Positions 1-64,000 of a stretch of 64,000 nucleotides of DNA are shown here, piece by piece (within the stretch, counting starts at the first letter, position 1; every line of letters begins with the position of its first letter). The translations under genes were made by a program, and so were the position numbers. The notes beneath the pieces were generated by a model. The model was not told the DNA's origin and did no database searches. It saw only the letters and a program-made list of their open reading frames with translations. This DNA is from Gammaproteobacteria bacterium (GTDB lineage: Bacteria > Pseudomonadota > Gammaproteobacteria > Steroidobacterales > Steroidobacteraceae). The stretch covers positions 18,100 through 82,099 of the forward strand of contig JAABQQ010000227.1 in assembly GCA_011391405.1 (NCBI GenBank). The letters are read 5' to 3'.

Positions 1-712
1 GCGTGTCGAGCGCGTAGAACGGCCGGTCCACGCGCAATGCCTTGGTGTCGCCGTCGTCCGCATCGCTGTAGACGATGCCGAGCCGCGTCCACGTCGAGTG
101 GAAATGGGGGTCGAAGAACTCGAAATTGATCGCTTCACGGTCGACGTCGTTGGACCAGCCGAAGGACAGCTTCTGGCCATTGCCGAGCAGGTTTTTCTCC
201 TCCAACTGGATCGAGCCCGAATTTTCGCCGCCCTGCCGGTTGAAGTTGATGCCGGGATTCAGCGTCCAGGTATCGCGCGTGCGGACCTCGAGGTCGACTT
301 TCCTGCCGTCCCACGCCACGGGACGGATCACCGCGTCGTTGAGGAAGTCGTTGGCGCGAAGGATGCGCTCCGTCTCCTCCACGACACGATGCAGGTAAGG
401 TTCGCCGGACCGGAACAGCAGCTGGTTAAAGACCACCTTGTCGCGGGTGTTGATGTGCAGCCGATTCGCCGTGCGATAGAGCCAGCCGCTTTCGCCGGGG
501 ATCGACGGATCGAAGATGTCGCCCACGACGACCCGGATGTCGCCGATGACGGCGCCGGCCGCCTCGAGCTCCGATCCGGAAGGCAGGCCGGACGGCCAGT
601 CGTGCGCGAGATCCTGGCCGGCACTTGCGGCTGCGCCCGCCGCGTGCACGGTTCCGCCGAGCAGCGACAGCAGCAGCAGGAACAGCGCGATCCAGGAGTG
701 TCGCTTGTGCAC
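1..712 (-). CDS. Outer-membrane barrel protein, BamA/TamA-like (partial)
   Basis: The gene runs off the left edge; 237 codons are visible. A GTG start at 712 is followed by a basic n-region and a leucine-rich core ending near VHAAGAA, a typical Sec signal peptide. Residues of about 85-150 resemble a POTRA module (NQLLFRSGEPY, RILRANDFL, VDLEVRTRDTW). The next segment (NPGINFNRQ, KNLLGNGQKLSFGW) reads like the first strands of an outer-membrane barrel. This fits the D15/BamA/TamA superfamily, whose members insert or translocate proteins or lipids at the outer membrane; a single POTRA and the lost C-terminus prevent a finer call. GTG was chosen because no other start is in frame before the upstream stop, which ends only 2 bp away, suggesting coupling with the oxidoreductase gene. 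Confidence 0.7.
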   Translation of the reverse strand, partial: MHKRHSWIALFLLLLSLLGGTVHAAGAAASAGQDLAHDWPSGLPSGSELEAAGAVIGDIRVVVGDIFDPSIPGESGWLYRTANRLHINTRDKVVFNQLLFRSGEPYLHRVVEETERILRANDFLNDAVIRPVAWDGRKVDLEVRTRDTWTLNPGINFNRQGGENSGSIQLEEKNLLGNGQKLSFGWSNDVDREAINFEFFDPHFHSTWTRLGIVYSDADDGDTKALRVDRPFYALDT

Positions 713-714
713 GC

Positions 715-1689
715 TCAGGGCAGCAGTACCGTCGAGCCGACCGTGCGCCGGTCCTGCAGGTCGCGATGCGCCTGCTGCACGTCGCGGATCGGGTAGGTCT
801 GGCCGATCTCGATGCGCACGATGCCGCGCCCGATAACGTCGAACAGTTCAGCGGCTGATCGCAGCAGGTCCGGGCGCTTCGACACGTACGAGAACAGCAC
901 GGGTCGCGTGAGGAACAGCGAGCCGCGCCTGGCGAGTTCGAGCGGCGCGACCGGCGGCACGGGACCGGATGCATTGCCGTACGTCACCATGAGCCCGAGC
1001 GGGCGCAACGAATCGAGCGACGCGAAGAACGTGTCCTTGCCAACGGAATCGTAGACGACATGCGCGCCCTGCCCGCCCGTGAGTTCCTTGACGCGTGCGG
1101 CCAGATCGTCGCGGCCCTGGATCAACACATCCTTGCAACCCATGGCACGCACCGCCGTTGCCTTGGCGTCGCTGCCGACGACGGCGATCACTTGCGCGCC
1201 GAGGTGCAACGCCCACTGCACGAGGATGCTGCCGACACCGCCCGCAGCAGCGTGCACTACGACGACCGTGCCCTTGCGCACCTTGTACGTCCGGAGCAGC
1301 AGCACCTGTGCCGTCATGCCCTTGAGCAACGCGGCGGCGGCGAGCCGATCGCTGACGCCTTCCGGCACCGGCACCAGATTGCCCACCGGCATCACACGTT
1401 CGTCGGCGTACGCACCCGGCGCAGGCGACGCATAGGCGACTCGATCGCCGGCCCTGATGTCGCGCACGCCAGGCCCGACAGCTTCGACCACACCCGCGGC
1501 CTCCCGGCCGAGCCCGGTCGGAAGCTGGCCGCCATACAGCCCGGTGCGCTCGTAGATGTCGATGAAGTTGAGGCCGACGGCCGTCTGTCTGACCAATGCC
1601 TCGCCGCGCCCCGGGGCGGCGGACGCGACCTCTTCCCAGCGCATCACTTCTGGACCGCCGTGGGCATGGATTCGGATGGCATGTGGCAT
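715..1689 (-). CDS. qor: NADPH:quinone oxidoreductase, zeta-crystallin type
   Basis: 324-residue medium-chain dehydrogenase/reductase, the usual length for the QOR branch. The substrate-side signature NFIDIYERTGLY lies at about 41-52, and the Rossmann nucleotide loop AAAGGVGS at about 147-154. The structural-zinc cysteine cluster of alcohol dehydrogenases is absent, as expected for zinc-free quinone reductases. It likely reduces quinones with NADPH in the cytoplasm. The stop lies 2 bp before the GTG of the downstream outer-membrane protein gene, so the two are probably cotranscribed although their functions look unrelated. Confidence 0.88.
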   Translation of the reverse strand: MPHAIRIHAHGGPEVMRWEEVASAAPGRGEALVRQTAVGLNFIDIYERTGLYGGQLPTGLGREAAGVVEAVGPGVRDIRAGDRVAYASPAPGAYADERVMPVGNLVPVPEGVSDRLAAAALLKGMTAQVLLLRTYKVRKGTVVVVHAAAGGVGSILVQWALHLGAQVIAVVGSDAKATAVRAMGCKDVLIQGRDDLAARVKELTGGQGAHVVYDSVGKDTFFASLDSLRPLGLMVTYGNASGPVPPVAPLELARRGSLFLTRPVLFSYVSKRPDLLRSAAELFDVIGRGIVRIEIGQTYPIRDVQQAHRDLQDRRTVGSTVLLP

Positions 1690-1821
1690 GGGTACACCGT
1701 GCGGCGCAGGAACAGGCGCCGATGATGACGACCGGCGTGCCGATGAGGAAGTGGCCCTTCCCGCAGACGTGCGGTTCCGGGTGTCAGACGCCGCCCGCAG
1801 CGAGAATCAATCGCGCCTGCG

Positions 1822-2199
1822 TCAAGGCGGCGGCAGCGGGGCCTCCATGATGACGAGGTCGGCGACTGGCCGGCCACCGATCAGGTGTTCCTGGAGGATC
1901 CGTTCCAGGTTCTCGGGCGTGCACTTGCGATACCAGACACCCTCCGGATAGACGACGGCGATCGGGCCGGCGACGCAGACCCGCAGGCAATGCGCCTTGG
2001 TCCGCATCACGCCGCCGTCGACGTCGACCAGGCCCAGCTCGCGGAAACGTCGCTTGAGGTAGTCCCAGCTCTCCTCGGAGCGCGCGACGGGTGCGCATTT
2101 CTCCCCGGCCACGCACAGGAAGATGTGTCGCTGCTGCCGACCGAGGTGCAGCTTGGCGACCGCGCGTTCGAGCGCCTCGGCGGGAGAGAGATCGGTCAA
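1822..2199 (-). CDS. Thioredoxin-like [2Fe-2S] ferredoxin
   Basis: 125 residues from a TTG start at 2199. The in-frame sequence further upstream overlaps the PII gene, is arginine/serine-rich and non-native, so the start was placed just after the PII stop (10 bp gap). Cys29 and Cys35 ([10 protein letters not shown]) and Cys71/Cys75 (CLRVC) form the four-cysteine pattern of thioredoxin-fold [2Fe-2S] ferredoxins; the end of the fold includes PEGVWYRKC. It should be a soluble electron carrier. It lies in one unit with PII and close to a divergent FAD-dependent ferredoxin reductase, a plausible electron donor. Start codon uncertain because no clear Shine-Dalgarno is visible. Confidence 0.82.
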
Positions 2200-2209
2200 C
2201 GCAGGGCCA

Positions 2210-2707
<498 letters not shown>

Positions 2708-2729
2708 TCAATTATCGTGCAGGCACCTC

Positions 2730-2744
2730 GCACCACCATGGAGC
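2730..2744. promoter_or_regulatory. NtrC-like activator site
   Basis: GCACCACCATGGAGC differs at one base from the palindrome GCACCA-N3-TGGTGC typical of NtrC sites. It lies about 50 bp upstream of the -24 element of the sigma-54-like promoter. A weaker half-site (GGTGCGC) lies at about 2771-2777, another 30 bp upstream. The spacing is close but compatible with enhancer-type activation of the PII-ferredoxin unit. The rest of the gap up to the reductase gene shows nothing further. Confidence 0.45.
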
Positions 2745-2865
2745 GCCACGGCCATCGACTGCCCATGGCTGGTGCGCAAGGATAGCCACGCGCCCACCCG
2801 GACGCACCCCCGACCCTGTTGCTTTGCGGCATCATAGGTCATCGGCAGGGTCCGTAGAGGTTGGC

Positions 2866-4086
2866 ATGACGGAGCAGACGGTCGTGATTGTCGGTGCGAG
2901 CCACGCGGCGGTGCAGGCGGTCGATACGCTGCGCCGCGAAGGTCACACCGGTCGCATCGTGCTGGTCGGCGACGAGCCGTACCTGCCCTACAACCGGCCG
3001 CCGCTGTCCAAGAAATACCTCGCGGGTGAAATGGAGCGCGAGCGGCTGCTGCTGCGCAGCGCCCAGTTCTACGAACAGCACCTGGTGGACGTGAAGCTCG
3101 GACTGCGGGTCACCGCAATCGACCGGGCGGACCAGCGACTGCGCCTGAGCGACGGCGCGGAACTGCGCTACGACAAGCTGATCCTGTGCCTCGGCAGCCG
3201 CAACCGCCTGCTGGAAGTGCCCGGTTACAACCTCAAGGGCATCCACTACCTGCGCACGATGGCCGACGTCGACGGCATTCGTGCCGACCTCCCCGGGGCG
3301 AAGAAAATCGTCATCGTGGGCGCGGGTTACATCGGGCTGGAGGCGGCCGCGTCCGCCAGGCACCTTGGCCTCGAGGTTACCGTGCTCGAGATGGCCGACC
3401 GACCGCTTCAGCGCGTGACGACACCCGAAATGTCTGCCTTTTACATGCATCGGCACGAGCGCGAAGGCGTGCGCGTGCTGTGCGGCATGTCGGTTTCCTC
3501 GTTCAAGGGGGATGCGGCTGGCCACCACGTGACGGGCGTCGCCTGCGGCGAACGTGAATTCGACGCGGACTTCGTCATCGTCGGCGTGGGCATCCTGCCC
3601 GAGACGACGCTCGCGGCGGCCGCTGGCCTGCGCTGCGAGAACGGCATCTGGGTCGACGAGCAGTGCCAGACGTCGGATCCGAACATCTACGCCGCGGGTG
3701 ACTGCACGTTCCATCAGAGCGTGCGCTATGGACGCCGGCTGCGGCTCGAGTCGGTGGACAACGCCGTCGAGCAAGCGAAGACGGCGGCATCGAACATCTG
3801 TGGCAAGGCGGTCCGCCACGAACACGTGCCCTGGTTCTGGTCGGATCAGTACGACCTGAAGCTGCAGATCGCAGGCTTGGCGCAGGGGTACGACCAGACG
3901 GTAATGCGCGGCAGTCCTGACTCGGGACGTTTCGCGCTGTACTACCTGGCGCAGGGCGAACTGCTGGCAGTGGACGCGATCAACAGCCCGAAGGACTTCA
4001 TGCAGGGCAAGAAGTGGATCGCGGAGCGCAAACACCCGGACCCCGTGCAGCTCGCGGACCTGTCCGTCGACCTGAAGACGCTTTGA
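2866..4086 (+). CDS. FAD-dependent ferredoxin/rubredoxin reductase
   Basis: 406 residues, typical of NAD(P)H-dependent reductases of the rhodocoxin/putidaredoxin/BphA4 type. The first dinucleotide fold (VVIVGASHAAVQA) binds FAD at about residues 6-18, the second (VIVGAGYIGLEAA) binds NAD(P)H at about 149-161, and YAAGDC at 275-280 contacts the FAD ribityl chain. NRPPLSK after the first fold is characteristic. It should pass electrons from NAD(P)H to a small iron-sulphur protein; the [2Fe-2S] ferredoxin encoded divergently across the PII promoter region is an obvious candidate, but this pairing is inference. ATG at 2866 begins MTEQTVVIVGAS; the longer upstream reading is unlike the family. Confidence 0.88.
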   Translation: MTEQTVVIVGASHAAVQAVDTLRREGHTGRIVLVGDEPYLPYNRPPLSKKYLAGEMERERLLLRSAQFYEQHLVDVKLGLRVTAIDRADQRLRLSDGAELRYDKLILCLGSRNRLLEVPGYNLKGIHYLRTMADVDGIRADLPGAKKIVIVGAGYIGLEAAASARHLGLEVTVLEMADRPLQRVTTPEMSAFYMHRHEREGVRVLCGMSVSSFKGDAAGHHVTGVACGEREFDADFVIVGVGILPETTLAAAAGLRCENGIWVDEQCQTSDPNIYAAGDCTFHQSVRYGRRLRLESVDNAVEQAKTAASNICGKAVRHEHVPWFWSDQYDLKLQIAGLAQGYDQTVMRGSPDSGRFALYYLAQGELLAVDAINSPKDFMQGKKWIAERKHPDPVQLADLSVDLKTL

Positions 4087-4181
4087 GCCCGGCACTCCGT
4101 CCTTGCAGGACGGACGTCCACAAGGTACTTTCGATCAACTTTTTTGCAGTGCGGTAAGGCCGTGCGCCCGGGGAGAATGGC

Positions 4182-5936
4182 ATGAGCGCTGACAAGGGCA
4201 AGGCGGAGAAGTCGCTGATTTCGGACGAGGCATCGCGCGAGTTGCTCGCGGCGCTTGGTCAGCTGACCGGCGGCATGTCACCGCAGGCGTTCGGCGGCGC
4301 CTGGTGGAACGTGCTCTCGCGGCTGGCGCTCGCCCCTGGACGGCAGGCGCAGATCGCACAGACGGCGATCCAGAAGGCGATTGCCCTCGCCCAGTTCACG
4401 GGCGGCGCGCTCAAGCCGCAAGGCGAACCCGTCGCGCCGCAGACTGCAGGCACGACCTACGCCAATCGCTTTGCCGATCCGGCGTGGGCGAAGTTTCCGT
4501 TCAACGTGCTCGCGCAATCGTTCATCACGGCCGCTGAGCTTGCCCGTGAAGCGGTGAACGGCGTGCCTGGAACCGATGTCGCCGCCGAGAACGTCGTCGG
4601 GTTCACCTTGCGCGAAGGCCTCGAGCTCCTGGCACCCGACAACTACCTGCCAACCAATCCGCAGCTGCTCCACCAGACGCGTGCGGAGGGCGGCAAGAAC
4701 CTCGTGCGCGGCGTGAAGTACCTCGCCGAAGACGTGCAGAGGATGCTCAAAGGCCTCGGCCCCGTCGGCGTCGAGAACTACCAGGTCGGCCAGCAGATCG
4801 CGGCGAGCAAGGGCAAGGTCATCCTGCGCAACCCGCTGATGGAGCTGATCCAGTATTCGCCGACGACGCCGAAAGTCCATGCCGAACCGATCCTGGTCGT
4901 GCCGGCGTGGATCATGAAGTACTACATCCTCGACCTGTCGCCGAAGAACTCGCTGGTGAAATACCTCACCGACCAGGGTCACACGGTCTTCATGATTTCG
5001 TGGAAGAACCCGACGGCCGACGACCGCGACGTCACCATGGACGACTACCTGTCGCTCGGCGTGCTCGCGGCGCTCGACGCGATCAACAAGGTGGTACCGA
5101 AGCGCAAGGTGCACGGCGTCGGCTATTGCATCGGTGGCACGCTGCTCGCGGTCGCTGCGGCGGCGATGGCGCAGAAGGATGACGACCGGCTCGCGACGGT
5201 CACGATGTTTGCCGCGCAGACCGACTTCAGCGAACCGGGCGAGCTGTCGGTGTTCATCAGCCCGGCGCAGCTCGCGATGCTCGAAGCGCTGATGTGGAAG
5301 AAGGGCGTGCTCGAGAGCAGCCAGATGGGCGGCGCTTTCCAGATGCTGCGCACGTACGACCTGCTGTGGAGTCCGTCGATCGCGACATACCTGAAAGGCG
5401 AGCGCACCGGCGTCAACGACCTGATGTCGTGGAACGCCGACGGCACGCGCATGGCCTATCGAATGCACACCGATTACCTGCACCAGCTGTATCTCAACAA
5501 CGATCTCGCCGAGGGACGATACGTCGCACTGGGCGAGACGCTCGACCTGGCGGCGGTGGACGCACCCATGTTCGTCGTCGGCACCGAGACGGACCATGTC
5601 GCGCCGTGGAAGTCGGTGTACAAAGTCGGCAAGCTCGTGCGTTCGAAGGACTACACCTTCTGCCTGACGAGCGGCGGCCACAACGCCGGCATCATCAGCG
5701 GGCCGGTGCATCCGAAGCGCCGACATCGTGTGCTCACGATCAAGGCCGGTGCGCGCCTGCCCTCGCCGGCGCAGTACATGAAGACGGTCGAGCCTGCGCA
5801 AGGCTCGTGGTGGCCGACGTTCGCCGCGTGGCTCGTCGAACACTCGACGAAGACGAAAGTGGCGCCGCCGAAAATGGGCGCGGCCGGCTACAAGCCGGTG
5901 TGCGATGCGCCGGGCGAGTACGTGCTGGCTCGGTGA
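4182..5936 (+). CDS. phaC: Class I poly(3-hydroxyalkanoate) synthase
   Basis: 584 residues, the size of class I PhaC. The lipase-like box GYCIGG places the nucleophile at Cys316, with Asp471 (TETDHVAPW) and His500 (SGGHNAGI) completing the triad, matching the known C-D-H spacing. An N-terminal PhaC_N region precedes the alpha/beta-hydrolase core, with PAWIMKYYILDLSP at about 241-254. It polymerises hydroxyacyl-CoA into storage polyester at granule surfaces. No phaA, phaB or phasin gene is adjacent, so substrate supply must be encoded elsewhere (the thiolase at 44-45 kb is a distant candidate). The ORF is followed by a long palindrome that may end the transcript. Confidence 0.93.
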   Translation: MSADKGKAEKSLISDEASRELLAALGQLTGGMSPQAFGGAWWNVLSRLALAPGRQAQIAQTAIQKAIALAQFTGGALKPQGEPVAPQTAGTTYANRFADPAWAKFPFNVLAQSFITAAELAREAVNGVPGTDVAAENVVGFTLREGLELLAPDNYLPTNPQLLHQTRAEGGKNLVRGVKYLAEDVQRMLKGLGPVGVENYQVGQQIAASKGKVILRNPLMELIQYSPTTPKVHAEPILVVPAWIMKYYILDLSPKNSLVKYLTDQGHTVFMISWKNPTADDRDVTMDDYLSLGVLAALDAINKVVPKRKVHGVGYCIGGTLLAVAAAAMAQKDDDRLATVTMFAAQTDFSEPGELSVFISPAQLAMLEALMWKKGVLESSQMGGAFQMLRTYDLLWSPSIATYLKGERTGVNDLMSWNADGTRMAYRMHTDYLHQLYLNNDLAEGRYVALGETLDLAAVDAPMFVVGTETDHVAPWKSVYKVGKLVRSKDYTFCLTSGGHNAGIISGPVHPKRRHRVLTIKAGARLPSPAQYMKTVEPAQGSWWPTFAAWLVEHSTKTKVAPPKMGAAGYKPVCDAPGEYVLAR

Positions 5937-5966
5937 GCGGTTGGGCTTCAGGGGTTCGCGGTGATG

Positions 5967-6035
5967 GACCGGGATTTGGTTCATTCCCCTGCGCGCCAGG
6001 AAACATGCGCGCGGGAAATGAACCAAATCCCGGTC
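5967..6035. repeat. Long intergenic palindrome downstream of phaC
   Basis: Arms at 5967-5996 and 6007-6035 are complementary over about 29 bp with one mismatch and one extra base; the 10-nt centre is CAGGAAACAT. The arms contain GGGATTTGGTTCATT and its complement. It lies between convergent phaC and the broken SYLF gene, a position where it could act as a bidirectional terminator, although no T-run follows. Size and form resemble REP-type palindromes mobilised by REP-associated tyrosine transposases. The remaining sequence from 6036 to 6226 shows nothing recognisable. Confidence 0.75.
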
Positions 6036-6226
6036 TGACCGACGGCGCCTGAGCTGCCGTGCTCGGCGACCGAGCACGTTCGCACGGCGCATCGACATCG
6101 GGCTTGACCAGCAGAATTTTGGGGTCGCGGCCACAGCCCTGAGTTCGACTGCGTAACGGTGCGACCCGGCGGTTACTGGGCCGGGATGGTCACCAGCGGC
6201 AGCCGGCCGAGCACAGGGACCGTCGG

Positions 6227-6723
6227 TCAGTTCAGGTCGGCATCCTTGTAATACCGGGTGCCCTTGGCGGTGAGCTCCAGTGCCAGGCCGTCATCGGTGA
6301 GCTGGTAAAGCCAGACCCAATGAAGCGATCCAGGTCCGCTTTGTTCTCGAACACCCACACCAGCCGGAATTTCTTTACGCCAAAGCCGAGACCCGCCTGA
6401 ACTTCTGCCATCTTCATGAAGGTCTCTTTCTTCGTCTTGTTGTCGACTACGAGGCCGGTACCGCTGCCGCCGCCCGCCACCAGGACCTTGACACCGAAGT
6501 TGCCGAAGACAGCGTAGCCCGCAGCTTTGCGGATGTGCCTCTCGGCCTCGGGTTGAACTCGATAGAGGTCCTTGAGCGCCTGGTCGCGCGTCTTGTGGAT
6601 CTCGGCGCGCTGCTCATCCGGAGTCTTTTCCTTTGGGAAAATCGAGGCGCCGGCCGTGCCGTGCAGCACCAGGCCGCTGAGCAGCAACGACAATGCTGCA
6701 AGCACCAGGTTGCGTCGGGTCAT
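6227..6723 (-). pseudogene. SYLF-domain (YSC84-like) lipid-binding protein, internal deletion and frameshift
   Basis: From ATG 6723 the product has a signal peptide (LVLAALSLLLSGLVLHGTAGA) and the start of a SYLF domain, with AAGYAVFGNFGVKVLVAGGGSGTG and VDNKTKKETFMKM. The reading frame is normal to about FENKADLDRFI and then switches to an unrelated tail ending at 6232. In the neighbouring frame the DNA encodes VWLYQLTDDGLALELTAKG and then TRYYKDADLN with a stop at 6227, which is the conserved SYLF C-terminus. The join lies at about 6316-6321. Family proteins carry roughly 30 more residues at this point, so a deletion that also shifts the frame is the simplest explanation. The 163-residue open frame may still be translated, but lacks the domain end. 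Confidence 0.72.
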
Positions 6724-6732
6724 GCTTCGCCC

Positions 6733-7299
6733 TTACTTGACTGTGTAGCCCTTCGGCTCGAGACAGGCGGCGAAGCCTTTCTTGAAGAGATCGACTTGCT
6801 GCTGATTCGCAGCCTGAGTCTGCTGCGTCGCCTGCTGCTGTTGCTGGGTGGCCTGCTCAGCGGCCGCCTGCTGGTTCTTGCGGCTCTGGCGGCCACCGGC
6901 CACTACGCCCGCGGTGGCGCCGATCGCCGCACCCTTGCCGGCGTCGTCGTCAGCCACCTCGCCAATGACAGCGCCCGCGGCGGCACCGCGCGCTGCACCC
7001 CTCAAGCGAGAGCCGTCGGCGGCAGGAGCCTTCTGCGCAGTAGGCGCCGCTGGTTGGGCCGCTGCGGGGGGCGGCGCCATGGGATCGACGCCGGTCTGGC
7101 CCTTCGACCAGGCGTAGCACTCGCCTTCGTCCTGCGATTGCTTTTGGGGCGTCTGTCCCTTCGCTGGAAACACGACCATGCCGAGCGAAGTGGAAATGGG
7201 CTTCGACGCGGGAGCCGGCGTCGCGGGGGCCTGCGCCCCAGCCTGGACGCCGACGACCAGAAGGGCCGTCAATGCAATGATTCTGCCGACGCCGTTCAT
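6733..7299 (-). CDS. Exported glycine-zipper (YMGG-like) protein
   Basis: 188 residues with a signal peptide (IIALTALLVVGVQAGAQA). The middle is alanine/proline-rich and holds a single Cys in GECYAWSKGQTG. Residues of about 100-136 form a glycine-zipper segment (AARGAAAGAVIGEV, GAAIGATAGVVAGG), a membrane-associating motif. This is followed by a glutamine-rich coiled stretch of QQ and TQQ repeats and a tail ending CLEPKGYTVK. The ATG overlaps the sulfatase stop by 4 bp (ATGA), so translation is coupled to the sulfatase. The ORF extends upstream in frame, but that part lies inside the sulfatase and lacks a signal peptide. The role is unknown; it is probably envelope-located. Confidence 0.78.
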   Translation of the reverse strand: MNGVGRIIALTALLVVGVQAGAQAPATPAPASKPISTSLGMVVFPAKGQTPQKQSQDEGECYAWSKGQTGVDPMAPPPAAAQPAAPTAQKAPAADGSRLRGAARGAAAGAVIGEVADDDAGKGAAIGATAGVVAGGRQSRKNQQAAAEQATQQQQQATQQTQAANQQQVDLFKKGFAACLEPKGYTVK

Positions 7300-9656
7300 T
7301 TCGACACCTCCACCGTGACCTTTGGAATATGGCCGCTGAACTTCGACTTGGCCTCCGAGCCGATTGCCTCGACCACGGGCGTTCCAAGGTCGATGCCGAC
7401 GTCCGCGGTCTCGTCGGCGGAGAACATGCCAGCCTGCGTATTTTCGATCCGTCCCTCGCCAACTTTTTCGCCGTTGATGAAAAGGGTACCCAGGCCGCCT
7501 TTGCCGGGGCCACCGCCGTCGTACGCGAACACGAACTTCAGTGTCGACTGGCCCGGTGCAAGCGGCTTGGTGGCGACGATGTTCGACTGTTGCAACCCGA
7601 GGAAGTTGTAGCCGTAGGCCGGCACGCCGTCCTTGACGTACAGCGACCAGCCGCCGAAGCGCCCGCCCTGCGCAATAACCGTGCCGTTGACCACGCCCTG
7701 CGGCACGTCGAGTTCCGCCGTGATGGTCTTGGAGCGGTTCTTCACGTTGACGAACACGCCTTCCATCATTCCCGTCATGCCTTCGGCCAGCGTCAGCGAG
7801 GTACGACCGGCCATGAGGTCGGGACGACCGACCGCGGCGCCATCCATGCGCTCGAAGACACGATCGTCCATCGGCAGCACGTGATGCTTCTCGGCCTCCT
7901 GCAGGAATACCGCCTGGAGCTCCGCGAGCTTTTGCGGGTTCTTCGACGCGAGGTCGCTGGCCAGGCTGAAATCGGCTCGCGTGTCGTACAACTGCCACGC
8001 AGTGTTGTCATCCAGCGTTCGACGCGGCTTGGCTTCCCACGGCGCCCTGTGGATCGTGCGGGCGAACCAGCCGTCGTGATAGATGGCACGGTTGCCGGCG
8101 ATCTCGAAGTACTGCGTCGTGTGGCGCTCCTTCGCCCTGGAATCATCGAACGTGTACACGAGGCTCGTCCCTTCCATCGGAATCTGCGGTGTGCTGTTGA
8201 CCACCTTCGGCTCTGGCAGGCCGATGGCCTCGAGGATGGTCGGCGCCACGTCGATCACGTGACCGAACTGCGTGCGGATCCCGTTCTTCGCCTTGATGCC
8301 CCTGGGCCAGGACATGACCATGCCGTTGCGCGTGCCGCCGAAGTCTGAAGGCACCTGCTTCATCCAGCCGAAGGGCGAGTTCAATCCAACCGCCCAGCCG
8401 GACGCCATGTGCGGATAGGTTTCGGGACCGCCCCACTGGTCGATCTTCGGCAGCATGTCCGCAACGGCCTCCTGCACGCCATTGAAATAGGTGTACTCGT
8501 TGAACATGCCGTTCGCGCCACCTTCACCGCTGGTGCCGTTGTCGCCAGCGATATAGACGACCAGCGTGTTGTCGGCCTGGCCGACGTCGTCGAACGCCTT
8601 GAGCATGCGGCCGATTTCGTGATCGGTGTATTCGGCGAACGCGGCGAACACTTCGGCCTGGCGCGTGAACAGGCTTTTCTCGTCGGCCGAAAGCGCATCC
8701 CAGTCGCGGATCGCAGGCGGCTTCGGTGCAAGCTTGGTGCCCGACGGGACGATGCCCAACTTGATCTGACGCGCCAGGGTTTCCTCGCGCATCTTGTCCC
8801 AGCCCTGGTCGAACTTGCCCTTCCAGCGCGCGATCCATTCCTTCGGCACGTGATGGGGCGCGTGCGTCGCGCCCGGAGCGAAGTAGATGAAGGACGGCTT
8901 CTGGGGGGTCAGTGCCTTCTGGTACTTGATCCAGGCCACGGCCTTGTCCGTCATGTCGGTCATGAAGTGGTAGTTCGGGTCGTGCGGCAGTTCGACGACG
9001 GCGGTGCCGTCGTAAAGGAACGGTGCCCACTGGTTCGTCTCGCCACCCAGGAAGCCGTAGAACTTGTCGAATCCCTGACGCGTGGGCCAGCGATCGAACG
9101 GCCCGGCAACGCTCGCTTCCCAAGCCGCGGTTTCGTGCCACTTGCCGAACGCCGCTGTGGCGTAGCCATTGAGCCGCAACGTCTCGGCCAACGGCGCCGT
9201 GGCGTTTGGAATCTGTCCGGTGGCGCCCGGCAGTCCGGTGGCCATCTCGGTGATGAAAGCCATGTTCACCGTGTGGTGATTGCGTCCGGACTTGAGTGCC
9301 GCGCGGGTCGGCGAACACAGCGCCGTAGTGTGGAAGTTGTTGTAGCGCAGGCCTTGCTGTGCCAGCCCATCCAACGTCGGCATCGATACCGGGCCGCCGA
9401 ACGCCGTGGGCACGCCGAAGCCCAGGTCGTCGATCAACACGATCACGACGTTGGGCGCGCCGTCGGGTGCCTTGACCTCAAAGCGCTGCGGCATCGCCAC
9501 CTTGCGCGCGTCGATTTCCTCGTAGAGCGGGCGCGCCGGCTCCTGCAGCGGCAGTATTGTCCGATCCAGCTGCCCCGGCTCTGCCGCGAACGCTTGCGAA
9601 GCAAGCAACCCCACGGCGCAGCAACCGACGGCCCTACCAGGAAGTGATCTGGACAT
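7296..9656 (-). CDS. Periplasmic type I (formylglycine) arylsulfatase
   Basis: 786 residues with an N-terminal signal peptide ending near QAFAA. The sulfatase signature CSPTR at 114-118 marks Cys114 as the residue converted to formylglycine; calcium-binding Asp76/Asp77 (VLIDDLGFG) and the GRNHHTVN segment complete the usual active-site layout, with AGDNGTSGEGG further on. The protein is longer than minimal arylsulfatases, with a C-terminal beta-rich part (FGGWSLYVKDGVPAYGYNFL, TLKFVFAYDGGGPGKGG), as in the large AtsA-like family. It should hydrolyse sulfate esters in the periplasm. It heads an operon with the glycine-zipper and SYLF genes and is divergent from an AraC regulator. A purine-rich GGGTGGGAG lies upstream of the ATG. 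No formylglycine-generating enzyme is in the window. Confidence 0.9.
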   Translation of the reverse strand: MSRSLPGRAVGCCAVGLLASQAFAAEPGQLDRTILPLQEPARPLYEEIDARKVAMPQRFEVKAPDGAPNVVIVLIDDLGFGVPTAFGGPVSMPTLDGLAQQGLRYNNFHTTALCSPTRAALKSGRNHHTVNMAFITEMATGLPGATGQIPNATAPLAETLRLNGYATAAFGKWHETAAWEASVAGPFDRWPTRQGFDKFYGFLGGETNQWAPFLYDGTAVVELPHDPNYHFMTDMTDKAVAWIKYQKALTPQKPSFIYFAPGATHAPHHVPKEWIARWKGKFDQGWDKMREETLARQIKLGIVPSGTKLAPKPPAIRDWDALSADEKSLFTRQAEVFAAFAEYTDHEIGRMLKAFDDVGQADNTLVVYIAGDNGTSGEGGANGMFNEYTYFNGVQEAVADMLPKIDQWGGPETYPHMASGWAVGLNSPFGWMKQVPSDFGGTRNGMVMSWPRGIKAKNGIRTQFGHVIDVAPTILEAIGLPEPKVVNSTPQIPMEGTSLVYTFDDSRAKERHTTQYFEIAGNRAIYHDGWFARTIHRAPWEAKPRRTLDDNTAWQLYDTRADFSLASDLASKNPQKLAELQAVFLQEAEKHHVLPMDDRVFERMDGAAVGRPDLMAGRTSLTLAEGMTGMMEGVFVNVKNRSKTITAELDVPQGVVNGTVIAQGGRFGGWSLYVKDGVPAYGYNFLGLQQSNIVATKPLAPGQSTLKFVFAYDGGGPGKGGLGTLFINGEKVGEGRIENTQAGMFSADETADVGIDLGTPVVEAIGSEAKSKFSGHIPKVTVEVSK

Positions 9657-9706
9657 CTCTAGTCTCCCACCCGTTTAACTCGCCTACGCTACTCGCTCCA
9701 GCGAAA

Positions 9707-9743
9707 CCAAACTTCACATTTCCGGCGGTTCCCGCTAGTTTGG
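9707..9743. promoter_or_regulatory. Inverted repeat between sulfatase and AraC genes
   Basis: CCAAACT at 9707-9713 is repeated inverted as AGTTTGG at 9737-9743, with a 23-bp spacer. It sits in the 91-bp divergent promoter region, immediately before the AraC ATG at 9748. It is a candidate operator for autoregulation or for control of the sulfatase operon; no known consensus is matched. Confidence 0.3.
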
Positions 9744-9747
9744 CCAA

Positions 9748-10869
9748 ATGACCTCGCCAAAAGCCGCCCGCACGTCCACGCGAGCATCCGCGCGCAGCGT
9801 GCTGCATGCGACCGCGGACATGTCGGTTGCGCCGCTGCAAGCCATCCCCTCCTTGCTGCGTGAGTTCGGAGTGGAGCCCTCGCCGGTGCTCGAGCGCGCA
9901 GGAGTCGACCAGGGTGTGCTGGCGGACGCCGCCAATCGCCTGCCCTTTGGTCTTGTGGGTCGACTCCTCGACGAATGCGTGGCCGCCAGTGCGTGCCCCC
10001 ACTTCGGCTTGCTCCTTGGCATTCGATCCGGCCCCGCCGCCGCCGGCATCGCTGGCCATCTCTTCAGGCATGCGGAGTCGGTACATGCAGCACTGCGCCT
10101 GTTCATCGCGCACCTGCACCTGCACGACCGTGGCGGTGTCGTCGCACTCAACCCGCACGGCGCCGAAAACGTCGAACTTTCGTACTTGATCCATCACCCG
10201 AATACGCCCGGCACAGCGCAGATCCTCGATGCGAGCATCGCCATCGCTTGTTCCGTCATGAGGTGCCTGTGCGGCGCCCGATGGACCCCATCCGAGGTCA
10301 CGTTGTCCCGCGAGCGGCCGCGAATGGTGGGACCGTACCGCTCTTTTTTTCATGCGCCGATCAGGTTCGACGCCCCTCACTCAGCGTTGATCTTTCCGGC
10401 ACGCTGTCTCGATCAGGCGGTCGCGGGCGCCGACGCGGCCGCCAGAACCCGCTTGCTGGCGCTCGCGGTTGAACTCGATGCTGCTCGGCCCGCCACCGTT
10501 ACCGAGCTGACGATCCGCGCCCTGACTCGCATGGTCATCGCAATGCCGCCTTCGACCGACCGGGTCGCACAGGTCCTGGGCGTCAAGCCACGCAGGCTGC
10601 GAGAGCGACTCGAGGCCGAAGGCAGCAGCGTCAAGGGACTGCTCGAAGATCTGCGCTGCGAGCTGGCGCGGCAACTGCTGGAGGATTCGCGCATGCCGAT
10701 CGCGGAAATCGCGGCAACGCTGCACTACTCCAGGCCTGGCGCGTTCTCCCGTGCCTTCAAGGGCTGGACCGGCCAGACTCCACGACAATGGCGAACGGCT
10801 GTCGGCAGGCGCGCACGAACTACCCGAGCCCGCCACCGACCGCAAACGCGGATCCAGGCGTGCGCTTGA
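9748..10869 (+). CDS. AraC-family transcriptional regulator (OruR/ArgR-type N-domain)
   Basis: 373 residues. The N-terminal part (PSLLREFGVEPSPVLERAGVD, then LLDECVAASACPHFGLLLG) is the arabinose-binding-like sensor domain common in AraC regulators of catabolic genes. The C-terminal AraC DNA-binding domain spans about 260-355, with a first HTH around VAQVLGVKPRRLRERLEAEG and a second around IAEIAATLHYSRPGAFSRAFK, then WTGQTPRQWR. Divergence from the sulfatase operon suggests it controls sulfate-ester use. A second possible start is the ATG at 9820 (MSVAPLQAI). The last codons run into the left arm of a long palindrome, so the C-terminal tail may be partly palindrome-derived. Confidence 0.87.
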   Translation: MTSPKAARTSTRASARSVLHATADMSVAPLQAIPSLLREFGVEPSPVLERAGVDQGVLADAANRLPFGLVGRLLDECVAASACPHFGLLLGIRSGPAAAGIAGHLFRHAESVHAALRLFIAHLHLHDRGGVVALNPHGAENVELSYLIHHPNTPGTAQILDASIAIACSVMRCLCGARWTPSEVTLSRERPRMVGPYRSFFHAPIRFDAPHSALIFPARCLDQAVAGADAAARTRLLALAVELDAARPATVTELTIRALTRMVIAMPPSTDRVAQVLGVKPRRLRERLEAEGSSVKGLLEDLRCELARQLLEDSRMPIAEIAATLHYSRPGAFSRAFKGWTGQTPRQWRTAVGRRARTTRARHRPQTRIQACA

Positions 10870-10932
10870 TCCGGCGCTTGTCCCCGAGCGCGTGTCTGCC
10901 TTTCCAAGCTCGGGGACAAGCGCCGGATCAAG
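10865..10932. repeat. Palindrome A: perfect 25-bp arms, conserved GTGTCTGCCTTTCC core
   Basis: Arms at 10865-10889 and 10908-10932 are perfectly complementary over 25 bp. The central 18 nt contain GTGTCTGCCTTTCC, the same 14-nt core found in the palindrome at 58902-58975, whose arms are unrelated. The left arm overlaps the AraC stop codon. It may also work as a terminator between the AraC gene and the convergent ABC exporter operon. Confidence 0.85.
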
Positions 10933-10960
10933 TGCACGCTAGTGTCGCGTCTCTGTCATA

Positions 10961-10986
10961 CCAAGCTCGGGGACAAGCGCCGGATC
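10961..10986. repeat. Direct copy of the right arm of palindrome A
   Basis: The 26 bp beginning CCAAGCTCGGGGACAAGCGC repeat exactly the sequence at 10904-10929. The preceding bases (GCGTCTCTGTCATA) look like a degenerate version of the palindrome core (GCGTGTCTGCCTTT). This is therefore a half-element, either from a partial tandem duplication or from decay of a second palindrome. It lies in the 10870-11055 non-coding gap, which otherwise shows nothing. Confidence 0.8.
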
Positions 10987-11055
10987 GACCGCACCGAGGT
11001 GCCGCATCCCTGCCTTGTCGCGCGCCAGAGGTAATGGAAGGGCGCAAGGCGCAGG

Positions 11056-12147
11056 TCAGTCGAGCCGCTTGTGGAACCTGAGCGTCGCGATCGCAAGCGC
11101 GATGACCAGGAACGCCCCCAGCTTCATCGCCGGCACCTGCATCGCCGCAAGCGGGGCGCCACGCAGCAGGATGGCGCGGATCATTTCCACGAAATGCGTG
11201 AGCGGCAGCGCCTGCGCGATCATGCGTGCCAGCGGCGGCATGCCGTCGAAGGGAAACATGAAGCCGGAAAGCAGGATCGACGGCAGCAGCGTCAGGAACG
11301 ACAGCTGGAATGCCTGGAACTGCGTGCGAGCGAACGTGGAGATGACGAGGCCGAGCGTCAGCGTGGCCGCGATGAACAACGCCGCCGCGAGGTAGAGATC
11401 GAGCAGGCTGCCGTTGATCGGGACGTCGAAGATCCGTGCGCCGACCGTCAGGATCAGCGTCGTCTGTATGAGCCCGATCAGCACGTAGGGAATCAGCTTG
11501 CCGGCCATGAGCTCCCAGGAACGGATCGGCGTCGCGATCAGCAGCTCGAGGTTACCGCGCTCGCGTTCACGCACGATCGCTGCAGCCGTGAAGATCACCA
11601 TGGTCATGTTGAGGATCACGCCGATCAAGGCCGGCACGATCTGCACCGCGGTGCGTCGTTCCGGATTGTATTCCGTGCGCACCTCGAAGACGGGCGTGCG
11701 CGACTTGTAGTCCCCCGCCCGCACGGGCAACGGCACCGACGCCAGCCCGCGTGCGACTGCGTCGATCATCGGTTCCGAGCCGTTGACCAGGATCTGGGCG
11801 ACGGCACGGTCATTGCCCAGCCGCCGACGCTCGAAGTCGTGGGGAATCACGATGCCGACGCTGATCTCACCGCTCTCCATGCGCCGGCGAAGGTCCGGCA
11901 GGCCGGGACTCGGCGGGCGCAGCACGATCACGCCGGTTGCCTGCAGATCTGCGATGAGCGCACGCGAGTGACTCGTCCTCGCTTCGTCGACGACGGCCGC
12001 ATCCAGATCACGGACGTCGAAATTGATCGCATAACCGAACAGCAGTATCTGCATCAGCGGAATGCCGACGATCATGCCGAACGTGAGCCGGTCGCGGGCC
12101 AGTTGCCGCACTTCCTTGCACGTGATCGCAAAGAGCCGGAGCAGCAT
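11056..12147 (-). CDS. ABC-2 type transporter permease (YbhS/YbhR-like)
   Basis: 363 residues with one N-terminal membrane helix (FGMIVGIPLMQILLFGYAI), a large periplasmic domain of about 150 residues, then a cluster of five helices beginning AVQIVPALIGVILNMTMVIF. EREREXGNLELLIATPIRSWE-like sequence after the second helix is the family hallmark. It forms the membrane part of an efflux pump with the ATPase and HlyD protein encoded upstream. Only one permease gene is present, whereas the E. coli ybhGFSR system has two, so it presumably acts as a homodimer. Confidence 0.88.
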   Translation of the reverse strand: MLLRLFAITCKEVRQLARDRLTFGMIVGIPLMQILLFGYAINFDVRDLDAAVVDEARTSHSRALIADLQATGVIVLRPPSPGLPDLRRRMESGEISVGIVIPHDFERRRLGNDRAVAQILVNGSEPMIDAVARGLASVPLPVRAGDYKSRTPVFEVRTEYNPERRTAVQIVPALIGVILNMTMVIFTAAAIVRERERGNLELLIATPIRSWELMAGKLIPYVLIGLIQTTLILTVGARIFDVPINGSLLDLYLAAALFIAATLTLGLVISTFARTQFQAFQLSFLTLLPSILLSGFMFPFDGMPPLARMIAQALPLTHFVEMIRAILLRGAPLAAMQVPAMKLGAFLVIALAIATLRFHKRLD

Positions 12148-12155
12148 GACGGACC

Positions 12156-13142
12156 TCAGTCCTGCGGCCTGGCGCCGGCTGCGCGGCCGAACCCGGTGGC
12201 GGCGACGAAGACGTCTTCGAGACTGGCTCGCACCAGCGTCGACTGCGCTGCGACCGACGCAGCGCGCAGACGCTGCAGGACACGATTTTCGGGTTCGGGT
12301 GTTGCCGGGTCGATCAGTACGTGCAGTCGCGTCCCGAGTTGCGCAACGCTGAGGACGCTCTCGTCCTGGACGAGCGCGCGCCGGGCGGCAACAGTATCCG
12401 CCGCCTCGACCTCGACCACTGCCGCTGGAATTTCCGACATCAGTTGCTGCGGCGGGCCCTGCGCGACGATCCGGCCGCTCGCGAGGATCGCGAGTTCGTG
12501 ACAGCGCTCGGCTTCGTCCATGTAGTGCGTCGACACGAGGATCGTCACGCCACGCGCGACCAGGTCGAAGAGGCTCTCCCAGAAGTCACGGCGACTCTGT
12601 GGATCCACCGCGCTGGTGGGCTCGTCGAGCAACAGCAGTTCGGGCTCGTGCAGCGTCGCTGCCGCGAGTGCGAGGCGCTGGCGCTGGCCGCCGCTCAGCG
12701 TACCGGCGCGCTGCTTGAACAGGGACGCCAGGTCGAATTCCTGGACCACGACGGCAACCCGTGCCCGCCGGCGTTGCGCAGGCAGTCCGAATACCTGCCC
12801 CATGAACTGGAGGTTCTCGCTCACGGTGAGGTCGTCCCAGAGCGAGAACTTCTGCGTCATGTAGCCGAGCCGTGTTCGCAGCTGCTCGGCATCGCGGGGC
12901 ATCTCGTGACCGAGCACGTCGACTGTGCCGGCGCTCGGTTGCAGCAGGCCACACAGCATGCGAATCGTGGTCGACTTGCCCGACCCGTTGGGACCGAGGA
13001 AGCCGTAGATGCGCGCCCGCGGAATGTCGAGATCGATTCCATCCACCGCAGTGACGTGCCCGAAGCGCCGCGTCAGGCCGCGCGCGCGGATGGCGTGCGC
13101 CACTTCGCCTGGGGGTGCGATCTGCTGCGGCACGGCGTTCAT
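12156..13142 (-). CDS. ABC exporter ATP-binding protein (YbhF-like)
   Basis: 328 residues with a single nucleotide-binding domain: Walker A GPNGSGKST at about 51-59, signature LSGGQRQRLALA, Walker B LLLLDEPTSAVD and the H-loop STHYMDEAE. The C-terminal extension after about residue 230 matches the regulatory tail of multidrug and lantibiotic-type ATPases. E. coli YbhF is a fused double ATPase; here one domain is present, implying a dimer. The start overlaps the HlyD stop by 4 bp (ATGA), and 8 bp separate its stop from the permease start. Confidence 0.92.
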   Translation of the reverse strand: MNAVPQQIAPPGEVAHAIRARGLTRRFGHVTAVDGIDLDIPRARIYGFLGPNGSGKSTTIRMLCGLLQPSAGTVDVLGHEMPRDAEQLRTRLGYMTQKFSLWDDLTVSENLQFMGQVFGLPAQRRRARVAVVVQEFDLASLFKQRAGTLSGGQRQRLALAAATLHEPELLLLDEPTSAVDPQSRRDFWESLFDLVARGVTILVSTHYMDEAERCHELAILASGRIVAQGPPQQLMSEIPAAVVEVEAADTVAARRALVQDESVLSVAQLGTRLHVLIDPATPEPENRVLQRLRAASVAAQSTLVRASLEDVFVAATGFGRAAGARPQD

Positions 13143-14101
13143 GGGCGCTCGGCCGGGACGAGCACCTGGATGGGCTGGCCGGCGGGCAGTGCCTGCCCGG
13201 CCGGATCGTCGAGCGTGATCTCGGCGAGGTAGGCGAGACGCGAGCGATCCTTCTGCGTGAGAGCGTAATACGGCGTGAACGCTGCCTCCGCCGAGACGTA
13301 GCGCACCGTACCCTGGATGCGCTCCGCGCTGCCATCGACTTTCGCTTCGACGCGAACGCCGGCCGTGAACTTGGTGCGCAGAGGCTCGGGCACGTAGACG
13401 CGGGCGTAGGGAACGCCGTCCGCGAGCAGAATCGCGACGGGTCGGCCGGCGGTGGGCCGCTCACCGAGTTTGTACGGCAAGGCCTCGACGAGGGCGGCGC
13501 GTGGCGCGGTCACCGTGTGGCGCGAGGCAACCGTTTCGACTTCGACCAGCGCTGCGGTCGCGCGCTGGACGGCCGCGCGGGCGGCAGCCACCTGTTCGGT
13601 CCGCGTCCCCTGCTGCAGCAGTTCGTAACGTGCGCGGGCCGCATCACGCGCTGCTCGCGCGGAGTCTCGCTTGGCGCGCGCCTGGTCGAGGTTGGACTGG
13701 CTCAGCAACTTGCGCTGCACCAGAGTCTGCACGCGCACATAGTCGCTCTGCGCCGTCTGTAACTCGCTCTCGGCGCCGCCGAGCGTGGCGCGGGCTTCAA
13801 CGATTTCGCGCTGGCGCGGACCCTGCTCCAGGTCCGCGAGACGTCGCTGTGCCTCCAGCACCGCGGCTCGTGACTGGTCGATGCGCGACTGCGCGATGCC
13901 GGCCTCCTGCCGCACGAGCACGGTGCCGGCCTGCACGTGGTCGCCTTCGTGCACGACAATTTCGACGATGCGCTCGTTCGACTCCGCGATGATTTCCAGC
14001 CGATCGCGTTCGACGGTGCCGTGCACTTCGACCGGTTGCTCCCTGGCGCATCCGGCTGCGAGCAGCAGCGTGGACAGTGCAAGCCAGGCGAATCTGATCA
14101 T
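13139..14101 (-). CDS. HlyD-family membrane-fusion lipoprotein (YbhG-like)
   Basis: 320 residues. The N-terminus LALSTLLLAAGC ends in a lipobox with Cys18, so the protein is probably lipid-anchored. A split biotinyl-lipoyl domain (ERIVEIVVHEGDHVQAGTVLV near 43-63) flanks a long coiled coil, roughly 75-165, rich in RAxLxxAxR heptads; a beta-barrel with PVAILLADGVPYARVYVPE follows. It should bridge the inner-membrane ABC pump to an outer-membrane exit channel. Four-base overlaps join it to both the TetR gene and the ATPase gene. Confidence 0.9.
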   Translation of the reverse strand: MIRFAWLALSTLLLAAGCAREQPVEVHGTVERDRLEIIAESNERIVEIVVHEGDHVQAGTVLVRQEAGIAQSRIDQSRAAVLEAQRRLADLEQGPRQREIVEARATLGGAESELQTAQSDYVRVQTLVQRKLLSQSNLDQARAKRDSARAARDAARARYELLQQGTRTEQVAAARAAVQRATAALVEVETVASRHTVTAPRAALVEALPYKLGERPTAGRPVAILLADGVPYARVYVPEPLRTKFTAGVRVEAKVDGSAERIQGTVRYVSAEAAFTPYYALTQKDRSRLAYLAEITLDDPAGQALPAGQPIQVLVPAERP

Positions 14102-14775
14102 GTCCGGTCTCCGTGTGCCGCGACACCCTCGCGGAACAATTGCACCGTGTGGCTGATGAAGCGGTCGAGTTCGGCGCCTTCCGGGCGGAAGCCGAGCACC
14201 GGGCCTGTGATCGGCAATGACACGAACGGGAAGACGCAGAGGCTCAGCAGCGAAACCGCGGCAAACCGTGGATCAAGGTCGACGCGCAGTCTCCCCTGTT
14301 CGCGTTCGCGCCGCAGCACCGCGACCAGCGCCGGCGCCGTTCTCCCGGCGAATCGCTCGATGAAATCGCCCCGCATCCGCCCGTTCTGGTCCAGCACTTC
14401 CCGGATGAGCAGCGCGGGAAACCATGGGTTGGCGGCGACCATCCGCATGTACGCTCGCAGCACGGCCTCGAGGCCCGGCGTCTCATCGCCAGCGGCCTGC
14501 TCCAGGCGCCGGACACTGTCGATCAATGGCTGCACGGCACTCTCGACCATCGCCCGGTACAGGCCGAGCTTGTCGCCGAAGTAGTAGTGGATCATCGCGG
14601 GGGTGGTGCCCGCTGCCGCCGCAATCCTGCGGGTGCTGACGTTGCCGAAGCCGTGCTGCAGCAACAATTCGCGACCGTGCTCGAGCAGGGACTCGCGGAC
14701 GGCCGCGTCCCCGCCGGTGGGCCGGCCCGGACGACGGGACGATGCCTGAGGAGTCTGCTGACCTGAGGTACTCAT
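14098..14775 (-). CDS. TetR-family repressor of the ABC exporter operon (CecR-like)
   Basis: 225 residues. The N-terminal HTH occupies about 25-70 (RESLLEHGRELLLQHGFGNVS, then IAAAAGTTPAMIHYYFGDK), followed by an all-helical ligand domain. Operon order TetR-HlyD-ATPase-permease mirrors E. coli cecR(ybiH)-ybhGFSR, in which the regulator controls its own exporter. It is the first gene of the unit, with 4-bp overlap to the HlyD gene. The upstream region is strikingly AT-rich and holds an inverted repeat that could be its operator. Confidence 0.9.
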   Translation of the reverse strand: MSTSGQQTPQASSRRPGRPTGGDAAVRESLLEHGRELLLQHGFGNVSTRRIAAAAGTTPAMIHYYFGDKLGLYRAMVESAVQPLIDSVRRLEQAAGDETPGLEAVLRAYMRMVAANPWFPALLIREVLDQNGRMRGDFIERFAGRTAPALVAVLRREREQGRLRVDLDPRFAAVSLLSLCVFPFVSLPITGPVLGFRPEGAELDRFISHTVQLFREGVAAHGDRT

Positions 14776-14780
14776 TCAAC

Positions 14781-14807
14781 TAATATTAATCAAACAATTA
14801 ATTAATA
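14781..14807. promoter_or_regulatory. AT-rich inverted repeat, candidate TetR operator and promoter
   Basis: TAATATTAATCAAACAATTA and the bases following it form an imperfect palindrome with a TTAAT-N6-ATTAA core at 14786-14801. It is one of the most AT-rich stretches in the window, immediately 5' of the TetR gene on the minus strand, where its promoter must lie. TetR regulators commonly bind such repeats overlapping their own promoter. No specific consensus can be assigned. Confidence 0.5.
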
Positions 14808-14815
14808 CAATAGCC

Positions 14816-14838
14816 AAAAAAACGGCCGCCCCGCGGCC
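14816..14838 (-). terminator. Rho-independent terminator of the GGDEF-EAL gene
   Basis: On the minus strand GGCCGC, a 3-nt loop and GCGGCC form a 6-bp GC stem followed by G and seven Ts (14822-14816). It lies 64 bp after the stop of the GGDEF-EAL gene and ahead of the TetR promoter region, insulating the exporter operon. Confidence 0.8.
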
Positions 14839-14850
14839 TCTTGCTTTAAC

Positions 14851-14896
14851 CCCTTCCTGTCCTTCCTGTCCTTCCTCCCCTTCCTCCCCTTCCTTC
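14851..14896. repeat. Short tandem pyrimidine repeat (CCTTCCTGT / CCTTCCTCC units)
   Basis: The plus strand carries about five imperfect copies of a 9-10 nt unit: CCTTCCTGT repeated, then CCTTCCTCCC repeated. The tract lies between the stop codon of the GGDEF-EAL gene and its terminator, so it is transcribed as a purine-rich 3' untranslated segment. Copy number may vary by slippage. Confidence 0.8.
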
Positions 14897-14901
14897 TCGA
14901 G

Positions 14902-16995
14902 CTACGCCAGCAAATCCGCCACGCTCACCGACCCGATCTCCTCGAGCGCCCTGGGCGCACCGATCACAAATCCCTGCGCGTAGTCGACGCCGATCTCGCG
15001 CAGGTTCTGCAGCGCCGACTCGCTTTCGACCGACTCGGCGACGACCACCTTTCCCATCACGTGCCCGATCTCCTTGATCGAGCGCACCATGGCGTAGTCG
15101 ACGCGGTCCTGCGACATGTTGCCGATGAACATGCCGTCGATCTTGAGGTAATCGACGCCCAGCGCCTTGAGGTAGGCAAACGAAGACACGCCGCTGCCGA
15201 AATCGTCCAGCGCGAACGAACACCCGATGCGCCGCAGCGCCATGATCAGCGCATTGGCCTTGCCCAGGTTGCCGATCGCGATGTTCTCGGCGGTCTCGAA
15301 GCCGACGCTCCGCGGATCCACCCCGCTCGCCGCGAGGCTCTGGCGGATGAACTCGCCCGTTTCGGGATCGGCGACGCTGTCGCGCGAGAGATTGATGAAG
15401 ATGCGCGAGATGCGCTTGAAGACTTCGGCGTGCGTCCGCGCCCATTCGATCGCCGTCGCGATCACCCAGCGGTCGTAGCGGACCGAGAGGTTGTAGCGTT
15501 CCACGGCCGGCAGGAAAGCGCCGGGAGGTACGACGCGGCCGGTCTCGTCGCGCATGCGCAGCAGCATTTCGTAATGGGGCAGGCGTGGCGTGGCGTCGGG
15601 AGGCTGGGTCAGCGGGCGGATTTCCTGCGCTTCGAGAAACAGCCGGTTCTCGACCAGCGCGCGTTTTGCGCGCGCCACCCAATCCATTTCACCGTGGCGC
15701 CGCTCGAGCAGCAGCGCGTCTTCCTTGTACACGGCCACCCGGTGCCGACCCGAGTCCTTGGCCGAGTAGCAGGCGGAGTCGGCCGCATTCATCACCTGCG
15801 TCAGGCGCTTGAAGTGCGAATCGATCGCGACCAGGCCGATGCTGACGCCGAGCGCGAACTTGTTCGTGCCCCAGACGAACTCGAATTCGTCGACGGTCTG
15901 CAGCAGGTTGTTGGCGACCTGCTGTGCGTCCTCGGGCTTGCAGTTGTGCAGCAGCACGCCGAACTCGTCGCCGCCGAGGCGCGCCACGACGTCGTTCGTG
16001 CGAACCCGCTGCTGCAGCACTTCGCCGAGCTGTCGCAACAACTCGTCGCCGGCGACGTGGCCGCTGGTGTCGTTCACCGTCTTGAAGCGGTCGAGGTCGA
16101 GGTAGAGCATTGCGTGCTCCGCCCCCGTCGCCTGCGACATCTCGAGCGCGCGCTGCAGCCGCAGCTCGAATTCACGGCGGTTCGACAGGCCCGTCAGGGC
16201 GTCGTGACTCGCTTCGTACGACAGCTGCTGTGAAAGCTCGTGGGCAGCCGTGATGTCGGTCAGGGTGCCTTCGTAGAACAGCGTGCGGCCGTCCGCATCG
16301 CTCACTGCACGGGAATTCTCCAGGACGACGATCTTGGTGCCGTCCTTGCGCTTCAACACGAGTTCGGCGTTGCGGACTTCCCCGGTCTCCTGCATCGCCC
16401 GGGTCCAGTTGCCGCGATGCTCCGGATCCATGTAGATGTCGTGGGCGACGTCGACCTCGAGCAGTTCGTCCTCGGAATCGTAGCCGAGCATGCGCACGAG
16501 CGCCGGATTCGCCGCCATGAATTTGCCGTCCGCGGTCGTCTGGAACACGCCAGCCGTCACGTTCTGGAACAGTTCGCGATAACGCTGCTCCGACGCCTTC
16601 AGGGCCAGCATCGTGTGCGTGCGCTCGGTCGCGTACCGCAGCACGCGCTCGACCAGCGTCGCGCTGAGATGGTCGCGCTGCATGGCATCGAGCGCTCCGC
16701 GCGCAATGGCTTCCGCGCCGATTTCGTCCTCGCCCGCGCCGACGAGGACCACGATCGGCACGTGTGTCGCCTTCGGCTGGAGGCGGAGGAAGGTCGTGAG
16801 GCCGTCGCTGTCGGGCAGCGTCAGTTCCAGCAGGATCGCGTCGATGCGGCCGTGCTTGATGCGGCTGAGCGCTTCTGCGAGCGACGACACCACCTCGAGC
16901 CGGTACGGCTGCCCGCGGATCGCGGCCAGCGCCTCGGCAAGGTACACCTTGTCGGCAGGCAGGGCGCTGATGAGCAGGACCGTGGCAGTAGACAT
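14902..16995 (-). CDS. Cyclic-di-GMP enzyme: pseudo-receiver, PAS, GGDEF, EAL
   Basis: 697 residues. Residues 1-115 are a receiver-like fold in which the phospho-acceptor is Glu57 (AILLELTLPDSDG), the acidic pocket is replaced (LLISALPAD), and the conserved Thr and Lys are missing, so phosphorylation is unlikely. A PAS domain spans about 133-252 (FQNVTAGVFQTTADGKFMAAN). GGDEF is intact at 341-345 with an inhibitory I-site RTND at 332-335. The EAL domain (about 440-690) reads EML at 476-478 but keeps the usual metal and catalytic residues: INLS, FETAEN, DDFGSG (597-602), DYLKIDG, AESVE and YAQGF. Both diguanylate cyclase and phosphodiesterase activity are thus possible. It is monocistronic with its own terminator. 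Confidence 0.92.
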   Translation of the reverse strand: MSTATVLLISALPADKVYLAEALAAIRGQPYRLEVVSSLAEALSRIKHGRIDAILLELTLPDSDGLTTFLRLQPKATHVPIVVLVGAGEDEIGAEAIARGALDAMQRDHLSATLVERVLRYATERTHTMLALKASEQRYRELFQNVTAGVFQTTADGKFMAANPALVRMLGYDSEDELLEVDVAHDIYMDPEHRGNWTRAMQETGEVRNAELVLKRKDGTKIVVLENSRAVSDADGRTLFYEGTLTDITAAHELSQQLSYEASHDALTGLSNRREFELRLQRALEMSQATGAEHAMLYLDLDRFKTVNDTSGHVAGDELLRQLGEVLQQRVRTNDVVARLGGDEFGVLLHNCKPEDAQQVANNLLQTVDEFEFVWGTNKFALGVSIGLVAIDSHFKRLTQVMNAADSACYSAKDSGRHRVAVYKEDALLLERRHGEMDWVARAKRALVENRLFLEAQEIRPLTQPPDATPRLPHYEMLLRMRDETGRVVPPGAFLPAVERYNLSVRYDRWVIATAIEWARTHAEVFKRISRIFINLSRDSVADPETGEFIRQSLAASGVDPRSVGFETAENIAIGNLGKANALIMALRRIGCSFALDDFGSGVSSFAYLKALGVDYLKIDGMFIGNMSQDRVDYAMVRSIKEIGHVMGKVVVAESVESESALQNLREIGVDYAQGFVIGAPRALEEIGSVSVADLLA

Positions 16996-17087
16996 AAGGT
17001 GCCGAGTATACGGCCGCCGCGGGAGCCAGAACTGTGATGTCCGGCCGCGTTACAGCCGCCGCGGGTGCCCCGAATTGCGAACCGGCG

Positions 17088-18038
17088 CTAGAAAGGGAGC
17101 TTCTCGCGGTAGTCCGCCGAGCGGATGACGAGCACGTCGCACGGCAGCCGGTCCAGCACGCGCTCGGCCGTGCTGCCGATGAACACCTCGCGCAGCCGGC
17201 TGCGCGACACGGCACCCATCACGACGAGATCGACGTGGTCTTCGGTCGCGACGCGCGGCAGCACTTCGGCGGCCGACCCCTGCAGCACACGCACGGATTT
17301 CTCCCCCAGGCCATGCGCCTGGGTAATCTCCCGCGTCGCCGCAGCAACACGCGTGCGTTCGGACTCGAGCAGGTCCGCGACGCTCAGTTCCTGGGCGAGC
17401 GGCACGCCCGCGAATCCGGTGGTTGCAGCGAGCAGCGCGGCAGGGAAAAAGGCATGGACAGCTTCGACCGTCCCGTCGAGCTGTCGGGCCAGGAATTGCG
17501 CGGCGTCCAGGATGTCGTGATCGAGCGCGGCCGGTTTGTCGCCGTGATGGCCCGGATCAAGCGCCGCGAGAATGCGCGGCTGCGCGGACCAGTCCGCTGT
17601 CCGGCTCAACAGCAACGGCACCGGGCAGCGCCGGACCAGGTTCCAGTCCGTGTTGGTGAAGAGTGCGCGACGGAGGAAGGAATGGTAGTGGGTGTCCTTG
17701 ACCATCAGGTCGGGCTCGAATTCGGCGACGCGGCGCAGGATGCCCTCGTGCAGCGGGTTATCCCAGTGCACGTGGGTTGTGACATCGAGCCCACCGGCAC
17801 GTAATTCGTCGGCCAGGTCTTCGAGATATGCCGCCCGCTCGGCAATGAATTCCTCGCGCAGCCGGCGTAGCTCGTCGGTGTCGAAGAACGGCTGCCCCGT
17901 CAGCGCGGGATCGAAGTCGCAGGCGAACAATTCGAGCGCGGCGCCGCTCAACCGGGCCAGTCGCGCCGCCTTCGCGGCACCGACCTGCACGTCCACGGTG
18001 GGATCGATTACGGCCAGGATTCGATCGAGGCGTTGCAT
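17088..18038 (-). CDS. uspE: Tandem universal stress protein (UspE-like)
   Basis: 316 residues made of two Usp domains, as in E. coli UspE. The second ends with the ATP-binding pattern GAVSRSRLREVFIGSTAERVL followed by DVLVIR; the first (RILAVIDPTVDVQVGAAKAA) has a less canonical nucleotide loop. These cytoplasmic proteins respond to stress and energy limitation. The gene is divergent from ccoN, consistent with the frequent linkage of uspE to low-oxygen regulation and cbb3 oxidase genes. Its promoter must lie in the 217-bp shared intergenic region. Confidence 0.87.
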   Translation of the reverse strand: MQRLDRILAVIDPTVDVQVGAAKAARLARLSGAALELFACDFDPALTGQPFFDTDELRRLREEFIAERAAYLEDLADELRAGGLDVTTHVHWDNPLHEGILRRVAEFEPDLMVKDTHYHSFLRRALFTNTDWNLVRRCPVPLLLSRTADWSAQPRILAALDPGHHGDKPAALDHDILDAAQFLARQLDGTVEAVHAFFPAALLAATTGFAGVPLAQELSVADLLESERTRVAAATREITQAHGLGEKSVRVLQGSAAEVLPRVATEDHVDLVVMGAVSRSRLREVFIGSTAERVLDRLPCDVLVIRSADYREKLPF

Positions 18039-18066
18039 GAGGTGCCTCCCTTTGGCACGCGTTGCC

Positions 18067-18081
18067 GCACAATTAATGTGC
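18067..18081. promoter_or_regulatory. Perfect 5+5 inverted repeat in the uspE-ccoN intergenic region
   Basis: GCACAATTAATGTGC has arms GCACA/TGTGC around a 5-nt AT centre. It lies 29 bp upstream of the uspE start and about 175 bp upstream of ccoN. It does not match the FNR/FixK box TTGAT-N4-ATCAA, which I could not find in this region. It is a candidate regulator-binding site only. Confidence 0.3.
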
Positions 18082-18129
18082 GACGACGCGATTCGACCCG
18101 CAATGCGGGGAAGTCACTTCGGAAAGTAC

Positions 18130-18155
18130 GTAGGGGGTCTGATTCCTGTCCCTAC
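18130..18155. repeat. Small hairpin with 14-nt loop upstream of ccoN
   Basis: GTAGGG (18130-18135) and CCCTAC (18150-18155) enclose the 14-nt loop GGTCTGATTCCTGT. The layout (GC-rich self-complementary ends around a 14-nt unpaired core) resembles in miniature the larger palindromes at 10865, 58902 and 63872. It lies in the uspE-ccoN intergenic region. Confidence 0.4.
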
Positions 18156-18255
18156 TGCCGCTGAGCGTGTGTGATCTTTAGCATTCGCGTGACGTTCTGC
18201 GCCCCCGGGGCGGAACGGCACCTGTTCTCTTTTCCCTCCGAGGCGACCGAAGAAA

Positions 18256-19671
18256 ATGACGGCCACTCACTACAACGACAAGGTGGTCCGGCAGTTCGCG
18301 ATCATGACCGTGGTCTGGGGAATCGTCGGCATGCTCGTCGGCGTCCTGATCGCGGCGCAACTGCTGTGGCCCGACCTGCTGCCCCCGTACTCGTTCCTGT
18401 CCTTCGCGCGGCTGCGCCCGCTGCACACCAATGCGGTGATCTTCGCGTTCGGCGGCTCGGCGCTGTTCGCGACGTCGTACTACATCGTGCAGCGCACCTG
18501 CCACACGCGGCTGTTCCTGGACAAGCTCGCGGCGTTCACGTTCTGGGGCTGGCAAGTGGTCATCCTGCTGGCGGCGATCACGCTGCCGCTCGGCATGACC
18601 ACCTCGAAAGAGTACGCGGAACTCGAGTGGCCGATCGACATCCTGATAGCGATCGTCTGGGTCGCCTACGCCGTCGTCTTCTTCGGGACGATCGCGCTGC
18701 GCAAGGTGAAGCACATCTACGTCGCGAACTGGTTCTTCGCGGCCTACATCATCACCATCGCCGTGCTGCACATCGTCAACAGCCTCGCCATCCCGGTGAC
18801 GCTGACCAAGTCGTACAGTGTCTATCCCGGCGTGGTGGATGCGATGGTGCAGTGGTGGTACGGTCACAACGCGGTCGGCTTCTTCCTGACCGCGGCCTTC
18901 CTCGGCATGATGTACTACTTCGTGCCGAAGCAGGCGGGCCGCCCGGTCTATTCCTACCGGCTCTCCGTCGTGCACTTCTGGGCCCTGATCTCCACCTACA
19001 TGTGGGCCGGCCCGCACCACCTGCACTACACGACGCTGCCCGACTGGGCGCAGTCGCTCGGCATGGTGTTCTCGCTGATCCTGCTCGCGCCGTCGTGGGG
19101 CGGCATGATCAACGGCATGATGACCCTCTCCGGCGCCTGGCATAAGTTGCGCACCGACCCGATCCTGAAGTTCATGATCGTGTCGCTCTCGTTCTACGGC
19201 ATGTCGACCTTCGAAGGTCCGATGATGTCGATCAAGACCGTCAACTCGCTTTCGCACTACACCGACTGGACGATCGGCCACGTGCACTCCGGCGCGCTCG
19301 GCTGGGTGGCGATGATCTCGATCGGCACGATGTACGCGCTGATCCCGAAGCTCTACGGACGCGAGCAGATGTACAGCGTCAAGCTCATCGACGTGCACTT
19401 CTGGACGACGACCGTCGGCGTGGTGCTCTACATCACCTCGATGTGGATCGCCGGCGTGATGCAGGGCCTGATGTGGCGCGCGACGAACGCCGACGGCACG
19501 CTCACCTACGCGTTCATCGAATCGATCAAGTCGACCTACCCGTACTACGCGGTTCGCCTCGCCGGCGGCACCATGGTGTTCGCGGGCATGTTGCTCATGG
19601 CCTGGAACGTCTGGAAGACGGTTGCGGGCCGGACGACGACTGCGGATTCGCCCGTCGTGCAGCCCGCCTGA
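18256..19671 (+). CDS. ccoN: cbb3-type cytochrome c oxidase subunit I
   Basis: 471 residues and about 12 transmembrane helices, the standard CcoN size. Haem and copper ligand histidines are recognisable in [46 protein letters not shown] and [11 protein letters not shown]. It is the catalytic subunit of the high-affinity terminal oxidase that reduces oxygen to water and pumps protons in the inner membrane. It heads the ccoNOQP operon, with 12 bp between it and ccoO. No FNR/FixK box was found in the upstream 217 bp. Confidence 0.97.
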
Positions 19672-19683
19672 AGGTAATCACGC

Positions 19684-20292
19684 ATGAACCACGATGCAGT
19701 AGAAAAGAAAGTCGGCCTGCTCGGCGTGCTGATCGCGCTGGTGATCAGCGTCGGCGGCCTGGTCGAAATCGTCCCGCTGTTCTTCCAGGCGTCGGTCACC
19801 CAGCCGGCCCCGGGAATCAAGCCGTACGAGGCGCTGCGGCTCGAGGGCCGCGACATTTATGTCCGAGAGGGTTGCTATCTCTGCCACTCGCAGATGATCC
19901 GGCCGTTCCGCTCGGAGACCGAGCGCTACGGGCCGTACTCGCTGCCGGGCGAGTCGGTGTACGACCGCCCGTTCCAGTTCGGCTCGAAGCGCACGGGGCC
20001 GGACCTCGCCCGCGTCGGCGGCCGGTACTCGGACGACTGGCATCGCGTGCACCTGCTCAACCCGCGTGACGTCGTGCCGGAATCGAACATGCCGCGCTTC
20101 CCGTGGCTCGCCGACGGCAAGGTCGACGGCGCGCTCACGACGAAGAAGATGAAAGCCCTGCGCAAGCTCGGCGAGCCGTATACCGACGCGGACATTGCCG
20201 GAGCCGCTGCAGCAGTCGAGGGCAAGTCGGAACTCGACGCGCTCATCGCCTACCTGCAGGGCCTCGGCACGAACCTCAAGGCGGGAACCTGA
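19684..20292 (+). CDS. ccoO: cbb3-type cytochrome c oxidase subunit II (monohaem cytochrome c)
   Basis: 202 residues. An N-terminal anchor helix ([23 protein letters not shown]) precedes a periplasmic cytochrome c domain with haem motif CYLCH at about 64-68, within the conserved [15 protein letters not shown]. The axial methionine is probably in [11 protein letters not shown]. It receives electrons from CcoP and passes them to CcoN. Confidence 0.96.
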
Positions 20293-20295
20293 GGC

Positions 20296-20466
20296 ATGGA
20301 CATCGGCACGGTACGCGGATTGATCACGGCTGCGCTGTTCATCGCGTTTCTCGCGCTGGTGTTCTGGGCCTACAGCAAGCGTCGCAAGGCGGACTTCGAC
20401 GAGCTGGCACGCATGCCGCTCGAAGACGACCCGCCCGTAAAAGAGCAAGGGAGCAAGACCCCATGA
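20296..20466 (+). CDS. ccoQ: cbb3-type oxidase subunit IV (CcoQ)
   Basis: 56 residues: one membrane helix (GLITAALFIAFLALVFWAY) followed by a basic-then-acidic tail (SKRRKADFDELARMPLEDDP), the typical CcoQ architecture. It stabilises the assembled oxidase. ATG lies 3 bp after the ccoO stop, and the stop overlaps the ccoP start by 4 bp (ATGA). Confidence 0.93.
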   Translation: MDIGTVRGLITAALFIAFLALVFWAYSKRRKADFDELARMPLEDDPPVKEQGSKTP

Positions 20467-21362
20467 CTACTGGTTGGAGCCTGTTCGTCATCATCCTGAC
20501 GATCGCAAACATCCTGGCCTGCTTCTGGCTGCTGCGCTGGACTTCGAAGCCGCGCACGGCCAGCGAAAAGATCGGCGGCGGCGCCGACACCGGGCACGTC
20601 TGGGACAAGGACCTGCGCGAATACAACAACCCGCTGCCGAAGTGGTGGCTGTGGCTGTTCTACATCACCATCGCGTTCGGGCTTCTGTACCTGGCGTTCT
20701 ATCCGGGCCTCGGCAATTTCGCCGGCCTCGGCGGCTGGACCCAGGCGGGTCAGTACGAGCAGGAAAGGGCCGCGGTGGAAGCGCGTGCCGCCGCGCTGCT
20801 GGCCCCGCTTGCCGGGCTGCCGGTCGCCGAACTCGTGAACAACGAGCAGGCAATGTCGACGGCGCACAACCTGTTCCAGCAGAACTGCGCACAGTGCCAC
20901 GGCTCGGACGGCGGCGGCGCCGCGGGCTTCCCGAACCTGCGCGACGCCGACTGGCAGTGGGGTAGCGACGCGGACTCCGTCGTCGCGACCATCGTAGCCG
21001 GTCGTGTTGCAGCGATGCCGCCCTGGGCCGCCGTGATCGGCGAGCCTGGCGTGGAAGAAGCCGTCGCGTACGTGCAGACGCTGAGCGGCCAGCAGGCTGA
21101 TGCCACGAAAGCGGCGGCGGGCCAGGTGCACTTCCAGACACTCTGCGCCGCGTGCCATGGCGTGGACGGCAAGGGCAATCCGCTGCTCGGCGCGCCCGAC
21201 CTGACAGACGAGACCTGGCTGTACGGCGGGGATGCCGGGACGCTCAAACAGACTCTCATGAACGGCCGCAACGGCCAGATGCCGGCGTGGGGCGACAAGC
21301 TCGGCGAGCAGCGCATCAAGCTGCTGGCCGCCTACGTCACGAAGCTGGCGGCGGGCAAGTAA
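20463..21362 (+). CDS. ccoP: cbb3-type cytochrome c oxidase subunit III (dihaem cytochrome c)
   Basis: 299 residues from ATG 20463 (MTTGWSLFVIIL). Two N-terminal helices (about 5-22 and 58-76) are followed by two cytochrome c domains with haem motifs CAQCH and CAACH. AMPPWAAVIG and MPAWGDKLG probably carry the axial methionines. GHVWDKDLREYNNPLPKWW is a family signature. It is the entry point for electrons from soluble cytochromes c. Confidence 0.96.
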   Translation: MTTGWSLFVIILTIANILACFWLLRWTSKPRTASEKIGGGADTGHVWDKDLREYNNPLPKWWLWLFYITIAFGLLYLAFYPGLGNFAGLGGWTQAGQYEQERAAVEARAAALLAPLAGLPVAELVNNEQAMSTAHNLFQQNCAQCHGSDGGGAAGFPNLRDADWQWGSDADSVVATIVAGRVAAMPPWAAVIGEPGVEEAVAYVQTLSGQQADATKAAAGQVHFQTLCAACHGVDGKGNPLLGAPDLTDETWLYGGDAGTLKQTLMNGRNGQMPAWGDKLGEQRIKLLAAYVTKLAAGK

Positions 21363-21365
21363 AGA

Positions 21366-21701
21366 GTGCGCAAGGCATCGGGCGAGTACACGGGCAGACT
21401 GCGGTGGCCGCGTCTCGGACAGGACCTGGCCATCGTGGCCTGGCCGTCGTTTCTCGTCGCCAGCGTGGCGACGATGGTGTGCTTCGGGTTCATCGACCCG
21501 GTGCTGGTCGGCAACGACGATTACCCGCCACCGGCTTTCCAGACGCGCATGACGGGCTACGCGGTCGGCTTCTTCTTTTTCTGGCTGATCGCAGCACTGT
21601 CGAGCCTGATGACGCTGTACCTGGTGCGAACGGCGAATCCCGAACCGCCAGACGAACGGACTGACGAGGGGACTGCCGAAGGGACGCGGAGTCCCGAATG
21701 A
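21366..21701 (+). CDS. Small two-helix membrane protein of the cco cluster, unknown function
   Basis: 111 residues from a GTG start 3 bp after the ccoP stop. Two hydrophobic segments (about 22-44, FLVASVATMVCFGFI, and 67-88, VGFFFFWLIAALSSLMTLYLV) flank a short loop with DDYPPPAFQTRM. The tail is hydrophilic and acidic/threonine-rich (ERTDEGTAEGT). Its stop overlaps the ccoG start by 4 bp (ATGA), so it is translated as part of the oxidase operon. I do not recognise a named family; its position suggests a role in oxidase assembly. Confidence 0.75.
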   Translation: MRKASGEYTGRLRWPRLGQDLAIVAWPSFLVASVATMVCFGFIDPVLVGNDDYPPPAFQTRMTGYAVGFFFFWLIAALSSLMTLYLVRTANPEPPDERTDEGTAEGTRSPE

Positions 21702-23080
21702 ACGAAGCCGAGGCCCCCGTCGACGGTGCGCTGTACGCAGCCCGCCAGAAGATCTATCCCCGTGACATCAAGGGCCGCTTCCAGCGGCTGCGCGTCTACG
21801 CGGTCTTCGCGCTGCTCGGCCTCTACTACGTGCTGCCGTGGATTCGCTGGGGCGAACGCCAGGCCGTGCTGTTCGACCTGCCCGCACGCAAGTTCCACAT
21901 TTTCGGCCTGACGCTCTGGCCGCAGGATTTCTACTTCCTGACCTGGCTGCTGATCATCGCGGCCCTGGCGCTGTTCTTCTTCACTGCACTCGCCGGTCGG
22001 CTGTTCTGCGGCTACGCGTGTCCGCAGACGGTCTGGACCGAAACCTTCGTCTGGATCGAACGCTGGGTCGAAGGCAGTCGCACGCAGCAGATGAAGCTGG
22101 CCAGGGCGCCCCTGAGCGGCGCAAAGCTCCTGCGCAAGGGCACGAAATACTTCCTCTGGCTCGCCTTCGCGCTGTGGACCGGCTTCACGTTCGTCGGCTA
22201 CTTCACGCCGATCACCGAGCTCGCCGGCAACGTCGTGACCTTCTCGACCGGCCCATGGGAAACCTTCTGGGTGCTGTTCTACGGCGGCGCCACCTACGTC
22301 AACGCGGGCTTCATGCGCGAGCAGGTCTGCAAGTACATGTGTCCGTACGCGCGCTTCCAGAGCGCCATGTTCGACCAGGACACGCTGATCATCACGTACG
22401 ACGAGAAGCGGGGCGAACCGCGTGGCGCGCGCAAGAAGGGCTCGGACCCCAAGGCGGCTGGCCTCGGCGACTGCGTCGACTGCACGGTCTGCGTGCAGGT
22501 CTGCCCGACCGGAATCGACATCCGCAAGGGCCTGCAGTACGAGTGCATCGCGTGCGCAGCCTGCATCGACGCGTGCGACGAGGTCATGGCAAAGGTCGGT
22601 TACCCCAAGGGCCTGATCCGCTACGACACGCAGAGCGGCCTCGAGGGCAAGGCGAAGCATGTGCTGCGGCCACGTACGATCATCTACGGGTCCCTGATCG
22701 CCTTGTTGATCGCCGGCTTCGCCTACACGATCACGCATCGCAACCTCGTCGCCGTCGACGTCATTCGCGACCGCAACGCGCTGTTCCGCGAGCTGCCGGG
22801 CGGCCTGATCGAGAACGTGTACAGCGTGAAGATCCTGAACAAGGACGCCGCCGGGCACGGGTTCTCGATCACCGCGGACGGCCTCCCTGGCCTGCAGGTC
22901 GATTACGGTACGGACGTAGTCGAGGTCGGCGCCGGCGACGTGCAGAGCGTCGCGGTCCGGTTGCGCGTGCCGCGCGGCGAACTCAAAGGCGGCTCGGACA
23001 TCCTTTTCACGATCCGCACGCAGGACGAGCGCGCGCTCGAAGCGACGGGCAAGGCCCGTTTCCTCGTCCCCACGAACTGA
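21698..23080 (+). CDS. ccoG: cbb3 oxidase accessory protein CcoG (4Fe-4S membrane protein)
   Basis: 460 residues. Membrane helices flank a FixG-type core with FCGYACPQTVW and two ferredoxin-like clusters, CVDCTVCVQVCP and CIACAACIDACD. VCKYMCPYARFQ is a further conserved cysteine motif. The C-terminal periplasmic part is an Ig-like FixG_C domain (from about LVAVDVIRDRN). CcoG is implicated in copper reduction and delivery during cbb3 assembly. Confidence 0.95.
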   Translation: MNEAEAPVDGALYAARQKIYPRDIKGRFQRLRVYAVFALLGLYYVLPWIRWGERQAVLFDLPARKFHIFGLTLWPQDFYFLTWLLIIAALALFFFTALAGRLFCGYACPQTVWTETFVWIERWVEGSRTQQMKLARAPLSGAKLLRKGTKYFLWLAFALWTGFTFVGYFTPITELAGNVVTFSTGPWETFWVLFYGGATYVNAGFMREQVCKYMCPYARFQSAMFDQDTLIITYDEKRGEPRGARKKGSDPKAAGLGDCVDCTVCVQVCPTGIDIRKGLQYECIACAACIDACDEVMAKVGYPKGLIRYDTQSGLEGKAKHVLRPRTIIYGSLIALLIAGFAYTITHRNLVAVDVIRDRNALFRELPGGLIENVYSVKILNKDAAGHGFSITADGLPGLQVDYGTDVVEVGAGDVQSVAVRLRVPRGELKGGSDILFTIRTQDERALEATGKARFLVPTN

Positions 23081-23093
23081 TAGGCTTGAAGCC

Positions 23094-23291
23094 ATGAGCA
23101 ACCAGACCGAGCGGCCCTGGTACCGTCAGTTCTATCCCTGGATGCTGATCGCGCTGCCCGCATCCGCCGTGATCGGCGGGTTCGTCACGCTGTACATCGC
23201 GATCACCCATCCCGACACGCTGGTCCGCAAGGACTGCGTGCGCGACGGCGTCACGATCGTTTGCGGCAAGGACGCCCCGCGGAGCCCATGA
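23094..23291 (+). CDS. Very short FixH/CcoH-like membrane protein
   Basis: 65 residues. The N-terminus PWYRQFYPWMLIALPASAVIGGFVTLYIAI, with HPDTLV after it, is the conserved membrane anchor of FixH/CcoH, but the periplasmic domain of about 90-100 residues that normally follows is missing, replaced by RKDCVRDGVTIVCGKDAPRSP with two cysteines. It lies between ccoG and ccoI, exactly where ccoH belongs, and its stop overlaps the ccoI ATG. It is therefore either a minimal CcoH or a relic; no frameshifted remainder is visible because ccoI begins at once. Confidence 0.75.
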   Translation: MSNQTERPWYRQFYPWMLIALPASAVIGGFVTLYIAITHPDTLVRKDCVRDGVTIVCGKDAPRSP

Positions 23292-25762
23292 CGGCGGGGC
23301 CGGGCTCTGCTTGCTTTCATTGCGGCGAGCCCATCCCGGCCGGCGTGCGCATTCACGCACGGATCGACTCGCGTGAGGAACCCGTCTGCTGCCATGGCTG
23401 CAAGGCCGTCGCAGAATTCATCACGGGGGCCGGACTCGACGACTACTACAAGTACCGCGACCGCGCAGGGGCGCGTGCAGACGAGTCGCCGCGTCCCGAC
23501 CGCTGGTCCGCCTACGACCGACCCGAACTCGTCGAGCGCCTGACCCGCGCCGAGGCCAACGGCGCACGCTCGATCACCGTGCTGCTGGAAGGCCTGCGCT
23601 GCTCGGCCTGCAGCTGGCTCGCCGACAAGGCGCTGCACCTGCAGAGCGGCGTGCTCGACGTCAGCGTCAATCCGGCCACGGCTCGCGCACGGCTGGTGTG
23701 GGAGCCGTCGAAGGTGAGGCTTGGCGACTTGCTGCGCGTGCTCGAGCACGTCGGGCTGCGGCCACATCCGCTCGCCGGCGAGCCTGCCGAGCAGATCGCG
23801 CTGCTCGAACGACGCAGCGCGCTGAAGCGGCTCGCGGTCGCGGGCTTCGGCATGATGCAGGTGATGATGTTTGCGCTGCCACTCTACGTGGCGCACACGT
23901 CGGGCATGGAGCCCGGCATGCGCGAGTTCTTCCGTCTCGTCAGTATGCTGGTGTCCATTCCGGTCGCCTTCTATGCGGGCTGGCCGTTCTACCAGGGCGC
24001 CTGGCACGCACTGCGGGCCCGCAGCGTGAGCATGGACGTGCCCGTCACGCTCGGCATCGTCATCGCCTTCGTGGCAAGCGTGTGGAACGCGCTGTCCGGC
24101 CACGGCGAGGTCTATTTCGATTCCGTCACGATGTTCGTGTTCTTCCTCTCGCTCGGCCGCTACGTCGAGATGGTGGCGCGCCATCGCGCCGGCAGCGTCG
24201 CCGATGCGCTCGCTCGACTCGCTCCCGTCACCGCGCGGCGCGTGCGCGACGATCAGGTCGAGGACGTGCAGGCGAGCGAACTCCAGCCAGGCGACGAGAT
24301 GCTGGTGCGCACGGGTGAAGTATTTGCTGCCGACGGTGTCGTGGCCGAAGGGACTGAAGGCCGCGTCGACGAATCGATGCTCACGGGTGAATCGACGGCG
24401 ATCCCGAAGCACCGGGGCTCGGCGGTACATGCCGGCACGCAGAATCTGGGCGCGCCACTGCGCGTGCGCGTGGCGGCCGTCGCCGGCAATACCGTACTGG
24501 CCGGCATCGTCGCGCTGCTCGAGCGGGCACAGGCCGAGCGGCCCCGGCTCGCTAAAGCCGCCGACCGCGCAGCCGCGTGGTTCCTGAGCCGCATCCTGGT
24601 CGGCTCGGCGCTGGTCTTCATCGTGTGGTGGTTCGTCGATCCGTCGCAGGCCGTTCCCGCGACGCTTGCCGTGCTGGTAGTAACCTGTCCTTGCGCGCTG
24701 TCGCTCGCCACGCCTGCTGTGCTCGCGGCGGCCACCGCGGATCTCGCCCGGCGGGGCGTGCTGGTGGCACGCTCCGATGCGTTCGAATCGCTGGCGAAGG
24801 CCACGCACGTGCTGTGGGACAAGACAGGCACGCTCACGCACGGACTCGTGCGCGTCGAGGAAGTCCGGCCGTTGCGCGACGAAAGCGCAGAACGCAGCCT
24901 CGCGCTGGCGGCGGCGTTGGAGCGTATGTCCGAGCACCCGATCGCCAGGGCATTCCTGGCTTCCGGAGCCACGACGTCCACGGCAACGGACGTGGTCGTG
25001 ACTGCGGGTGCTGGCCTCGAGGGCCGCGTCGATGGCCGGCGGTTGCGTATCGGCACGCTGGACTTCGCAAGCGGCTTGTTGGCGCACGCGGAGGACGCGG
25101 CGGCGACGGAACCTGCTGCTGCGGCAAGCTGGGTCTACCTCGGTGATGACTCCGGGCTGCTGGCCGGTTTCCGCCTTGCGGACCCGCTGCGTGCGGAAAC
25201 GGCGAGCTGCGTGCAGCAACTCGCGCAGCTCGGCCTCGCTTCGGAGATCGTCAGCGGCGACGCCGCAGCGGCCGTCGCCTGCATTGCAGCGCGCAGCGGC
25301 ATCGAGCGTTTCGCGGCGCGGCTGACGCCACCAGCGAAAGTCGCACGGCTCAAGTCGCTGCAGGACACGGGCGCGGTCGTCGTCGCCGTCGGTGACGGCA
25401 TCAACGATGCGCCGTTGCTGCAGGCGGCGAACGTTGCTGTCGCCATGGGCCGGGGCTCCGCCCTCGCGCAGACGAGCGCTGACCTGATCCTGGTGCGCGA
25501 TTCGCTCGACCAGTTGCCGGAAATCGTGCGGATCGCGCGGCAGGCCCAGCGCATCGTCAAGCAGAACCTTGCCTGGTCGATAGCCTACAACCTGGCTGCG
25601 CTGCCGCTCGCCGCACTTGGCCTCGTGCCGGCGTGGCTCGCGGCGATCGGCATGTCGCTGAGTTCGGTGTTCGTGGTGCTGAATGCGACACGTGTCACGC
25701 GTCGCACGACGACGATGACAACCCCGCGCTGGACCGATGCACGACCGGCAGGAGTCGCATAG
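23288..25762 (+). CDS. ccoI: Copper-translocating P1B-type ATPase for cbb3 assembly
   Basis: 824 residues from ATG 23288 (MTAGPGSACFHCG). The N-terminus carries the Cys-rich pair CFHCGEPIPAG and CCHGCKAV typical of CcoI/FixI, then a heavy-metal domain with CSACSWLADKAL. Membrane helices follow with the ion-binding CPC in VTCPCALSLATP; the phosphorylation motif is DKTGTLTHG, the phosphatase motif MLTGES and the hinge GDGINDAP. It exports copper toward the periplasm for the CcoN active site. The start overlaps the FixH-like stop (ATGA). Confidence 0.95.
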   Translation: MTAGPGSACFHCGEPIPAGVRIHARIDSREEPVCCHGCKAVAEFITGAGLDDYYKYRDRAGARADESPRPDRWSAYDRPELVERLTRAEANGARSITVLLEGLRCSACSWLADKALHLQSGVLDVSVNPATARARLVWEPSKVRLGDLLRVLEHVGLRPHPLAGEPAEQIALLERRSALKRLAVAGFGMMQVMMFALPLYVAHTSGMEPGMREFFRLVSMLVSIPVAFYAGWPFYQGAWHALRARSVSMDVPVTLGIVIAFVASVWNALSGHGEVYFDSVTMFVFFLSLGRYVEMVARHRAGSVADALARLAPVTARRVRDDQVEDVQASELQPGDEMLVRTGEVFAADGVVAEGTEGRVDESMLTGESTAIPKHRGSAVHAGTQNLGAPLRVRVAAVAGNTVLAGIVALLERAQAERPRLAKAADRAAAWFLSRILVGSALVFIVWWFVDPSQAVPATLAVLVVTCPCALSLATPAVLAAATADLARRGVLVARSDAFESLAKATHVLWDKTGTLTHGLVRVEEVRPLRDESAERSLALAAALERMSEHPIARAFLASGATTSTATDVVVTAGAGLEGRVDGRRLRIGTLDFASGLLAHAEDAAATEPAAAASWVYLGDDSGLLAGFRLADPLRAETASCVQQLAQLGLASEIVSGDAAAAVACIAARSGIERFAARLTPPAKVARLKSLQDTGAVVVAVGDGINDAPLLQAANVAVAMGRGSALAQTSADLILVRDSLDQLPEIVRIARQAQRIVKQNLAWSIAYNLAALPLAALGLVPAWLAAIGMSLSSVFVVLNATRVTRRTTTMTTPRWTDARPAGVA

Positions 25763-25975
25763 ATGGAGATCCTTTACCTGATGGTGCCACTCGGCCTGGT
25801 ACTGGTCGGAATCGGCCTGTGGGCCTTCTTCTGGGCCGTGGGCAGCGGCCAGTTCGACGATCTCGACAGTCCGGGCTGGTCGGTGCTCGAGGATGAACGC
25901 AAGCGCAGGACCTCGAGTGACGGCTCTGGCGACGACTCCTCCAGGCCTGCGACGCAGGAACCACCCAGACCATGA
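25763..25975 (+). CDS. ccoS: cbb3 oxidase assembly protein CcoS
   Basis: 70 residues: a single helix (YLMVPLGLVLVGIGLWAFFWAV) followed by the conserved SGQFDDLDSPGWSVLEDE and a polar tail. CcoS is needed for cofactor insertion into CcoN. ATG follows the ccoI stop directly, and its stop overlaps the next start (ATGA). Confidence 0.94.
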   Translation: MEILYLMVPLGLVLVGIGLWAFFWAVGSGQFDDLDSPGWSVLEDERKRRTSSDGSGDDSSRPATQEPPRP

Positions 25976-26757
25976 ATGCCCTGGACGCCGGTTCGCTGAG
26001 CCTCGGTGCCGCGTTGCTCGCCGGGCTCGCGGGCAGCGGCCATTGCCTGACCATGTGCGGGGGCATCGCGGGTGCCCTGGCGATGCGCAACAGCGCGTCG
26101 GAGCGTGCGGGTTCGCGCCTGGCGCTGGCCATCGCCTACAACGTCGCTCGCGTGGCCAGCTACACGCTCGCAGGCGCGGTCGCCGGTCTCCTTGGCCGGA
26201 CGCTGCTGCGCGCGGTCGACGTCGCGCCACTCTCGATCGCCTTCCGCGTGCTGGCCGGCGCCATCATGGTGGCGGCCGCGGGTCGCTTGCTGTTCGGCTG
26301 GCGCTTGCTCGACCCGCTCGAGGCCGCGGGCGCCGGTCTGTGGCGCCGGGTTCTGCCGGCAAAAGGGCGTATTGCACAGCGACAGGGCCTGTCCGGTGCG
26401 ATCGGGCTGGGCCTGGCGTGGGGCTGGCTGCCTTGCGGGCTCACCTATTCGATGCTGCTGCTGGCCGCCACCACGGCCAGCGCCGCCAACGGTGCGCTCG
26501 TGATGGCTGCGTTCGGTGTCGGCACGTTGCCGGCGATGGTGTCGGCAACGGTTGCTTTCGAACGCGCGGCAAAGCTACTGGCCAGCCGAGCTACGCTGCG
26601 CAACGTAGCGGGTTCGCTGCTGCTCGCGTTCGGCGCGTGGACCGCAGGCTCGGCTTTGTACCATCTGGTTGCCCATCGAACCCACGGTGTCAGCCCGGAT
26701 CACGACATGAGTTCGATGGGTGACCCTGCCGATCCACCACCGCGGCACGGCCCATGA
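25972..26757 (+). CDS. SafE/UreH-like membrane transporter of the cbb3 cluster
   Basis: 261 residues and about six helices. AGLAGSGHCLTMCGGIAGAL near the N-terminus and LAWGWLPCGLTYSMLLLA in the middle are the GHC/CGG and PCG signatures of the TauE/SafE-UreH group, which often accompanies ccoI-ccoS. A histidine- and methionine-containing C-terminal tail (HDMSSMGD) could bind metal. The role is probably metal or thiol transport linked to oxidase maturation, inferred from context. It ends 61 bp before the convergent hsp20 gene, with a GGGCCGCC-A-GGCGGCCC palindrome at 26777-26793 between them. Confidence 0.82.
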   Translation: MNALDAGSLSLGAALLAGLAGSGHCLTMCGGIAGALAMRNSASERAGSRLALAIAYNVARVASYTLAGAVAGLLGRTLLRAVDVAPLSIAFRVLAGAIMVAAAGRLLFGWRLLDPLEAAGAGLWRRVLPAKGRIAQRQGLSGAIGLGLAWGWLPCGLTYSMLLLAATTASAANGALVMAAFGVGTLPAMVSATVAFERAAKLLASRATLRNVAGSLLLAFGAWTAGSALYHLVAHRTHGVSPDHDMSSMGDPADPPPRHGP

Positions 26758-26817
26758 GCCTGCGCGAGCTGGAAGGGGGCCGCCAGGCGGCCCGTGTCCA
26801 AGCCGCCTGGCCGTCGA

Positions 26818-27258
26818 TCACTGGATCGTGATCGCCAGCGGAAGCGGCTTCTGCACCGCGACCCGCGGCAGGCTGACCGTCAGCACGCCATCCCTGGATT
26901 CGGCGTGGATTCCCTTCGGATCCACATCATCGGGCAGCGCAAAGCCGCGCTCGAACGCGCCGTAGAAGCGCTCGGTGCGATGCACGGTCTCGCCCTTCGT
27001 CTCCTTTTCCACCTTGCGCTCACCCTTGATCGTGAGCACGCCTGCGTCGAACAGGACCTTCACGTCCTCCTTGCGTACGTCCGGCAAGTCGACCTTGATC
27101 AGGTACTCCTTTTCCCGCTCGATCACGTCGGCCAGCGGCATGAATTCATAGCCGCCATCGGCCGGCCGGGCCAGGGTCGGCATCCGGCCAAACATCGGGC
27201 TGAACCCTTTCAGCAGGTCGTCCATCTCGCGGAACGGCTCAAATCTCATCAGTCTCAT
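26818..27258 (-). CDS. Small heat shock protein (Hsp20/alpha-crystallin)
   Basis: 146 residues, MRLMRFEPFREMDDLL onward. The alpha-crystallin domain covers about 40-135 with YLIKVDLPDVRKEDVKV, then GVLTIKGERK and ESRDGVLTVSLPR (the A-x-x-x-n-GvL motif). The C-terminal tail has KPLPLAITIQ, close to the I-x-I anchoring motif. It is an ATP-independent holdase. AAGGAGG 5 nt upstream of the ATG is one of the strongest Shine-Dalgarno sequences in the window and decides the start. It is divergent from fixL; no sigma-32 promoter was evident. Confidence 0.92.
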   Translation of the reverse strand: MRLMRFEPFREMDDLLKGFSPMFGRMPTLARPADGGYEFMPLADVIEREKEYLIKVDLPDVRKEDVKVLFDAGVLTIKGERKVEKETKGETVHRTERFYGAFERGFALPDDVDPKGIHAESRDGVLTVSLPRVAVQKPLPLAITIQ

Positions 27259-27448
27259 GGCGCCCTCCTTGGGTGTCCCCTTGCCAACAAAACCTGGGGA
27301 CCGGCTCGCATCCGGCCTCGTGTACATTGTCGCGGTTCGGCTGCGTTCCTGCGATTCGCAGCGTTGCCTAGCCGGGATTCCAGCAATACCTAGTGCCGCG
27401 CCCCGCGTTCTTTTAGGATTCGCACTTTCGCCGCTGCAGCTGCAAATT

Positions 27449-29029
27449 TTGCACGAAGAACGCCAACCCACCGCCGCCCAGCATGCCACGCCCGGCACCG
27501 CGCCCCGACGCTCGCACCAGGCCGAGTTCGAGTTCAGGTCGCTGCTGGACGCGGCGGTCGACGCGATCATCGTCATCGATCATCGCGGCTGCATCGAACA
27601 GTTCAGCCTGTCCGCGGAGCGGATCTTCGGTTACACCGCGGCCGAGGTGACTGGTCAGAACGTCGACGTGCTGATGCCCGAGCCCTACCGCTCCGACCAC
27701 GACGCGTACATGCGCAGTTACGAGCAGACCGGCGAAGCCAGGATCATCGGCGTTGGCCGCGAAGTGCAGGCGCGACGCAAGGACGGCTGGGTCTTCCCGT
27801 GCGAGCTCGCGGTCGGCAAGGTGCAGGGCGTCGAGCCCCCGCGGTTCATCGGCTTCATCCACGACATCACGCCGCGCAAACTCACCGACGAGCGCCTGCG
27901 ACGCAGCGAATCCGAACTGCGGCTGGCGCAGGAACTCGCGAATCTCGGCAACTACGTCGTCCACCTCGACCAGTCCGAGCCCGATTACTACTCGCCACAA
28001 CTCTGCCGCATTCTCGGCATCGGCGCTGCCGAAATGGCGCAGCCGCTCACGGCATTGCTCGAACGCTGGGTGCACCCGGGCGATCGCGAAAAATTCGACC
28101 AGGCGTGCCACGAACTGCAATCGCCGACTAACGCGTTCGACTGCGAGTATGGCATCGTGCTCGAAGACGGCACGACACGGTACCTGCACCACATCGCGCA
28201 GGTCACGCGCGACGCGCAGGGCAACCCGCTCAAGCACATCGGCACCATCCACGACGTGTCCGATCGTCGCGCGACCGAAGACGAGGCCCGGCAGCTGCAG
28301 GAACGACTCACGCATTTCAGCCGCCTGTCGACGATGGGCGAAATGGCCGCGGGCCTCGCCCATGAGATCAACCAGCCGCTGACCGCGATCGCGACGTATG
28401 CGCAGGCGTGCCAGCGCTTCATGCGTGCGCCGAACCGTGACGACGCCGACGTGCTCGAGGCGCTCGCGCAGATCAATGCGCAGGCACTGCGGGCGGGCGA
28501 GGTCATCCGGCGCCTGCGCAATTTCGTGAAGAACCGTGAGGTGAAGCGCGAGCCCGTCGACTGCAATCGCCTGCTCGAGGACCTGCGCACGCTCGCCGAG
28601 ACCGACGCGCGGCTGCACAACGTCCGGTTGCGGATCGACGCCGAGCCGTCGCTGCCGACGGTCTACGCCGATCCGATCCAGCTGCAGCAGGTCGTGCTGA
28701 ACCTCGTCCGCAACGCGATCGATGCGATGTCGGACGCGCCCGAGACGCGCCGCGAGGTCCTGCTCAGCTCGCGCCAGTCAGCGGAAGGCGAGATTGAAAT
28801 CATCGTGGCGGATCATGGCAGCGGCCTGGCGCCGGAAGCCGCCGAGCACCTGTTCAACCCGTTTTTTACGACGAAAGCGGGCGGCACGGGCCTCGGCCTC
28901 GCCATCAGCCGCTCGATCGTGCGCGCCCACGGCGGACGCCTGTGGCACACTCCCAACGAGGGAGCCGGCGCGCGATTTCATTTCACGCTGCCGGCATCGC
29001 CGGTGACGCTGGCATCCACAGGGGAGTAG
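27449..29029 (+). CDS. fixL: Oxygen-sensor histidine kinase FixL-like (haem PAS, second PAS, HisKA, HATPase)
   Basis: 526 residues from a TTG at 27449; the start is uncertain, as the frame is open upstream to 27257, inside the hsp20 5' end. PAS-A (about 30-145) has MPEPYRSDHDAYMRSY and RIIGVGREV, in which His84 and Arg104 occupy the positions of the haem-ligating His and the distal Arg of Bradyrhizobium FixL. PAS-B follows at about 155-275. The H-box is MGEMAAGLAHEINQP (His305), and the ATPase motifs NLVRNAID, DHGSGL and GTGLGLAI follow. No membrane helix is present, so it is soluble. The partner regulator begins 6 bp downstream. Haem binding is inferred from the motif. Confidence 0.85.
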   Translation: MHEERQPTAAQHATPGTAPRRSHQAEFEFRSLLDAAVDAIIVIDHRGCIEQFSLSAERIFGYTAAEVTGQNVDVLMPEPYRSDHDAYMRSYEQTGEARIIGVGREVQARRKDGWVFPCELAVGKVQGVEPPRFIGFIHDITPRKLTDERLRRSESELRLAQELANLGNYVVHLDQSEPDYYSPQLCRILGIGAAEMAQPLTALLERWVHPGDREKFDQACHELQSPTNAFDCEYGIVLEDGTTRYLHHIAQVTRDAQGNPLKHIGTIHDVSDRRATEDEARQLQERLTHFSRLSTMGEMAAGLAHEINQPLTAIATYAQACQRFMRAPNRDDADVLEALAQINAQALRAGEVIRRLRNFVKNREVKREPVDCNRLLEDLRTLAETDARLHNVRLRIDAEPSLPTVYADPIQLQQVVLNLVRNAIDAMSDAPETRREVLLSSRQSAEGEIEIIVADHGSGLAPEAAEHLFNPFFTTKAGGTGLGLAISRSIVRAHGGRLWHTPNEGAGARFHFTLPASPVTLASTGE

Positions 29030-29035
29030 TTCCGA

Positions 29036-29659
29036 GTGATCAAGGAAATCAAGCCCACGGTGTTCGTGGTCGACGACGATACAGCGGTCCGCGACTCGCT
29101 ACGGATGTTGCTCAAGTCGGTCGGCCTGCCGGTCGAAGTGTTCGAATCCGGGCAGGAATTCCTCGACGCCGACCGAGACGACCGTCCGGGCTGCCTGGTG
29201 CTCGACATCCGCATGCCTGGCATGAGCGGGCTCGAACTGCAGGTGAAACTCAACGAGCGCCACTCGATCCTGCCGATCATCTTCATCACCGGCCACGGCG
29301 ACGTGCCGATGGCGGTCGAAGCGATGCAGGCCGGCGCGGTCGATTTCATCCAGAAGCCGTTCCGCGACCAGGACCTGCTCGACCGCATCAACCAGGCGCT
29401 GGAAAAGGATGCCGGCAGCCGCCGCATGCTGGCCGAGCGCAACATGATTCGAAAGCGGCTGGAATCGCTGACGCCGCGCGAGAAAGAAGTGCTTGATCTC
29501 GTGGTCGCCGGCAAGGCCAACAAGGTGATCGCGGGCGACCTCAACCTGAGCCAGCGCACCGTGGAAATTCACCGTGCGCGCGTGATGGAAAAAATGGAGG
29601 CGCATTCGCTGGCCCACCTCGTCCGCATGGTGCTCGAGGTCGAACGGGCGGAGGAGTAA
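29036..29659 (+). CDS. fixJ: FixJ-family response regulator (REC + LuxR HTH)
   Basis: 207 residues from GTG 29036, preceded by GGGGAG at 9 nt. The receiver has acidic pocket VVDDDTAVRD, phospho-acceptor Asp57 (LVLDIRMPGM), and IFITGHGDV and FIQKPF with the conserved Thr and Lys. The C-terminal LuxR HTH is LTPREKEVLDLVVAGKANK, then RTVEIHRARVMEKM. With the FixL-like kinase it forms an oxygen-responsive pair; classical targets are fixK and cbb3 genes. No fixK/fnr gene is in the window, so direct control of the adjacent cco genes is possible but unproven. Confidence 0.93.
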   Translation: MIKEIKPTVFVVDDDTAVRDSLRMLLKSVGLPVEVFESGQEFLDADRDDRPGCLVLDIRMPGMSGLELQVKLNERHSILPIIFITGHGDVPMAVEAMQAGAVDFIQKPFRDQDLLDRINQALEKDAGSRRMLAERNMIRKRLESLTPREKEVLDLVVAGKANKVIAGDLNLSQRTVEIHRARVMEKMEAHSLAHLVRMVLEVERAEE

Positions 29660-29846
29660 AGCGCTGTTGCAGTGCAATAGGCGTTGCGAACCGCTCGTAT
29701 TTACGTATAAACCCGCAATTGCCGTGGACCGGGCGGCCATGAAAACTGCGCTGCATGCGACCCGGTTACGCAGCGCATTCCGCCCCGCCCGTTCGTCCCC
29801 GCGGCTCCACGTGAGCTGCGCGGGCTCATTGGTCGCGCACTTCCCC

Positions 29847-30263
29847 ATGTCACCCGCCATCTCTGCCGCGCAGGAGGCGCCACCGGTCGTCGGCATCATC
29901 GATTCCGACCCGCTTGCACGCGCTGCATTGAAAACGCTGCTGCAGCCTGTCGGCGTCGACGTCGCGAGCTTCGACACCGCAGAGTCGTACCTGCTTTCGG
30001 GCTCGTCGCGGAGTCTCGCGTGCCTCATCGTCGACCTGCTGCTGCCCGGCATGTCCGGCCTGGAACTGCTGCGACGGTTGCGCAGCAACGGCAACGACGT
30101 GCCCGTGATCCTGCTCGCCGACGAATCGGACGTTCCCACCGCGGTCGCGGCGATGCGTGAAGGCGCCACGGATTTCATCGAAAAACCGTACGTAAACGTC
30201 GCCATCCTGAAGCAGGTGCAGAAGCTGATCCGCGGGCAGAGCGGCGGCGTGATGCCCGCTTGA
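29847..30263 (+). CDS. Stand-alone receiver-domain protein (FixT-like position)
   Basis: 138 residues from ATG 29847; longer in-frame starts exist but add a basic, low-complexity extension. It is a single REC domain with VVGIIDSDPLARAALK, Asp63 in CLIVDLLLPGMSG, and the switch Lys in DFIEKPY. The acidic pair is IDSDP, slightly altered. No output domain follows. It lies 187 bp after fixJ on the same strand. In Caulobacter and Sinorhizobium a small receiver-like protein, FixT, feeds back on FixL; location and architecture make that a testable idea here. It could equally be a generic phosphate sink. Confidence 0.75.
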   Translation: MSPAISAAQEAPPVVGIIDSDPLARAALKTLLQPVGVDVASFDTAESYLLSGSSRSLACLIVDLLLPGMSGLELLRRLRSNGNDVPVILLADESDVPTAVAAMREGATDFIEKPYVNVAILKQVQKLIRGQSGGVMPA

Positions 30264-30282
30264 GCTTGCGGGCGCCCCGCCC

Positions 30283-31314
30283 ATGAGTTCCCTCGACAGC
30301 TGGCACGAAGAAAAGCAGTCCGCGTGGCTCTATCGCGCGCTGGCTTTGTGTGAGCCCGACGCGAAGATCGCAGAGCTGTTCCGCGCACTCGCCGCCGCAG
30401 CCGACTTCCAGGCCGACAAGTGGCTCGCCAGCGCAGCGCAGTCTGCGCCACCCGCATTTGCGCCGTCCGCGCGCGCACGCATCACCGCGGGGCTCGCGCG
30501 CGCGTTCGGCCCGCGGCGGGTGCGTCACATGCTCGCCGCGATGAAAGTGCGCGGCCTCTCGGTCTACGATTCGCAGCGCTCGCTCGCGGGTCACCTGATG
30601 CCCACCTCCGTGTCGGAGGTGGGCGCGCGGCACAAAGGCTACGGCGGCGGCAACCTCCGCGCCGCGGTGTTCGGCGTCAACGACGGTCTCGTCTCCAACA
30701 CCAGCCTGATCATGGGCGTTGCGGGAGCGGCGGTGGGCGCCGACTTCGTACTGACCAGCGGCGTGGCGGGATTGCTCGCAGGCGCTCTCTCCATGGCCGC
30801 GGGCGAATACGTGTCGATGCGTTCGCAGCGCGAGATGTTCGAGTACCAGATCGGGCTCGAGCGCGACGAACTGCAGGAATACCCGGAAGAAGAAGCCGAG
30901 GAACTCGCCTTGATCTACCAGGCGCGCGGCATGCAGCTCGAGGAGGCGCGCCGCGTGACCCGCGAGCTGGTGAAGAACGAGGCAAACGCGCTCGACGCGC
31001 TCGCGCGTGAAGAGCTGGGCCTCAATCCGGACGATCTCGGCTCACCGTGGGGCGCCGCGATCTACTCTTTCCTCGCCTTCTCGCTCGGCGCGATCATTCC
31101 GCTGGTGCCGTTCCTGTTCGGATTGCCGCTGCAGCGGTCGGTCATGATCGCCGCGATCACCGCGGGCATTGCGTTGTTCGGGGTCGGCGCCGCGTTGAGC
31201 CTGTTCACGGGCCGCAGCGCGCTCGCGGGCGGGCTGCGCATGGTGCTGATCGGCGGCGGCGCGGGCAGCGCGACGTGGCTCATTGGCTCGCTGCTGGGAG
31301 CAGCGATCCACTAG
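30283..31314 (+). CDS. VIT1/CCC1-family iron/manganese transporter with N-terminal helical domain
   Basis: 343 residues. Residues 1-100 are a helical region beginning SSLDSWHEEKQSAWLYRALA, reminiscent of the ferritin-like domains fused to VIT transporters, though few metal ligands are obvious. The VIT part has the classical NDGLVSNTSLIMGV helix, AAGEYVSMRSQREM, and the cytosolic metal-binding segment rich in Glu (EYPEEEAEELALIY), then three C-terminal helices. It probably moves Fe(II) or Mn(II) out of the cytoplasm. ATG lies 19 bp after the receiver gene, so it may share the fixLJ transcript. The stop abuts a 59-bp palindrome arm. Confidence 0.88.
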   Translation: MSSLDSWHEEKQSAWLYRALALCEPDAKIAELFRALAAAADFQADKWLASAAQSAPPAFAPSARARITAGLARAFGPRRVRHMLAAMKVRGLSVYDSQRSLAGHLMPTSVSEVGARHKGYGGGNLRAAVFGVNDGLVSNTSLIMGVAGAAVGADFVLTSGVAGLLAGALSMAAGEYVSMRSQREMFEYQIGLERDELQEYPEEEAEELALIYQARGMQLEEARRVTRELVKNEANALDALAREELGLNPDDLGSPWGAAIYSFLAFSLGAIIPLVPFLFGLPLQRSVMIAAITAGIALFGVGAALSLFTGRSALAGGLRMVLIGGGAGSATWLIGSLLGAAIH

Positions 31315-31316
31315 GG

Positions 31317-31460
31317 GATAGGGGAAATTGGGGACGCTCACCTATTACTGAAATTGGGGACGCTCACCTATTACTGACAGTGGGGTGAGTTATGGGTGAG
31401 GAGTAATAGGTGAGCGTCCCCAATTTCAGTAATAGGTGAGCGTCCCCAATTTCCCCTATC
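31317..31460. repeat. 144-bp perfect palindrome: 59-bp arms, each a tandem 26-nt unit
   Basis: Arms at 31317-31375 and 31402-31460 are perfectly complementary over 59 bp around a 26-nt centre. Each arm holds two adjacent copies of a 26-nt unit starting AAATTGGGGACGCTCACCTA (left: 31325-31350 and from 31351), with GATAGGGG at the outer edge. It fills the gap between the convergent VIT and cbpM genes, and the right edge overlaps the cbpM stop. It could form a very stable hairpin and terminate both genes. The motif style resembles palindromes linked to REP-associated tyrosine transposases. Confidence 0.92.
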
Positions 31461-31776
31461 ACCTGCTGCGCAGCTGCGACAGCAGCCGGCGACGTTCTTC
31501 AACGAGATCGAGAATGATCGCGGCGCCGGTAAGATTCACGCCGAGATCCGTCACGAGCCGCGTCAGCGCCAGCACGCGCGGCAGCTGCCGCCGCGGAAAC
31601 GCCCAGCCCGAGGGTTCGAGTCCACCGCGCGGATCAAGCGCACCGATTTCCACCATGTCGACGATCCACTGCTGCTCGACGCAAAGTCGGCTGCAGATTT
31701 CCTCGATTTGCAGGCAGTCGTCATCGTCGAAGAATTGCGCACGCAGCACATCGTCATCGTCATTGCGGCTGCTCAT
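31459..31776 (-). CDS. cbpM: Chaperone-modulator protein CbpM
   Basis: 105 residues. CbpM is a MerR-like helical protein that binds and inhibits the J-domain of CbpA. FFDDDDCLQIEEICSRLCVEQQWIVDMVEIGALDP matches the family in style, and the C-terminus carries the leucine-rich LTRLVTDLGVNLTGAAIILDL. It overlaps the cbpA stop by 4 bp on the same strand, the usual cbpA-cbpM arrangement, implying coupled synthesis of co-chaperone and inhibitor. Confidence 0.88.
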   Translation of the reverse strand: MSSRNDDDDVLRAQFFDDDDCLQIEEICSRLCVEQQWIVDMVEIGALDPRGGLEPSGWAFPRRQLPRVLALTRLVTDLGVNLTGAAIILDLVEERRRLLSQLRSR

Positions 31777-32783
31777 GTGGACGCCCTCGCGCTGGCAGTG
31801 AGTCCGGCCCGCGGGTCGAAGGCCAGCTCCTGCTTCATGCGTGCGAAGAAATCACGCGCCTGCGGGCTGTCGGGCGGCAGCATGATCGCCAGCGTGACGT
31901 ACTGGTCACCCGGCGTCGGGCCGGGCAAGCCGCGGCCGCGCAATCGCAGCCGCTGTCCTGCACGCGCGCCGGCCGGCAGTTTCATTTCGACGGGGCCACC
32001 GAGCGTGGGCACCGAGACCGATTCGCCCAATGCGGCCTCCCACGGCGCGACCGGCAATTGCACCGTCACGTCGCGGCCCTCGAGCGTGAACAGCGGGTGC
32101 GGTCGTAAATTCACCTCGAGGTACAGGTCGCCGGCCGGACCACCGCCCATGCCCGCGCTGCCCTGCCCCGCAAGCCGGATCTGCTGGCCCTCGACGACAC
32201 CCGCGGGGATCGATACGCGCAAGGTGCGCGGCTTCGACGTGACGTGGCCGTCGGGGGTGATCTCGGGCGTGCGCAGTTCAAGCGTGCGCGTTCCACCGCG
32301 GTACGCGTCCTCGAGGTCGATCTCGACGCGTGCGACGTGGTCCTGGCCAGCGGCCGCAAAGCCACGCCCTGCGCCGCCGCGGCCGGCGGCCTCGAAACCG
32401 TGTGCGCCACCGAACGGGCTCCGCGCTCCGAACAGCTCGGAAAAGAAGTCACTGAAGTCCGCCCCAGCGCCGGGACCGGCCGCGCGACCCCCGCGTTCGC
32501 CGCGCCCCGGCGTGAACTCGAAGCCTTTGCCCCAGTCGGGCGGCGGACGGAATTCCTGCCCCTGCCGCCAGTCGGCTCCGAGCTGGTCGTAGGCCGCGCG
32601 TTTTTCCGCGTCCTTGAGGACTTCGTTCGCCTCCTGCAGCTCCTTGAACCGCTCCTCGGCGTCCTTCTCCTTGCTGACGTCCGGATGGAATTTGCGCGCG
32701 AGCTTGCGGTAGGCGCGCTTGATCTCATCCTGGGTCGCGCCCCGCGGCACACCCATGACAGCGTAGTAATCCTTGAATCGCAT
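31773..32783 (-). CDS. cbpA: DnaJ-class co-chaperone CbpA
   Basis: 336 residues from ATG 32783. The J-domain spans 1-70 with YYAVMGVPRGATQDEIKRAY and the HPD triad (KFHPDVSKE). A Gly/Phe-rich linker follows, including FSDFFSELFG. Two substrate-binding beta domains then have no cysteine zinc finger, which separates CbpA from DnaJ. It stimulates DnaK and can bind DNA in E. coli. The in-frame extension upstream of 32783 lacks J-domain character and was excluded. A possible sigma-32 promoter lies 36 bp upstream. Confidence 0.93.
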   Translation of the reverse strand: MRFKDYYAVMGVPRGATQDEIKRAYRKLARKFHPDVSKEKDAEERFKELQEANEVLKDAEKRAAYDQLGADWRQGQEFRPPPDWGKGFEFTPGRGERGGRAAGPGAGADFSDFFSELFGARSPFGGAHGFEAAGRGGAGRGFAAAGQDHVARVEIDLEDAYRGGTRTLELRTPEITPDGHVTSKPRTLRVSIPAGVVEGQQIRLAGQGSAGMGGGPAGDLYLEVNLRPHPLFTLEGRDVTVQLPVAPWEAALGESVSVPTLGGPVEMKLPAGARAGQRLRLRGRGLPGPTPGDQYVTLAIMLPPDSPQARDFFARMKQELAFDPRAGLTASARAST

Positions 32784-32818
32784 GGACGGCGTTGCCTCCG
32801 GCGGTCGTGGCCCAGGTG

Positions 32819-32847
32819 ATGTGGAGGCGAGGACACCCCGATGCAAG
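32819..32847 (-). promoter_or_regulatory. Candidate heat-shock (sigma-32) promoter of cbpA
   Basis: On the minus strand CTTGCAT (32847-32841) and CTCCACAT (32826-32819) are separated by 14 nt. The sigma-32 pattern is CTTGAAA, 13-15 nt, CCCCATNT, so each element has about two mismatches. The position, 36 bp upstream of the cbpA ATG, is appropriate for a co-chaperone gene. It is a motif match only. Confidence 0.35.
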
Positions 32848-32928
32848 GCCCGCCGACAGCGAGTTGCGCTTGCTTCCCTGCCGCCCGGCCCCATAGAACC
32901 GGTCAAAGCCACCGGAGAAGGGATCGAC

Positions 32929-33411
32929 ATGACCACTGCCAGAGCCGCCCCTGCGACCACCCAGGTCGTCTGCCAGCGTTGCGATGGGATCGTCCGCATC
33001 CCGACCGACCGGATGCGGGATCAGCCGAAGTGCCCACGCTGTCACGAAGCGCTGTTCCAGGGGCATCCCGTCACACTGACGGCCGGCAATTTTGATCGCC
33101 ACGTCGCCCAATCCGGTGTCCCGGTGGTCGTCGACTTCTGGGCGCCGTGGTGCGGCCCGTGCCGGTCGATGGCGCCGGTCTTCGAGCGGGTCGCTGCCGA
33201 GACCGAACCCGCGGCCCGGTTCGCCAAGCTCAACACGGACGAGGCCCAGGACATCGGTGCGCGCTACGGCATTCGCAGCATTCCGACCCTGATGGTGTTC
33301 AGGGACGGCAAGGAAGTGGCGCGGCAAGCCGGCGCGATGGATGCCGCGACGTTGCGGCGCTGGCTGGGGGCTAACGCTGGCGTCAGCCTTTCTTCGTCGA
33401 ACAGGTACTGA
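32929..33411 (+). CDS. trxC: Thioredoxin 2 (zinc-ribbon thioredoxin)
   Basis: 160 residues from ATG 32929, preceded by GGAGAAGGG. The N-terminal zinc ribbon has Cys15/Cys18 (CQRC) and Cys35/Cys38 (CPRC); the thioredoxin fold has active site WCGPC at 74-78 and cis-Pro in SIPTLMVFRDG. TrxC reduces protein disulfides in the cytoplasm and is often oxidative-stress induced. It is divergent from cbpA and overlaps the small DUF2892 gene tail-to-tail by 29 bp. Confidence 0.95.
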   Translation: MTTARAAPATTQVVCQRCDGIVRIPTDRMRDQPKCPRCHEALFQGHPVTLTAGNFDRHVAQSGVPVVVDFWAPWCGPCRSMAPVFERVAAETEPAARFAKLNTDEAQDIGARYGIRSIPTLMVFRDGKEVARQAGAMDAATLRRWLGANAGVSLSSSNRY

Positions 33412-33583
33412 TGCCGAAAGGCAGGTACGCCGGGCACCAGCGGAACGTGCCCGTCAGGATCGGCACGATGCCGATCAGGCCCCAGTAGCGCGCGTTGCCT
33501 TCCAGCAGGAAGAACAGCGACAGCAAGGCCAGGCCCGCGACGATGCGCAGTGTCCGGTCCATTCCCCCGACGTTCGGTGTCAT
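33383..33583 (-). CDS. DUF2892 (YgaP-type) small membrane protein
   Basis: 66 residues from ATG 33583, preceded by GAGGAGAAG. MTPNVGGMDRTLRIVAGLALL is the typical DUF2892 opening, followed by a second hydrophobic segment (YWGLIGIVPILTGTF) and the conserved CPAYLPFGISTC. Members carry two helices and sometimes are fused to rhodanese domains. Function is unclear, perhaps sulfur-related. Its 3' end lies within the trxC coding end on the other strand. Confidence 0.85.
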   Translation of the reverse strand: MTPNVGGMDRTLRIVAGLALLSLFFLLEGNARYWGLIGIVPILTGTFRWCPAYLPFGISTCSTKKG

Positions 33584-33664
33584 GAGTCTTCTCCTCTTCG
33601 CGACCATTGACCTCGGCCCAGTATCGGCCCGTTGCGGCATTCAGTCACGCACTCGCCGTGAGCA

Positions 33665-36600
33665 TCAGGTTGCCGCGGGCTCCAGGACCAGCAACAGGTC
33701 CTTGGCATCCACCTGCTGGCCCGGGCGCGCGATGATTTCGGCGATCACGCCGTCGCGCTCCGCACGCACGCTCGTTTCCATCTTCATCGCTTCGATCGTC
33801 ACGAGCACGTCGCCGCGTGCCACGGCGTGACCATTCAGCACGTTGACCGTGGCGATCGTGCCCGGCATCGGCGCGCCGACTTCGTCCGGGTGATCGAGCT
33901 CGGCCTTGCGGCGCGGCGGACGCTTCGCGACCTGGCTCCGATCCTGCACCTTGACCGAGCGCGGTTGTCCGTTCAGTTCGAAGAACACGGTGCGCGTGCC
34001 GTCGTCGTGCACGTCACTGGTCGCGACGTACCGGATGATCAGGTGTTTGCCCTTCTCGAGATCGATCGTGATCTCTTCGCCCGTTTCCAGGCCGTAGAAG
34101 AAAGCGCGTGTCGGCAGCACGCTCACGTCACCGAAATGCGTGCGGTCCGCCATGTAGCTGGAGAACACTTTCGGATACATCAGCCACGACGCGAACTCGT
34201 GGTCCGTAATCGCGCGCGGCATCTTCTCCTGGACCTGTGCGCGCGCCTGCACGAGATCGACCGGCGCCAGGTGCTCGCCCGGGCGTGAGGTCGAGGGCTG
34301 CACGCTGCCGAGGATTTTTTTCTGCAGTTCGCGCGGGAAGCCGCCGAACGGCTGCCCGATGTCGCCACGGAAGAGCGCGACGACGGACTCCGGAAATGCC
34401 ACATCGGTCTCCGGGTCGGCGACATCCGCGGCGGTGAGTCCACTGGTCACCATCATGATCGCCATGTCGCCCACGACCTTCGACGACGGCGTGACCTTGA
34501 CGATGTCGCCGAACATCTCGCTGACCTGCGCGTAGGCGCGCGCCACCTCGTGCCAGCGGGTGTCGTCGATCCCGAGCGAGCGAGCCTGTTCGCGCAGGTT
34601 CGTGTACTGGCCGCCGGGCATGCCGTGCACGTACACCTCGGAAGCGCCGGAACGCATGTCGCTCTCGAAGGCCGCGTAGCCGTGACGCACCTGCTCCCAG
34701 TAGTTGGAGAGCACACGCAGGTTATCGGGGTCGAGCCCGGAATCCCGCGGCCCGTGGCGCAACGCTTCGACGATCGAACCCAGGTTCGGCTGCGACGTCA
34801 GTCCACTCATGGCGTCGAGCGCGCCGTCCACCGCATCGCAACCGGCGTCGATCGCCGCGAGCACGCTGGCGGCTGCAATGCCGCTGGTGTCGTGCGTGTG
34901 GAAGTGCACCGGAATCCCGATCTCGTCCTTGAGCGCCTTGACCAGGGTGTGCGCAGCTCGCGGCTGGCACAGGCCCGCCATGTCCTTGATGCCGAGGATG
35001 TGCGCGCCGGCCTGCTCCAGCTGCTTCGCCATCGCAACGTAGTACTTGAGGTCGTACTTGGTCTGGCGCGGATCGCTGAGGTTGCCCGTGTAGCAGATGG
35101 CGGCCTCGCAGAGCTTGCCGGACTCGCCAACCGCATCCATCGCGACGCGCATGTTGTCGACCCAGTTCAGCGAATCGAAGACGCGGAACAGGTCGACGCC
35201 GTTCGTCGCGGCCTGCTGCACGAAGTAACGCACGACGTTGTCCGGATAGTTCGTGTACCCGACCGCATTGGCGGAACGCAGCAACATCTGCAGCAGCAGG
35301 TTCGGCATCGCCTCGCGGAACGCGATCAGGCGATCCCACGGGCACTCGCGCAGGAAGCGCATCGCGACGTCAAAAGTCGCACCGCCCCAGCACTCGACCG
35401 AGAACAGGTCGGGTGCGAGCCGCGCGTAGGCCGGCGCGATGGCGACCAGGTCGCGGGTGCGAAAGCGCGTCGCCAGCAGCGACTGATGGGCATCACGGAA
35501 CGTCGTGTCGGTGAACAGCACCTGCGGCTGCTCGAGCATCCACCGCGAGAACTTCCCCGCGCCCAGCTCGTCGAGCCGCTGCTTCGTGCCGGGCGGTGGC
35601 GTACCGACGGGCAACTTCGGCGGACGAGCATCCACGATGCGGCCCGGACGGGCGCGGCCAATGACCTCGGGATTGCCGTTCACGATCACGTCCGCGACGA
35701 AGCGCAGCAATCGCGTCGCACGGTCGCGCTTGCGCGGATAGCGGAACAGCTCCGGCGTCTGGTCGATGAACCGGGTGGTGTACGAACCGTCACGGAAGTG
35801 CTCGTGCGTGATCAACTGCTCGAGGAAGCGCAGGTTCGTGCTGACGCCGCGTACCCGGAACTCTTTCAGCGCGCGGTCCATGCGCGCGATCGTCTCGTCG
35901 GACGACGGCGCCCAGGCGGTCACCTTCACCAGCAGCGAGTCGTACGAACGGGTGATGAACGCGCCCGAGTACGCCGTGCCTGCATCGAGCCGGATGCCGA
36001 AACCCGCCGGACTGCGGTAGGCCGTGATGCGGCCGTAGTCCGGGATGAAATTGTTCTCGGGGTCTTCGGTCGTGACGCGGCACTGCATCGCGTGGCCGGT
36101 GCTGCGGATATCCGCCTGCGCCGGCACGCCACTCGCGGGCGTCCCGATTGCGGCGCCTTCCGCGATCCGGATCTGCGCCTTGACGATGTCGATGCCGGTG
36201 ACCACTTCGGTCACCGTGTGCTCGACCTGGATGCGCGGATTGACCTCGATGAAATAGAACTGGCCCGTGTCTGCGTCCTGCAGGAACTCGACCGTGCCCG
36301 CATTGAGGTACCCGACCGCGCGCCCGATGCGTAGCCCCAACTCGCACAGCTCGAGTCGCTGCGTGTCGTCCAGGAAGACGGACGGTGCGCGCTCGACGAC
36401 CTTCTGGTTGCGACGCTGCACGGTGCAGTCGCGCTCGTAGAGGTGCACCAGGTTGCCGTGCGAGTCGCCGAGGATCTGCACTTCGACGTGACGCGCGCGG
36501 CGCACCAGTTTTTCGAGGTAGACCTCGTCGTTGCCGAATGCGGCCTTGGCCTCGCGCCGTGCGGTGGCGACCAGCTCGATCAGTTGTGACGCGTCGTCGA

Positions 36601-37129
36601 TAGCGCGCATGCCGCGGCCGCCACCGCCCCAGCTGGCTTTGAGCATCACCGGATAGCCGACCTGCGCGGCCAGATCGAGCACCTTCGCATCGTCCAACGG
36701 CAACGGTGGCGTTGCCGGCATCACGGGAACGCCCGCCGAAGTCGCGAGGTCGCGCGCGGTCACCTTGTTACCGAGGCGACGCATGATTTCGGGCGTCGGT
36801 CCGATGAACAGCAGGCCTGCGTTCGCGCAGGCCTCGGCGAACGTGGGGTTTTCGGACAGGAACCCGTAGCCCGGGTGGATCGCGTCGGCGCCGCATTCAA
36901 GCGCCACGCGCACGATGTCGTCGATGCCGAGGTAGGCCTCGACCGGCCCCTTGCCCTCGCCCACCAGGTAGGCCTCGTCTGCCTTCATGCGGTGAAGCGA
37001 AAAGCGGTCCTCCTGCGAGTAGATCGAGACGGTCTTGATCCCGAGTTCGTGCGCGGCACGCATCACCCGGATGGAGATTTCGCCGCGGTTGGCGACGAGC
37101 AGGGTCTTGATCTTGCGGTGGTGGCGCAT
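33665..37129 (-). CDS. pyc: Pyruvate carboxylase (single-chain)
   Basis: 1154 residues, the normal size of alpha4 pyruvate carboxylase. Order: biotin carboxylase (about 1-460) with HPGYGFLSEN, the ATP-grasp loop KASWGGGGRGMR and the EVNPRIQVEHTVTE active site; carboxyltransferase (about 540-830) with DTTFRDAHQSLLATR and the metal-binding FHTHDTSG; a tetramerisation region; and a C-terminal biotinyl domain with EAMKMET, biotin on Lys1116. It makes oxaloacetate from pyruvate and bicarbonate, replenishing the citric acid cycle. It is monocistronic and divergent from the isoaspartyl peptidase gene across 75 bp. Confidence 0.96.
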   Translation of the reverse strand: MRHHRKIKTLLVANRGEISIRVMRAAHELGIKTVSIYSQEDRFSLHRMKADEAYLVGEGKGPVEAYLGIDDIVRVALECGADAIHPGYGFLSENPTFAEACANAGLLFIGPTPEIMRRLGNKVTARDLATSAGVPVMPATPPLPLDDAKVLDLAAQVGYPVMLKASWGGGGRGMRAIDDASQLIELVATARREAKAAFGNDEVYLEKLVRRARHVEVQILGDSHGNLVHLYERDCTVQRRNQKVVERAPSVFLDDTQRLELCELGLRIGRAVGYLNAGTVEFLQDADTGQFYFIEVNPRIQVEHTVTEVVTGIDIVKAQIRIAEGAAIGTPASGVPAQADIRSTGHAMQCRVTTEDPENNFIPDYGRITAYRSPAGFGIRLDAGTAYSGAFITRSYDSLLVKVTAWAPSSDETIARMDRALKEFRVRGVSTNLRFLEQLITHEHFRDGSYTTRFIDQTPELFRYPRKRDRATRLLRFVADVIVNGNPEVIGRARPGRIVDARPPKLPVGTPPPGTKQRLDELGAGKFSRWMLEQPQVLFTDTTFRDAHQSLLATRFRTRDLVAIAPAYARLAPDLFSVECWGGATFDVAMRFLRECPWDRLIAFREAMPNLLLQMLLRSANAVGYTNYPDNVVRYFVQQAATNGVDLFRVFDSLNWVDNMRVAMDAVGESGKLCEAAICYTGNLSDPRQTKYDLKYYVAMAKQLEQAGAHILGIKDMAGLCQPRAAHTLVKALKDEIGIPVHFHTHDTSGIAAASVLAAIDAGCDAVDGALDAMSGLTSQPNLGSIVEALRHGPRDSGLDPDNLRVLSNYWEQVRHGYAAFESDMRSGASEVYVHGMPGGQYTNLREQARSLGIDDTRWHEVARAYAQVSEMFGDIVKVTPSSKVVGDMAIMMVTSGLTAADVADPETDVAFPESVVALFRGDIGQPFGGFPRELQKKILGSVQPSTSRPGEHLAPVDLVQARAQVQEKMPRAITDHEFASWLMYPKVFSSYMADRTHFGDVSVLPTRAFFYGLETGEEITIDLEKGKHLIIRYVATSDVHDDGTRTVFFELNGQPRSVKVQDRSQVAKRPPRRKAELDHPDEVGAPMPGTIATVNVLNGHAVARGDVLVTIEAMKMETSVRAERDGVIAEIIARPGQQVDAKDLLLVLEPAAT

Positions 37130-37204
37130 CGGACCAAATCATACGTGGCGCGGCGCTCTGGTATGGTTCGTTTCCTTCGAACGACCTGCCGCGAAGTCAT
37201 AGTC

Positions 37205-38110
37205 ATGCCAGCGATTGCCGTCCACGGAGGCGCGGGAGACATCCCGCCCGCCGAACTCACGCCCGAACGGGAAGCCGCCTACCGCGCCGGATTGGAGCAG
37301 GCGCTGCGCGCCGGGCAACGAATCCTGGACGCAGGCGGCCCGAGCCTCGATGCCGTCGTCGCGGCGGTGCAGGTACTCGAGGAAAACCCGCTCTTCAATG
37401 CCGGCCGCGGTGCCGTGATCGCCGCCAACGGCATCTGCGAACTGGACGCGTCGCTGATGGATGGACGCGACCTGCGCGCAGGCGCGGTGACCGGCCTGCG
37501 TCACGTGAAAAGCCCGATCGGCCTCGCCCGCCTGGTGATGGACAAGTCGCCGCACGTGATGTTGTCGGGCCAGGGCGCCGAGGAATTCGCCCTCGAACAG
37601 GGGCTCGAACCCGTGGCGAACCGCTATTTCGTCACGGAGCGGCGGCAGCGCGAGCTGGCGGCCGCACTCGATGCCAGCGCAGGCAGTTTCCGCGAATCCC
37701 TGATGGGAACGGTCGGCGCCGTGGCGCTCGACGCCGCGGGCGACCTGGCCGCGGCGACGTCCACCGGCGGCATGACCGCCAAGCGTTGGGGCCGGGTCGG
37801 CGATTCACCCGTGATCGGCGCAGGTACCTACGCCGCCAACGACTGCTGCGCCGTTTCGGCGACGGGGCACGGCGAATACTTCATCCGCGCGACGGTCGCG
37901 CACGAAATCGCGTCGCTGATCCGCTACGCGGGCAGGAGCGTGCGTGAAGCAGCCGACATCGTGGTCCACGAGCAGCTGCAGCGGATGGGAGGTGAAGGCG
38001 GCGTGATCGTCGTCGGACGCGACGGCACGATTGCGCTGCCATTCAACTCTCGTGGAATGCTGCGCGGCTCGATCGACGCGCAGCGTCGGATGACGACCGG
38101 GATTCTCTGA
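37205..38110 (+). CDS. iaaA: Isoaspartyl peptidase / plant-type L-asparaginase precursor
   Basis: 301 residues from ATG 37205 (MPAIAVHGGAGDI). This Ntn-hydrolase self-cleaves before the nucleophile Thr169 in LMGTVGAVALD, and AAATSTGGMTAKRWGRVGDSP forms the active-site wall. NAGRGA near 65 is a further signature. It removes isoaspartyl residues from peptides and has asparaginase activity. The longer in-frame reading upstream overlaps pyc antisense and is not native. It converges on gshA with 11 bp between the stops. Confidence 0.93.
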   Translation: MPAIAVHGGAGDIPPAELTPEREAAYRAGLEQALRAGQRILDAGGPSLDAVVAAVQVLEENPLFNAGRGAVIAANGICELDASLMDGRDLRAGAVTGLRHVKSPIGLARLVMDKSPHVMLSGQGAEEFALEQGLEPVANRYFVTERRQRELAAALDASAGSFRESLMGTVGAVALDAAGDLAAATSTGGMTAKRWGRVGDSPVIGAGTYAANDCCAVSATGHGEYFIRATVAHEIASLIRYAGRSVREAADIVVHEQLQRMGGEGGVIVVGRDGTIALPFNSRGMLRGSIDAQRRMTTGIL

Positions 38111-38121
38111 CTACCCGCTGT

Positions 38122-39720
38122 TCACGCCGAGAAATAGCGGGCGAGATATTCGTCGAAAGAAAGCGTGTCCGACGCTTCGATACGCCCCTGCTGGTCGATC
38201 GACTCGGCCGCCTCGGCGGTAAACTCTTCCTGCCTGGACGAGTTCGGGGAGAGCAGGTCCTTGAAGTAGGACTGGTGGACTTTCGACATGCGCAGCGCAA
38301 AATTGAAGAACGATTCCTCGTTCGTGCGCATTTCGTGCAACGAGCGTGCCGCCGGAGTCCGCGAGACATCGTGGATTTTTTCCTCCTGCAACTCGAGCGC
38401 AGTGAGGTACGGACGTTGCGCATCGCCTTCGTCCAGCAGTTCGCAGAGGCCACGCATGGAATCGATGATTTCCGCGGCCCAGTCACTCAACCTGACCTCG
38501 CGACCAGCGCGCCGGAGCATCAAACCGGGCCGGCGGCCTTCGCGCGCGACGATGGCGTGGTTGCCGTCGAGCTCGTCCTGCTCCGAGTTCTCGATCGGGC
38601 GACTGTCGCGCAGCACACAAAAGGCCGCGAACGCCTCGAGGAACCGCAGCTTGTTCTGGTTGACGCCCACCGGGTCGAAGATGCTGGCATCGAGCGAGCG
38701 CATTTCGACGTACTGCACGCCAGCGCGCTGCAGCGCCCTGGTCGGACGCTCCCCGCTCTGGGTCACGCGCTTCGGACGGATGAAGCTGTAGTACTCGTTC
38801 TCGATCTGCAGGATGTTGGCGTTGAGTTGGGCGTATTCGCCATCGACCTGCACGCCGATCTTCTCGTACTCGGGATTTGGCGTGCTGATCGCGGCCGTCA
38901 GGTCACGCACGTAGTGATCGAGGCTGTTGACCGAGACGTTGAGTCCCGCCTGGCTCTTGTTGCGGTAGCCGAGGTCGCTCATGCGCAGCGAGGTCGCATA
39001 CGGAGCGTACAGGCTGGCCGGTTCCAGCGGCTCGAGACCGTCGACCTTGCGTCCCTGCAGGAATGACGGGCACAGCGCCGGGGAATTCCCGAACAGGTAC
39101 AGCACGATCCAGCCGTGTCGGCGGTAATTGCGCAACAGCGAGAAGTAGGACTCGGAGCGGAACGCCTGCCCGGAGTCCCTGGGGTGCAGCACGTCCGCCA
39201 GCACCGGCCAGAAGTGATCCGGGAACGAGTAGTTGAAGTGCACGCCCGCGATGGCCTGCATCACGCGGCCGTAGCGGTGGCCGAGACCCTGGCGGTACAC
39301 GGTCTTCATGCGCCCGACGTTCGAGGAGCCGAACTGCGCGATCGGGATGCTGGTCTCGCCCTTGATGGCGCACGGCATGCTCGTGGCCCAGAGCAGCTCG
39401 TCGTCAGGCAGGTTCGTGTAGACGAAGTGATGCAGATCGGCGAGGTACTGCACCAGTTCCCAGGTGTGGGCGAACGGCGGCGTCACCAGTTCGATCAGGG
39501 CCTCAGAGTAATCCGTCGTGACGTGCTCGTTGGTGAGCGCCGAGCCCAGAGCCCGCGGATGCGGCGTTTTCGAGATCTGCCCCGTCGGCGTCACGCGCAG
39601 GGATTCCCGCTCCACGCCCTTGAGCCCGCCCTGCAGCACGCCACGCGCGCGGGCGTTGATGACGCCGGCGAGGCGTTTTTCGAAGGCTCGATCGAGAGAC
39701 ATCGTGGGCTCAACCGCCAT
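38122..39720 (-). CDS. gshA: Glutamate-cysteine ligase (E. coli-type GshA)
   Basis: 532 residues from ATG 39720 (MAVEPTMSLDR); ATG 39702 (MSLDRAFEKRL) is an equally good start giving 526. GLKGVERESLRVTPTGQIS opens the catalytic domain, with TDYSEALIELVTPP, the substrate-pocket KGETSIPIAQFGSSNVGRMKTVYRQGL, and HFNYSFPDHFWPVL. It catalyses the first, ATP-dependent step of glutathione synthesis. The E. coli-type sequence supports a gammaproteobacterial origin. No gshB is adjacent. Confidence 0.95.
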   Translation of the reverse strand: MAVEPTMSLDRAFEKRLAGVINARARGVLQGGLKGVERESLRVTPTGQISKTPHPRALGSALTNEHVTTDYSEALIELVTPPFAHTWELVQYLADLHHFVYTNLPDDELLWATSMPCAIKGETSIPIAQFGSSNVGRMKTVYRQGLGHRYGRVMQAIAGVHFNYSFPDHFWPVLADVLHPRDSGQAFRSESYFSLLRNYRRHGWIVLYLFGNSPALCPSFLQGRKVDGLEPLEPASLYAPYATSLRMSDLGYRNKSQAGLNVSVNSLDHYVRDLTAAISTPNPEYEKIGVQVDGEYAQLNANILQIENEYYSFIRPKRVTQSGERPTRALQRAGVQYVEMRSLDASIFDPVGVNQNKLRFLEAFAAFCVLRDSRPIENSEQDELDGNHAIVAREGRRPGLMLRRAGREVRLSDWAAEIIDSMRGLCELLDEGDAQRPYLTALELQEEKIHDVSRTPAARSLHEMRTNEESFFNFALRMSKVHQSYFKDLLSPNSSRQEEFTAEAAESIDQQGRIEASDTLSFDEYLARYFSA

Positions 39721-39862
39721 TACGAGGCCCGGTAGGTTAGCAGAACCGCCCGTGGGTCCCGGCCCCGCCCTGGGCATGATGATAGACGTCGATCGCTGGT
39801 CGGCGCGAATCGCGACCGCCCGGTCGACGACCCGGCAGCGGTCCTGGGAAATGCATCCTGAA

Positions 39863-39891
39863 TTGTCATTTTTCTTAATAAATTCAATATT
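39863..39891 (+). promoter_or_regulatory. Candidate sigma-70 promoter for the DUF2845 gene
   Basis: TTGTCA at 39863-39868 and AATATT at 39886-39891 are separated by 17 nt, in a conspicuously AT-rich island (39860-39900) between gshA and the DUF2845 gene. The -10 match is only fair. Transcription would begin near 39898, about 55 nt before the GTG start. Confidence 0.4.
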
Positions 39892-39953
39892 TTATGTGAT
39901 TTCAGCTGACTCGACCGGGAGCGGCGCCCGCGGCCAGCGGCTATGCTTGCGAA

Positions 39954-40316
39954 GTGAGCTACCTGAGAGTCCTCGTCGTTGCGGCCGTGGTCGTTGGCAC
40001 GCTGGGAGCTGAACCCGCGCGCGCCGAGGACTCCATGCGCTGCGGCAGCAAGCTCGTCACCGTCAGTGACGGCAAGGACAAGGTTCGCGCTTTGTGCGGC
40101 GAACCGTCGAGTGTCAGTTTCCAGGGCTTGATCCGACGCGCGCCCCGCTACGAGTACGGTTACGGTTACAACCGGTACGACTACTACGGCCCGGGTGTCA
40201 TCGAGATGCCAGTGGAAGTCTGGACGTACAACTTCGGCTCGAGCAAGTTGCTGCGCAAGCTGCGCTTCGTGGGCGACGAGCTCGACGACATCCGCACCGA
40301 CGGCTACGGCTACTGA
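39954..40316 (+). CDS. Exported DUF2845-type protein
   Basis: 120 residues from a GTG start (MSYLRVLVVAAVVVGTLGAEPARAED), a clear signal peptide. The mature part has two cysteines, MRCGSKLVT and RALCGEPSS, likely a disulfide, then a tyrosine/glycine-rich turn (YEYGYGYNRYDYYGPG) and a beta-rich end VEVWTYNFGSSKLLRKLRFVGDEL. This two-cysteine pattern is that of DUF2845 periplasmic proteins of unknown function. It is convergent with the DUF885 pair. Confidence 0.8.
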   Translation: MSYLRVLVVAAVVVGTLGAEPARAEDSMRCGSKLVTVSDGKDKVRALCGEPSSVSFQGLIRRAPRYEYGYGYNRYDYYGPGVIEMPVEVWTYNFGSSKLLRKLRFVGDELDDIRTDGYGY

Positions 40317-40334
40317 TGCGACGCCACGCGCGGC

Positions 40335-42170
40335 TCAACGGCGCGCATCGATCCAGCGATTGATCCTGGTCTCGAGCACGGACAAAGGCAGTATTCCGCT
40401 GCCGATGACCTGTTCGTGGAATTCGCGCAGGTCGAAGCGTTCACCGAGCCGCAGCTCGGCGCGACGGCGCAGCTCGAGAATCTTCAGTTGCCCGATCTTG
40501 TCGGCGAGCGCCTGGCCGGGACAGGCGACGTAGCGATCGACTTCGGCAGCAATGTCCGCCTCGCCAAGCGCCGTGTTCTCGCGCAGGTAATCGACCGCAC
40601 GCTGGCGGCTCCAGCCCTGCGCATGCAGGCCCGTGTCGACGACGAGGGCCGCCGCACGCCACAGTTCCACGTTCAGTGCGCCGAACTGGCTGTACGGATC
40701 CGTATACAGCCCCAGTTCGGTTCCGAGCGATTGCGCGTACAGGGCCCACCCCGCGACAAAAGCCGCGTCGTCGCCGAAGCGGCGGAACCGCGGCAGGTTC
40801 AGCGACTCCTGCGCGATCGCCGCCAGGTAGAAGCGACCGGGCACGGCCTCGCCCAGGTACAGCGCGTCCAGCGCATAGGACGGGCGCGATGCGAGTTCAC
40901 TGGCATTCACATACAGGACGCCGGCCTGTCCGCCAGCGACACTCTGCGGTGAGTACGACGCCGCTGTAGCAGAGGCCGCGCGAAAACCTTCGACCGGCCG
41001 GACTGCGAAAGTCGCTTGCGGCCGGCGCTGGAACAGCGCGGGCAAGCGCGCATCGACGCGATCGTGCAGTGCTGCATAACCCGCGAGCATCGACTGGGCA
41101 TCGCCGAACTGGAACCGCGGGTCCGCACGCAGCGCATCGAACACGGTCCGCGGCTCACCCGCGATGCCAAGCGCTCCCTGCAGGCCCACGAGACTTGCCC
41201 GCAACCGCGCCACCTCGCGCAGGCCGAGCTCATGCACGTCCGCCGGAGTCATGTCCGTCGAGGTGTAGTACCGCACGAGGTGCGCATACCAGAGGTCCCC
41301 GCTAGGCAAGTCCGACCACGACACCGTGTCGCGCGCCTTCGGCAGGTATTCCTGGGCCAGGTAATCGTGCAGGCGCCGATAGGCGGGCAGGACCTTCGTG
41401 CGCAGTTTTTCGTCGTAGGCCTGCAGCAGGCGACGGCGGTCGTCCACGCTCGGCGCGGCCGGGAAGTTCAGCAGTGGCTGCCAGAACACGGTCTGCCGCG
41501 GGTCCTCGAGCCGGCCGAACGCCTCGAGCTGCGGCAGCGTGCGCTCGACCACGTCCTGCGGCAGCACCACGCCCTTGGTGACGCCGGCGCGCAGGTTGTT
41601 GATGGTCTGGTCCACCCAGACGACGAAGCCGTCCATGCGCGCGAGGAAGTTGTCGTAATCGCGCGTCGTCCTGAACGGATGCGCGCCCTTGCCGGAACCG
41701 AGCTGTGCGAAGACCCCCGGCCAGTTCGCGAACGAGTTGATCGCCAGCAGTTCGCTCGGATAGCGGTAGCCGCCGATACCCAGCTCACGCTGGCGCTTGA
41801 AGGCCGCATAGGTGACCAGGTCCTCGCCTGCGAGCCGCTGCGGATCGATTGCCGCCAGCTTTTCGAGCGATTCCTGTTCGATACCGAGCGAATCCGCCAT
41901 CCAGCTCATGCTGACGTAGTCGCCGAAGCGATCGTCGAACCGGTGGTCGCCGAACTCGCTGGCACGAATGGGATTCAGCGCGAGGTACTGGTCGAAATAC
42001 GTTTCGACGACGCGATACAGCTCGGCCGCATCCGCGTTGGACGCGCGCAGTGGCGCTGACAATTCCGAAGGTTTTTCCTCGGCTCGCGTCGTCGGCTCCG
42101 GCGCGAAATCGCACGCCGTCAATGCCAGCGTGGCGACCAGCAAGGGCAGCAGGAAATGGTCGCGCAGCAT
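40335..42170 (-). CDS. DUF885 lipoprotein, paralogue lacking the HEAxPGHH motif
   Basis: 611 residues. The signal LLPLLVATLALTAC ends in a lipobox with Cys20. The body is DUF885, a putative metallo-carboxypeptidase family, with recognisable landmarks NPIRASEFGDHRFDD, DGFVVWVDQTINNLRAGVTKG and SAREYxP-like helices. At the place where the family has H-E-A-x-P-G-H-H it reads GEAVPGRF (440-447): all three His are lost although the Glu and PG remain. It is 11 bp downstream of its paralogue, which keeps the motif, so this copy is probably a catalytically dead partner or has a new role. Confidence 0.87.
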   Translation of the reverse strand: MLRDHFLLPLLVATLALTACDFAPEPTTRAEEKPSELSAPLRASNADAAELYRVVETYFDQYLALNPIRASEFGDHRFDDRFGDYVSMSWMADSLGIEQESLEKLAAIDPQRLAGEDLVTYAAFKRQRELGIGGYRYPSELLAINSFANWPGVFAQLGSGKGAHPFRTTRDYDNFLARMDGFVVWVDQTINNLRAGVTKGVVLPQDVVERTLPQLEAFGRLEDPRQTVFWQPLLNFPAAPSVDDRRRLLQAYDEKLRTKVLPAYRRLHDYLAQEYLPKARDTVSWSDLPSGDLWYAHLVRYYTSTDMTPADVHELGLREVARLRASLVGLQGALGIAGEPRTVFDALRADPRFQFGDAQSMLAGYAALHDRVDARLPALFQRRPQATFAVRPVEGFRAASATAASYSPQSVAGGQAGVLYVNASELASRPSYALDALYLGEAVPGRFYLAAIAQESLNLPRFRRFGDDAAFVAGWALYAQSLGTELGLYTDPYSQFGALNVELWRAAALVVDTGLHAQGWSRQRAVDYLRENTALGEADIAAEVDRYVACPGQALADKIGQLKILELRRRAELRLGERFDLREFHEQVIGSGILPLSVLETRINRWIDARR

Positions 42171-42181
42171 TCGCAGAAGCT

Positions 42182-44011
42182 TCAGCGGCGAGCCGCGATC
42201 CAGCGCTCGACTTTCGCTTCGAGCACGTCCATCGGCACGGCACCGTCGCTCAGGACTTCACGGTGAAAGTCGCGGAGGTCGAACTTCGGCCCGAGCGCCT
42301 GCTCCGCCTGGTGGCGCAAGCCCTGGATCCGCAGGTCCCCCACCTTGTAGCCGAGCGCCTGACCGGGCCAGGCGATGTAGCGCTCGACTTCGGAGACGAC
42401 GTCCGACTCAGCCATCGTCGAGTTCTCAAGCATGAACTTGATCGCCTGTTCCCGCGTCCAGCCTTTGGCATGCAGCCCGGTGTCGACGACGAGGCGCATT
42501 GCACGCAACTGCTCGTCGTTCAGGCGGCCGTACCACTGGTAAGGGTCGGTGAAAAGGCCGAGTTCCTTGCCGAGCGACTCCGCGTAGAGCGCCCAGCCTT
42601 CGACGTAGGCCGTGTAATCACCGCCAAAGCGGCGGAAACGCGGCACGCCCTCGAGCTCCTGCTGGATCGACACCTGGAAGTGGTGTCCCGGCGCCGCTTC
42701 GTGCAGCGACAGCGTTTCCATGCCGAACTTCGGCTGCGCCTTCAGGTTATACGTGTTGACGTAGAACACGCCGGGACGCGAGCCGTCCGCCGAGGGCTGC
42801 TGGTAATACGCACCCGCCGCGGACTGCGCGCGGAACGCCTCGACCTCGCGCACTTCGTAGTCCGCCCGCGGCAACACCGAGAACAACTTTGGCAACGCAG
42901 CGTCGATCTGTGTCTTGAGCGCGCGGTACCCGGTGAGCAGGTCCGTGCCTACGGTAAAATAGAACTGCGGATCGGTTTCGAGGAACGTGAAAAACGCCTC
43001 GAGGTCGCCCTTGAATCCGACCTGCTGCCGGACCTCGTCCATTTGACCCAGGATGCGCTTCACCTCGCTGTTACCCAGCGCGTGAATCACGTCGGGGGTC
43101 AGTGTCGTCGTCGTGTGCTCCTGCACGTAGTAGGCGTACCACGCCTGCCCGTCGGGTAATGCCGTCCACGCCACGCTGCTGCGCGATTGCGCCAGGTAGT
43201 CGTCGCGCACGAAATCACGCAGGCGCTTGTAGGCGGGCAACAGCTTGCCGTCGAGCATCCTGGTGTACTCGGCAGTCAGTCGCTCACGGTCGGCCGCGGA
43301 GAAACTCGCCGGAAACCGCTGGATCGGCGCGTAGTACTGGCTGTCCTGCGCCTGCGGCACCACCATCGCGTCAAGCTGACCGAGCACCTTTTCCATGACC
43401 GCACGCGGTTGCACGACACCCTTGGTCGCGCCTTCCCGCATGTTGACTACCGCCTGGTCCATCCAGACGACCAGCCCGTCCAACCGCTGCAACCAGCGTT
43501 CGTAGTCCTCGACCGTCGCGAACGGCTGCGCGTTGGTGCCCGAACCCAGCGCAGGCATCACGGTGAGCAGACCGCCGGCCTGGTTGATCGGCAGCAGGTG
43601 AAACGGAAACCGTTCGCCCCGCGCTTCCCGTTCCCGCTCGTACAGGAAGATGTCGTACGAGATGCGGTCCGCTGGCGAGAGCAAATCCGGGTCGAGCGCG
43701 CGGATCGCCGCGAGGTACTTCTGGTTCAGCGCGTGCGCGGCGGCCAGGTACTGCGGGCCGATCGAATTCGGCAACTGGTCGTCGTAGCGATGGTCGCCGA
43801 TGTACGTCGCGAGCACGGGGTTGGCGCGCAGGTTGTCCTCGAAATAGCTCTCGAAGAGCGCATCGAGCTGCTGCCTGGTGTCGGTCGCCGTCGCCGGCAA
43901 CTGCGTATCCGGCGCCTTTGTGCCGGTCGGGGACGGGGGCGCCGAGACACAACCCTGCAAGGCCAGGGTCACGGCGAGCACGAGGATCGAAGCGTGGGTG
44001 CGGAAAGACAT
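42182..44011 (-). CDS. DUF885 lipoprotein with intact HEAxPGHH motif
   Basis: 609 residues with a lipoprotein signal ending LALQGC (Cys21). DUF885 landmarks: NPVLATYIGDHRYDD, DGLVVWMDQAVVNMREGATKG, and SLHEAAPGHHFQVSIQQE at about 436-452, whose His437, Glu438, His443 and His444 form a likely zinc site. LPRFRRFGGDYTAYVEGWALYAESLGKELG-like sequence follows. It is probably an envelope-anchored peptidase or hydrolase; substrate unknown. It is the first gene of a tandem pair with a degenerate paralogue. Confidence 0.9.
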   Translation of the reverse strand: MSFRTHASILVLAVTLALQGCVSAPPSPTGTKAPDTQLPATATDTRQQLDALFESYFEDNLRANPVLATYIGDHRYDDQLPNSIGPQYLAAAHALNQKYLAAIRALDPDLLSPADRISYDIFLYEREREARGERFPFHLLPINQAGGLLTVMPALGSGTNAQPFATVEDYERWLQRLDGLVVWMDQAVVNMREGATKGVVQPRAVMEKVLGQLDAMVVPQAQDSQYYAPIQRFPASFSAADRERLTAEYTRMLDGKLLPAYKRLRDFVRDDYLAQSRSSVAWTALPDGQAWYAYYVQEHTTTTLTPDVIHALGNSEVKRILGQMDEVRQQVGFKGDLEAFFTFLETDPQFYFTVGTDLLTGYRALKTQIDAALPKLFSVLPRADYEVREVEAFRAQSAAGAYYQQPSADGSRPGVFYVNTYNLKAQPKFGMETLSLHEAAPGHHFQVSIQQELEGVPRFRRFGGDYTAYVEGWALYAESLGKELGLFTDPYQWYGRLNDEQLRAMRLVVDTGLHAKGWTREQAIKFMLENSTMAESDVVSEVERYIAWPGQALGYKVGDLRIQGLRHQAEQALGPKFDLRDFHREVLSDGAVPMDVLEAKVERWIAARR

Positions 44012-44055
44012 CAGTGCGGATCCATGCCGGCGACAGGTCGGCGATTATAGGGTCT

Positions 44056-45339
44056 TCAGCGTTCGACGATCGCGGTGACGCCCATGCCACCGGCCGTGCA
44101 GATCGAGATGAGCCCACGGCCGCCGCCGCGCTGATCGATCAATTTGGCGAGCGTCGCGACGATGCGTGCCCCCGTCGCTGCAAACGGGTGGCCCACGGCG
44201 AGGCTGCTGCCATTCACGTTGAGCTTCGCACGATCGATCGAACCGAGCGGTCGCTCGCGGCCCAGCCGGTCGCGGCAGAACTCCACCGACTCCCACGCCG
44301 CCAGCGTGCACAGCACCTGCGCTGCGAACGCTTCGTGAATCTCGTAGAAATCGAAGTCCTGCAGCATGATGCCGGCGTCGTCCAGCATGCGCGGCACGGC
44401 ATAGGCCGGCGCCATCAGCAGCCCTTCGTCCTGCAGGAAGTCGACAGCCGCCACCTTGCCGAAGGTCAGGTAGGCCTGCACCGGCAGTCCCCTGGCACGG
44501 GCCCAGTCTTCACTCGCCAGCAGCACCGCAGCGGCGCCGTCCGTCATCGGCGTCGAATTGCCCGCAGTCAGCGTGGCGCTGCCATCGACCGGGAACGCGG
44601 GCTTCAGCCGGGCCAGCCTTGCCAGCGAGGTGTCGCGCCGCAGGTTGTCGTCGCGCTTCACGCCCTTGAATTCGAACACGAGGTCGTCGAAGAAACCGGC
44701 ATCGTAGGCGGCGGCGGCACGTTGATGGCTGGCGAGCGCGAGTTCATCCTGCGCCTCGCGCCGGATGCCCCAGCGTCGCGCCATCAGCTCGCAACTCTGT
44801 CCCATGTTGAGCCCCGTGCGCGGCTCGGCAACCGCGGGAAAGCTCGGTTTCCAATGGCCCGGCCGCAACGACGCCCACGGCGCGAGCCGCTGGCCCAGCG
44901 ACCGGCCCCGCGCGCTGCGCAACAGGATGCGGCGCAGGTTCTCGTTGATGCCGATCGGGGCGTCGCTCGCCGTGTCGACGCCTGCCGCAATCGCGCTGTC
45001 GATCTGGCCTGCCGCGATTTTCAAGCCGAGCAGGATCGCCGTTTCGAGGCTCGTGCCACAGGCACGTTGCAGGTCGAAAGCCGGTGTGTGCGCGTCGAGC
45101 GTCGTGCCGAGGACCGATTCACGCGTCAGGTTGAAATCGCGCGGGCTCTTCAGCACCGCCCCGGCACCGACGTCGCCCAGACGCTCGCCAGCGAGACGGC
45201 ACTTGTCCGTCAGCGCTTGCAGTGCTGCGGTCAGCATCTGCTGGTTGCTGCATTCCGCATAGACGCCCATCGAGCGCACGAACGGGATCCGGGCGCCGCC
45301 GACGATGGCGACACGGCGCGTGGTGTTTCCGACGAGCAT
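44056..45339 (-). CDS. Acetyl-CoA C-acyltransferase (FadI-like thiolase)
   Basis: 427 residues from ATG 45339, with GGGGA upstream. The acyl-accepting Cys94 is in FDLQRACGTSLE; NVNGSSLAVGHPFAATGAR contains the catalytic His, and SICTAGGMGVT the second Cys. GNSTPMTDGAAAVL is a family signature. Length and sequence are nearer FadI than PhaA/AtoB, so degradation of long-chain acyl-CoA is more likely than acetoacetyl-CoA synthesis for PHA. No FadJ-type partner is next to it; it is divergent from the aldehyde dehydrogenase. Confidence 0.9.
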   Translation of the reverse strand: MLVGNTTRRVAIVGGARIPFVRSMGVYAECSNQQMLTAALQALTDKCRLAGERLGDVGAGAVLKSPRDFNLTRESVLGTTLDAHTPAFDLQRACGTSLETAILLGLKIAAGQIDSAIAAGVDTASDAPIGINENLRRILLRSARGRSLGQRLAPWASLRPGHWKPSFPAVAEPRTGLNMGQSCELMARRWGIRREAQDELALASHQRAAAAYDAGFFDDLVFEFKGVKRDDNLRRDTSLARLARLKPAFPVDGSATLTAGNSTPMTDGAAAVLLASEDWARARGLPVQAYLTFGKVAAVDFLQDEGLLMAPAYAVPRMLDDAGIMLQDFDFYEIHEAFAAQVLCTLAAWESVEFCRDRLGRERPLGSIDRAKLNVNGSSLAVGHPFAATGARIVATLAKLIDQRGGGRGLISICTAGGMGVTAIVER

Positions 45340-45483
45340 GGAGCGTCCCCGACATTTCCTTGAGGACGCCAAGGGTACCCCCGCACGGGCTGATCCTCAC
45401 CGCGGGTAGCGCCTCCCTGATATCCTTGAACCCCTTCCCTCAGTCAAAAAACCTGCCTTTCGAGGCGCGGGTAGAGAAGACTC

Positions 45484-46947
45484 ATGACGCTCAATCTCAA
45501 GGATTCCACCCTGCTGCGGCAGCAGTGCTACATCGACGGCCAGTGGCTGGACGCGCGCGCAGGCGGCAGCAAGCCGGTCACGAACCCGGCGAATGGTGCA
45601 GTGCTCGGTACGGTGCCATTCATGGGTGCCGACGAAACGCGCGCCGCGATCGAGGCAGCCGCAGCCGCCTTCCCTGCCTGGGCTGCACGCACGGCCAAGG
45701 ACCGCTCCACGGTGCTGCGCCGCTGGCACGACCTGATGCTGGCCAACGCCGACGATCTCGCCACGCTGATGACTGCCGAGCAGGGCAAGCCGCTCGCCGA
45801 GGCCAGGGGCGAGATCACCTACGCGGCCTCGTTCATCGAGTGGTTCGCAGAAGAAGCCAAGCGCGTCTACGGCGACGTGATCCCGGGCCATCAGCCCGAC
45901 AAGCGCATCTTCGTGTTGCGCCAGCCTGTGGGTGTCGTCGCAGCAATCACGCCGTGGAATTTCCCGGCGGCGATGATCACGCGCAAGGCGGGCCCGGCAC
46001 TTGCCGCAGGCTGCACCTTCGTGTGCAAGCCGGCGATGCAGACGCCCTACTCCGCGCTCGCAATGGCCGAACTTGCGCATCGTGCCGGCATTCCGCCGGG
46101 CGTATTCAACGTCCTCACCGGGTCGGCGACCGCCATCGGCGGCGAGATGACGTCGAACCCGATCGTCCGCAAGGTCACCTTCACGGGCTCGACGGAGATC
46201 GGCAAGAAGCTGATGGTGCAGTGTGCCGGCACCCTCAAGAAGCTCTCGCTCGAGCTCGGCGGCAACGCGCCGTTCATCGTCTTCGACGACGCCGACCTCG
46301 ACCTGGCCGTGCAGGGCGCGATCGCGAGCAAGTACCGCAACACCGGACAGACCTGCGTCTGCGCCAACCGCCTGCTGGTGCAGGAAGGCGTCTACGACGC
46401 ATTCGTCGCGAAGCTGGTCGAGGCCGTGCGCCAGCTGCGGGTCGGCAACGGCCTGCAGGGCGCAACGGAACAGGGTCCGCTGATCGACGCCAACGCCGTG
46501 GCGAAGGTGGAAGAGCACGTTGCGGATGCGCTGGCCAAGGGCGGCAAGATCGTCCTCGGCGGCAAGCGTCACGCGCTGGGCGGCACGTTCTTCGAGCCGA
46601 CGATCATCACGGGCGTGAAGCCGACGATGATGGTCGCGCGCGAGGAAACGTTTGGCCCGGTCGCGCCCATCTTCTCGTTCAAGGACGAGAAGGAAGCCGT
46701 CCGCATGGCCAACGACACCGAGTTCGGCCTGGCCTCCTATTTCTACACGCGTGACCTGGCGCGCTCGCTGCGTGTCGCCGAAGCGCTCGAGTACGGCATC
46801 GTGGGCCTCAACACGGGCATTATCTCGACCGAGGTCGCGCCGTTCGGCGGCGTCAAGGAATCGGGCTTCGGCCGCGAGGGCTCGAAGTACGGCATCCTCG
46901 ACTACACCGAGCTCAAGTATCTCTGCATCGGCGGCATCGAGGGTTGA
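45484..46947 (+). CDS. gabD: Succinate-semialdehyde dehydrogenase (NAD(P)+)
   Basis: 487 residues, the GabD size. ITPWNFPAAMITRK is the cofactor-binding turn, Glu257 (LSLELGGNAP) is the general base and Cys291 (GQTCVCANR) the nucleophile; the double-cysteine CVC is typical of SSADH. GIISTEVAPFGGVKESGFGREGSKYG closes the family pattern. It oxidises succinate semialdehyde to succinate, the last step of GABA/putrescine breakdown, matching the transporter and aminobutyraldehyde dehydrogenase at 52-57 kb. Its stop overlaps the TTG of the MFS gene. Confidence 0.92.
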   Translation: MTLNLKDSTLLRQQCYIDGQWLDARAGGSKPVTNPANGAVLGTVPFMGADETRAAIEAAAAAFPAWAARTAKDRSTVLRRWHDLMLANADDLATLMTAEQGKPLAEARGEITYAASFIEWFAEEAKRVYGDVIPGHQPDKRIFVLRQPVGVVAAITPWNFPAAMITRKAGPALAAGCTFVCKPAMQTPYSALAMAELAHRAGIPPGVFNVLTGSATAIGGEMTSNPIVRKVTFTGSTEIGKKLMVQCAGTLKKLSLELGGNAPFIVFDDADLDLAVQGAIASKYRNTGQTCVCANRLLVQEGVYDAFVAKLVEAVRQLRVGNGLQGATEQGPLIDANAVAKVEEHVADALAKGGKIVLGGKRHALGGTFFEPTIITGVKPTMMVAREETFGPVAPIFSFKDEKEAVRMANDTEFGLASYFYTRDLARSLRVAEALEYGIVGLNTGIISTEVAPFGGVKESGFGREGSKYGILDYTELKYLCIGGIEG

Positions 46948-48128
46948 ACCAGCGGTCGCTGATCTACCTGCTGGCGTTCATCGTCACGATCGGGTCGGTC
47001 GCCACCAACATCTACATTCCGGCGTTGCCGGTCGTCCGCGAGTACTTCGACGCGACCGTAGCGCAGGCCCAGGCCACGTTCTCGATCGCGCTGCTGACGT
47101 TCGCGATCGGCATGCTGTTCTGGGGTCCGTTCGCGGACCGCTACGGGCGGCGCCTGGCGATCCTCGCCGGCGTCGGCCTGATGGCGGCGGGCTCGGTCGT
47201 CTGCCTGTTCGCACCGAGCCTGACCTGGCTGATCGCCGGCCGCGGCGTGCTCGCGTTCGGCACGGCCACGGGCATCGCCGTCTCGCGCACGATCGTGAGC
47301 GATCTTTACCCGGACAGCATGGCGCGCATGCTCGCGCAGCTCGCGATTTTCGCGGTGGTGTCGAGTGCATCGGCCCCCGTCATCGGCGGCTTCCTGACCT
47401 CGTGGTTCGGCTGGCGCTCGGTCTTCGCGGCCCAGGTCGTCATGGCTGCCGCCGTGGCCTGGCTCACCTGGAAGCACCTGCCCGAGACCCGCCCGGCGAC
47501 GAAGCAGCCTCCGGCCGTGCGCGAGATGGCTCGCGTGGCGCGTTCGCTGCTGGTCAAACCCGGTTACCTGAGCTGCGTATTGCAGTCGTCGGCCGCCTAC
47601 TCGATGTTCGTGGTGTTCATATCGCTCGCGCCGTACGTGATGGTGACGGCGATGGGACGCCCGGCGACTGAATACGGCCTGTATTACCCGCTCATCTCGT
47701 TCGGTTACGTCGCCGGCAACTGGGCCCTCGGCCGCTTCTCGGCCCGCGGGCAGCACTGGATGATCGCCTTCGGCGTCAGCCTGCAGCTGGCGGCCGCGCT
47801 CTGCGCGCTCATCTTCGCCACGGCTGGTTTCCAGCACCCGTTGTGGATCTTCCTGCCCATGGCCGTGCTTTATTTCGGCCAGGGCCTGTTCATGCCCCAC
47901 CTGACCGCGATCGCCGTGAGCCTGGCCCCGACTCATGCGACCGGCGTGGGTTCGAGCACGCTCGGCTTCCTGAACCAGTTCGTTTCGGCGGTCTGCGTGC
48001 AGGCCATGGGCCTGGTGGGAGCCGCGACCGCGATGCCGATGCTCCTGTTCTGCGCCGGGGCGGCCTTGTTCCAGCTGGTCGTACTGCGGCTGTCGCCCCG
48101 CATGGAAGCCCAGGCCCGGGTCACCTGA
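46944..48128 (+). CDS. Bcr/CflA-family MFS exporter
   Basis: 394 residues and 12 predicted helices. The TTG start overlaps the gabD stop (TTGA), so it is translationally coupled. The N-terminal half has IYIPALPVV (after helix 1), WGPFADRYGRR (motif A) and VSRTIVSDLYP; these are Bcr/CflA drug-resistance signatures. Coupling to gabD raises the possibility of exporting a related metabolite, but the family is known for multidrug efflux. Confidence 0.88.
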   Translation: MNQRSLIYLLAFIVTIGSVATNIYIPALPVVREYFDATVAQAQATFSIALLTFAIGMLFWGPFADRYGRRLAILAGVGLMAAGSVVCLFAPSLTWLIAGRGVLAFGTATGIAVSRTIVSDLYPDSMARMLAQLAIFAVVSSASAPVIGGFLTSWFGWRSVFAAQVVMAAAVAWLTWKHLPETRPATKQPPAVREMARVARSLLVKPGYLSCVLQSSAAYSMFVVFISLAPYVMVTAMGRPATEYGLYYPLISFGYVAGNWALGRFSARGQHWMIAFGVSLQLAAALCALIFATAGFQHPLWIFLPMAVLYFGQGLFMPHLTAIAVSLAPTHATGVGSSTLGFLNQFVSAVCVQAMGLVGAATAMPMLLFCAGAALFQLVVLRLSPRMEAQARVT

Positions 48129-48222
48129 ACGGACCCTGGTAGCGGAAGCCATTGCTTCCGCGCGGTCGCAATCGGTCGCCGTGATATCGTTTGCCGTCCG
48201 GCCCGTCTCGCGATTTCCTTAA

Positions 48223-49320
48223 ATGACTCTTCTCGGTACCCCCGATTTCGTCCACGGTTCGCGCTCACGCGTCGGCGTCATACTCGTGAACCTGGGCACG
48301 CCCGCGGACCCTTCGCCCCGCTCAGTGCGGAAGTACCTGGCTGAATTCCTCTCGGACCCGCGCGTCATCGAGGCGCCGCGCCTGCTTTGGTGGCTGGTCC
48401 TGCACGGCGTCATCCTGCGCACGCGCCCGCAGCGCAGTGCCCATGCCTACCAGAAGATCTGGACACAGGAAGGTTCGCCGCTCCTGGTCGAATCGCGCAA
48501 GCTGACCGCGGGCCTCGCTGCCCGGTTGCAGCAACGCTTCGGCGACGACGTCATGGTCGATCTCGCGATGACGTACGGCCAGCCGTCGATTCCGTCGGTG
48601 CTCGAACGATTCCGCGAGCAGAACGTGCAGCGACTGCTGGTACTGCCGCTCTACCCGCAGTATTCCTCGACGACGACCGGCAGCATCTTCGAGTACGTCA
48701 CGCGCGAGCTGTCGCAGTGGCGCTGGATGCCGGAGCTGCGTTTCGTCAACCAGTACTGGGAACGCGAGTCGTACCTGCGCGGCGTGGCGGACAGCGTCAC
48801 GAAGCACTGGGAAACGCACGGTCGCAAGCACCTGCTGTTCTCCTTCCACTCCATCCCGAAGCGCTATTTCCTCGCCGGTGATCCCTACCACTGCTTCTGC
48901 CTCGGCACCGCCCGCGGCGTCGCGCAGCGGCTCGGCCTGGCCGAGGACGAATGGTCACTGGGATTCCAGTCGCGGTTCGGCCGCGAAGAATGGCTGAAGC
49001 CGTACGTGGACATGATGCTGCAGGACTACGCGAAGTCGGGGCCGAAGCGCGTCACGGTGGTCTGTCCTGGATTCGCGACGGATTGCCTCGAGACGCTCGA
49101 GGAAATCAGCATGCAGAACCGCGACCTGTTCCTGGCGCAGGGCGGTGAGGCATTCGACTACGTGCCGTGCCTGAACTCGAGCCCGGCGCACGTCGACGTG
49201 ATGGAGGACGTGGTGCTGCAGCACGCGGGCAGCTGGCCCGAACTCAGCGCCGAGCGCCTCGACGACGCGGCCCTCGCCGCACAGCGCGAACGCGCACTGG
49301 CCCGCGGCGCGCAGCGCTGA
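48223..49320 (+). CDS. hemH: Ferrochelatase
   Basis: 365 residues. GVILVNLGTPADP opens the family fold, YPQYSSTTTGS lies in the first lobe, and FSFHSIPKRY contains the metal-site His; CQSRFGREEWLKPY-like sequence (GFQSRFGREEWLKPY) and the active-site Glu region follow (VCPGFATDCLETLEEI). It inserts iron into protoporphyrin IX to make haem, needed by the cbb3 oxidase, FixL and cytochrome b561 in this window. It is followed 23 bp later by the VOC gene. Confidence 0.95.
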   Translation: MTLLGTPDFVHGSRSRVGVILVNLGTPADPSPRSVRKYLAEFLSDPRVIEAPRLLWWLVLHGVILRTRPQRSAHAYQKIWTQEGSPLLVESRKLTAGLAARLQQRFGDDVMVDLAMTYGQPSIPSVLERFREQNVQRLLVLPLYPQYSSTTTGSIFEYVTRELSQWRWMPELRFVNQYWERESYLRGVADSVTKHWETHGRKHLLFSFHSIPKRYFLAGDPYHCFCLGTARGVAQRLGLAEDEWSLGFQSRFGREEWLKPYVDMMLQDYAKSGPKRVTVVCPGFATDCLETLEEISMQNRDLFLAQGGEAFDYVPCLNSSPAHVDVMEDVVLQHAGSWPELSAERLDDAALAAQRERALARGAQR

Positions 49321-49343
49321 CGGCGCACTCCGTTCGGCCATTC

Positions 49344-50069
49344 ATGCCGCTCGGGCGTTTTCTCGAAATCAGCCTCGCGGCGACCAACGTCGCAGAGTCG
49401 CTCGCGTTCTACGAATCGCTCGGTTTCGTGCAGACATCGGTCGGCGAAGCGTGGCCGCATTCGTATGCCGTCGTGACGGATGGCCGGCTCTGCCTGGGAT
49501 TGCATGGACTGGACTTCGAGAGTCCGCTGCCGACCTGGGTGGCGCCCTCGCTGCGTGAGCAGCTCGATGCACTCGCCACCCTCGGCGTGACCATCGAGGA
49601 AGCACGACTCGACGATCTTTCGCTGCACCAGGCGCTGTTGCGCGACCCCTCGGGCCAGCCGTTGCGACTGCTCGAGGCGCGCACGTTCTCGCCGCCGGCG
49701 CTGTCGCCCGCGCATTCGAGCAGCCTCGGCTATTTCGAGGAATTCGCGATCGCGACGCGCGACCTCGGTGTCGCCAGCGCGTTCTGGGAAAGCATGGGGT
49801 TCGTCGCGTTCGAGCCCGTCGTGGAGCCGCTGCCGAAGGTGGTCGCCGCGAGCAGCGACCTCAATGTCGGGCTCTATGCGATCGACCTGCCGGCGCCGGT
49901 GCTGGTGTTCACCGACGCGGCGATGCCGGAACGAATCGCAAGCCTGCGCGACCAGGGCCATCGCTTCGCGCAGCGCCTGCCGCGTGAACTGATGGCGATC
50001 GGGGCCGCGATGCTCGAGGCCCCGGAAGGGACGCAGCTGCTGTTGCTCACGGAACCGCCGGCAGATTGA
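49344..50069 (+). CDS. VOC-superfamily (glyoxalase-fold) protein
   Basis: 241 residues from ATG 49344, made of two beta-alpha-beta-beta-beta modules per half: FLEISLAATNVAESLAFYESLGF and, in the second half, FEEFAIATRDLGVASAFWESMGF. Metal ligands typical of glyoxalase I are not clearly conserved, so it may be a dioxygenase-like or binding protein. It may share the hemH transcript. Its last 23 bp overlap the YceI lipoprotein gene on the other strand. Confidence 0.78.
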   Translation: MPLGRFLEISLAATNVAESLAFYESLGFVQTSVGEAWPHSYAVVTDGRLCLGLHGLDFESPLPTWVAPSLREQLDALATLGVTIEEARLDDLSLHQALLRDPSGQPLRLLEARTFSPPALSPAHSSSLGYFEEFAIATRDLGVASAFWESMGFVAFEPVVEPLPKVVAASSDLNVGLYAIDLPAPVLVFTDAAMPERIASLRDQGHRFAQRLPRELMAIGAAMLEAPEGTQLLLLTEPPAD

Positions 50070-50811
50070 TCGCGCCGGCCGTCGTGGCCGTAATCTCAAA
50101 GCGGATCTCGAGCGTGTCTGCGACCTGGATCGCGCCGCCCGCGACCGAGAACGGCGTCATGCCGAAATCGGTCTGGTTCAACCGCAACTCGCCACGCGCG
50201 ATCACGCCGGTCGCAGTGCGCTCGACGATGACCGGAATCTCCTGCTCTCGCTCGACCCCCTTCAGTGTCACCGCGACCCGCACGATGGGTTGCGGCCAGA
50301 CACCGGACGTCGCCGAGGATCGCAGCGTGATGGTGGGAAAATGTTCCCCGTCGAGTACCTCGGCGCGCAGCATGTTGTGACGCGTGCCGATCCGCGCGCC
50401 ATCCGGAACCGGCGCAGCGAACTCGAGGCCCGCCGCGGCACGCGCTGCAGGCAAATCCACGTCGAAGCGTTCGACCGGCAGGATCAGCTCGAAGGACGAG
50501 TCCGCCGGCGCGTTCCCGAGCCAGACCGAGCCCGCTTCGTCCGCCGAAGTGATCACGTGGTCATGGCCCAGCCTGGCGAGCGGACCTGCCCGACGGACGA
50601 GGACAGTGACGGCGGTCCGTTCCGGGTCGACCTGAAACCTGCGCGTGCCCACAGGTATCGTCGTAGCGGCAGAATCCATGGACTGCGACTGCGAGGCATT
50701 CGTAGCTGGCGGCGGTGCCGTGGTCGAACGGCAACCGGCCAGGATTACGAGCGCCACAAGAACGGCGCAGCGGCTTGCGCGTGCTGCGTCTTCCCGCGCG
50801 TTTGCTAACAT
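50047..50811 (-). CDS. YceI-family lipoprotein
   Basis: 254 residues from ATG 50811. The signal CAVLVALVILAGC carries a lipobox. A serine/alanine-rich linker leads to the YceI lipocalin-like beta-barrel: RRFQVDPERTAVTVLVRRAGPLARLGHDHV, then LPVERFDVDLP, LRSSATSG and FGMTPFSVAGGAIQVAD. YceI proteins bind isoprenoid chains such as ubiquinone. It is divergent from cytochrome b561 with only 29 bp between starts, and a second, non-lipidated YceI lies downstream of the cytochrome. Confidence 0.86.
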   Translation of the reverse strand: MLANAREDAARASRCAVLVALVILAGCRSTTAPPPATNASQSQSMDSAATTIPVGTRRFQVDPERTAVTVLVRRAGPLARLGHDHVITSADEAGSVWLGNAPADSSFELILPVERFDVDLPAARAAAGLEFAAPVPDGARIGTRHNMLRAEVLDGEHFPTITLRSSATSGVWPQPIVRVAVTLKGVEREQEIPVIVERTATGVIARGELRLNQTDFGMTPFSVAGGAIQVADTLEIRFEITATTAGAINLPAVP

Positions 50812-50840
50812 GGAAGGATCATCCCACAGGAAGTCGCTCC

Positions 50841-51389
50841 ATGCCCCTGCGCAATACCGCGGAAGCTTACGGCAGTCTCGCCAAGTTCCTGCACTGGGCC
50901 ATCGTGCTGTTGATCGTGCCACAGTACTTCATCGCGGAAGCTGCAGAAGAATTGCCCAAAGGTCTCGAACGGCTCCAGCTCATGGACTGGCACAAGTCGT
51001 TCGGCATGCTGGTCCTGCTGCTGACCCTGGCGCGCATCGGCTGGAAAATCATGAACCGCGGCCTGCCGGGCCCCATCGGCAACCCGTGGCAGCGCAAGGC
51101 CGCGGCGGCCGGCCACGGCCTGCTCTACCTGCTGGTCCTCGCCCAGCCGATTTCCGGTTGGGCCATGTCCTCGGCCGCGAACTATCCGGTGACCCTCTTC
51201 GGCTGGCTCCAGTTCCCCGCGCTGGTCGCCGAAAACCATGACCTGCACGAAACGCTGGAAGAAGTGCACGAGGTGCTTTTCTACTCGCTCGTCACGGTGG
51301 CGATCGTGCACATCCTCGCGGCGCTCTACCACCACTTCCTGCTGAAAGACAGCGTGCTCCGGCGCATGTCGCCGTTCTCCCGTCCATAG
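50841..51389 (+). CDS. Cytochrome b561 (YceJ/CybB-type)
   Basis: 182 residues and four helices. Haem-ligand His are in SLAKFLHWAIVLL, MDWHKSFGMLVLL, AAGHGLLYLLVL and VHILAALYHHFLL. Members transfer electrons from ubiquinol, for instance to superoxide. Pairing with YceI-type quinone-binding proteins on both sides is the E. coli yceJI arrangement, extended here. The 3' YceI begins 2 bp after the stop. Confidence 0.9.
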   Translation: MPLRNTAEAYGSLAKFLHWAIVLLIVPQYFIAEAAEELPKGLERLQLMDWHKSFGMLVLLLTLARIGWKIMNRGLPGPIGNPWQRKAAAAGHGLLYLLVLAQPISGWAMSSAANYPVTLFGWLQFPALVAENHDLHETLEEVHEVLFYSLVTVAIVHILAALYHHFLLKDSVLRRMSPFSRP

Positions 51390-51391
51390 GC

Positions 51392-51985
51392 GTGAACACG
51401 CGCCGCCGCACAGGCGTCATGGCGCTGCTGACGGCCCTCTCCCTGGGGCCAGCAGCACAGGACGCGGCAGCGGTGGCGATGACCTGGACGGTCGATCCGG
51501 CGCACAGCCAGCTGACGTTTCATCCCCGGCTCGCGGGCGGTGAATTCGCAGGCCGCTTCGAACGCTTCGACGCGACGTTCCGGTTCGACCCTGCCGATCT
51601 CGCCCATTCCAGCCTGCTGGTCGTCGTCGACCTGCTCGGTGCCCGTACTGGCGATACTGATCGCGATGCCGCGTTGCAGGGCAGCGACTTCTTCCAGACC
51701 GTGCGCTGGCCGAAGGGAACGTTTGCCAGCACCGGGATCAAATCGCTGGGCAACGGCCGCTTCGAGGCCACGGGCAAACTGACGCTGCGCGACGTCACGC
51801 GAGACGTTCGCGTCCAGTTCCGCTTCGATTCGACCGCACCCTCAGGGGGCGCAGCACGCCTGGTGGGCTCGGCGAACGTCCGTCGCCTCGAGTTCGGCGT
51901 GGGCCAGGGCGACTGGCGCAGCACCGAGTGGCTCGACGACGGGGTGCGGGTCGAATTCGACCTTGCACTGCGCGCCGCACGCTGA
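51392..51985 (+). CDS. Secreted YceI-family protein
   Basis: 197 residues from a GTG 2 bp after the cytochrome b561 stop. A signal peptide (MALLTALSLGPAAQDAAAVA) precedes the barrel with TWTVDPAHSQLTFHPRLAGGEFAGRFERFDATFRFDP and later EATGKLTLRDVTRDVRVQFRF. This is the standard periplasmic YceI, expected to bind quinone or polyprenoid. Cotranscription with the cytochrome suggests one redox unit. Confidence 0.9.
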   Translation: MNTRRRTGVMALLTALSLGPAAQDAAAVAMTWTVDPAHSQLTFHPRLAGGEFAGRFERFDATFRFDPADLAHSSLLVVVDLLGARTGDTDRDAALQGSDFFQTVRWPKGTFASTGIKSLGNGRFEATGKLTLRDVTRDVRVQFRFDSTAPSGGAARLVGSANVRRLEFGVGQGDWRSTEWLDDGVRVEFDLALRAAR

Positions 51986-52093
51986 CGCGGTACGCGCCAC
52001 TTGGCAGGCGGCGCAGGGGAAACGGGCATAGAATTCCTGCTCGCTGCGGGAGCTGGCAGCGCCTTCATCACCAAACGAGACGGGGGGTCCCAT

Positions 52094-53293
52094 ATGCCAT
52101 TGCGTTCCACTGCGGTTGATGTGCGCCTGGTGCTGGCCCTCGCCGCCGGGCTCGCGCTCGCCGGATGTCAGAAGAAAGAGGAACAGGCTGCCACGGATGC
52201 TGCCGCTCCGGCGGCAACGACGGCAGCGGAAGCCCTCGAAGGCCAGGTCGACATCGTCGCCTGGCCCGGCTATATCGAGCGCGGCGAGACCGACAAGAAC
52301 TACGACTGGGTGACCCCGTTCGAGCAGGACACCGGTTGCAAGGTCAACATCAAGACGGCCGGCACGTCGGACGAAATGGTTTCGCTGATGACGCAGGGCG
52401 GCTACGACCTCGTGACGGCTTCCGGCGATGCCTCGATGCGCCTGATCCGCGGCGGCACAGTGCAGCCGATCGACGTCGCGCGCGTCCCGAGCTTCGTCAA
52501 TGTGGACGAGCGCCTCAAGCAGGGCGCGTGGCATTTCGTCGACGGCAAGAATTACGGCACGCCCTACCAGTGGGGCCCGAACGTCCTGATGTACAACACG
52601 AAGGCGTTTCCCACTGCGCCGAAGTCGTGGTCGGTCGTGTTCGAGGAGCAGAAACTCGGCGACGGCAAGAGCAACAAGGGCCGCGTGCAGGCCTACGACG
52701 GCCCCATCTACATTGCGGACGCCGCGCTGTACCTGATGGCGAAGAAGCCGGAACTCGGCATCAAGGATCCGTACGAACTCAACGAGGCACAGTACGCGGC
52801 CGCGCTCGAACTGCTGCGCCAGCAGCATCCGCTGGTGCACCGCTACTGGCACGACGCGAACGTCGCCGTGCAGGATTTCACGAATGAGGGCGTGGTGGCT
52901 TCGGGCTCATGGCCGTTCCAGGTCAACACGCTGGTCGCGAACCAGCAGCCGATCGCCAGCGTCGTTCCGGACGAAGGCGCGACGGGCTGGGCCGACACGA
53001 CCATGCTCGCCGCGAATGCAAAGCACCCCAACTGCGCGTACAAGTGGATGGAGTGGTCGCTGAACGCGAAGGTACAGGGCGACGTCGCCGCCTGGTTCGG
53101 TTCGGTGCCAGCGGTGCCGGCCGCATGCAAGGGCAATGCGCTGCTGACCGACACGGGTTGCGCCACCAACGGCTTCGACAACTTCGACAAGATCCACTTC
53201 TGGCGCACGCCGGAAGCCGCGTGCAGCACGGGCACGTGCGTGCCTTACAGCCGCTGGGCGACGGATTACGTCGCGGTGATGGGCGGCCGCTGA
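52094..53293 (+). CDS. Polyamine ABC transporter substrate-binding lipoprotein (YdcS-like)
   Basis: 399 residues from ATG 52094. The lipobox LALAGC anchors the mature protein; DIVAWPGYIERGETDKNYDWV is the start of the SBP fold, with SGDASMRLIRGG and PYQWGPNVLMYN later. Four C-terminal cysteines (CKGNALLTDTGC, ACSTGTC) may make disulfides. Order SBP-ATPase-permease-permease-dehydrogenase matches E. coli ydcSTUV-patD, for putrescine/spermidine uptake. Confidence 0.88.
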   Translation: MPLRSTAVDVRLVLALAAGLALAGCQKKEEQAATDAAAPAATTAAEALEGQVDIVAWPGYIERGETDKNYDWVTPFEQDTGCKVNIKTAGTSDEMVSLMTQGGYDLVTASGDASMRLIRGGTVQPIDVARVPSFVNVDERLKQGAWHFVDGKNYGTPYQWGPNVLMYNTKAFPTAPKSWSVVFEEQKLGDGKSNKGRVQAYDGPIYIADAALYLMAKKPELGIKDPYELNEAQYAAALELLRQQHPLVHRYWHDANVAVQDFTNEGVVASGSWPFQVNTLVANQQPIASVVPDEGATGWADTTMLAANAKHPNCAYKWMEWSLNAKVQGDVAAWFGSVPAVPAACKGNALLTDTGCATNGFDNFDKIHFWRTPEAACSTGTCVPYSRWATDYVAVMGGR

Positions 53294-53360
53294 CCGGAGG
53301 TACAGGTCGCGAGCGCGCGGCACTCCATGGGGGATGCTGCGCGCCGGACCCACAGTCGAC

Positions 53361-54383
53361 ATGACTCCCGCGATCGAACTGCGCGCAACACACCGCGCCT
53401 TCGGCTCCGTCGTTGCGCTTGATTCCGTCTCGCTGACGATCGCACCCGGCGAATTCTTCGCCCTGCTCGGCCCCTCGGGTTCGGGCAAGACCACGTGCCT
53501 GCGCCTGATCGCAGGCTTCGACCAGCCGGACAGCGGCACCATCCTGCTCGACGGCGAGGATGTGACGAATACGCCGCCGTTCGCACGCAACGTCAACACC
53601 GTGTTCCAGGATTACGCGCTGTTTCCGCACATGACCGTCGCGGAGAACGTCGCGTACGGACTGCGGGTGCGCGGCATTGCCCGCGCCGAGCGCGCGCGAC
53701 AGGCCGGGGACATGCTCGACCTCGTGCGACTCGGCGAGTTCGGCGCGCGTCGGCCGCACCAACTCTCCGGTGGCCAGCGTCAGCGCGTGGCGCTGGCCCG
53801 CGCCCTGATCAACCGCCCGCAGGTGTTGCTGCTCGATGAGCCGCTCGGCGCGCTCGACCTGAAGCTGCGCGAGGAAATGCAGGTGGAACTCAAGGGGCTG
53901 CAGCAGCGCCTGGGCATCACGTTCGTGTTCGTCACGCACGACCAGGGCGAGGCATTGAGCATGGCGGATCGCGTCGCCGTGTTCAGCCAGGGCCGCATCG
54001 AGCAGCTCGACACGCCGCGCGTACTCTACAACCGGCCGCAAACCGCATTCGTCGCGAGTTTCGTCGGCAGCGCCAACGTGGTCGGGCGCGAAGCCGCGCA
54101 GATCCTGACCGGCCGTGACCGCGCCTTTGCGATCCGGCCCGAACTGATCGACCTGCTCGCGGCGGGTGAGCCGGCTGCGGACGGGTACGTCCAGTGCGCC
54201 GGCGAGATCGTCGACGTTCTCTATCACGGCGCGAGCAGCCGGTTGCGCGTGAAAGTGGACGAGCGCACGACGCTGGCCGTGGCGCGGTCAGAGTCCGCTG
54301 GCGGCGGTGTGCAGGGCCTCACGACGGGCGCACATGTGCGTCTTGCCTGGCGGCCCGACCACGCCGTCCCGTTGCAGGACTGA
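53361..54383 (+). CDS. Polyamine ABC transporter ATP-binding protein (YdcT/PotA-like)
   Basis: 340 residues from ATG 53361 (MTPAIELRATHRAF). Walker A GPSGSGKTT, Q-loop VFQDYALFPHMTV, signature LSGGQRQRVALARAL, Walker B LLLLDEPLGALD, H-loop VTHDQGEA. The C-terminal TOBE domain (about 245-340) is typical of spermidine/putrescine transporters. It is 67 bp after the SBP and 2 bp before the first permease. Confidence 0.93.
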   Translation: MTPAIELRATHRAFGSVVALDSVSLTIAPGEFFALLGPSGSGKTTCLRLIAGFDQPDSGTILLDGEDVTNTPPFARNVNTVFQDYALFPHMTVAENVAYGLRVRGIARAERARQAGDMLDLVRLGEFGARRPHQLSGGQRQRVALARALINRPQVLLLDEPLGALDLKLREEMQVELKGLQQRLGITFVFVTHDQGEALSMADRVAVFSQGRIEQLDTPRVLYNRPQTAFVASFVGSANVVGREAAQILTGRDRAFAIRPELIDLLAAGEPAADGYVQCAGEIVDVLYHGASSRLRVKVDERTTLAVARSESAGGGVQGLTTGAHVRLAWRPDHAVPLQD

Positions 54384-54385
54384 CC

Positions 54386-55294
54386 ATGGCCGGTCGTGCG
54401 GAGTTTTCGCTGCAGGGTCGCCAGGCGTTCTACTTCGCGCTACTGCTCGCCCCGCCGCTGCTCTGGCTCGGCATCGTCTACCTCGGGTCGCTGTTGACGC
54501 TGCTGCTGCAGAGCTTTTATGCGATCGACGAGTTCACAGCCCGCATCGTGCCGGAGTTCACGCTCGCGACGTATCGGCAGCTGCTCACGCAACCCGCGCA
54601 CATCGACATCATCGTGCGCACGCTGCTGATGGCGGTCGCCGTCACCCTGACTGCGGCGGTCATTGCATTTCCGGTGGCGCTGTACATGGCGCGCTACGCG
54701 GGGCCGCGGACCAAGGCGCTCTTCTACGTGGGTGTGATGCTGCCGATGTGGACCAGCTACCTCGTCAAAGTCTATGCATGGCGCTTGATCCTCGCCAAGC
54801 AGGGCATCGCGAGCTGGGGCTTCGAGCACCTCGGCCTCATGGCTGCACTGGACCAGGCGCTGGCGGTGCCGGTCGTCGGCGGACCGTCGCTGGCCTCGTC
54901 GTACATCGGCATGTTCATCGTGTTCGTCTACATGTGGTTGCCGTTCATGATCCTGCCGCTCGCGGCGGCCCTCGAGCGGGTGCCCGCGTCGCTGCTGCAG
55001 GCCTCGGCCGATCTCGGCGCCAGGCCGGCCCAGACGTTCCGCAACGTCGTGCTGCCGCTTGCACTGCCTGGTCTCGCTGCGGGCTCGATCTTCACGTTCT
55101 CGCTCACGCTCGGCGACTACATCATTCCGAGCGTGGTCGGCGCGCCCGGTTACTTCATCGGCATGATGGTGTACCAGCAGCAGGGCACCGCCGGAAACCT
55201 GCCGCTCGCCGCCGCGTTCTCGGTGGTGCCGATCGTGCTGATCGGCCTGTACCTGATGCTGGCCAGGCGGCTGGGGGCGTTCGATGCGCTCTGA
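54386..55294 (+). CDS. Polyamine ABC transporter permease (YdcU/PotB-like)
   Basis: 302 residues from ATG 54386; six helices. The EAA-type loop lies around [28 protein letters not shown], contacting the ATPase, and [17 protein letters not shown] is typical of PotB. The stop overlaps the start of the second permease by 11 bp. Confidence 0.93.
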
Positions 55295-56108
55295 GCAACC
55301 GCGCCGCCCGTCGTGGGAACGCCCTTCGCTGTTCACCAGGGTGATGGCGGCAGTCGGCCTGGTGTTCCTGCACGCACCCGTCTGGGTGATCGCGCTGTAT
55401 GCGTTCACGACGGAGGACCGCACGTACCAGTTCCCTCCGCCCGGGTTGACGCTGCACTGGTTCGACGTGGCCTTCGCCCGTGACGACATCTGGGAGTCGA
55501 TGCGGCTCTCACTGCTCGTCGCCTCGGCGGCCACGCTGCTTGCGATCATCCTCGGCACGCTGGCAGCATTCGCGCTTGCCCGTCGCACGTTCACCGGCAA
55601 GGAGTCGATCACGCTGCTGTTCGTGCTGCCCATCGCGCTGCCTGGAATCCTCACCGGCCTTGCCTTGCTCGCGGGCATGCGGACGATCGGACTCGAGCCC
55701 GGCTTCTGGACCATCGTCGCGGGTCACGCGACGTTCTGCCTCGTCATCGTCTACAACAACGTCGTCGCGCGCCTGCGTCGCATCCCGCCGAGCTGGGTCG
55801 AGGCCTCGATGGACCTCGGCGCGCGCGGCCACCAGACTTTCCGTTACGTGCTGTTGCCGCAGATCGCCACGGCGCTGCTCGCGGGCGGCATGCTGGCCTT
55901 CGCGCTGTCGTTCGACGAGATCATCGTCACGCTGTTCACGGCCGGGCACGAACGCACCCTGCCGATCTGGTTCTACAGCGAATTGTTCCGGCCGCGCGAG
56001 CGGCCCGTCACCAACGTCGTCGCGGTCGTCGTGATCCTCGTCACGCTCGTTCCGATCCTGCTCGCGTACTACCTGACGCGGCCGGACGAGCAGTCGCAGG
56101 GCACCTGA
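55284..56108 (+). CDS. Polyamine ABC transporter permease (YdcV/PotC-like)
   Basis: 274 residues; six helices. The ATPase-contacting loop is [25 protein letters not shown], followed by [13 protein letters not shown] and the signature [21 protein letters not shown] of PotC. It forms a heterodimer with the upstream permease. The dehydrogenase gene follows after 40 bp. Confidence 0.93.
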
Positions 56109-56148
56109 CGCGCCGCGCTTTCCTGCAACACTCCCGAGAGGCGGATCC

Positions 56149-57573
56149 ATGCAAACCAAGCTCCTGATCAACGGCAGGCTCGTCGCAGGCGAAGGCAAGG
56201 TCGAGGACGTGCTGAACCCGGCGACTGGCAAGGTGCTGGCCCGCGTTCCTGAGGCCTCGCGCGCCCAGATCGACGCGGCCGTCAAGGCGGCCGATGCTGC
56301 GTTCGAAGGCTGGGCTCGCACCGCGCCGAAAGACCGCGCGTATCTCCTGCTGAAGCTCGCGGACCGCATCGAGGCCGACGGCGCCGCGTTCGCGAAGGTG
56401 GAATCGCAGAACTGCGGCAAGCCGCTGGCGGCCGCGCTCAACGACGAGATCCCCGCGATCGCCGACGTGTTCCGTTTCTTCGCCGGCGCCTGCCGGACGA
56501 TGACCGGTGCCGTCGCAGGCGAATACCTCACCGGGTTCACCAGCATGATTCGCCGCGACCCGATCGGTGTCGTGGCGTCGATCGCGCCGTGGAATTATCC
56601 GCTGATGATGGCGGCCTGGAAGCTCGGCCCGGCGCTCGCGGCAGGCAACACGGTCGTGCTGAAGCCTTCCGAGCAGACGCCGCTCACCGCGCTGAAGCTC
56701 GGCGAACTGCTCGCGGAAATTTTCCCGGCTGGCGTCGTGAACATCGTCTGCGGCCGCGGCCGCAGCGTCGGCGCGCCACTCACGCGGCATCCGAAGGTAA
56801 GGATGATTTCGCTGACCGGCGACGTCGCGACGGGCGGCAGAATCCTCATGCAGGCCGCGGACGGCATCAAGCGGACGCACCTCGAGCTCGGCGGCAAAGC
56901 GCCGGTGATCGTGTTCGATGACGCGGACGTCCAGAGCGTCGTGGAGGGCGTGCGCACGTTCGGCTACTACAACGCGGGCCAGGACTGCACGGCCGCCTGC
57001 CGCATCTATGCGGGAGCGAAAGTGTACGACAGGCTCGTCGCCGATCTCTCGAGCGCGGTGAGCACGATCAAGACCGGGCTGCAGACGGCGCAGGGCGTCG
57101 AGATGGGCCCGTTGATCAGCGCCGAGCAGCGCGATCGCGTCGCAGGTTTCGTCAAGCGCGCGCGTCGGCAGAAACACATCGAGATCACCGCGGGCGGCAA
57201 TGCCGGCACAGGCGGCGGCTTCTTCTTCGAGCCGACGGTGATCGCCAACGCGAGGCAGAGCGACGAGATCGTGCAGCGCGAAGTGTTCGGTCCCGTCGTC
57301 TCGGTCACGCGTTTCAAGGACGCGGACGATGCCGTGAAGTGGGCCAACGATTCGGAGTACGGCCTGGCGTCGTCGGTGTGGACACAGGACGTCGGCAAGG
57401 CGATGACCGTCGCGTCACGCCTGCAGTACGGCTGCACGTGGATCAACACGCACTTCATGCTGGTGAGCGAGATGCCGCACGGCGGGCTGAAGCGCTCCGG
57501 CTACGGCAAGGACCTCTCGGCGTATGCGCTAGAGGATTACTCGGTGGTGCGGCACGTCATGGCAAAGCTTTAG
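56149..57573 (+). CDS. 4-Aminobutyraldehyde dehydrogenase (PatD/Prr-like)
   Basis: 474 residues, the size of Pat[15 protein letters not shown] is the cofactor turn, [16 protein letters not shown] the base region and [12 protein letters not shown] the catalytic Cys loop. [26 protein letters not shown] closes the ALDH27-type pattern. It oxidises 4-aminobutyraldehyde (from putrescine) to GABA, which a transaminase and the SSADH at 45-47 kb would take to succinate. GAGAGGCGGATCC before the ATG supplies a ribosome site (GAGAGGCGGA). Confidence 0.88.
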
Positions 57574-57639
57574 TCCCTGCCGCCAGAGGGTTACGCGACG
57601 AAGCTCGCAGGAGCGGCATGAGCTGCAATCTGAAAGCCA

Positions 57640-57823
57640 CGAATCTGTCACAGCACCGAACTAAGTGGAGGCGCAGGATCCCTGCGTCGGGCCAGCCGCT
57701 CCCCCAGGGTGAGCCCGACACAGGCCGAGAGGCAGCATCAGCCGATATCAGGCAGCAGGGACGGATGCATTAAGTCCTCGACGCCGACCGTACACCGGAG
57801 CAGGAATCCCCCTCCTGCTCCGG
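57640..57823 (+). ncRNA. Candidate structured RNA or 3' untranslated region ending in a strong terminator
   Basis: No convincing ORF occupies the 57574-58136 gap. From about 57668 the plus strand can form consecutive hairpins: CGCAGG/CCTGCG (57672-57686), then TCGGGC paired with GCCCGA enclosing GCTCCCCCAGGGTGAGC, and further short stems before the terminator at 57795. This could be a small RNA, a riboregulator or the long 3' UTR of the dehydrogenase operon. It did not match the 4.5S, 6S, tmRNA or RNase P RNA features I know. Between 57831 and 58136 nothing clear was seen. Confidence 0.35.
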
Positions 57824-57830
57824 TTTTTTT
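57795..57830 (+). terminator. Rho-independent terminator
   Basis: CCGGAGCAGGA (57795-57805) and TCCTGCTCCGG (57813-57823) form an 11-bp perfect stem with a 7-nt C-rich loop, followed by TTTTTTT (57824-57830). It is the strongest intrinsic terminator in the window. It ends either the polyamine operon with a 220-nt trailer or a separate short transcript. Confidence 0.93.
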
Positions 57831-58136
57831 GCTCGAGCCCCGGATCATGCTGGTCTGCTGCGGGAACTGGGGTAAGAAAAGCAGGCTTTCCCGCACTTCC
57901 GAGTTCAGCCACGAGCCAACCTTCAGCAGCGGTGCCAAGTTAAGGGTCCTGCACCGCCGCTTGTGCGGTACCGCAGACTACGCGAGCATCTCCAGATAAA
58001 GAATTGCACGGACATCGCCGGAAACCAGATGGGCACGGGCCGGTCATATACCGACACTGGGTCTGTGGACCGACATGCATGTCGTTGAATTGAAAGTCAG
58101 GCGTGACAGTCGCGTTCCGTACGTTGCGAGGTAGCG

Positions 58137-58574
58137 ATGAAAGAAATCGAAGCCACAAACATCGCGGTCGTCCGCAAGTATTTTGACGGTTGCAACACCG
58201 GCAATCTCGAGGATCTGCTAAGCACGCTCGCGCCAGACGTTTGTCACTACTTCTTGCCCCCATCGTTTCCGCCGATCACTGGCGCGGAGCACCTCGCCCG
58301 ATATTGGCGAAAATACAAACACGCACTGGACCCACTCTGGTCAATCGATCGGATCATTGCCAGCGGCGACGAAGTCGTCAACGAGTGGAGTTGTCTGTGG
58401 ACCCCGCCGGGAAGCAAGCTCCGGCTTATGGCGCGAGGCACCGAGTGGTACGTCATGCGAGACAGCCGTATCGTCGAGGTCCGGGCGTACTTCATCGCGG
58501 ATTCAGCCGCCAACGCCGAGTTGGCCACGTTCCCGTACGCGCAAAGAGGCTACCTGCTCAGCGACGGTGCATGA
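58137..58574 (+). CDS. SnoaL/NTF2-like protein
   Basis: 145 residues with the NTF2-fold pattern: an N-terminal helix (NIAVVRKYFDGCNTGNLEDLLSTLAPDV), FPPITGAEHLARYWRKYK, and the later strands EVVNEWSCLWTPP, GTEWYVMRDSRIVEVRAYF. Such proteins bind or isomerise small hydrophobic molecules; the substrate is unknown. Base composition is visibly less GC-rich than in neighbouring genes. It is followed after 28 bp by an attC-like site, so it may be an integron cassette gene. ATG 58137 follows GAGGTAGCG, a fair ribosome site. Confidence 0.82.
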   Translation: MKEIEATNIAVVRKYFDGCNTGNLEDLLSTLAPDVCHYFLPPSFPPITGAEHLARYWRKYKHALDPLWSIDRIIASGDEVVNEWSCLWTPPGSKLRLMARGTEWYVMRDSRIVEVRAYFIADSAANAELATFPYAQRGYLLSDGA

Positions 58575-58602
58575 CGCCCTTGGGCGGCCCCACCGCGGCG
58601 AC

Positions 58603-58680
58603 GCCTAACCCTTCGCTCCTGCCGACTGTCTCCGGCTGCCTTTGCCAGTCTCCGCCAGCGGGTGAGTTCAATTGTTGAGA
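58603..58680 (+). other. attC-like integron recombination site
   Basis: The 5' end reads GCCTAACCCTTCGCTCC, matching the R-box pattern RYYYAAC followed by a TTCGCTC L-box as in chromosomal integron cassettes. The 3' end GTGAGTTCAATTGTTGAGA is roughly its inverse complement, with GTTGAGA as a degenerate GTTRRRY. Between them GACTG (58624-58628) pairs with CAGTC (58645-58649), giving a folded, imperfect hairpin about 78 nt long, within the normal size range. It directly follows the SnoaL-like gene in cassette orientation. No integrase or second site is visible. Confidence 0.42.
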
Positions 58681-58776
58681 TTCCGCTTTTCGACGCGGCC
58701 GATGACCGCTTCGGGTCGTCATTCACCGTTGACGGACTGCTATTCGGTTTCACGCAAGTTCGAATGCGTATCCGAC

Positions 58777-59076
58777 TTATCGCTGAGACGCGAGTGCGCG
58801 CTCGAGTAGTTGGCAGATGAAGCGCTGGTACGGTACGCCGCTTTCGGCGGCCGCGTCCTTGACGGCCATCAGCAAGTCTTCGGGCAGATGCGGTCGATCA
58901 GGCGTTCGTTCCTGGTCTTCCCCGGGCGAGCGTGTCTGCCTTTCCGCTCGCCCGGGGAAGACCAGGAACGAACGCACTCGCCGACCGTCAGCCCTGGCTC
59001 GTTCTTTCCAGTCGCGTGTCTGCTTGCAGCGTAAGTCACCCTTTGCCCGAAGCACACCCGCACGACCTGGTGACAT
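58777..59076 (-). pseudogene. Ribbon-helix-helix (CopG/BrnA-like) antitoxin remnant broken by a palindrome
   Basis: The 99-codon frame ends with LPEDLLMAVKDAAAESGVPYQRFICQLLERALASQR-like sequence (written here in part: LPEDLLMAVK, GVPYQRFI, QLLERAL), which is the DNA-binding end of a ribbon-helix-helix antitoxin. Upstream, translation passes through both arms of a 74-bp palindrome (58902-58975), giving arginine/glycine-rich non-native sequence, then QTRDWKERARADGRRV of unknown origin. The antitoxin N-terminus is therefore missing or displaced. No toxin gene is adjacent. The next gene upstream on this strand, fructosamine kinase, ends 9 bp away. Confidence 0.6.
58902..58975. repeat. Palindrome B: perfect 30-bp arms, conserved GTGTCTGCCTTTCC core
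   Basis: Arms at 58902-58931 and 58946-58975 are perfectly complementary over 30 bp, with exactly the 14-nt core GTGTCTGCCTTTCC between them. The same core lies in palindrome A at 10892-10905, but the arms there are unrelated apart from GAGC/GCTC next to the core and a nearby CCCC/GGGG. It interrupts a ribbon-helix-helix antitoxin frame. Confidence 0.92.
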
Positions 59077-59085
59077 AGCCTTTGC

Positions 59086-59985
59086 TCAAACACCCAGTTC
59101 GGCGAGCAGCTTGTCGATCATCCCTGCCGCCTGCCGGCCGTAGCCGCCACCGAAGAGATTGAAGTGATTCAGCACGTGATACAGGTTGTACAGCGTGCGG
59201 CGCGTGCCAGCCGCCTGGTCGAGCGGCCATGCCGACTGGTAGGCAGCGTAGAAGCGCGGCCCGAAGCCGCCGAAGAGCCGGGTCATCGCCAGGTCCGTCT
59301 CGCGATCGCCGTAGTACACCGCGGGATCGAAGATCGCTGGTTGCCGCGAACCTGACACCACGCCCCAGTTGCCACCCCACAAATCGCCGTGCAGCAGCGA
59401 CGGCACCAGGTGATAGCTGGAAAAGAACGCCCCACAGCGCTCACCCAGGTCATGCCCACGTTCGACGACGCGCGATTCCAGTCCGTTGGCTGCCGCAAGA
59501 TCGAGCTGAAACCCCAGCCGTCGTTCGCGAAAGAACCGGACCCAATCGTCGTCCCATTCGTTCAGCTGCGGTGTCACGCCGATGGCGTTGCCGCGATGCC
59601 AGCCGCAGCGCGGCGCCGTGATCCGGTGCTGCATTGCGAGCCGCTCGCCGAGCTGCGCCTGCACTTTGCCGTCGCTTGCGGCCGCTGGCTCGAGATCCAG
59701 CCATTCGAGCGCGAGCAGCGCGTGGCCTCCAGCCTCTCCCACTGCAAGCACCGCTGGCACGCGCAGCGCGCCGGCCTCCGCCAATGCCTGTAGTCCTGCT
59801 GCCTCGGCCTCGAACGCGGTCAACCTGTCCGCCGCTGCGAGCTTGACGAAGGCATCGCCGCCCGCACCGTGCCAGCGCGTGCAACGATGAATGCTGCCGC
59901 CGGTGACCTCGGTTGCAGACGTCGTGACAAATGTTCGCCCCATGTTGCGGGACAGCCAGTTGGAGATCGCAACGTCGGCGGTCAT
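59086..59985 (-). CDS. Fructosamine kinase family protein
   Basis: 299 residues, the normal family length. The protein-kinase-like fold has the ATP-contacting FVKLAAADRLTAFEAEAAGL, the catalytic LLHGDLWGGNWG and metal-binding AIFDPAVYYGDRETDLAM, then LFGGF and FYAAYQSAWPLD. It phosphorylates ketosamine (glycation) adducts so that they fall off proteins, or acts on ribulosamines. ATG 59985 is 28 bp beyond the stop of the exonuclease gene, so these genes form one unit. Confidence 0.93.
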   Translation of the reverse strand: MTADVAISNWLSRNMGRTFVTTSATEVTGGSIHRCTRWHGAGGDAFVKLAAADRLTAFEAEAAGLQALAEAGALRVPAVLAVGEAGGHALLALEWLDLEPAAASDGKVQAQLGERLAMQHRITAPRCGWHRGNAIGVTPQLNEWDDDWVRFFRERRLGFQLDLAAANGLESRVVERGHDLGERCGAFFSSYHLVPSLLHGDLWGGNWGVVSGSRQPAIFDPAVYYGDRETDLAMTRLFGGFGPRFYAAYQSAWPLDQAAGTRRTLYNLYHVLNHFNLFGGGYGRQAAGMIDKLLAELGV

Positions 59986-60013
59986 CGGCAGCCTCGCGCC
60001 AAAGGGCGTCGAC

Positions 60014-60907
60014 TCAGCCCGCGTGCCGTGAATGTAATCGCCGCGCCTGGTCGCGCAACAACCGGCCGAAATTCTGCGTCTCGCAGAAGGTGTCGAGCGT
60101 GGCGAGGTCCGGCGGCAGGAGCCGCAACTCGCTCATGCGGCTGATCGGCAGCGGCATGTCGCACGCAATTGCCGTCAGTCGCCGCGACAACAGCGCGGTC
60201 TCGCGGTGTTCGCGCAGGCTCTCCGCGACGAACGTGGCATTGCGGAATTTGAGCTTGCCGACCTGGTCGATGCTGTCGAGCACGCCCTCGAGCGTGTGGA
60301 AGTGCTTGAGCAGCGTCTGCGCCGTCTTGCGGCCCACGCCCGGCACGCCCGGGATGTTGTCCACCGCGTCACCCATGAGCGCGAGGAAGTCGGCCATGCG
60401 CTCCGGCACCACGCCGAATCGCTCGGCAATGTCGTCGTAACCATAACGAACGTCGGCCACCGCGTCCCAGTACACATCGACGGATGAGAGAAGTTGCGTC
60501 AGGTCCTTGTCACGGCTGACGATCGTGACGGGCAGGCCAGCCGCACGCGCGCGCGTCGCCAGGGTCCCGATGATGTCGTCGGCCTCGTAGCGGGAGCTGC
60601 TGTACCGCGCCACGCCGAGCGCGGCGCAGATTTCCTGGCACAGCGTGAACTGCCGCTTCAGTTCGAGCGGTGCGGGTTCGCGGTTGGCCTTGTAGGCCGG
60701 ATAGATTTCGTTGCGATACCCCTGCTCAAGGCTTTCGTCGAACGCGACGGCGATGTGCCGTGGGGACTCCTTTTCGAGCAGTTCGGCGAGGAAGCGCGCG
60801 AAGCCGAGCACGGCGTTGACGGGATTGCCATCGCGATCAGCGACGTCGACAGGCACGGAAAACCAGGCGCGGAAAATAAAGACGCTGGCGTCGACGAGAT
60901 AGAGCAT
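60014..60907 (-). CDS. Stand-alone 5'-3' exonuclease / flap endonuclease (ExoIX-like)
   Basis: 297 residues, homologous to the N-terminal domain of DNA polymerase I without a polymerase. Metal-binding acidic residues are in LVDASVFIF, FDESLEQGYR, YEADDIIGTLA and SRDKDLTQLL; the helical arch has YPAYKANRE, and the H3TH motif is GDAVDNIPGVPGVGRKTAQ. It likely processes flaps or RNA primers. It lies between fructosamine kinase and the hydroxylase genes on the same strand, 13 bp after the latter. Confidence 0.92.
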   Translation of the reverse strand: MLYLVDASVFIFRAWFSVPVDVADRDGNPVNAVLGFARFLAELLEKESPRHIAVAFDESLEQGYRNEIYPAYKANREPAPLELKRQFTLCQEICAALGVARYSSSRYEADDIIGTLATRARAAGLPVTIVSRDKDLTQLLSSVDVYWDAVADVRYGYDDIAERFGVVPERMADFLALMGDAVDNIPGVPGVGRKTAQTLLKHFHTLEGVLDSIDQVGKLKFRNATFVAESLREHRETALLSRRLTAIACDMPLPISRMSELRLLPPDLATLDTFCETQNFGRLLRDQARRLHSRHAG

Positions 60908-60920
60908 CAGGCGGCGCGAC

Positions 60921-62027
60921 CTAGACGATCCACTCGGACTTCTGGCCCGGGAAGGCGTCGATGCCTTCGAGCAGCGTCGCCACCCAGCGATTCTCGTCCT
61001 CGGTCAGCTCGGGCCGCGCGATGTCGAACTGCAGGACGACCCGGGCCTGGTCACCGTCGTTCCAGGCCTCGTGGTCCATCGAGTCGTCGAACACCCAGGC
61101 ACGGCCTGCCTGCCACTCGCGCACGTCGTTACCGACACGCAGGCGGCACTTGCCCGGCGCGACCAGCGGCAGGTGAACCTGCAGGCGCGTGTTGGTCGGC
61201 CCGTTCCGTGGCGCGATATGCGTGCCCGGCGGCATGTGCGAGAACAGCACCGACGGCGAGTGGCCAGGGATTCGCGCAAGTGGCGTGTTGGCAAGTGCAG
61301 TCATGGTCTTCGGGCAACGCGCGGCGTTGGCCTCGTTCAGTTCGCCGTTCTGCCAGAGGTAGACGGCGTCGCCCGGCCCGACGGCCAGCCATTCCGCACG
61401 GATGTCGTCCGTCGCCGCCTCGACCGCATCGAGCCACGGGAAGTCCGCTCGATCGTAGAACTGCTTCTGCGGCAGCTGCGGGAAATAAAAATACCGCGGC
61501 TCCTGCAGGTAGACGCGCTTGCGCCCTACAAGGATGTCGACTGACTGGCCAAAGCGACTATTGGCCTGCGATTCGTCGAAGCCTCGCTCCCCGAGCCACG
61601 AACGCAAGTGATCTTCGTAGCGCTTCGCGAACTTCTCGCTGGCCTGCTGGACGCGGCGCAGCTCCTGCAGCAGGTCGGGCGACACCCTGTCGGGCGGCGG
61701 GGCTGACCGCAGTGCTGCGCGGTAATAGGCCGCCGCTGCCCGGGGGTCTCCCGCCTGCTCGAGACTGTCGCCTTTCATCACCAGCGCGCGCAGGTTGCGC
61801 GGGTCGAGCACGAGCACGCGGTCGACTGAGGCGCTCATCCCAGCCCAGTCCTGCAACGAGCGGCATGAGTACGCGAGCCCCAGCATGACGGCGACGTCGG
61901 CCTGCCCGGCCTGTGCCGCCTGCAGGAAAAGATCGCGTGCAGCACGGGCATCGCCGCGGCGGAGAGCATCTGCGGCAGCGCGCGCAAGCGCGGGGCCGTC
62001 GTTGAGGGGTGCATTCATGGTGTGCAA
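60921..62027 (-). CDS. Aspartyl/asparaginyl beta-hydroxylase with N-terminal TPR region
   Basis: 368 residues; ATG 62018 (MNAPLND) is an alternative start to 62027. Residues of about 10-110 are TPR-like helices (ALRRGDARAARDLFLQAAQAGQ, LDPRNLRALVMKGDSLEQAGDPRAA). The hydroxylase domain has HIAPRNGPTNTRLQVHLPL and WVFDDSMDHEAWN, giving the two iron-binding His and the 2-oxoglutarate Arg. It should be a cytoplasmic Fe(II)/2-oxoglutarate enzyme modifying Asp/Asn or a peptide substrate. It is divergent from the GNAT gene across 77 bp. Confidence 0.9.
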   Translation of the reverse strand: MHTMNAPLNDGPALARAAADALRRGDARAARDLFLQAAQAGQADVAVMLGLAYSCRSLQDWAGMSASVDRVLVLDPRNLRALVMKGDSLEQAGDPRAAAAYYRAALRSAPPPDRVSPDLLQELRRVQQASEKFAKRYEDHLRSWLGERGFDESQANSRFGQSVDILVGRKRVYLQEPRYFYFPQLPQKQFYDRADFPWLDAVEAATDDIRAEWLAVGPGDAVYLWQNGELNEANAARCPKTMTALANTPLARIPGHSPSVLFSHMPPGTHIAPRNGPTNTRLQVHLPLVAPGKCRLRVGNDVREWQAGRAWVFDDSMDHEAWNDGDQARVVLQFDIARPELTEDENRWVATLLEGIDAFPGQKSEWIV

Positions 62028-62104
62028 AGGATAAGAGATCGGGCGACCCGTTGGCAGGTTACTGCCCGACGACGCTGCGGGGCGACCCGTGCGAGGATTC
62101 GCTC

Positions 62105-62641
62105 ATGAGCAGCGCGTCCTGGCCCACGGCAGCCCATTTGTCGCCGGCAAACCTCGAAATCGTGCCGATCGGCCGGGCGCACCTCGCCGGCTTTCACGCA
62201 GCCGTCGACAGCGTCGCGAAGGAGCGACGCTACCTCGCCATGCTCGAGGCGCCGTCGTTCACACGCACGCGCCGGTTGGTACTCGACAGCCTGAAGGCGG
62301 GCGCGGTGCACGTGGTCGCGGTGGCCGCCGGCGAGGTGATTGGCTGGTGCGACCTGCGACCGAAAACCGCGCCCACCCTGCGGCACAGCGCGGTGCTGGG
62401 CATGGGGATCGTCGCGGCTTACCGCGGCCAGGGCATCGGGAGCCGCATGCTTGCAGCCACGCTCGAGTTGGCCTGGGCACGCGGCATCCGCAGGGCCGAA
62501 CTGAACGTGCGCTCGGACAACGCCCCGGCCATCGCGCTCTATCGACGGTTCGGCTTCGTCGACGAAGGCACCTGCCGTAACTACATCTGTATCGACGGCG
62601 TCGATTACGACGCGCTGCTGATGGCGCGGCTGGCACCGTGA
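62105..62641 (+). CDS. GNAT-family N-acetyltransferase
   Basis: 178 residues from ATG 62105. The acetyl-CoA-binding motif A is GMGIVAAYRGQGIGSRMLAA (R/Q-x-x-G-x-G), and motif B NVRSDNAPAIALYRRFGFVDEG follows. The segment VVAVAAGEVIGWCDLRP is the preceding strand pair. The ending DYDALLMARL is common in ribosomal-protein or small-molecule acetyltransferases; the substrate is not evident. The in-frame sequence before 62105 overlaps the divergent promoter region and was excluded. Confidence 0.9.
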   Translation: MSSASWPTAAHLSPANLEIVPIGRAHLAGFHAAVDSVAKERRYLAMLEAPSFTRTRRLVLDSLKAGAVHVVAVAAGEVIGWCDLRPKTAPTLRHSAVLGMGIVAAYRGQGIGSRMLAATLELAWARGIRRAELNVRSDNAPAIALYRRFGFVDEGTCRNYICIDGVDYDALLMARLAP

Positions 62642-62827
62642 CCGCAACAGTGCACGGTTCGGTGCAGGTCACCTGGCCACGAGCGCTATAATCGTGCGTC
62701 CGGGGTTTGGCGCGAACGGGACCAAGCTCGTCTGCACCCCGTATCCCTCTGTTTATATTAGCTTTCAGTTGTGTCGTTACGACTGGCACGCAAGTTGCTC
62801 GTCGCTGGCGGAACGAATGGAACGGAC

Positions 62828-63739
62828 ATGGTTGCCCAGATCAGGACGCCGTCTTTACGGCTGCTGCGAACTTTTTGCGTGGCGGCTCGCCACTCGAGTT
62901 TCAAGGATGCGGCAGACCGCCTGTCGCTGACGCCCTCGGCCGTCAGCCACCAGGTCAGGGAACTCGAAGAACAACTCGGCGTCGCGCTGTTCCAGCGGCG
63001 AACGCGATCCGTCGTGCTGACACCCGTTGGCCGGCAACTGCTGGATGACCTCGAGCCGGCATTGGGTGCCCTGAGCACGGCCATCGAGCGAACGCGCAAC
63101 ACGTCCGGCGCCAGGCGCCAGCTGACGGTCGTGATGCCGCCGTTCTTCGCCAGTGAACTGTTCGCGCCACGCCTGCCCGACTTCCACGTCCACCATCCTG
63201 GCATCGACATCCAGGTCGACACGCGTGACCCGCGCCCCGGCCAGCACTCGGGTTTCTCGGATGTCTCGATCGTCCTGGCGGGTACCCTGCCCGACGACGT
63301 GGATGTCGAGTCCGTGCGTCTGATGCCCTTGCGGCTGGTGGCGGCGGCATCGCCGAAAGTCGCCCGTTCCATGGCCGGCAAGCTGGACGCCCGCTCGTTC
63401 GACGGCCAGACCCTGATCATGCATCGCAACTTCCGCAACGACGTCTGGGATCTGTGGCTCAACCAGGTCGGACTCGATCTGCGCCGGCTCGGCAGCGTGA
63501 TCGAATTCGACAACATGGTTGCCGTCACCCGCGCCGCGGAGCGGGATGGCGGGATCGCGCTGGTGCCCGCGATCGTCTGCCAGCCCTGGTTCGAACGTGG
63601 CGCGCTGGTGCACATCGCGGGCTTCGACCTGCAGGGGGATGAGGCGTATTACCTGGTGGTCCGGCGCGGTGATTTCGAACGCTCGGAAGTCCGCGCGCTG
63701 GTCGAATGGTCGATCGAACAATTCCAGGTTCCCGCCTAA
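62828..63739 (+). CDS. LysR-family transcriptional regulator (GcvA-like)
   Basis: 303 residues from ATG 62828 (MVAQIRTPSLRLLRTF); a GTG at 62771 would add 19 residues unlike the family. The winged HTH spans about 8-65 (VAARHSSFKDAADRLSLTPSAVSHQVRELE), and the ligand domain follows with PFFASELFAPRLPDF and ALVPAIVCQPWFERG. P-S-L-R-x-L-R-T-F and SAVSHQVRxLE are typical of the GcvA group. No divergent target gene is adjacent; the preceding 186 bp contain its promoter and the end of the GNAT gene. Confidence 0.9.
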   Translation: MVAQIRTPSLRLLRTFCVAARHSSFKDAADRLSLTPSAVSHQVRELEEQLGVALFQRRTRSVVLTPVGRQLLDDLEPALGALSTAIERTRNTSGARRQLTVVMPPFFASELFAPRLPDFHVHHPGIDIQVDTRDPRPGQHSGFSDVSIVLAGTLPDDVDVESVRLMPLRLVAAASPKVARSMAGKLDARSFDGQTLIMHRNFRNDVWDLWLNQVGLDLRRLGSVIEFDNMVAVTRAAERDGGIALVPAIVCQPWFERGALVHIAGFDLQGDEAYYLVVRRGDFERSEVRALVEWSIEQFQVPA

Positions 63740-63871
63740 CGGGGACGGCGGACGGTGACGTAAGGCCTGCGTCCATTGAGGGTGAAAAAAGGTCATTCAT
63801 CAGACGATGAAACTTCGTTTGTCGCACCGCAGCATCAGACGTAGTCTCAAACCCGTCCAGCGGCTTCACCA

Positions 63872-63913
63872 ATGTGGCCCTGGGGTGCACTCCCCCTGCT
63901 ACCCCCGCCACAT
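63872..63913. repeat. Palindrome C1 with GCACTCCCCCTGCT core
   Basis: ATGTGGC (63872-63878) and GCCACAT (63907-63913) pair, with a bulge and then GGGG/CCCC, around a 16-nt loop holding GCACTCCCCCTGCT at 63887-63900. The same 14-nt core recurs 60 bp downstream inside a hairpin with different arms. It lies in the non-coding right end of the window (63740-64000). Confidence 0.75.
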
Positions 63914-63924
63914 GAACCCGCCGG

Positions 63925-63983
63925 AACTTGCCGGGTGGCCTGGGACGCACTCCCCCTGCTCCCCCAGGCCATCTCGGCAAGTT
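63925..63983. repeat. Palindrome C2 with GCACTCCCCCTGCT core and 20-bp arms
   Basis: Arms at 63925-63944 and 63963-63983 (AACTTGCCG, then TGGCCTGGG and their complements) are matched apart from 2-3 bases, enclosing an 18-nt loop with GCACTCCCCCTGCT at 63947-63960. With C1 it forms a pair sharing loop but not stem. Nothing else is recognised in 63740-64000 apart from these two repeats. Confidence 0.82.
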
Positions 63984-64000
63984 ATTTCTTCCGCGGACGG

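Follow-up and report, generated by a model that had tools for sequence, protein, structure and literature searches.

Near the end of the window, by which we mean the whole stretch of 64,000 nucleotides that was analyzed, two palindromes with a common core lie side by side, which raises the question of whether they are a mobile DNA repeat or part of an RNA. A preliminary description had reported two hairpins 60 bp apart with a shared 14-nt loop core, and both exact matching and folding confirm such a pair. The 14-mer GCACTCCCCCTGCT has exactly two copies in the window (63887-63900 and 63947-63960; spacing 60 bp), one within hairpin 1 (63872-63913, + strand; stem ATGTGGC..GCCACAT) and one within hairpin 2 (63925-63983, + strand; stem AACTTGCCG..CGGCAAGTT). 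Both hairpins are supported by the fold and by a congener, in which hairpin 2 is 96.6% identical. The core is constant as described, but the actual loop is shorter than 14 nt: GCACTCCCCCTGC, at the tip of both hairpins, folds into a 3-bp helix (GCA/UGC) that closes a 7-nt loop, CUCCCCC (63890-63896 and 63950-63956). Likewise, the stems are variable, as had been noted, but not unrelated, since hairpins 1 and 2 can be aligned over ~37 nt (GTGGCC-TGGG..GCACTCCCCCTGCT.CCCCC..GCCA) with a score of 43, compared to a maximum of 29 in 5,000 shuffles. This makes them look like diverged copies of a tandem duplication.

Folding of the 131-nt stretch comprising both hairpins as RNA yielded −70.7 kcal/mol, compared to a shuffle mean of −44.3 (z −7.8), and none of 200 dinucleotide shuffles reached this energy. 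The stems are thus more complementary than random sequence. The complementary strand of the pair is stable as well, but less exceptional (z −4.4). When the 48 runs of at least five C in the window (both strands) were compared, hairpin 2 ranked first among C-loop hairpins in stability per nucleotide. In both hairpins of both species that carry the pair, the CUCCCCC loop is directly followed by a U. The pair therefore shows the features by which C-rich-loop sRNAs are recognized, i.e., a stable hairpin with four or more C in its exposed loop and the motif UCCCCCU.

The preliminary description further related the pair to two other palindromes of the window, A and B, and suggested looking for genome-wide enrichment of the core and for a REP-associated tyrosine transposase or other linked enzyme. 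The kinship with A and B is not supported, and the core is not enriched. A search of the 3.54-Mb assembly for GCACTCCCCCTGCT with up to one mismatch returned only the two copies at this locus, whereas GTGTCTGCCTTTC, the core of palindromes A and B, is dispersed over the genome in 76 copies, most of them in nearby inverted pairs. The hairpin pair and the GTGTCTGCCTTTC palindromes are therefore different things, and the many dispersed copies typical of REP/BIME elements are lacking for the former. No Y1 transposase (PF01797) was found in the genome of the window (G000, 78% complete) or in that of the pair-bearing congener (G004, 85% complete). An integron attC site was also considered and dropped by eye, as no R and L boxes were present. 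Regarding the GTGTCTGCCTTTC palindromes themselves, copies of the core lie at 10892-10905 and 58932-58945 of the window within long covarying stems. Segments similar to these palindromes are abundant in the congeners G004 and G005 and not so in the other six congeners; G005 carries one Y1 transposase. At another locus (L037, 2003-2071), a palindrome of the same type matches the Rfam model of the plastid psbJ 3'-UTR hairpin with 42.5 bits (cut-off 53.1), probably owing to a shared form: each is a long hairpin, and the loops are similar.

The pair lies 3' of a LysR-family gene and just past a promoter-like block. The gene (62828..63739, + strand) encodes a LysR-type transcriptional regulator of the GcvA-like subfamily, with Pfam domains HTH_1 and LysR_substrate above cut-off; its best NCBIfam model is GcvA (188.8 bits, which is below the curated cut-off of 288). 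The promoter-like block (63819..63847, + strand) is composed of a −35 box TTGTCG (63819-63824), a 17-nt spacer and a weak −10 box TAGTCT (63842-63847), from which we infer a transcription start at ~63854. A simple sigma-70 consensus scan did not call this block. Upstream of it, the dyad TTCATC-AGAC-GATGAA (TTCATCAGACGATGAA; 63796..63811, not assigned to a strand) is a plausible LysR binding site, and the congener G004 has the dyad CTCATC-GATT-GACGAG (CTCATCGATTGACGAG) at the matching place. LysR orthologues were identified in 103 of 217 genomes of the taxonomic family. In most of those examined, the promoter-like block directly follows the LysR stop codon, and family-wide it consists of TTCGTTTGTCG and, at constant spacing, a −10-like box TATCCT/TATCGT. 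No protein gene lies between the block and the hairpins in the window. A terminator scan of 63700-64000 gave no call, and no hairpin followed by a U run was detected there. The contig stops at base 64000, the last base of the window, so that the 3' part of the predicted RNA is missing from this incomplete metagenome-type assembly.

One of the eight other genomes of the genus (g1), that of G004, carries the hairpin pair at the matching site after the same LysR gene. Its sequence is identical to a MAG from Lac Pavin sediment (JAPLSF010000044). Identity between the window and G004 amounts to 95.5% in the hairpin region, compared to 91.5% in the LysR gene (86% at third codon positions) and 75-76% in the adjacent spacers; inspection of the substitutions within the hairpins showed every stem pair to be intact. 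On the 3' side of the pair, G004 has a purine-rich stretch, then an intrinsic terminator (AAAGGCGCCATCGGCGCCTTTTTT) on the same strand, beyond which the next gene, encoding an HNH protein, is convergent. The last ~17 nt of the window already diverge from this sequence. The LysR gene is missing in six of the nine g1 genomes, none of which is matched by the double-hairpin model. In G003, the blocks that flank the locus lie close to each other, with neither the LysR gene nor the predicted RNA. We also observed that the predicted transcript of G004 contains GGGGAG, a G-rich sequence that could pair with the loops; it is not general in relatives.

Searches beyond the genus did not extend the pair as such. 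Two cores 32-62 nt apart were sought in ~85,000 species genomes, revealing one real homologue, the congener G004; the other matches were CRISPR repeats and coding tandem repeats, and a scan of viral contigs returned only repeats in coding sequence. A model of the double hairpin built from two sequences (R1) found nothing convincing outside the two species. Its best other matches (E 0.004-0.006) resemble coding sequence and have broken pairs, and a weak DNA match in another genus (G168) is coding-type sequence without the cores.

The orthologous position in other genera proved more informative. Of 40 loci in genus g19, 36 have strong C-loop hairpins 3' of the LysR gene, 63 in total and all of them on the sense strand (three of the other four loci have little sequence). 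The strand bias is complete: across the 40 loci, no such hairpin was found antisense downstream of LysR, or on either strand upstream of or inside the gene. The 36 loci have between one and three of these hairpins in tandem, each roughly 20-30 bp long and with a C-rich loop of the form [A/U]CCCCCU[C/G]. In other genera, a C-loop hairpin with an unrelated stem is present in 5 of 28 loci (L131, L133, L160, L163 and L167), again only on the sense strand. The loop is constant throughout: among 77 hairpins, those of both g1 species included, the nucleotides after the C run are UC in 68 and UG in five. When 29 g19 hairpins were aligned plainly with MAFFT, changes on both sides were seen in 8 of 13 pairs and 94.4% of cells were paired; none of 500 shuffles matched any of five measures, although such shuffle tests are inflated by related sequences. 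When the register was slid by 1-3 columns, paired cells dropped from 94% to 48-61%. This slid control, together with the pair types (GC, AU, GU and CG at one pair), supports the g19 stems as real. The proposal that a constant loop on variable stems is a general architecture thus holds: it recurs at the orthologous locus across the bacterial family, and the stems covary.

A model built from the g19 hairpin alignment (R2) had matches in 43 genomes, all of them g19 and nearly all with a single cluster of one to three copies. No match was found outside g19 in 396 genomes of the order sampled, nor in the hairpins of the window. Homology of the g1 and g19 hairpins would therefore rest on position, promoter, tandem arrangement and loop, as stem sequence is not shared. 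In two genomes, R2 hairpins lie off the contig of the LysR orthologue (G115:C8 10546-10801 and G135:C33 194938-194997).

The g19 loci differ from the window in gene content. There, a gene usually lies between the promoter block and the hairpins; it encodes a ~180-aa protein whose start resembles a signal peptide and whose similarity to TPR stays below threshold. Pfam assigned the protein from the related loci tested to no family above cut-off, and a DUF1127 partner of the CcsR type was not found. The hairpins are kept without the protein gene in nine g19 loci and both g1 loci; in two more loci, the gene is truncated. The losses in the nine g19 loci map to six positions of the LysR tree (L107; L123; L121; L136/L140/L144; L129/L135; L142), a count that assumes no regain and includes some weakly supported forks. 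Because the hairpins outlive the protein gene, this argues that the RNA itself is under selection. Small predicted secreted proteins of unassigned family with the same LysR-adjacent promoter are also encoded 3' of LysR at L103, L109, L158, L160 and other loci, and they fall into three or more types that look unrelated and occur in different genera.

We consider it likely that the locus encodes a LysR-linked small regulatory RNA on the + strand, free-standing here and borne by 3' UTRs elsewhere, whose C-rich loops pair with G-rich mRNA sites. Judging from conservation and sequence, the promoter just 3' of the LysR gene, probably under LysR control, would start the RNA ~18 nt before hairpin 1. 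Its two long hairpins would display identical CUCCCCC loops, and in the sister species the predicted transcript would run through the purine-rich stretch to the intrinsic terminator, ~250 nt in total. The loops would be the working part; the stems would need only to pair and so drift by compensatory change, and they differ completely between genera while the loop is kept. If sX13 and NfeR1/CcsR are a guide, mRNAs with G-rich stretches close to their ribosome binding sites are the most likely targets, to be repressed by base-pairing with the exposed loops. GGGGAG/GAGGGG was absent upstream of 47 roughly called start codons of the window, a test of low power that yielded no target. In the best-sampled genus, the hairpins would mostly act as 3'-UTR elements after a gene for a small predicted secreted protein, transcribed from the same promoter, whereas in g1 and several other lineages the protein gene is gone and the hairpins stand alone. 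We see about equal reason to accept and to doubt the wider proposal of a LysR-linked RNA family with sequence constraint on the C-rich loop alone, which began in, or shares its promoter with, the mRNA of a secreted protein and repeatedly became free-standing by gene loss.

Other readings have to be weighed against this one. The hairpins could be passive 3'-end structures, i.e., long stem-loops behind LysR or the secreted-protein gene that shield the mRNA against 3' exonucleases or aid termination between convergent genes, with no pairing to targets. Most relatives indeed have them in the 3' UTR of the protein gene, and the next gene in G004 is convergent. However, a C-rich loop need not be conserved for protection or termination, and here it is the loop that has been conserved. 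Furthermore, only 2 of 44 last hairpins in relatives stand directly before a U run, which indicates that they are not simple terminators. The occurrence of one to three tandem copies on a single strand and their persistence once the upstream gene is lost also speak against a passive role, and we regard it as unlikely.

A cis-acting leader or attenuator of a gene farther downstream would fit an element that begins right after a promoter, and some relatives have hairpins near the promoter with no protein gene between. In G004, however, an intrinsic terminator comes next and then a gene on the opposite strand, and in most relatives the hairpins are located 3' of the protein gene rather than 5', which makes such a role very unlikely. 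Least credible of all is a REP/BIME-like DNA repeat of the same kind as palindromes A and B, moved by a REP-associated tyrosine transposase. It would account for paired palindromes with a constant core, but dispersal is already refuted by the two core copies at one locus, and no Y1 transposase was found in the two incomplete pair-bearing genomes. The congener has the pair at the identical position, the hairpins are strand-specific across the family, and R2 hairpins are gathered at one place in nearly all genomes, so that we give this reading next to no weight.

If the regulatory RNA is real, it would represent an independent family of C-rich-loop sRNAs, which are known from scattered unrelated examples in alphaproteobacteria, Xanthomonas, Helicobacter and Staphylococcus, with a candidate regulator next door and natural replicas of host-gene loss. 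As stems appear to be replaced wholesale while loop and position are kept, the family would offer a direct route to ask whether the loop alone carries function. Regarding other features of the window, a C-rich-loop hairpin lies 3' of an aldehyde dehydrogenase gene and is followed ~100 nt on by an intrinsic terminator with the loop AUCCCCC (57680-57831); this element is possibly an ordinary terminator or another C-loop RNA. Two intergenic inverted repeats were also seen, one of GGGGACGCTCACCTATTACTGA units with 76-nt arms that are 91% complementary (31300-31477), and one of 23 nt with a 23-nt spacer (5967-6035).

Comparison with known RNAs places the locus beside three systems. Rfam assigned no family at gathering score to the window, and matches at E up to 10 for the window and the G004 locus were chance miRNA and snoRNA models, with no sX13 among them. 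NfeR1/αr14 of Sinorhizobium and other Rhizobiales has three hairpins with an identical unpaired anti-Shine-Dalgarno motif and strongly different stems, and its transcription is activated by the LysR-type regulator LsrB (PMC10746234; PMC3927594). It thus resembles the predicted RNA of the window in its constant loop motif, divergent stems and LysR-type regulator (a candidate here). In contrast, its loop is CCUCCUCCC, compared to CUCCCCC in the window and [A/U]C5+U[C/G] in relatives, it belongs to another lineage, and only here is the LysR gene directly adjacent. CcsR1-4 ("cuckoo") of Rhodobacter sphaeroides are tandem hairpin RNAs processed from a transcript with a small-protein gene and a 3' terminator (PMC10253847), similar to the tandem hairpins beside a small-protein gene, on a predicted joint transcript, at related loci here. 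The CcsR partner, however, is a DUF1127 RNA-binding protein, compared to an unrelated predicted secreted protein or none here, and CcsR has an RpoH-type promoter and a different loop motif (CCUCCUCCC) from CUCCCCC. A weak CcsR1 match at L109 (28.6 bits; cut-off 65.3) was not repeated in 13 further relatives. The combination that characterizes αr14 and CcsR, i.e., tandem hairpins with a constant loop and divergent stems, is found in the window pair and in the family-wide hairpins. For sX13 of Xanthomonas, excerpts of PMC3771888 describe stable stems and 4C/5C loops that repress via G-rich motifs near translation starts independently of Hfq, with UCCCCCU as the motif of its loop 3 and of Helicobacter pylori HPnc5490. 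Stable stems, C-rich loops and UCCCCCU are shared with the window pair, whereas sX13 has three hairpins, and the same excerpts report no linkage to LysR or a secreted protein. By the tests made, the RNA proposed here lies outside the families of sX13, NfeR1 and CcsR, yet it may well work as they do.
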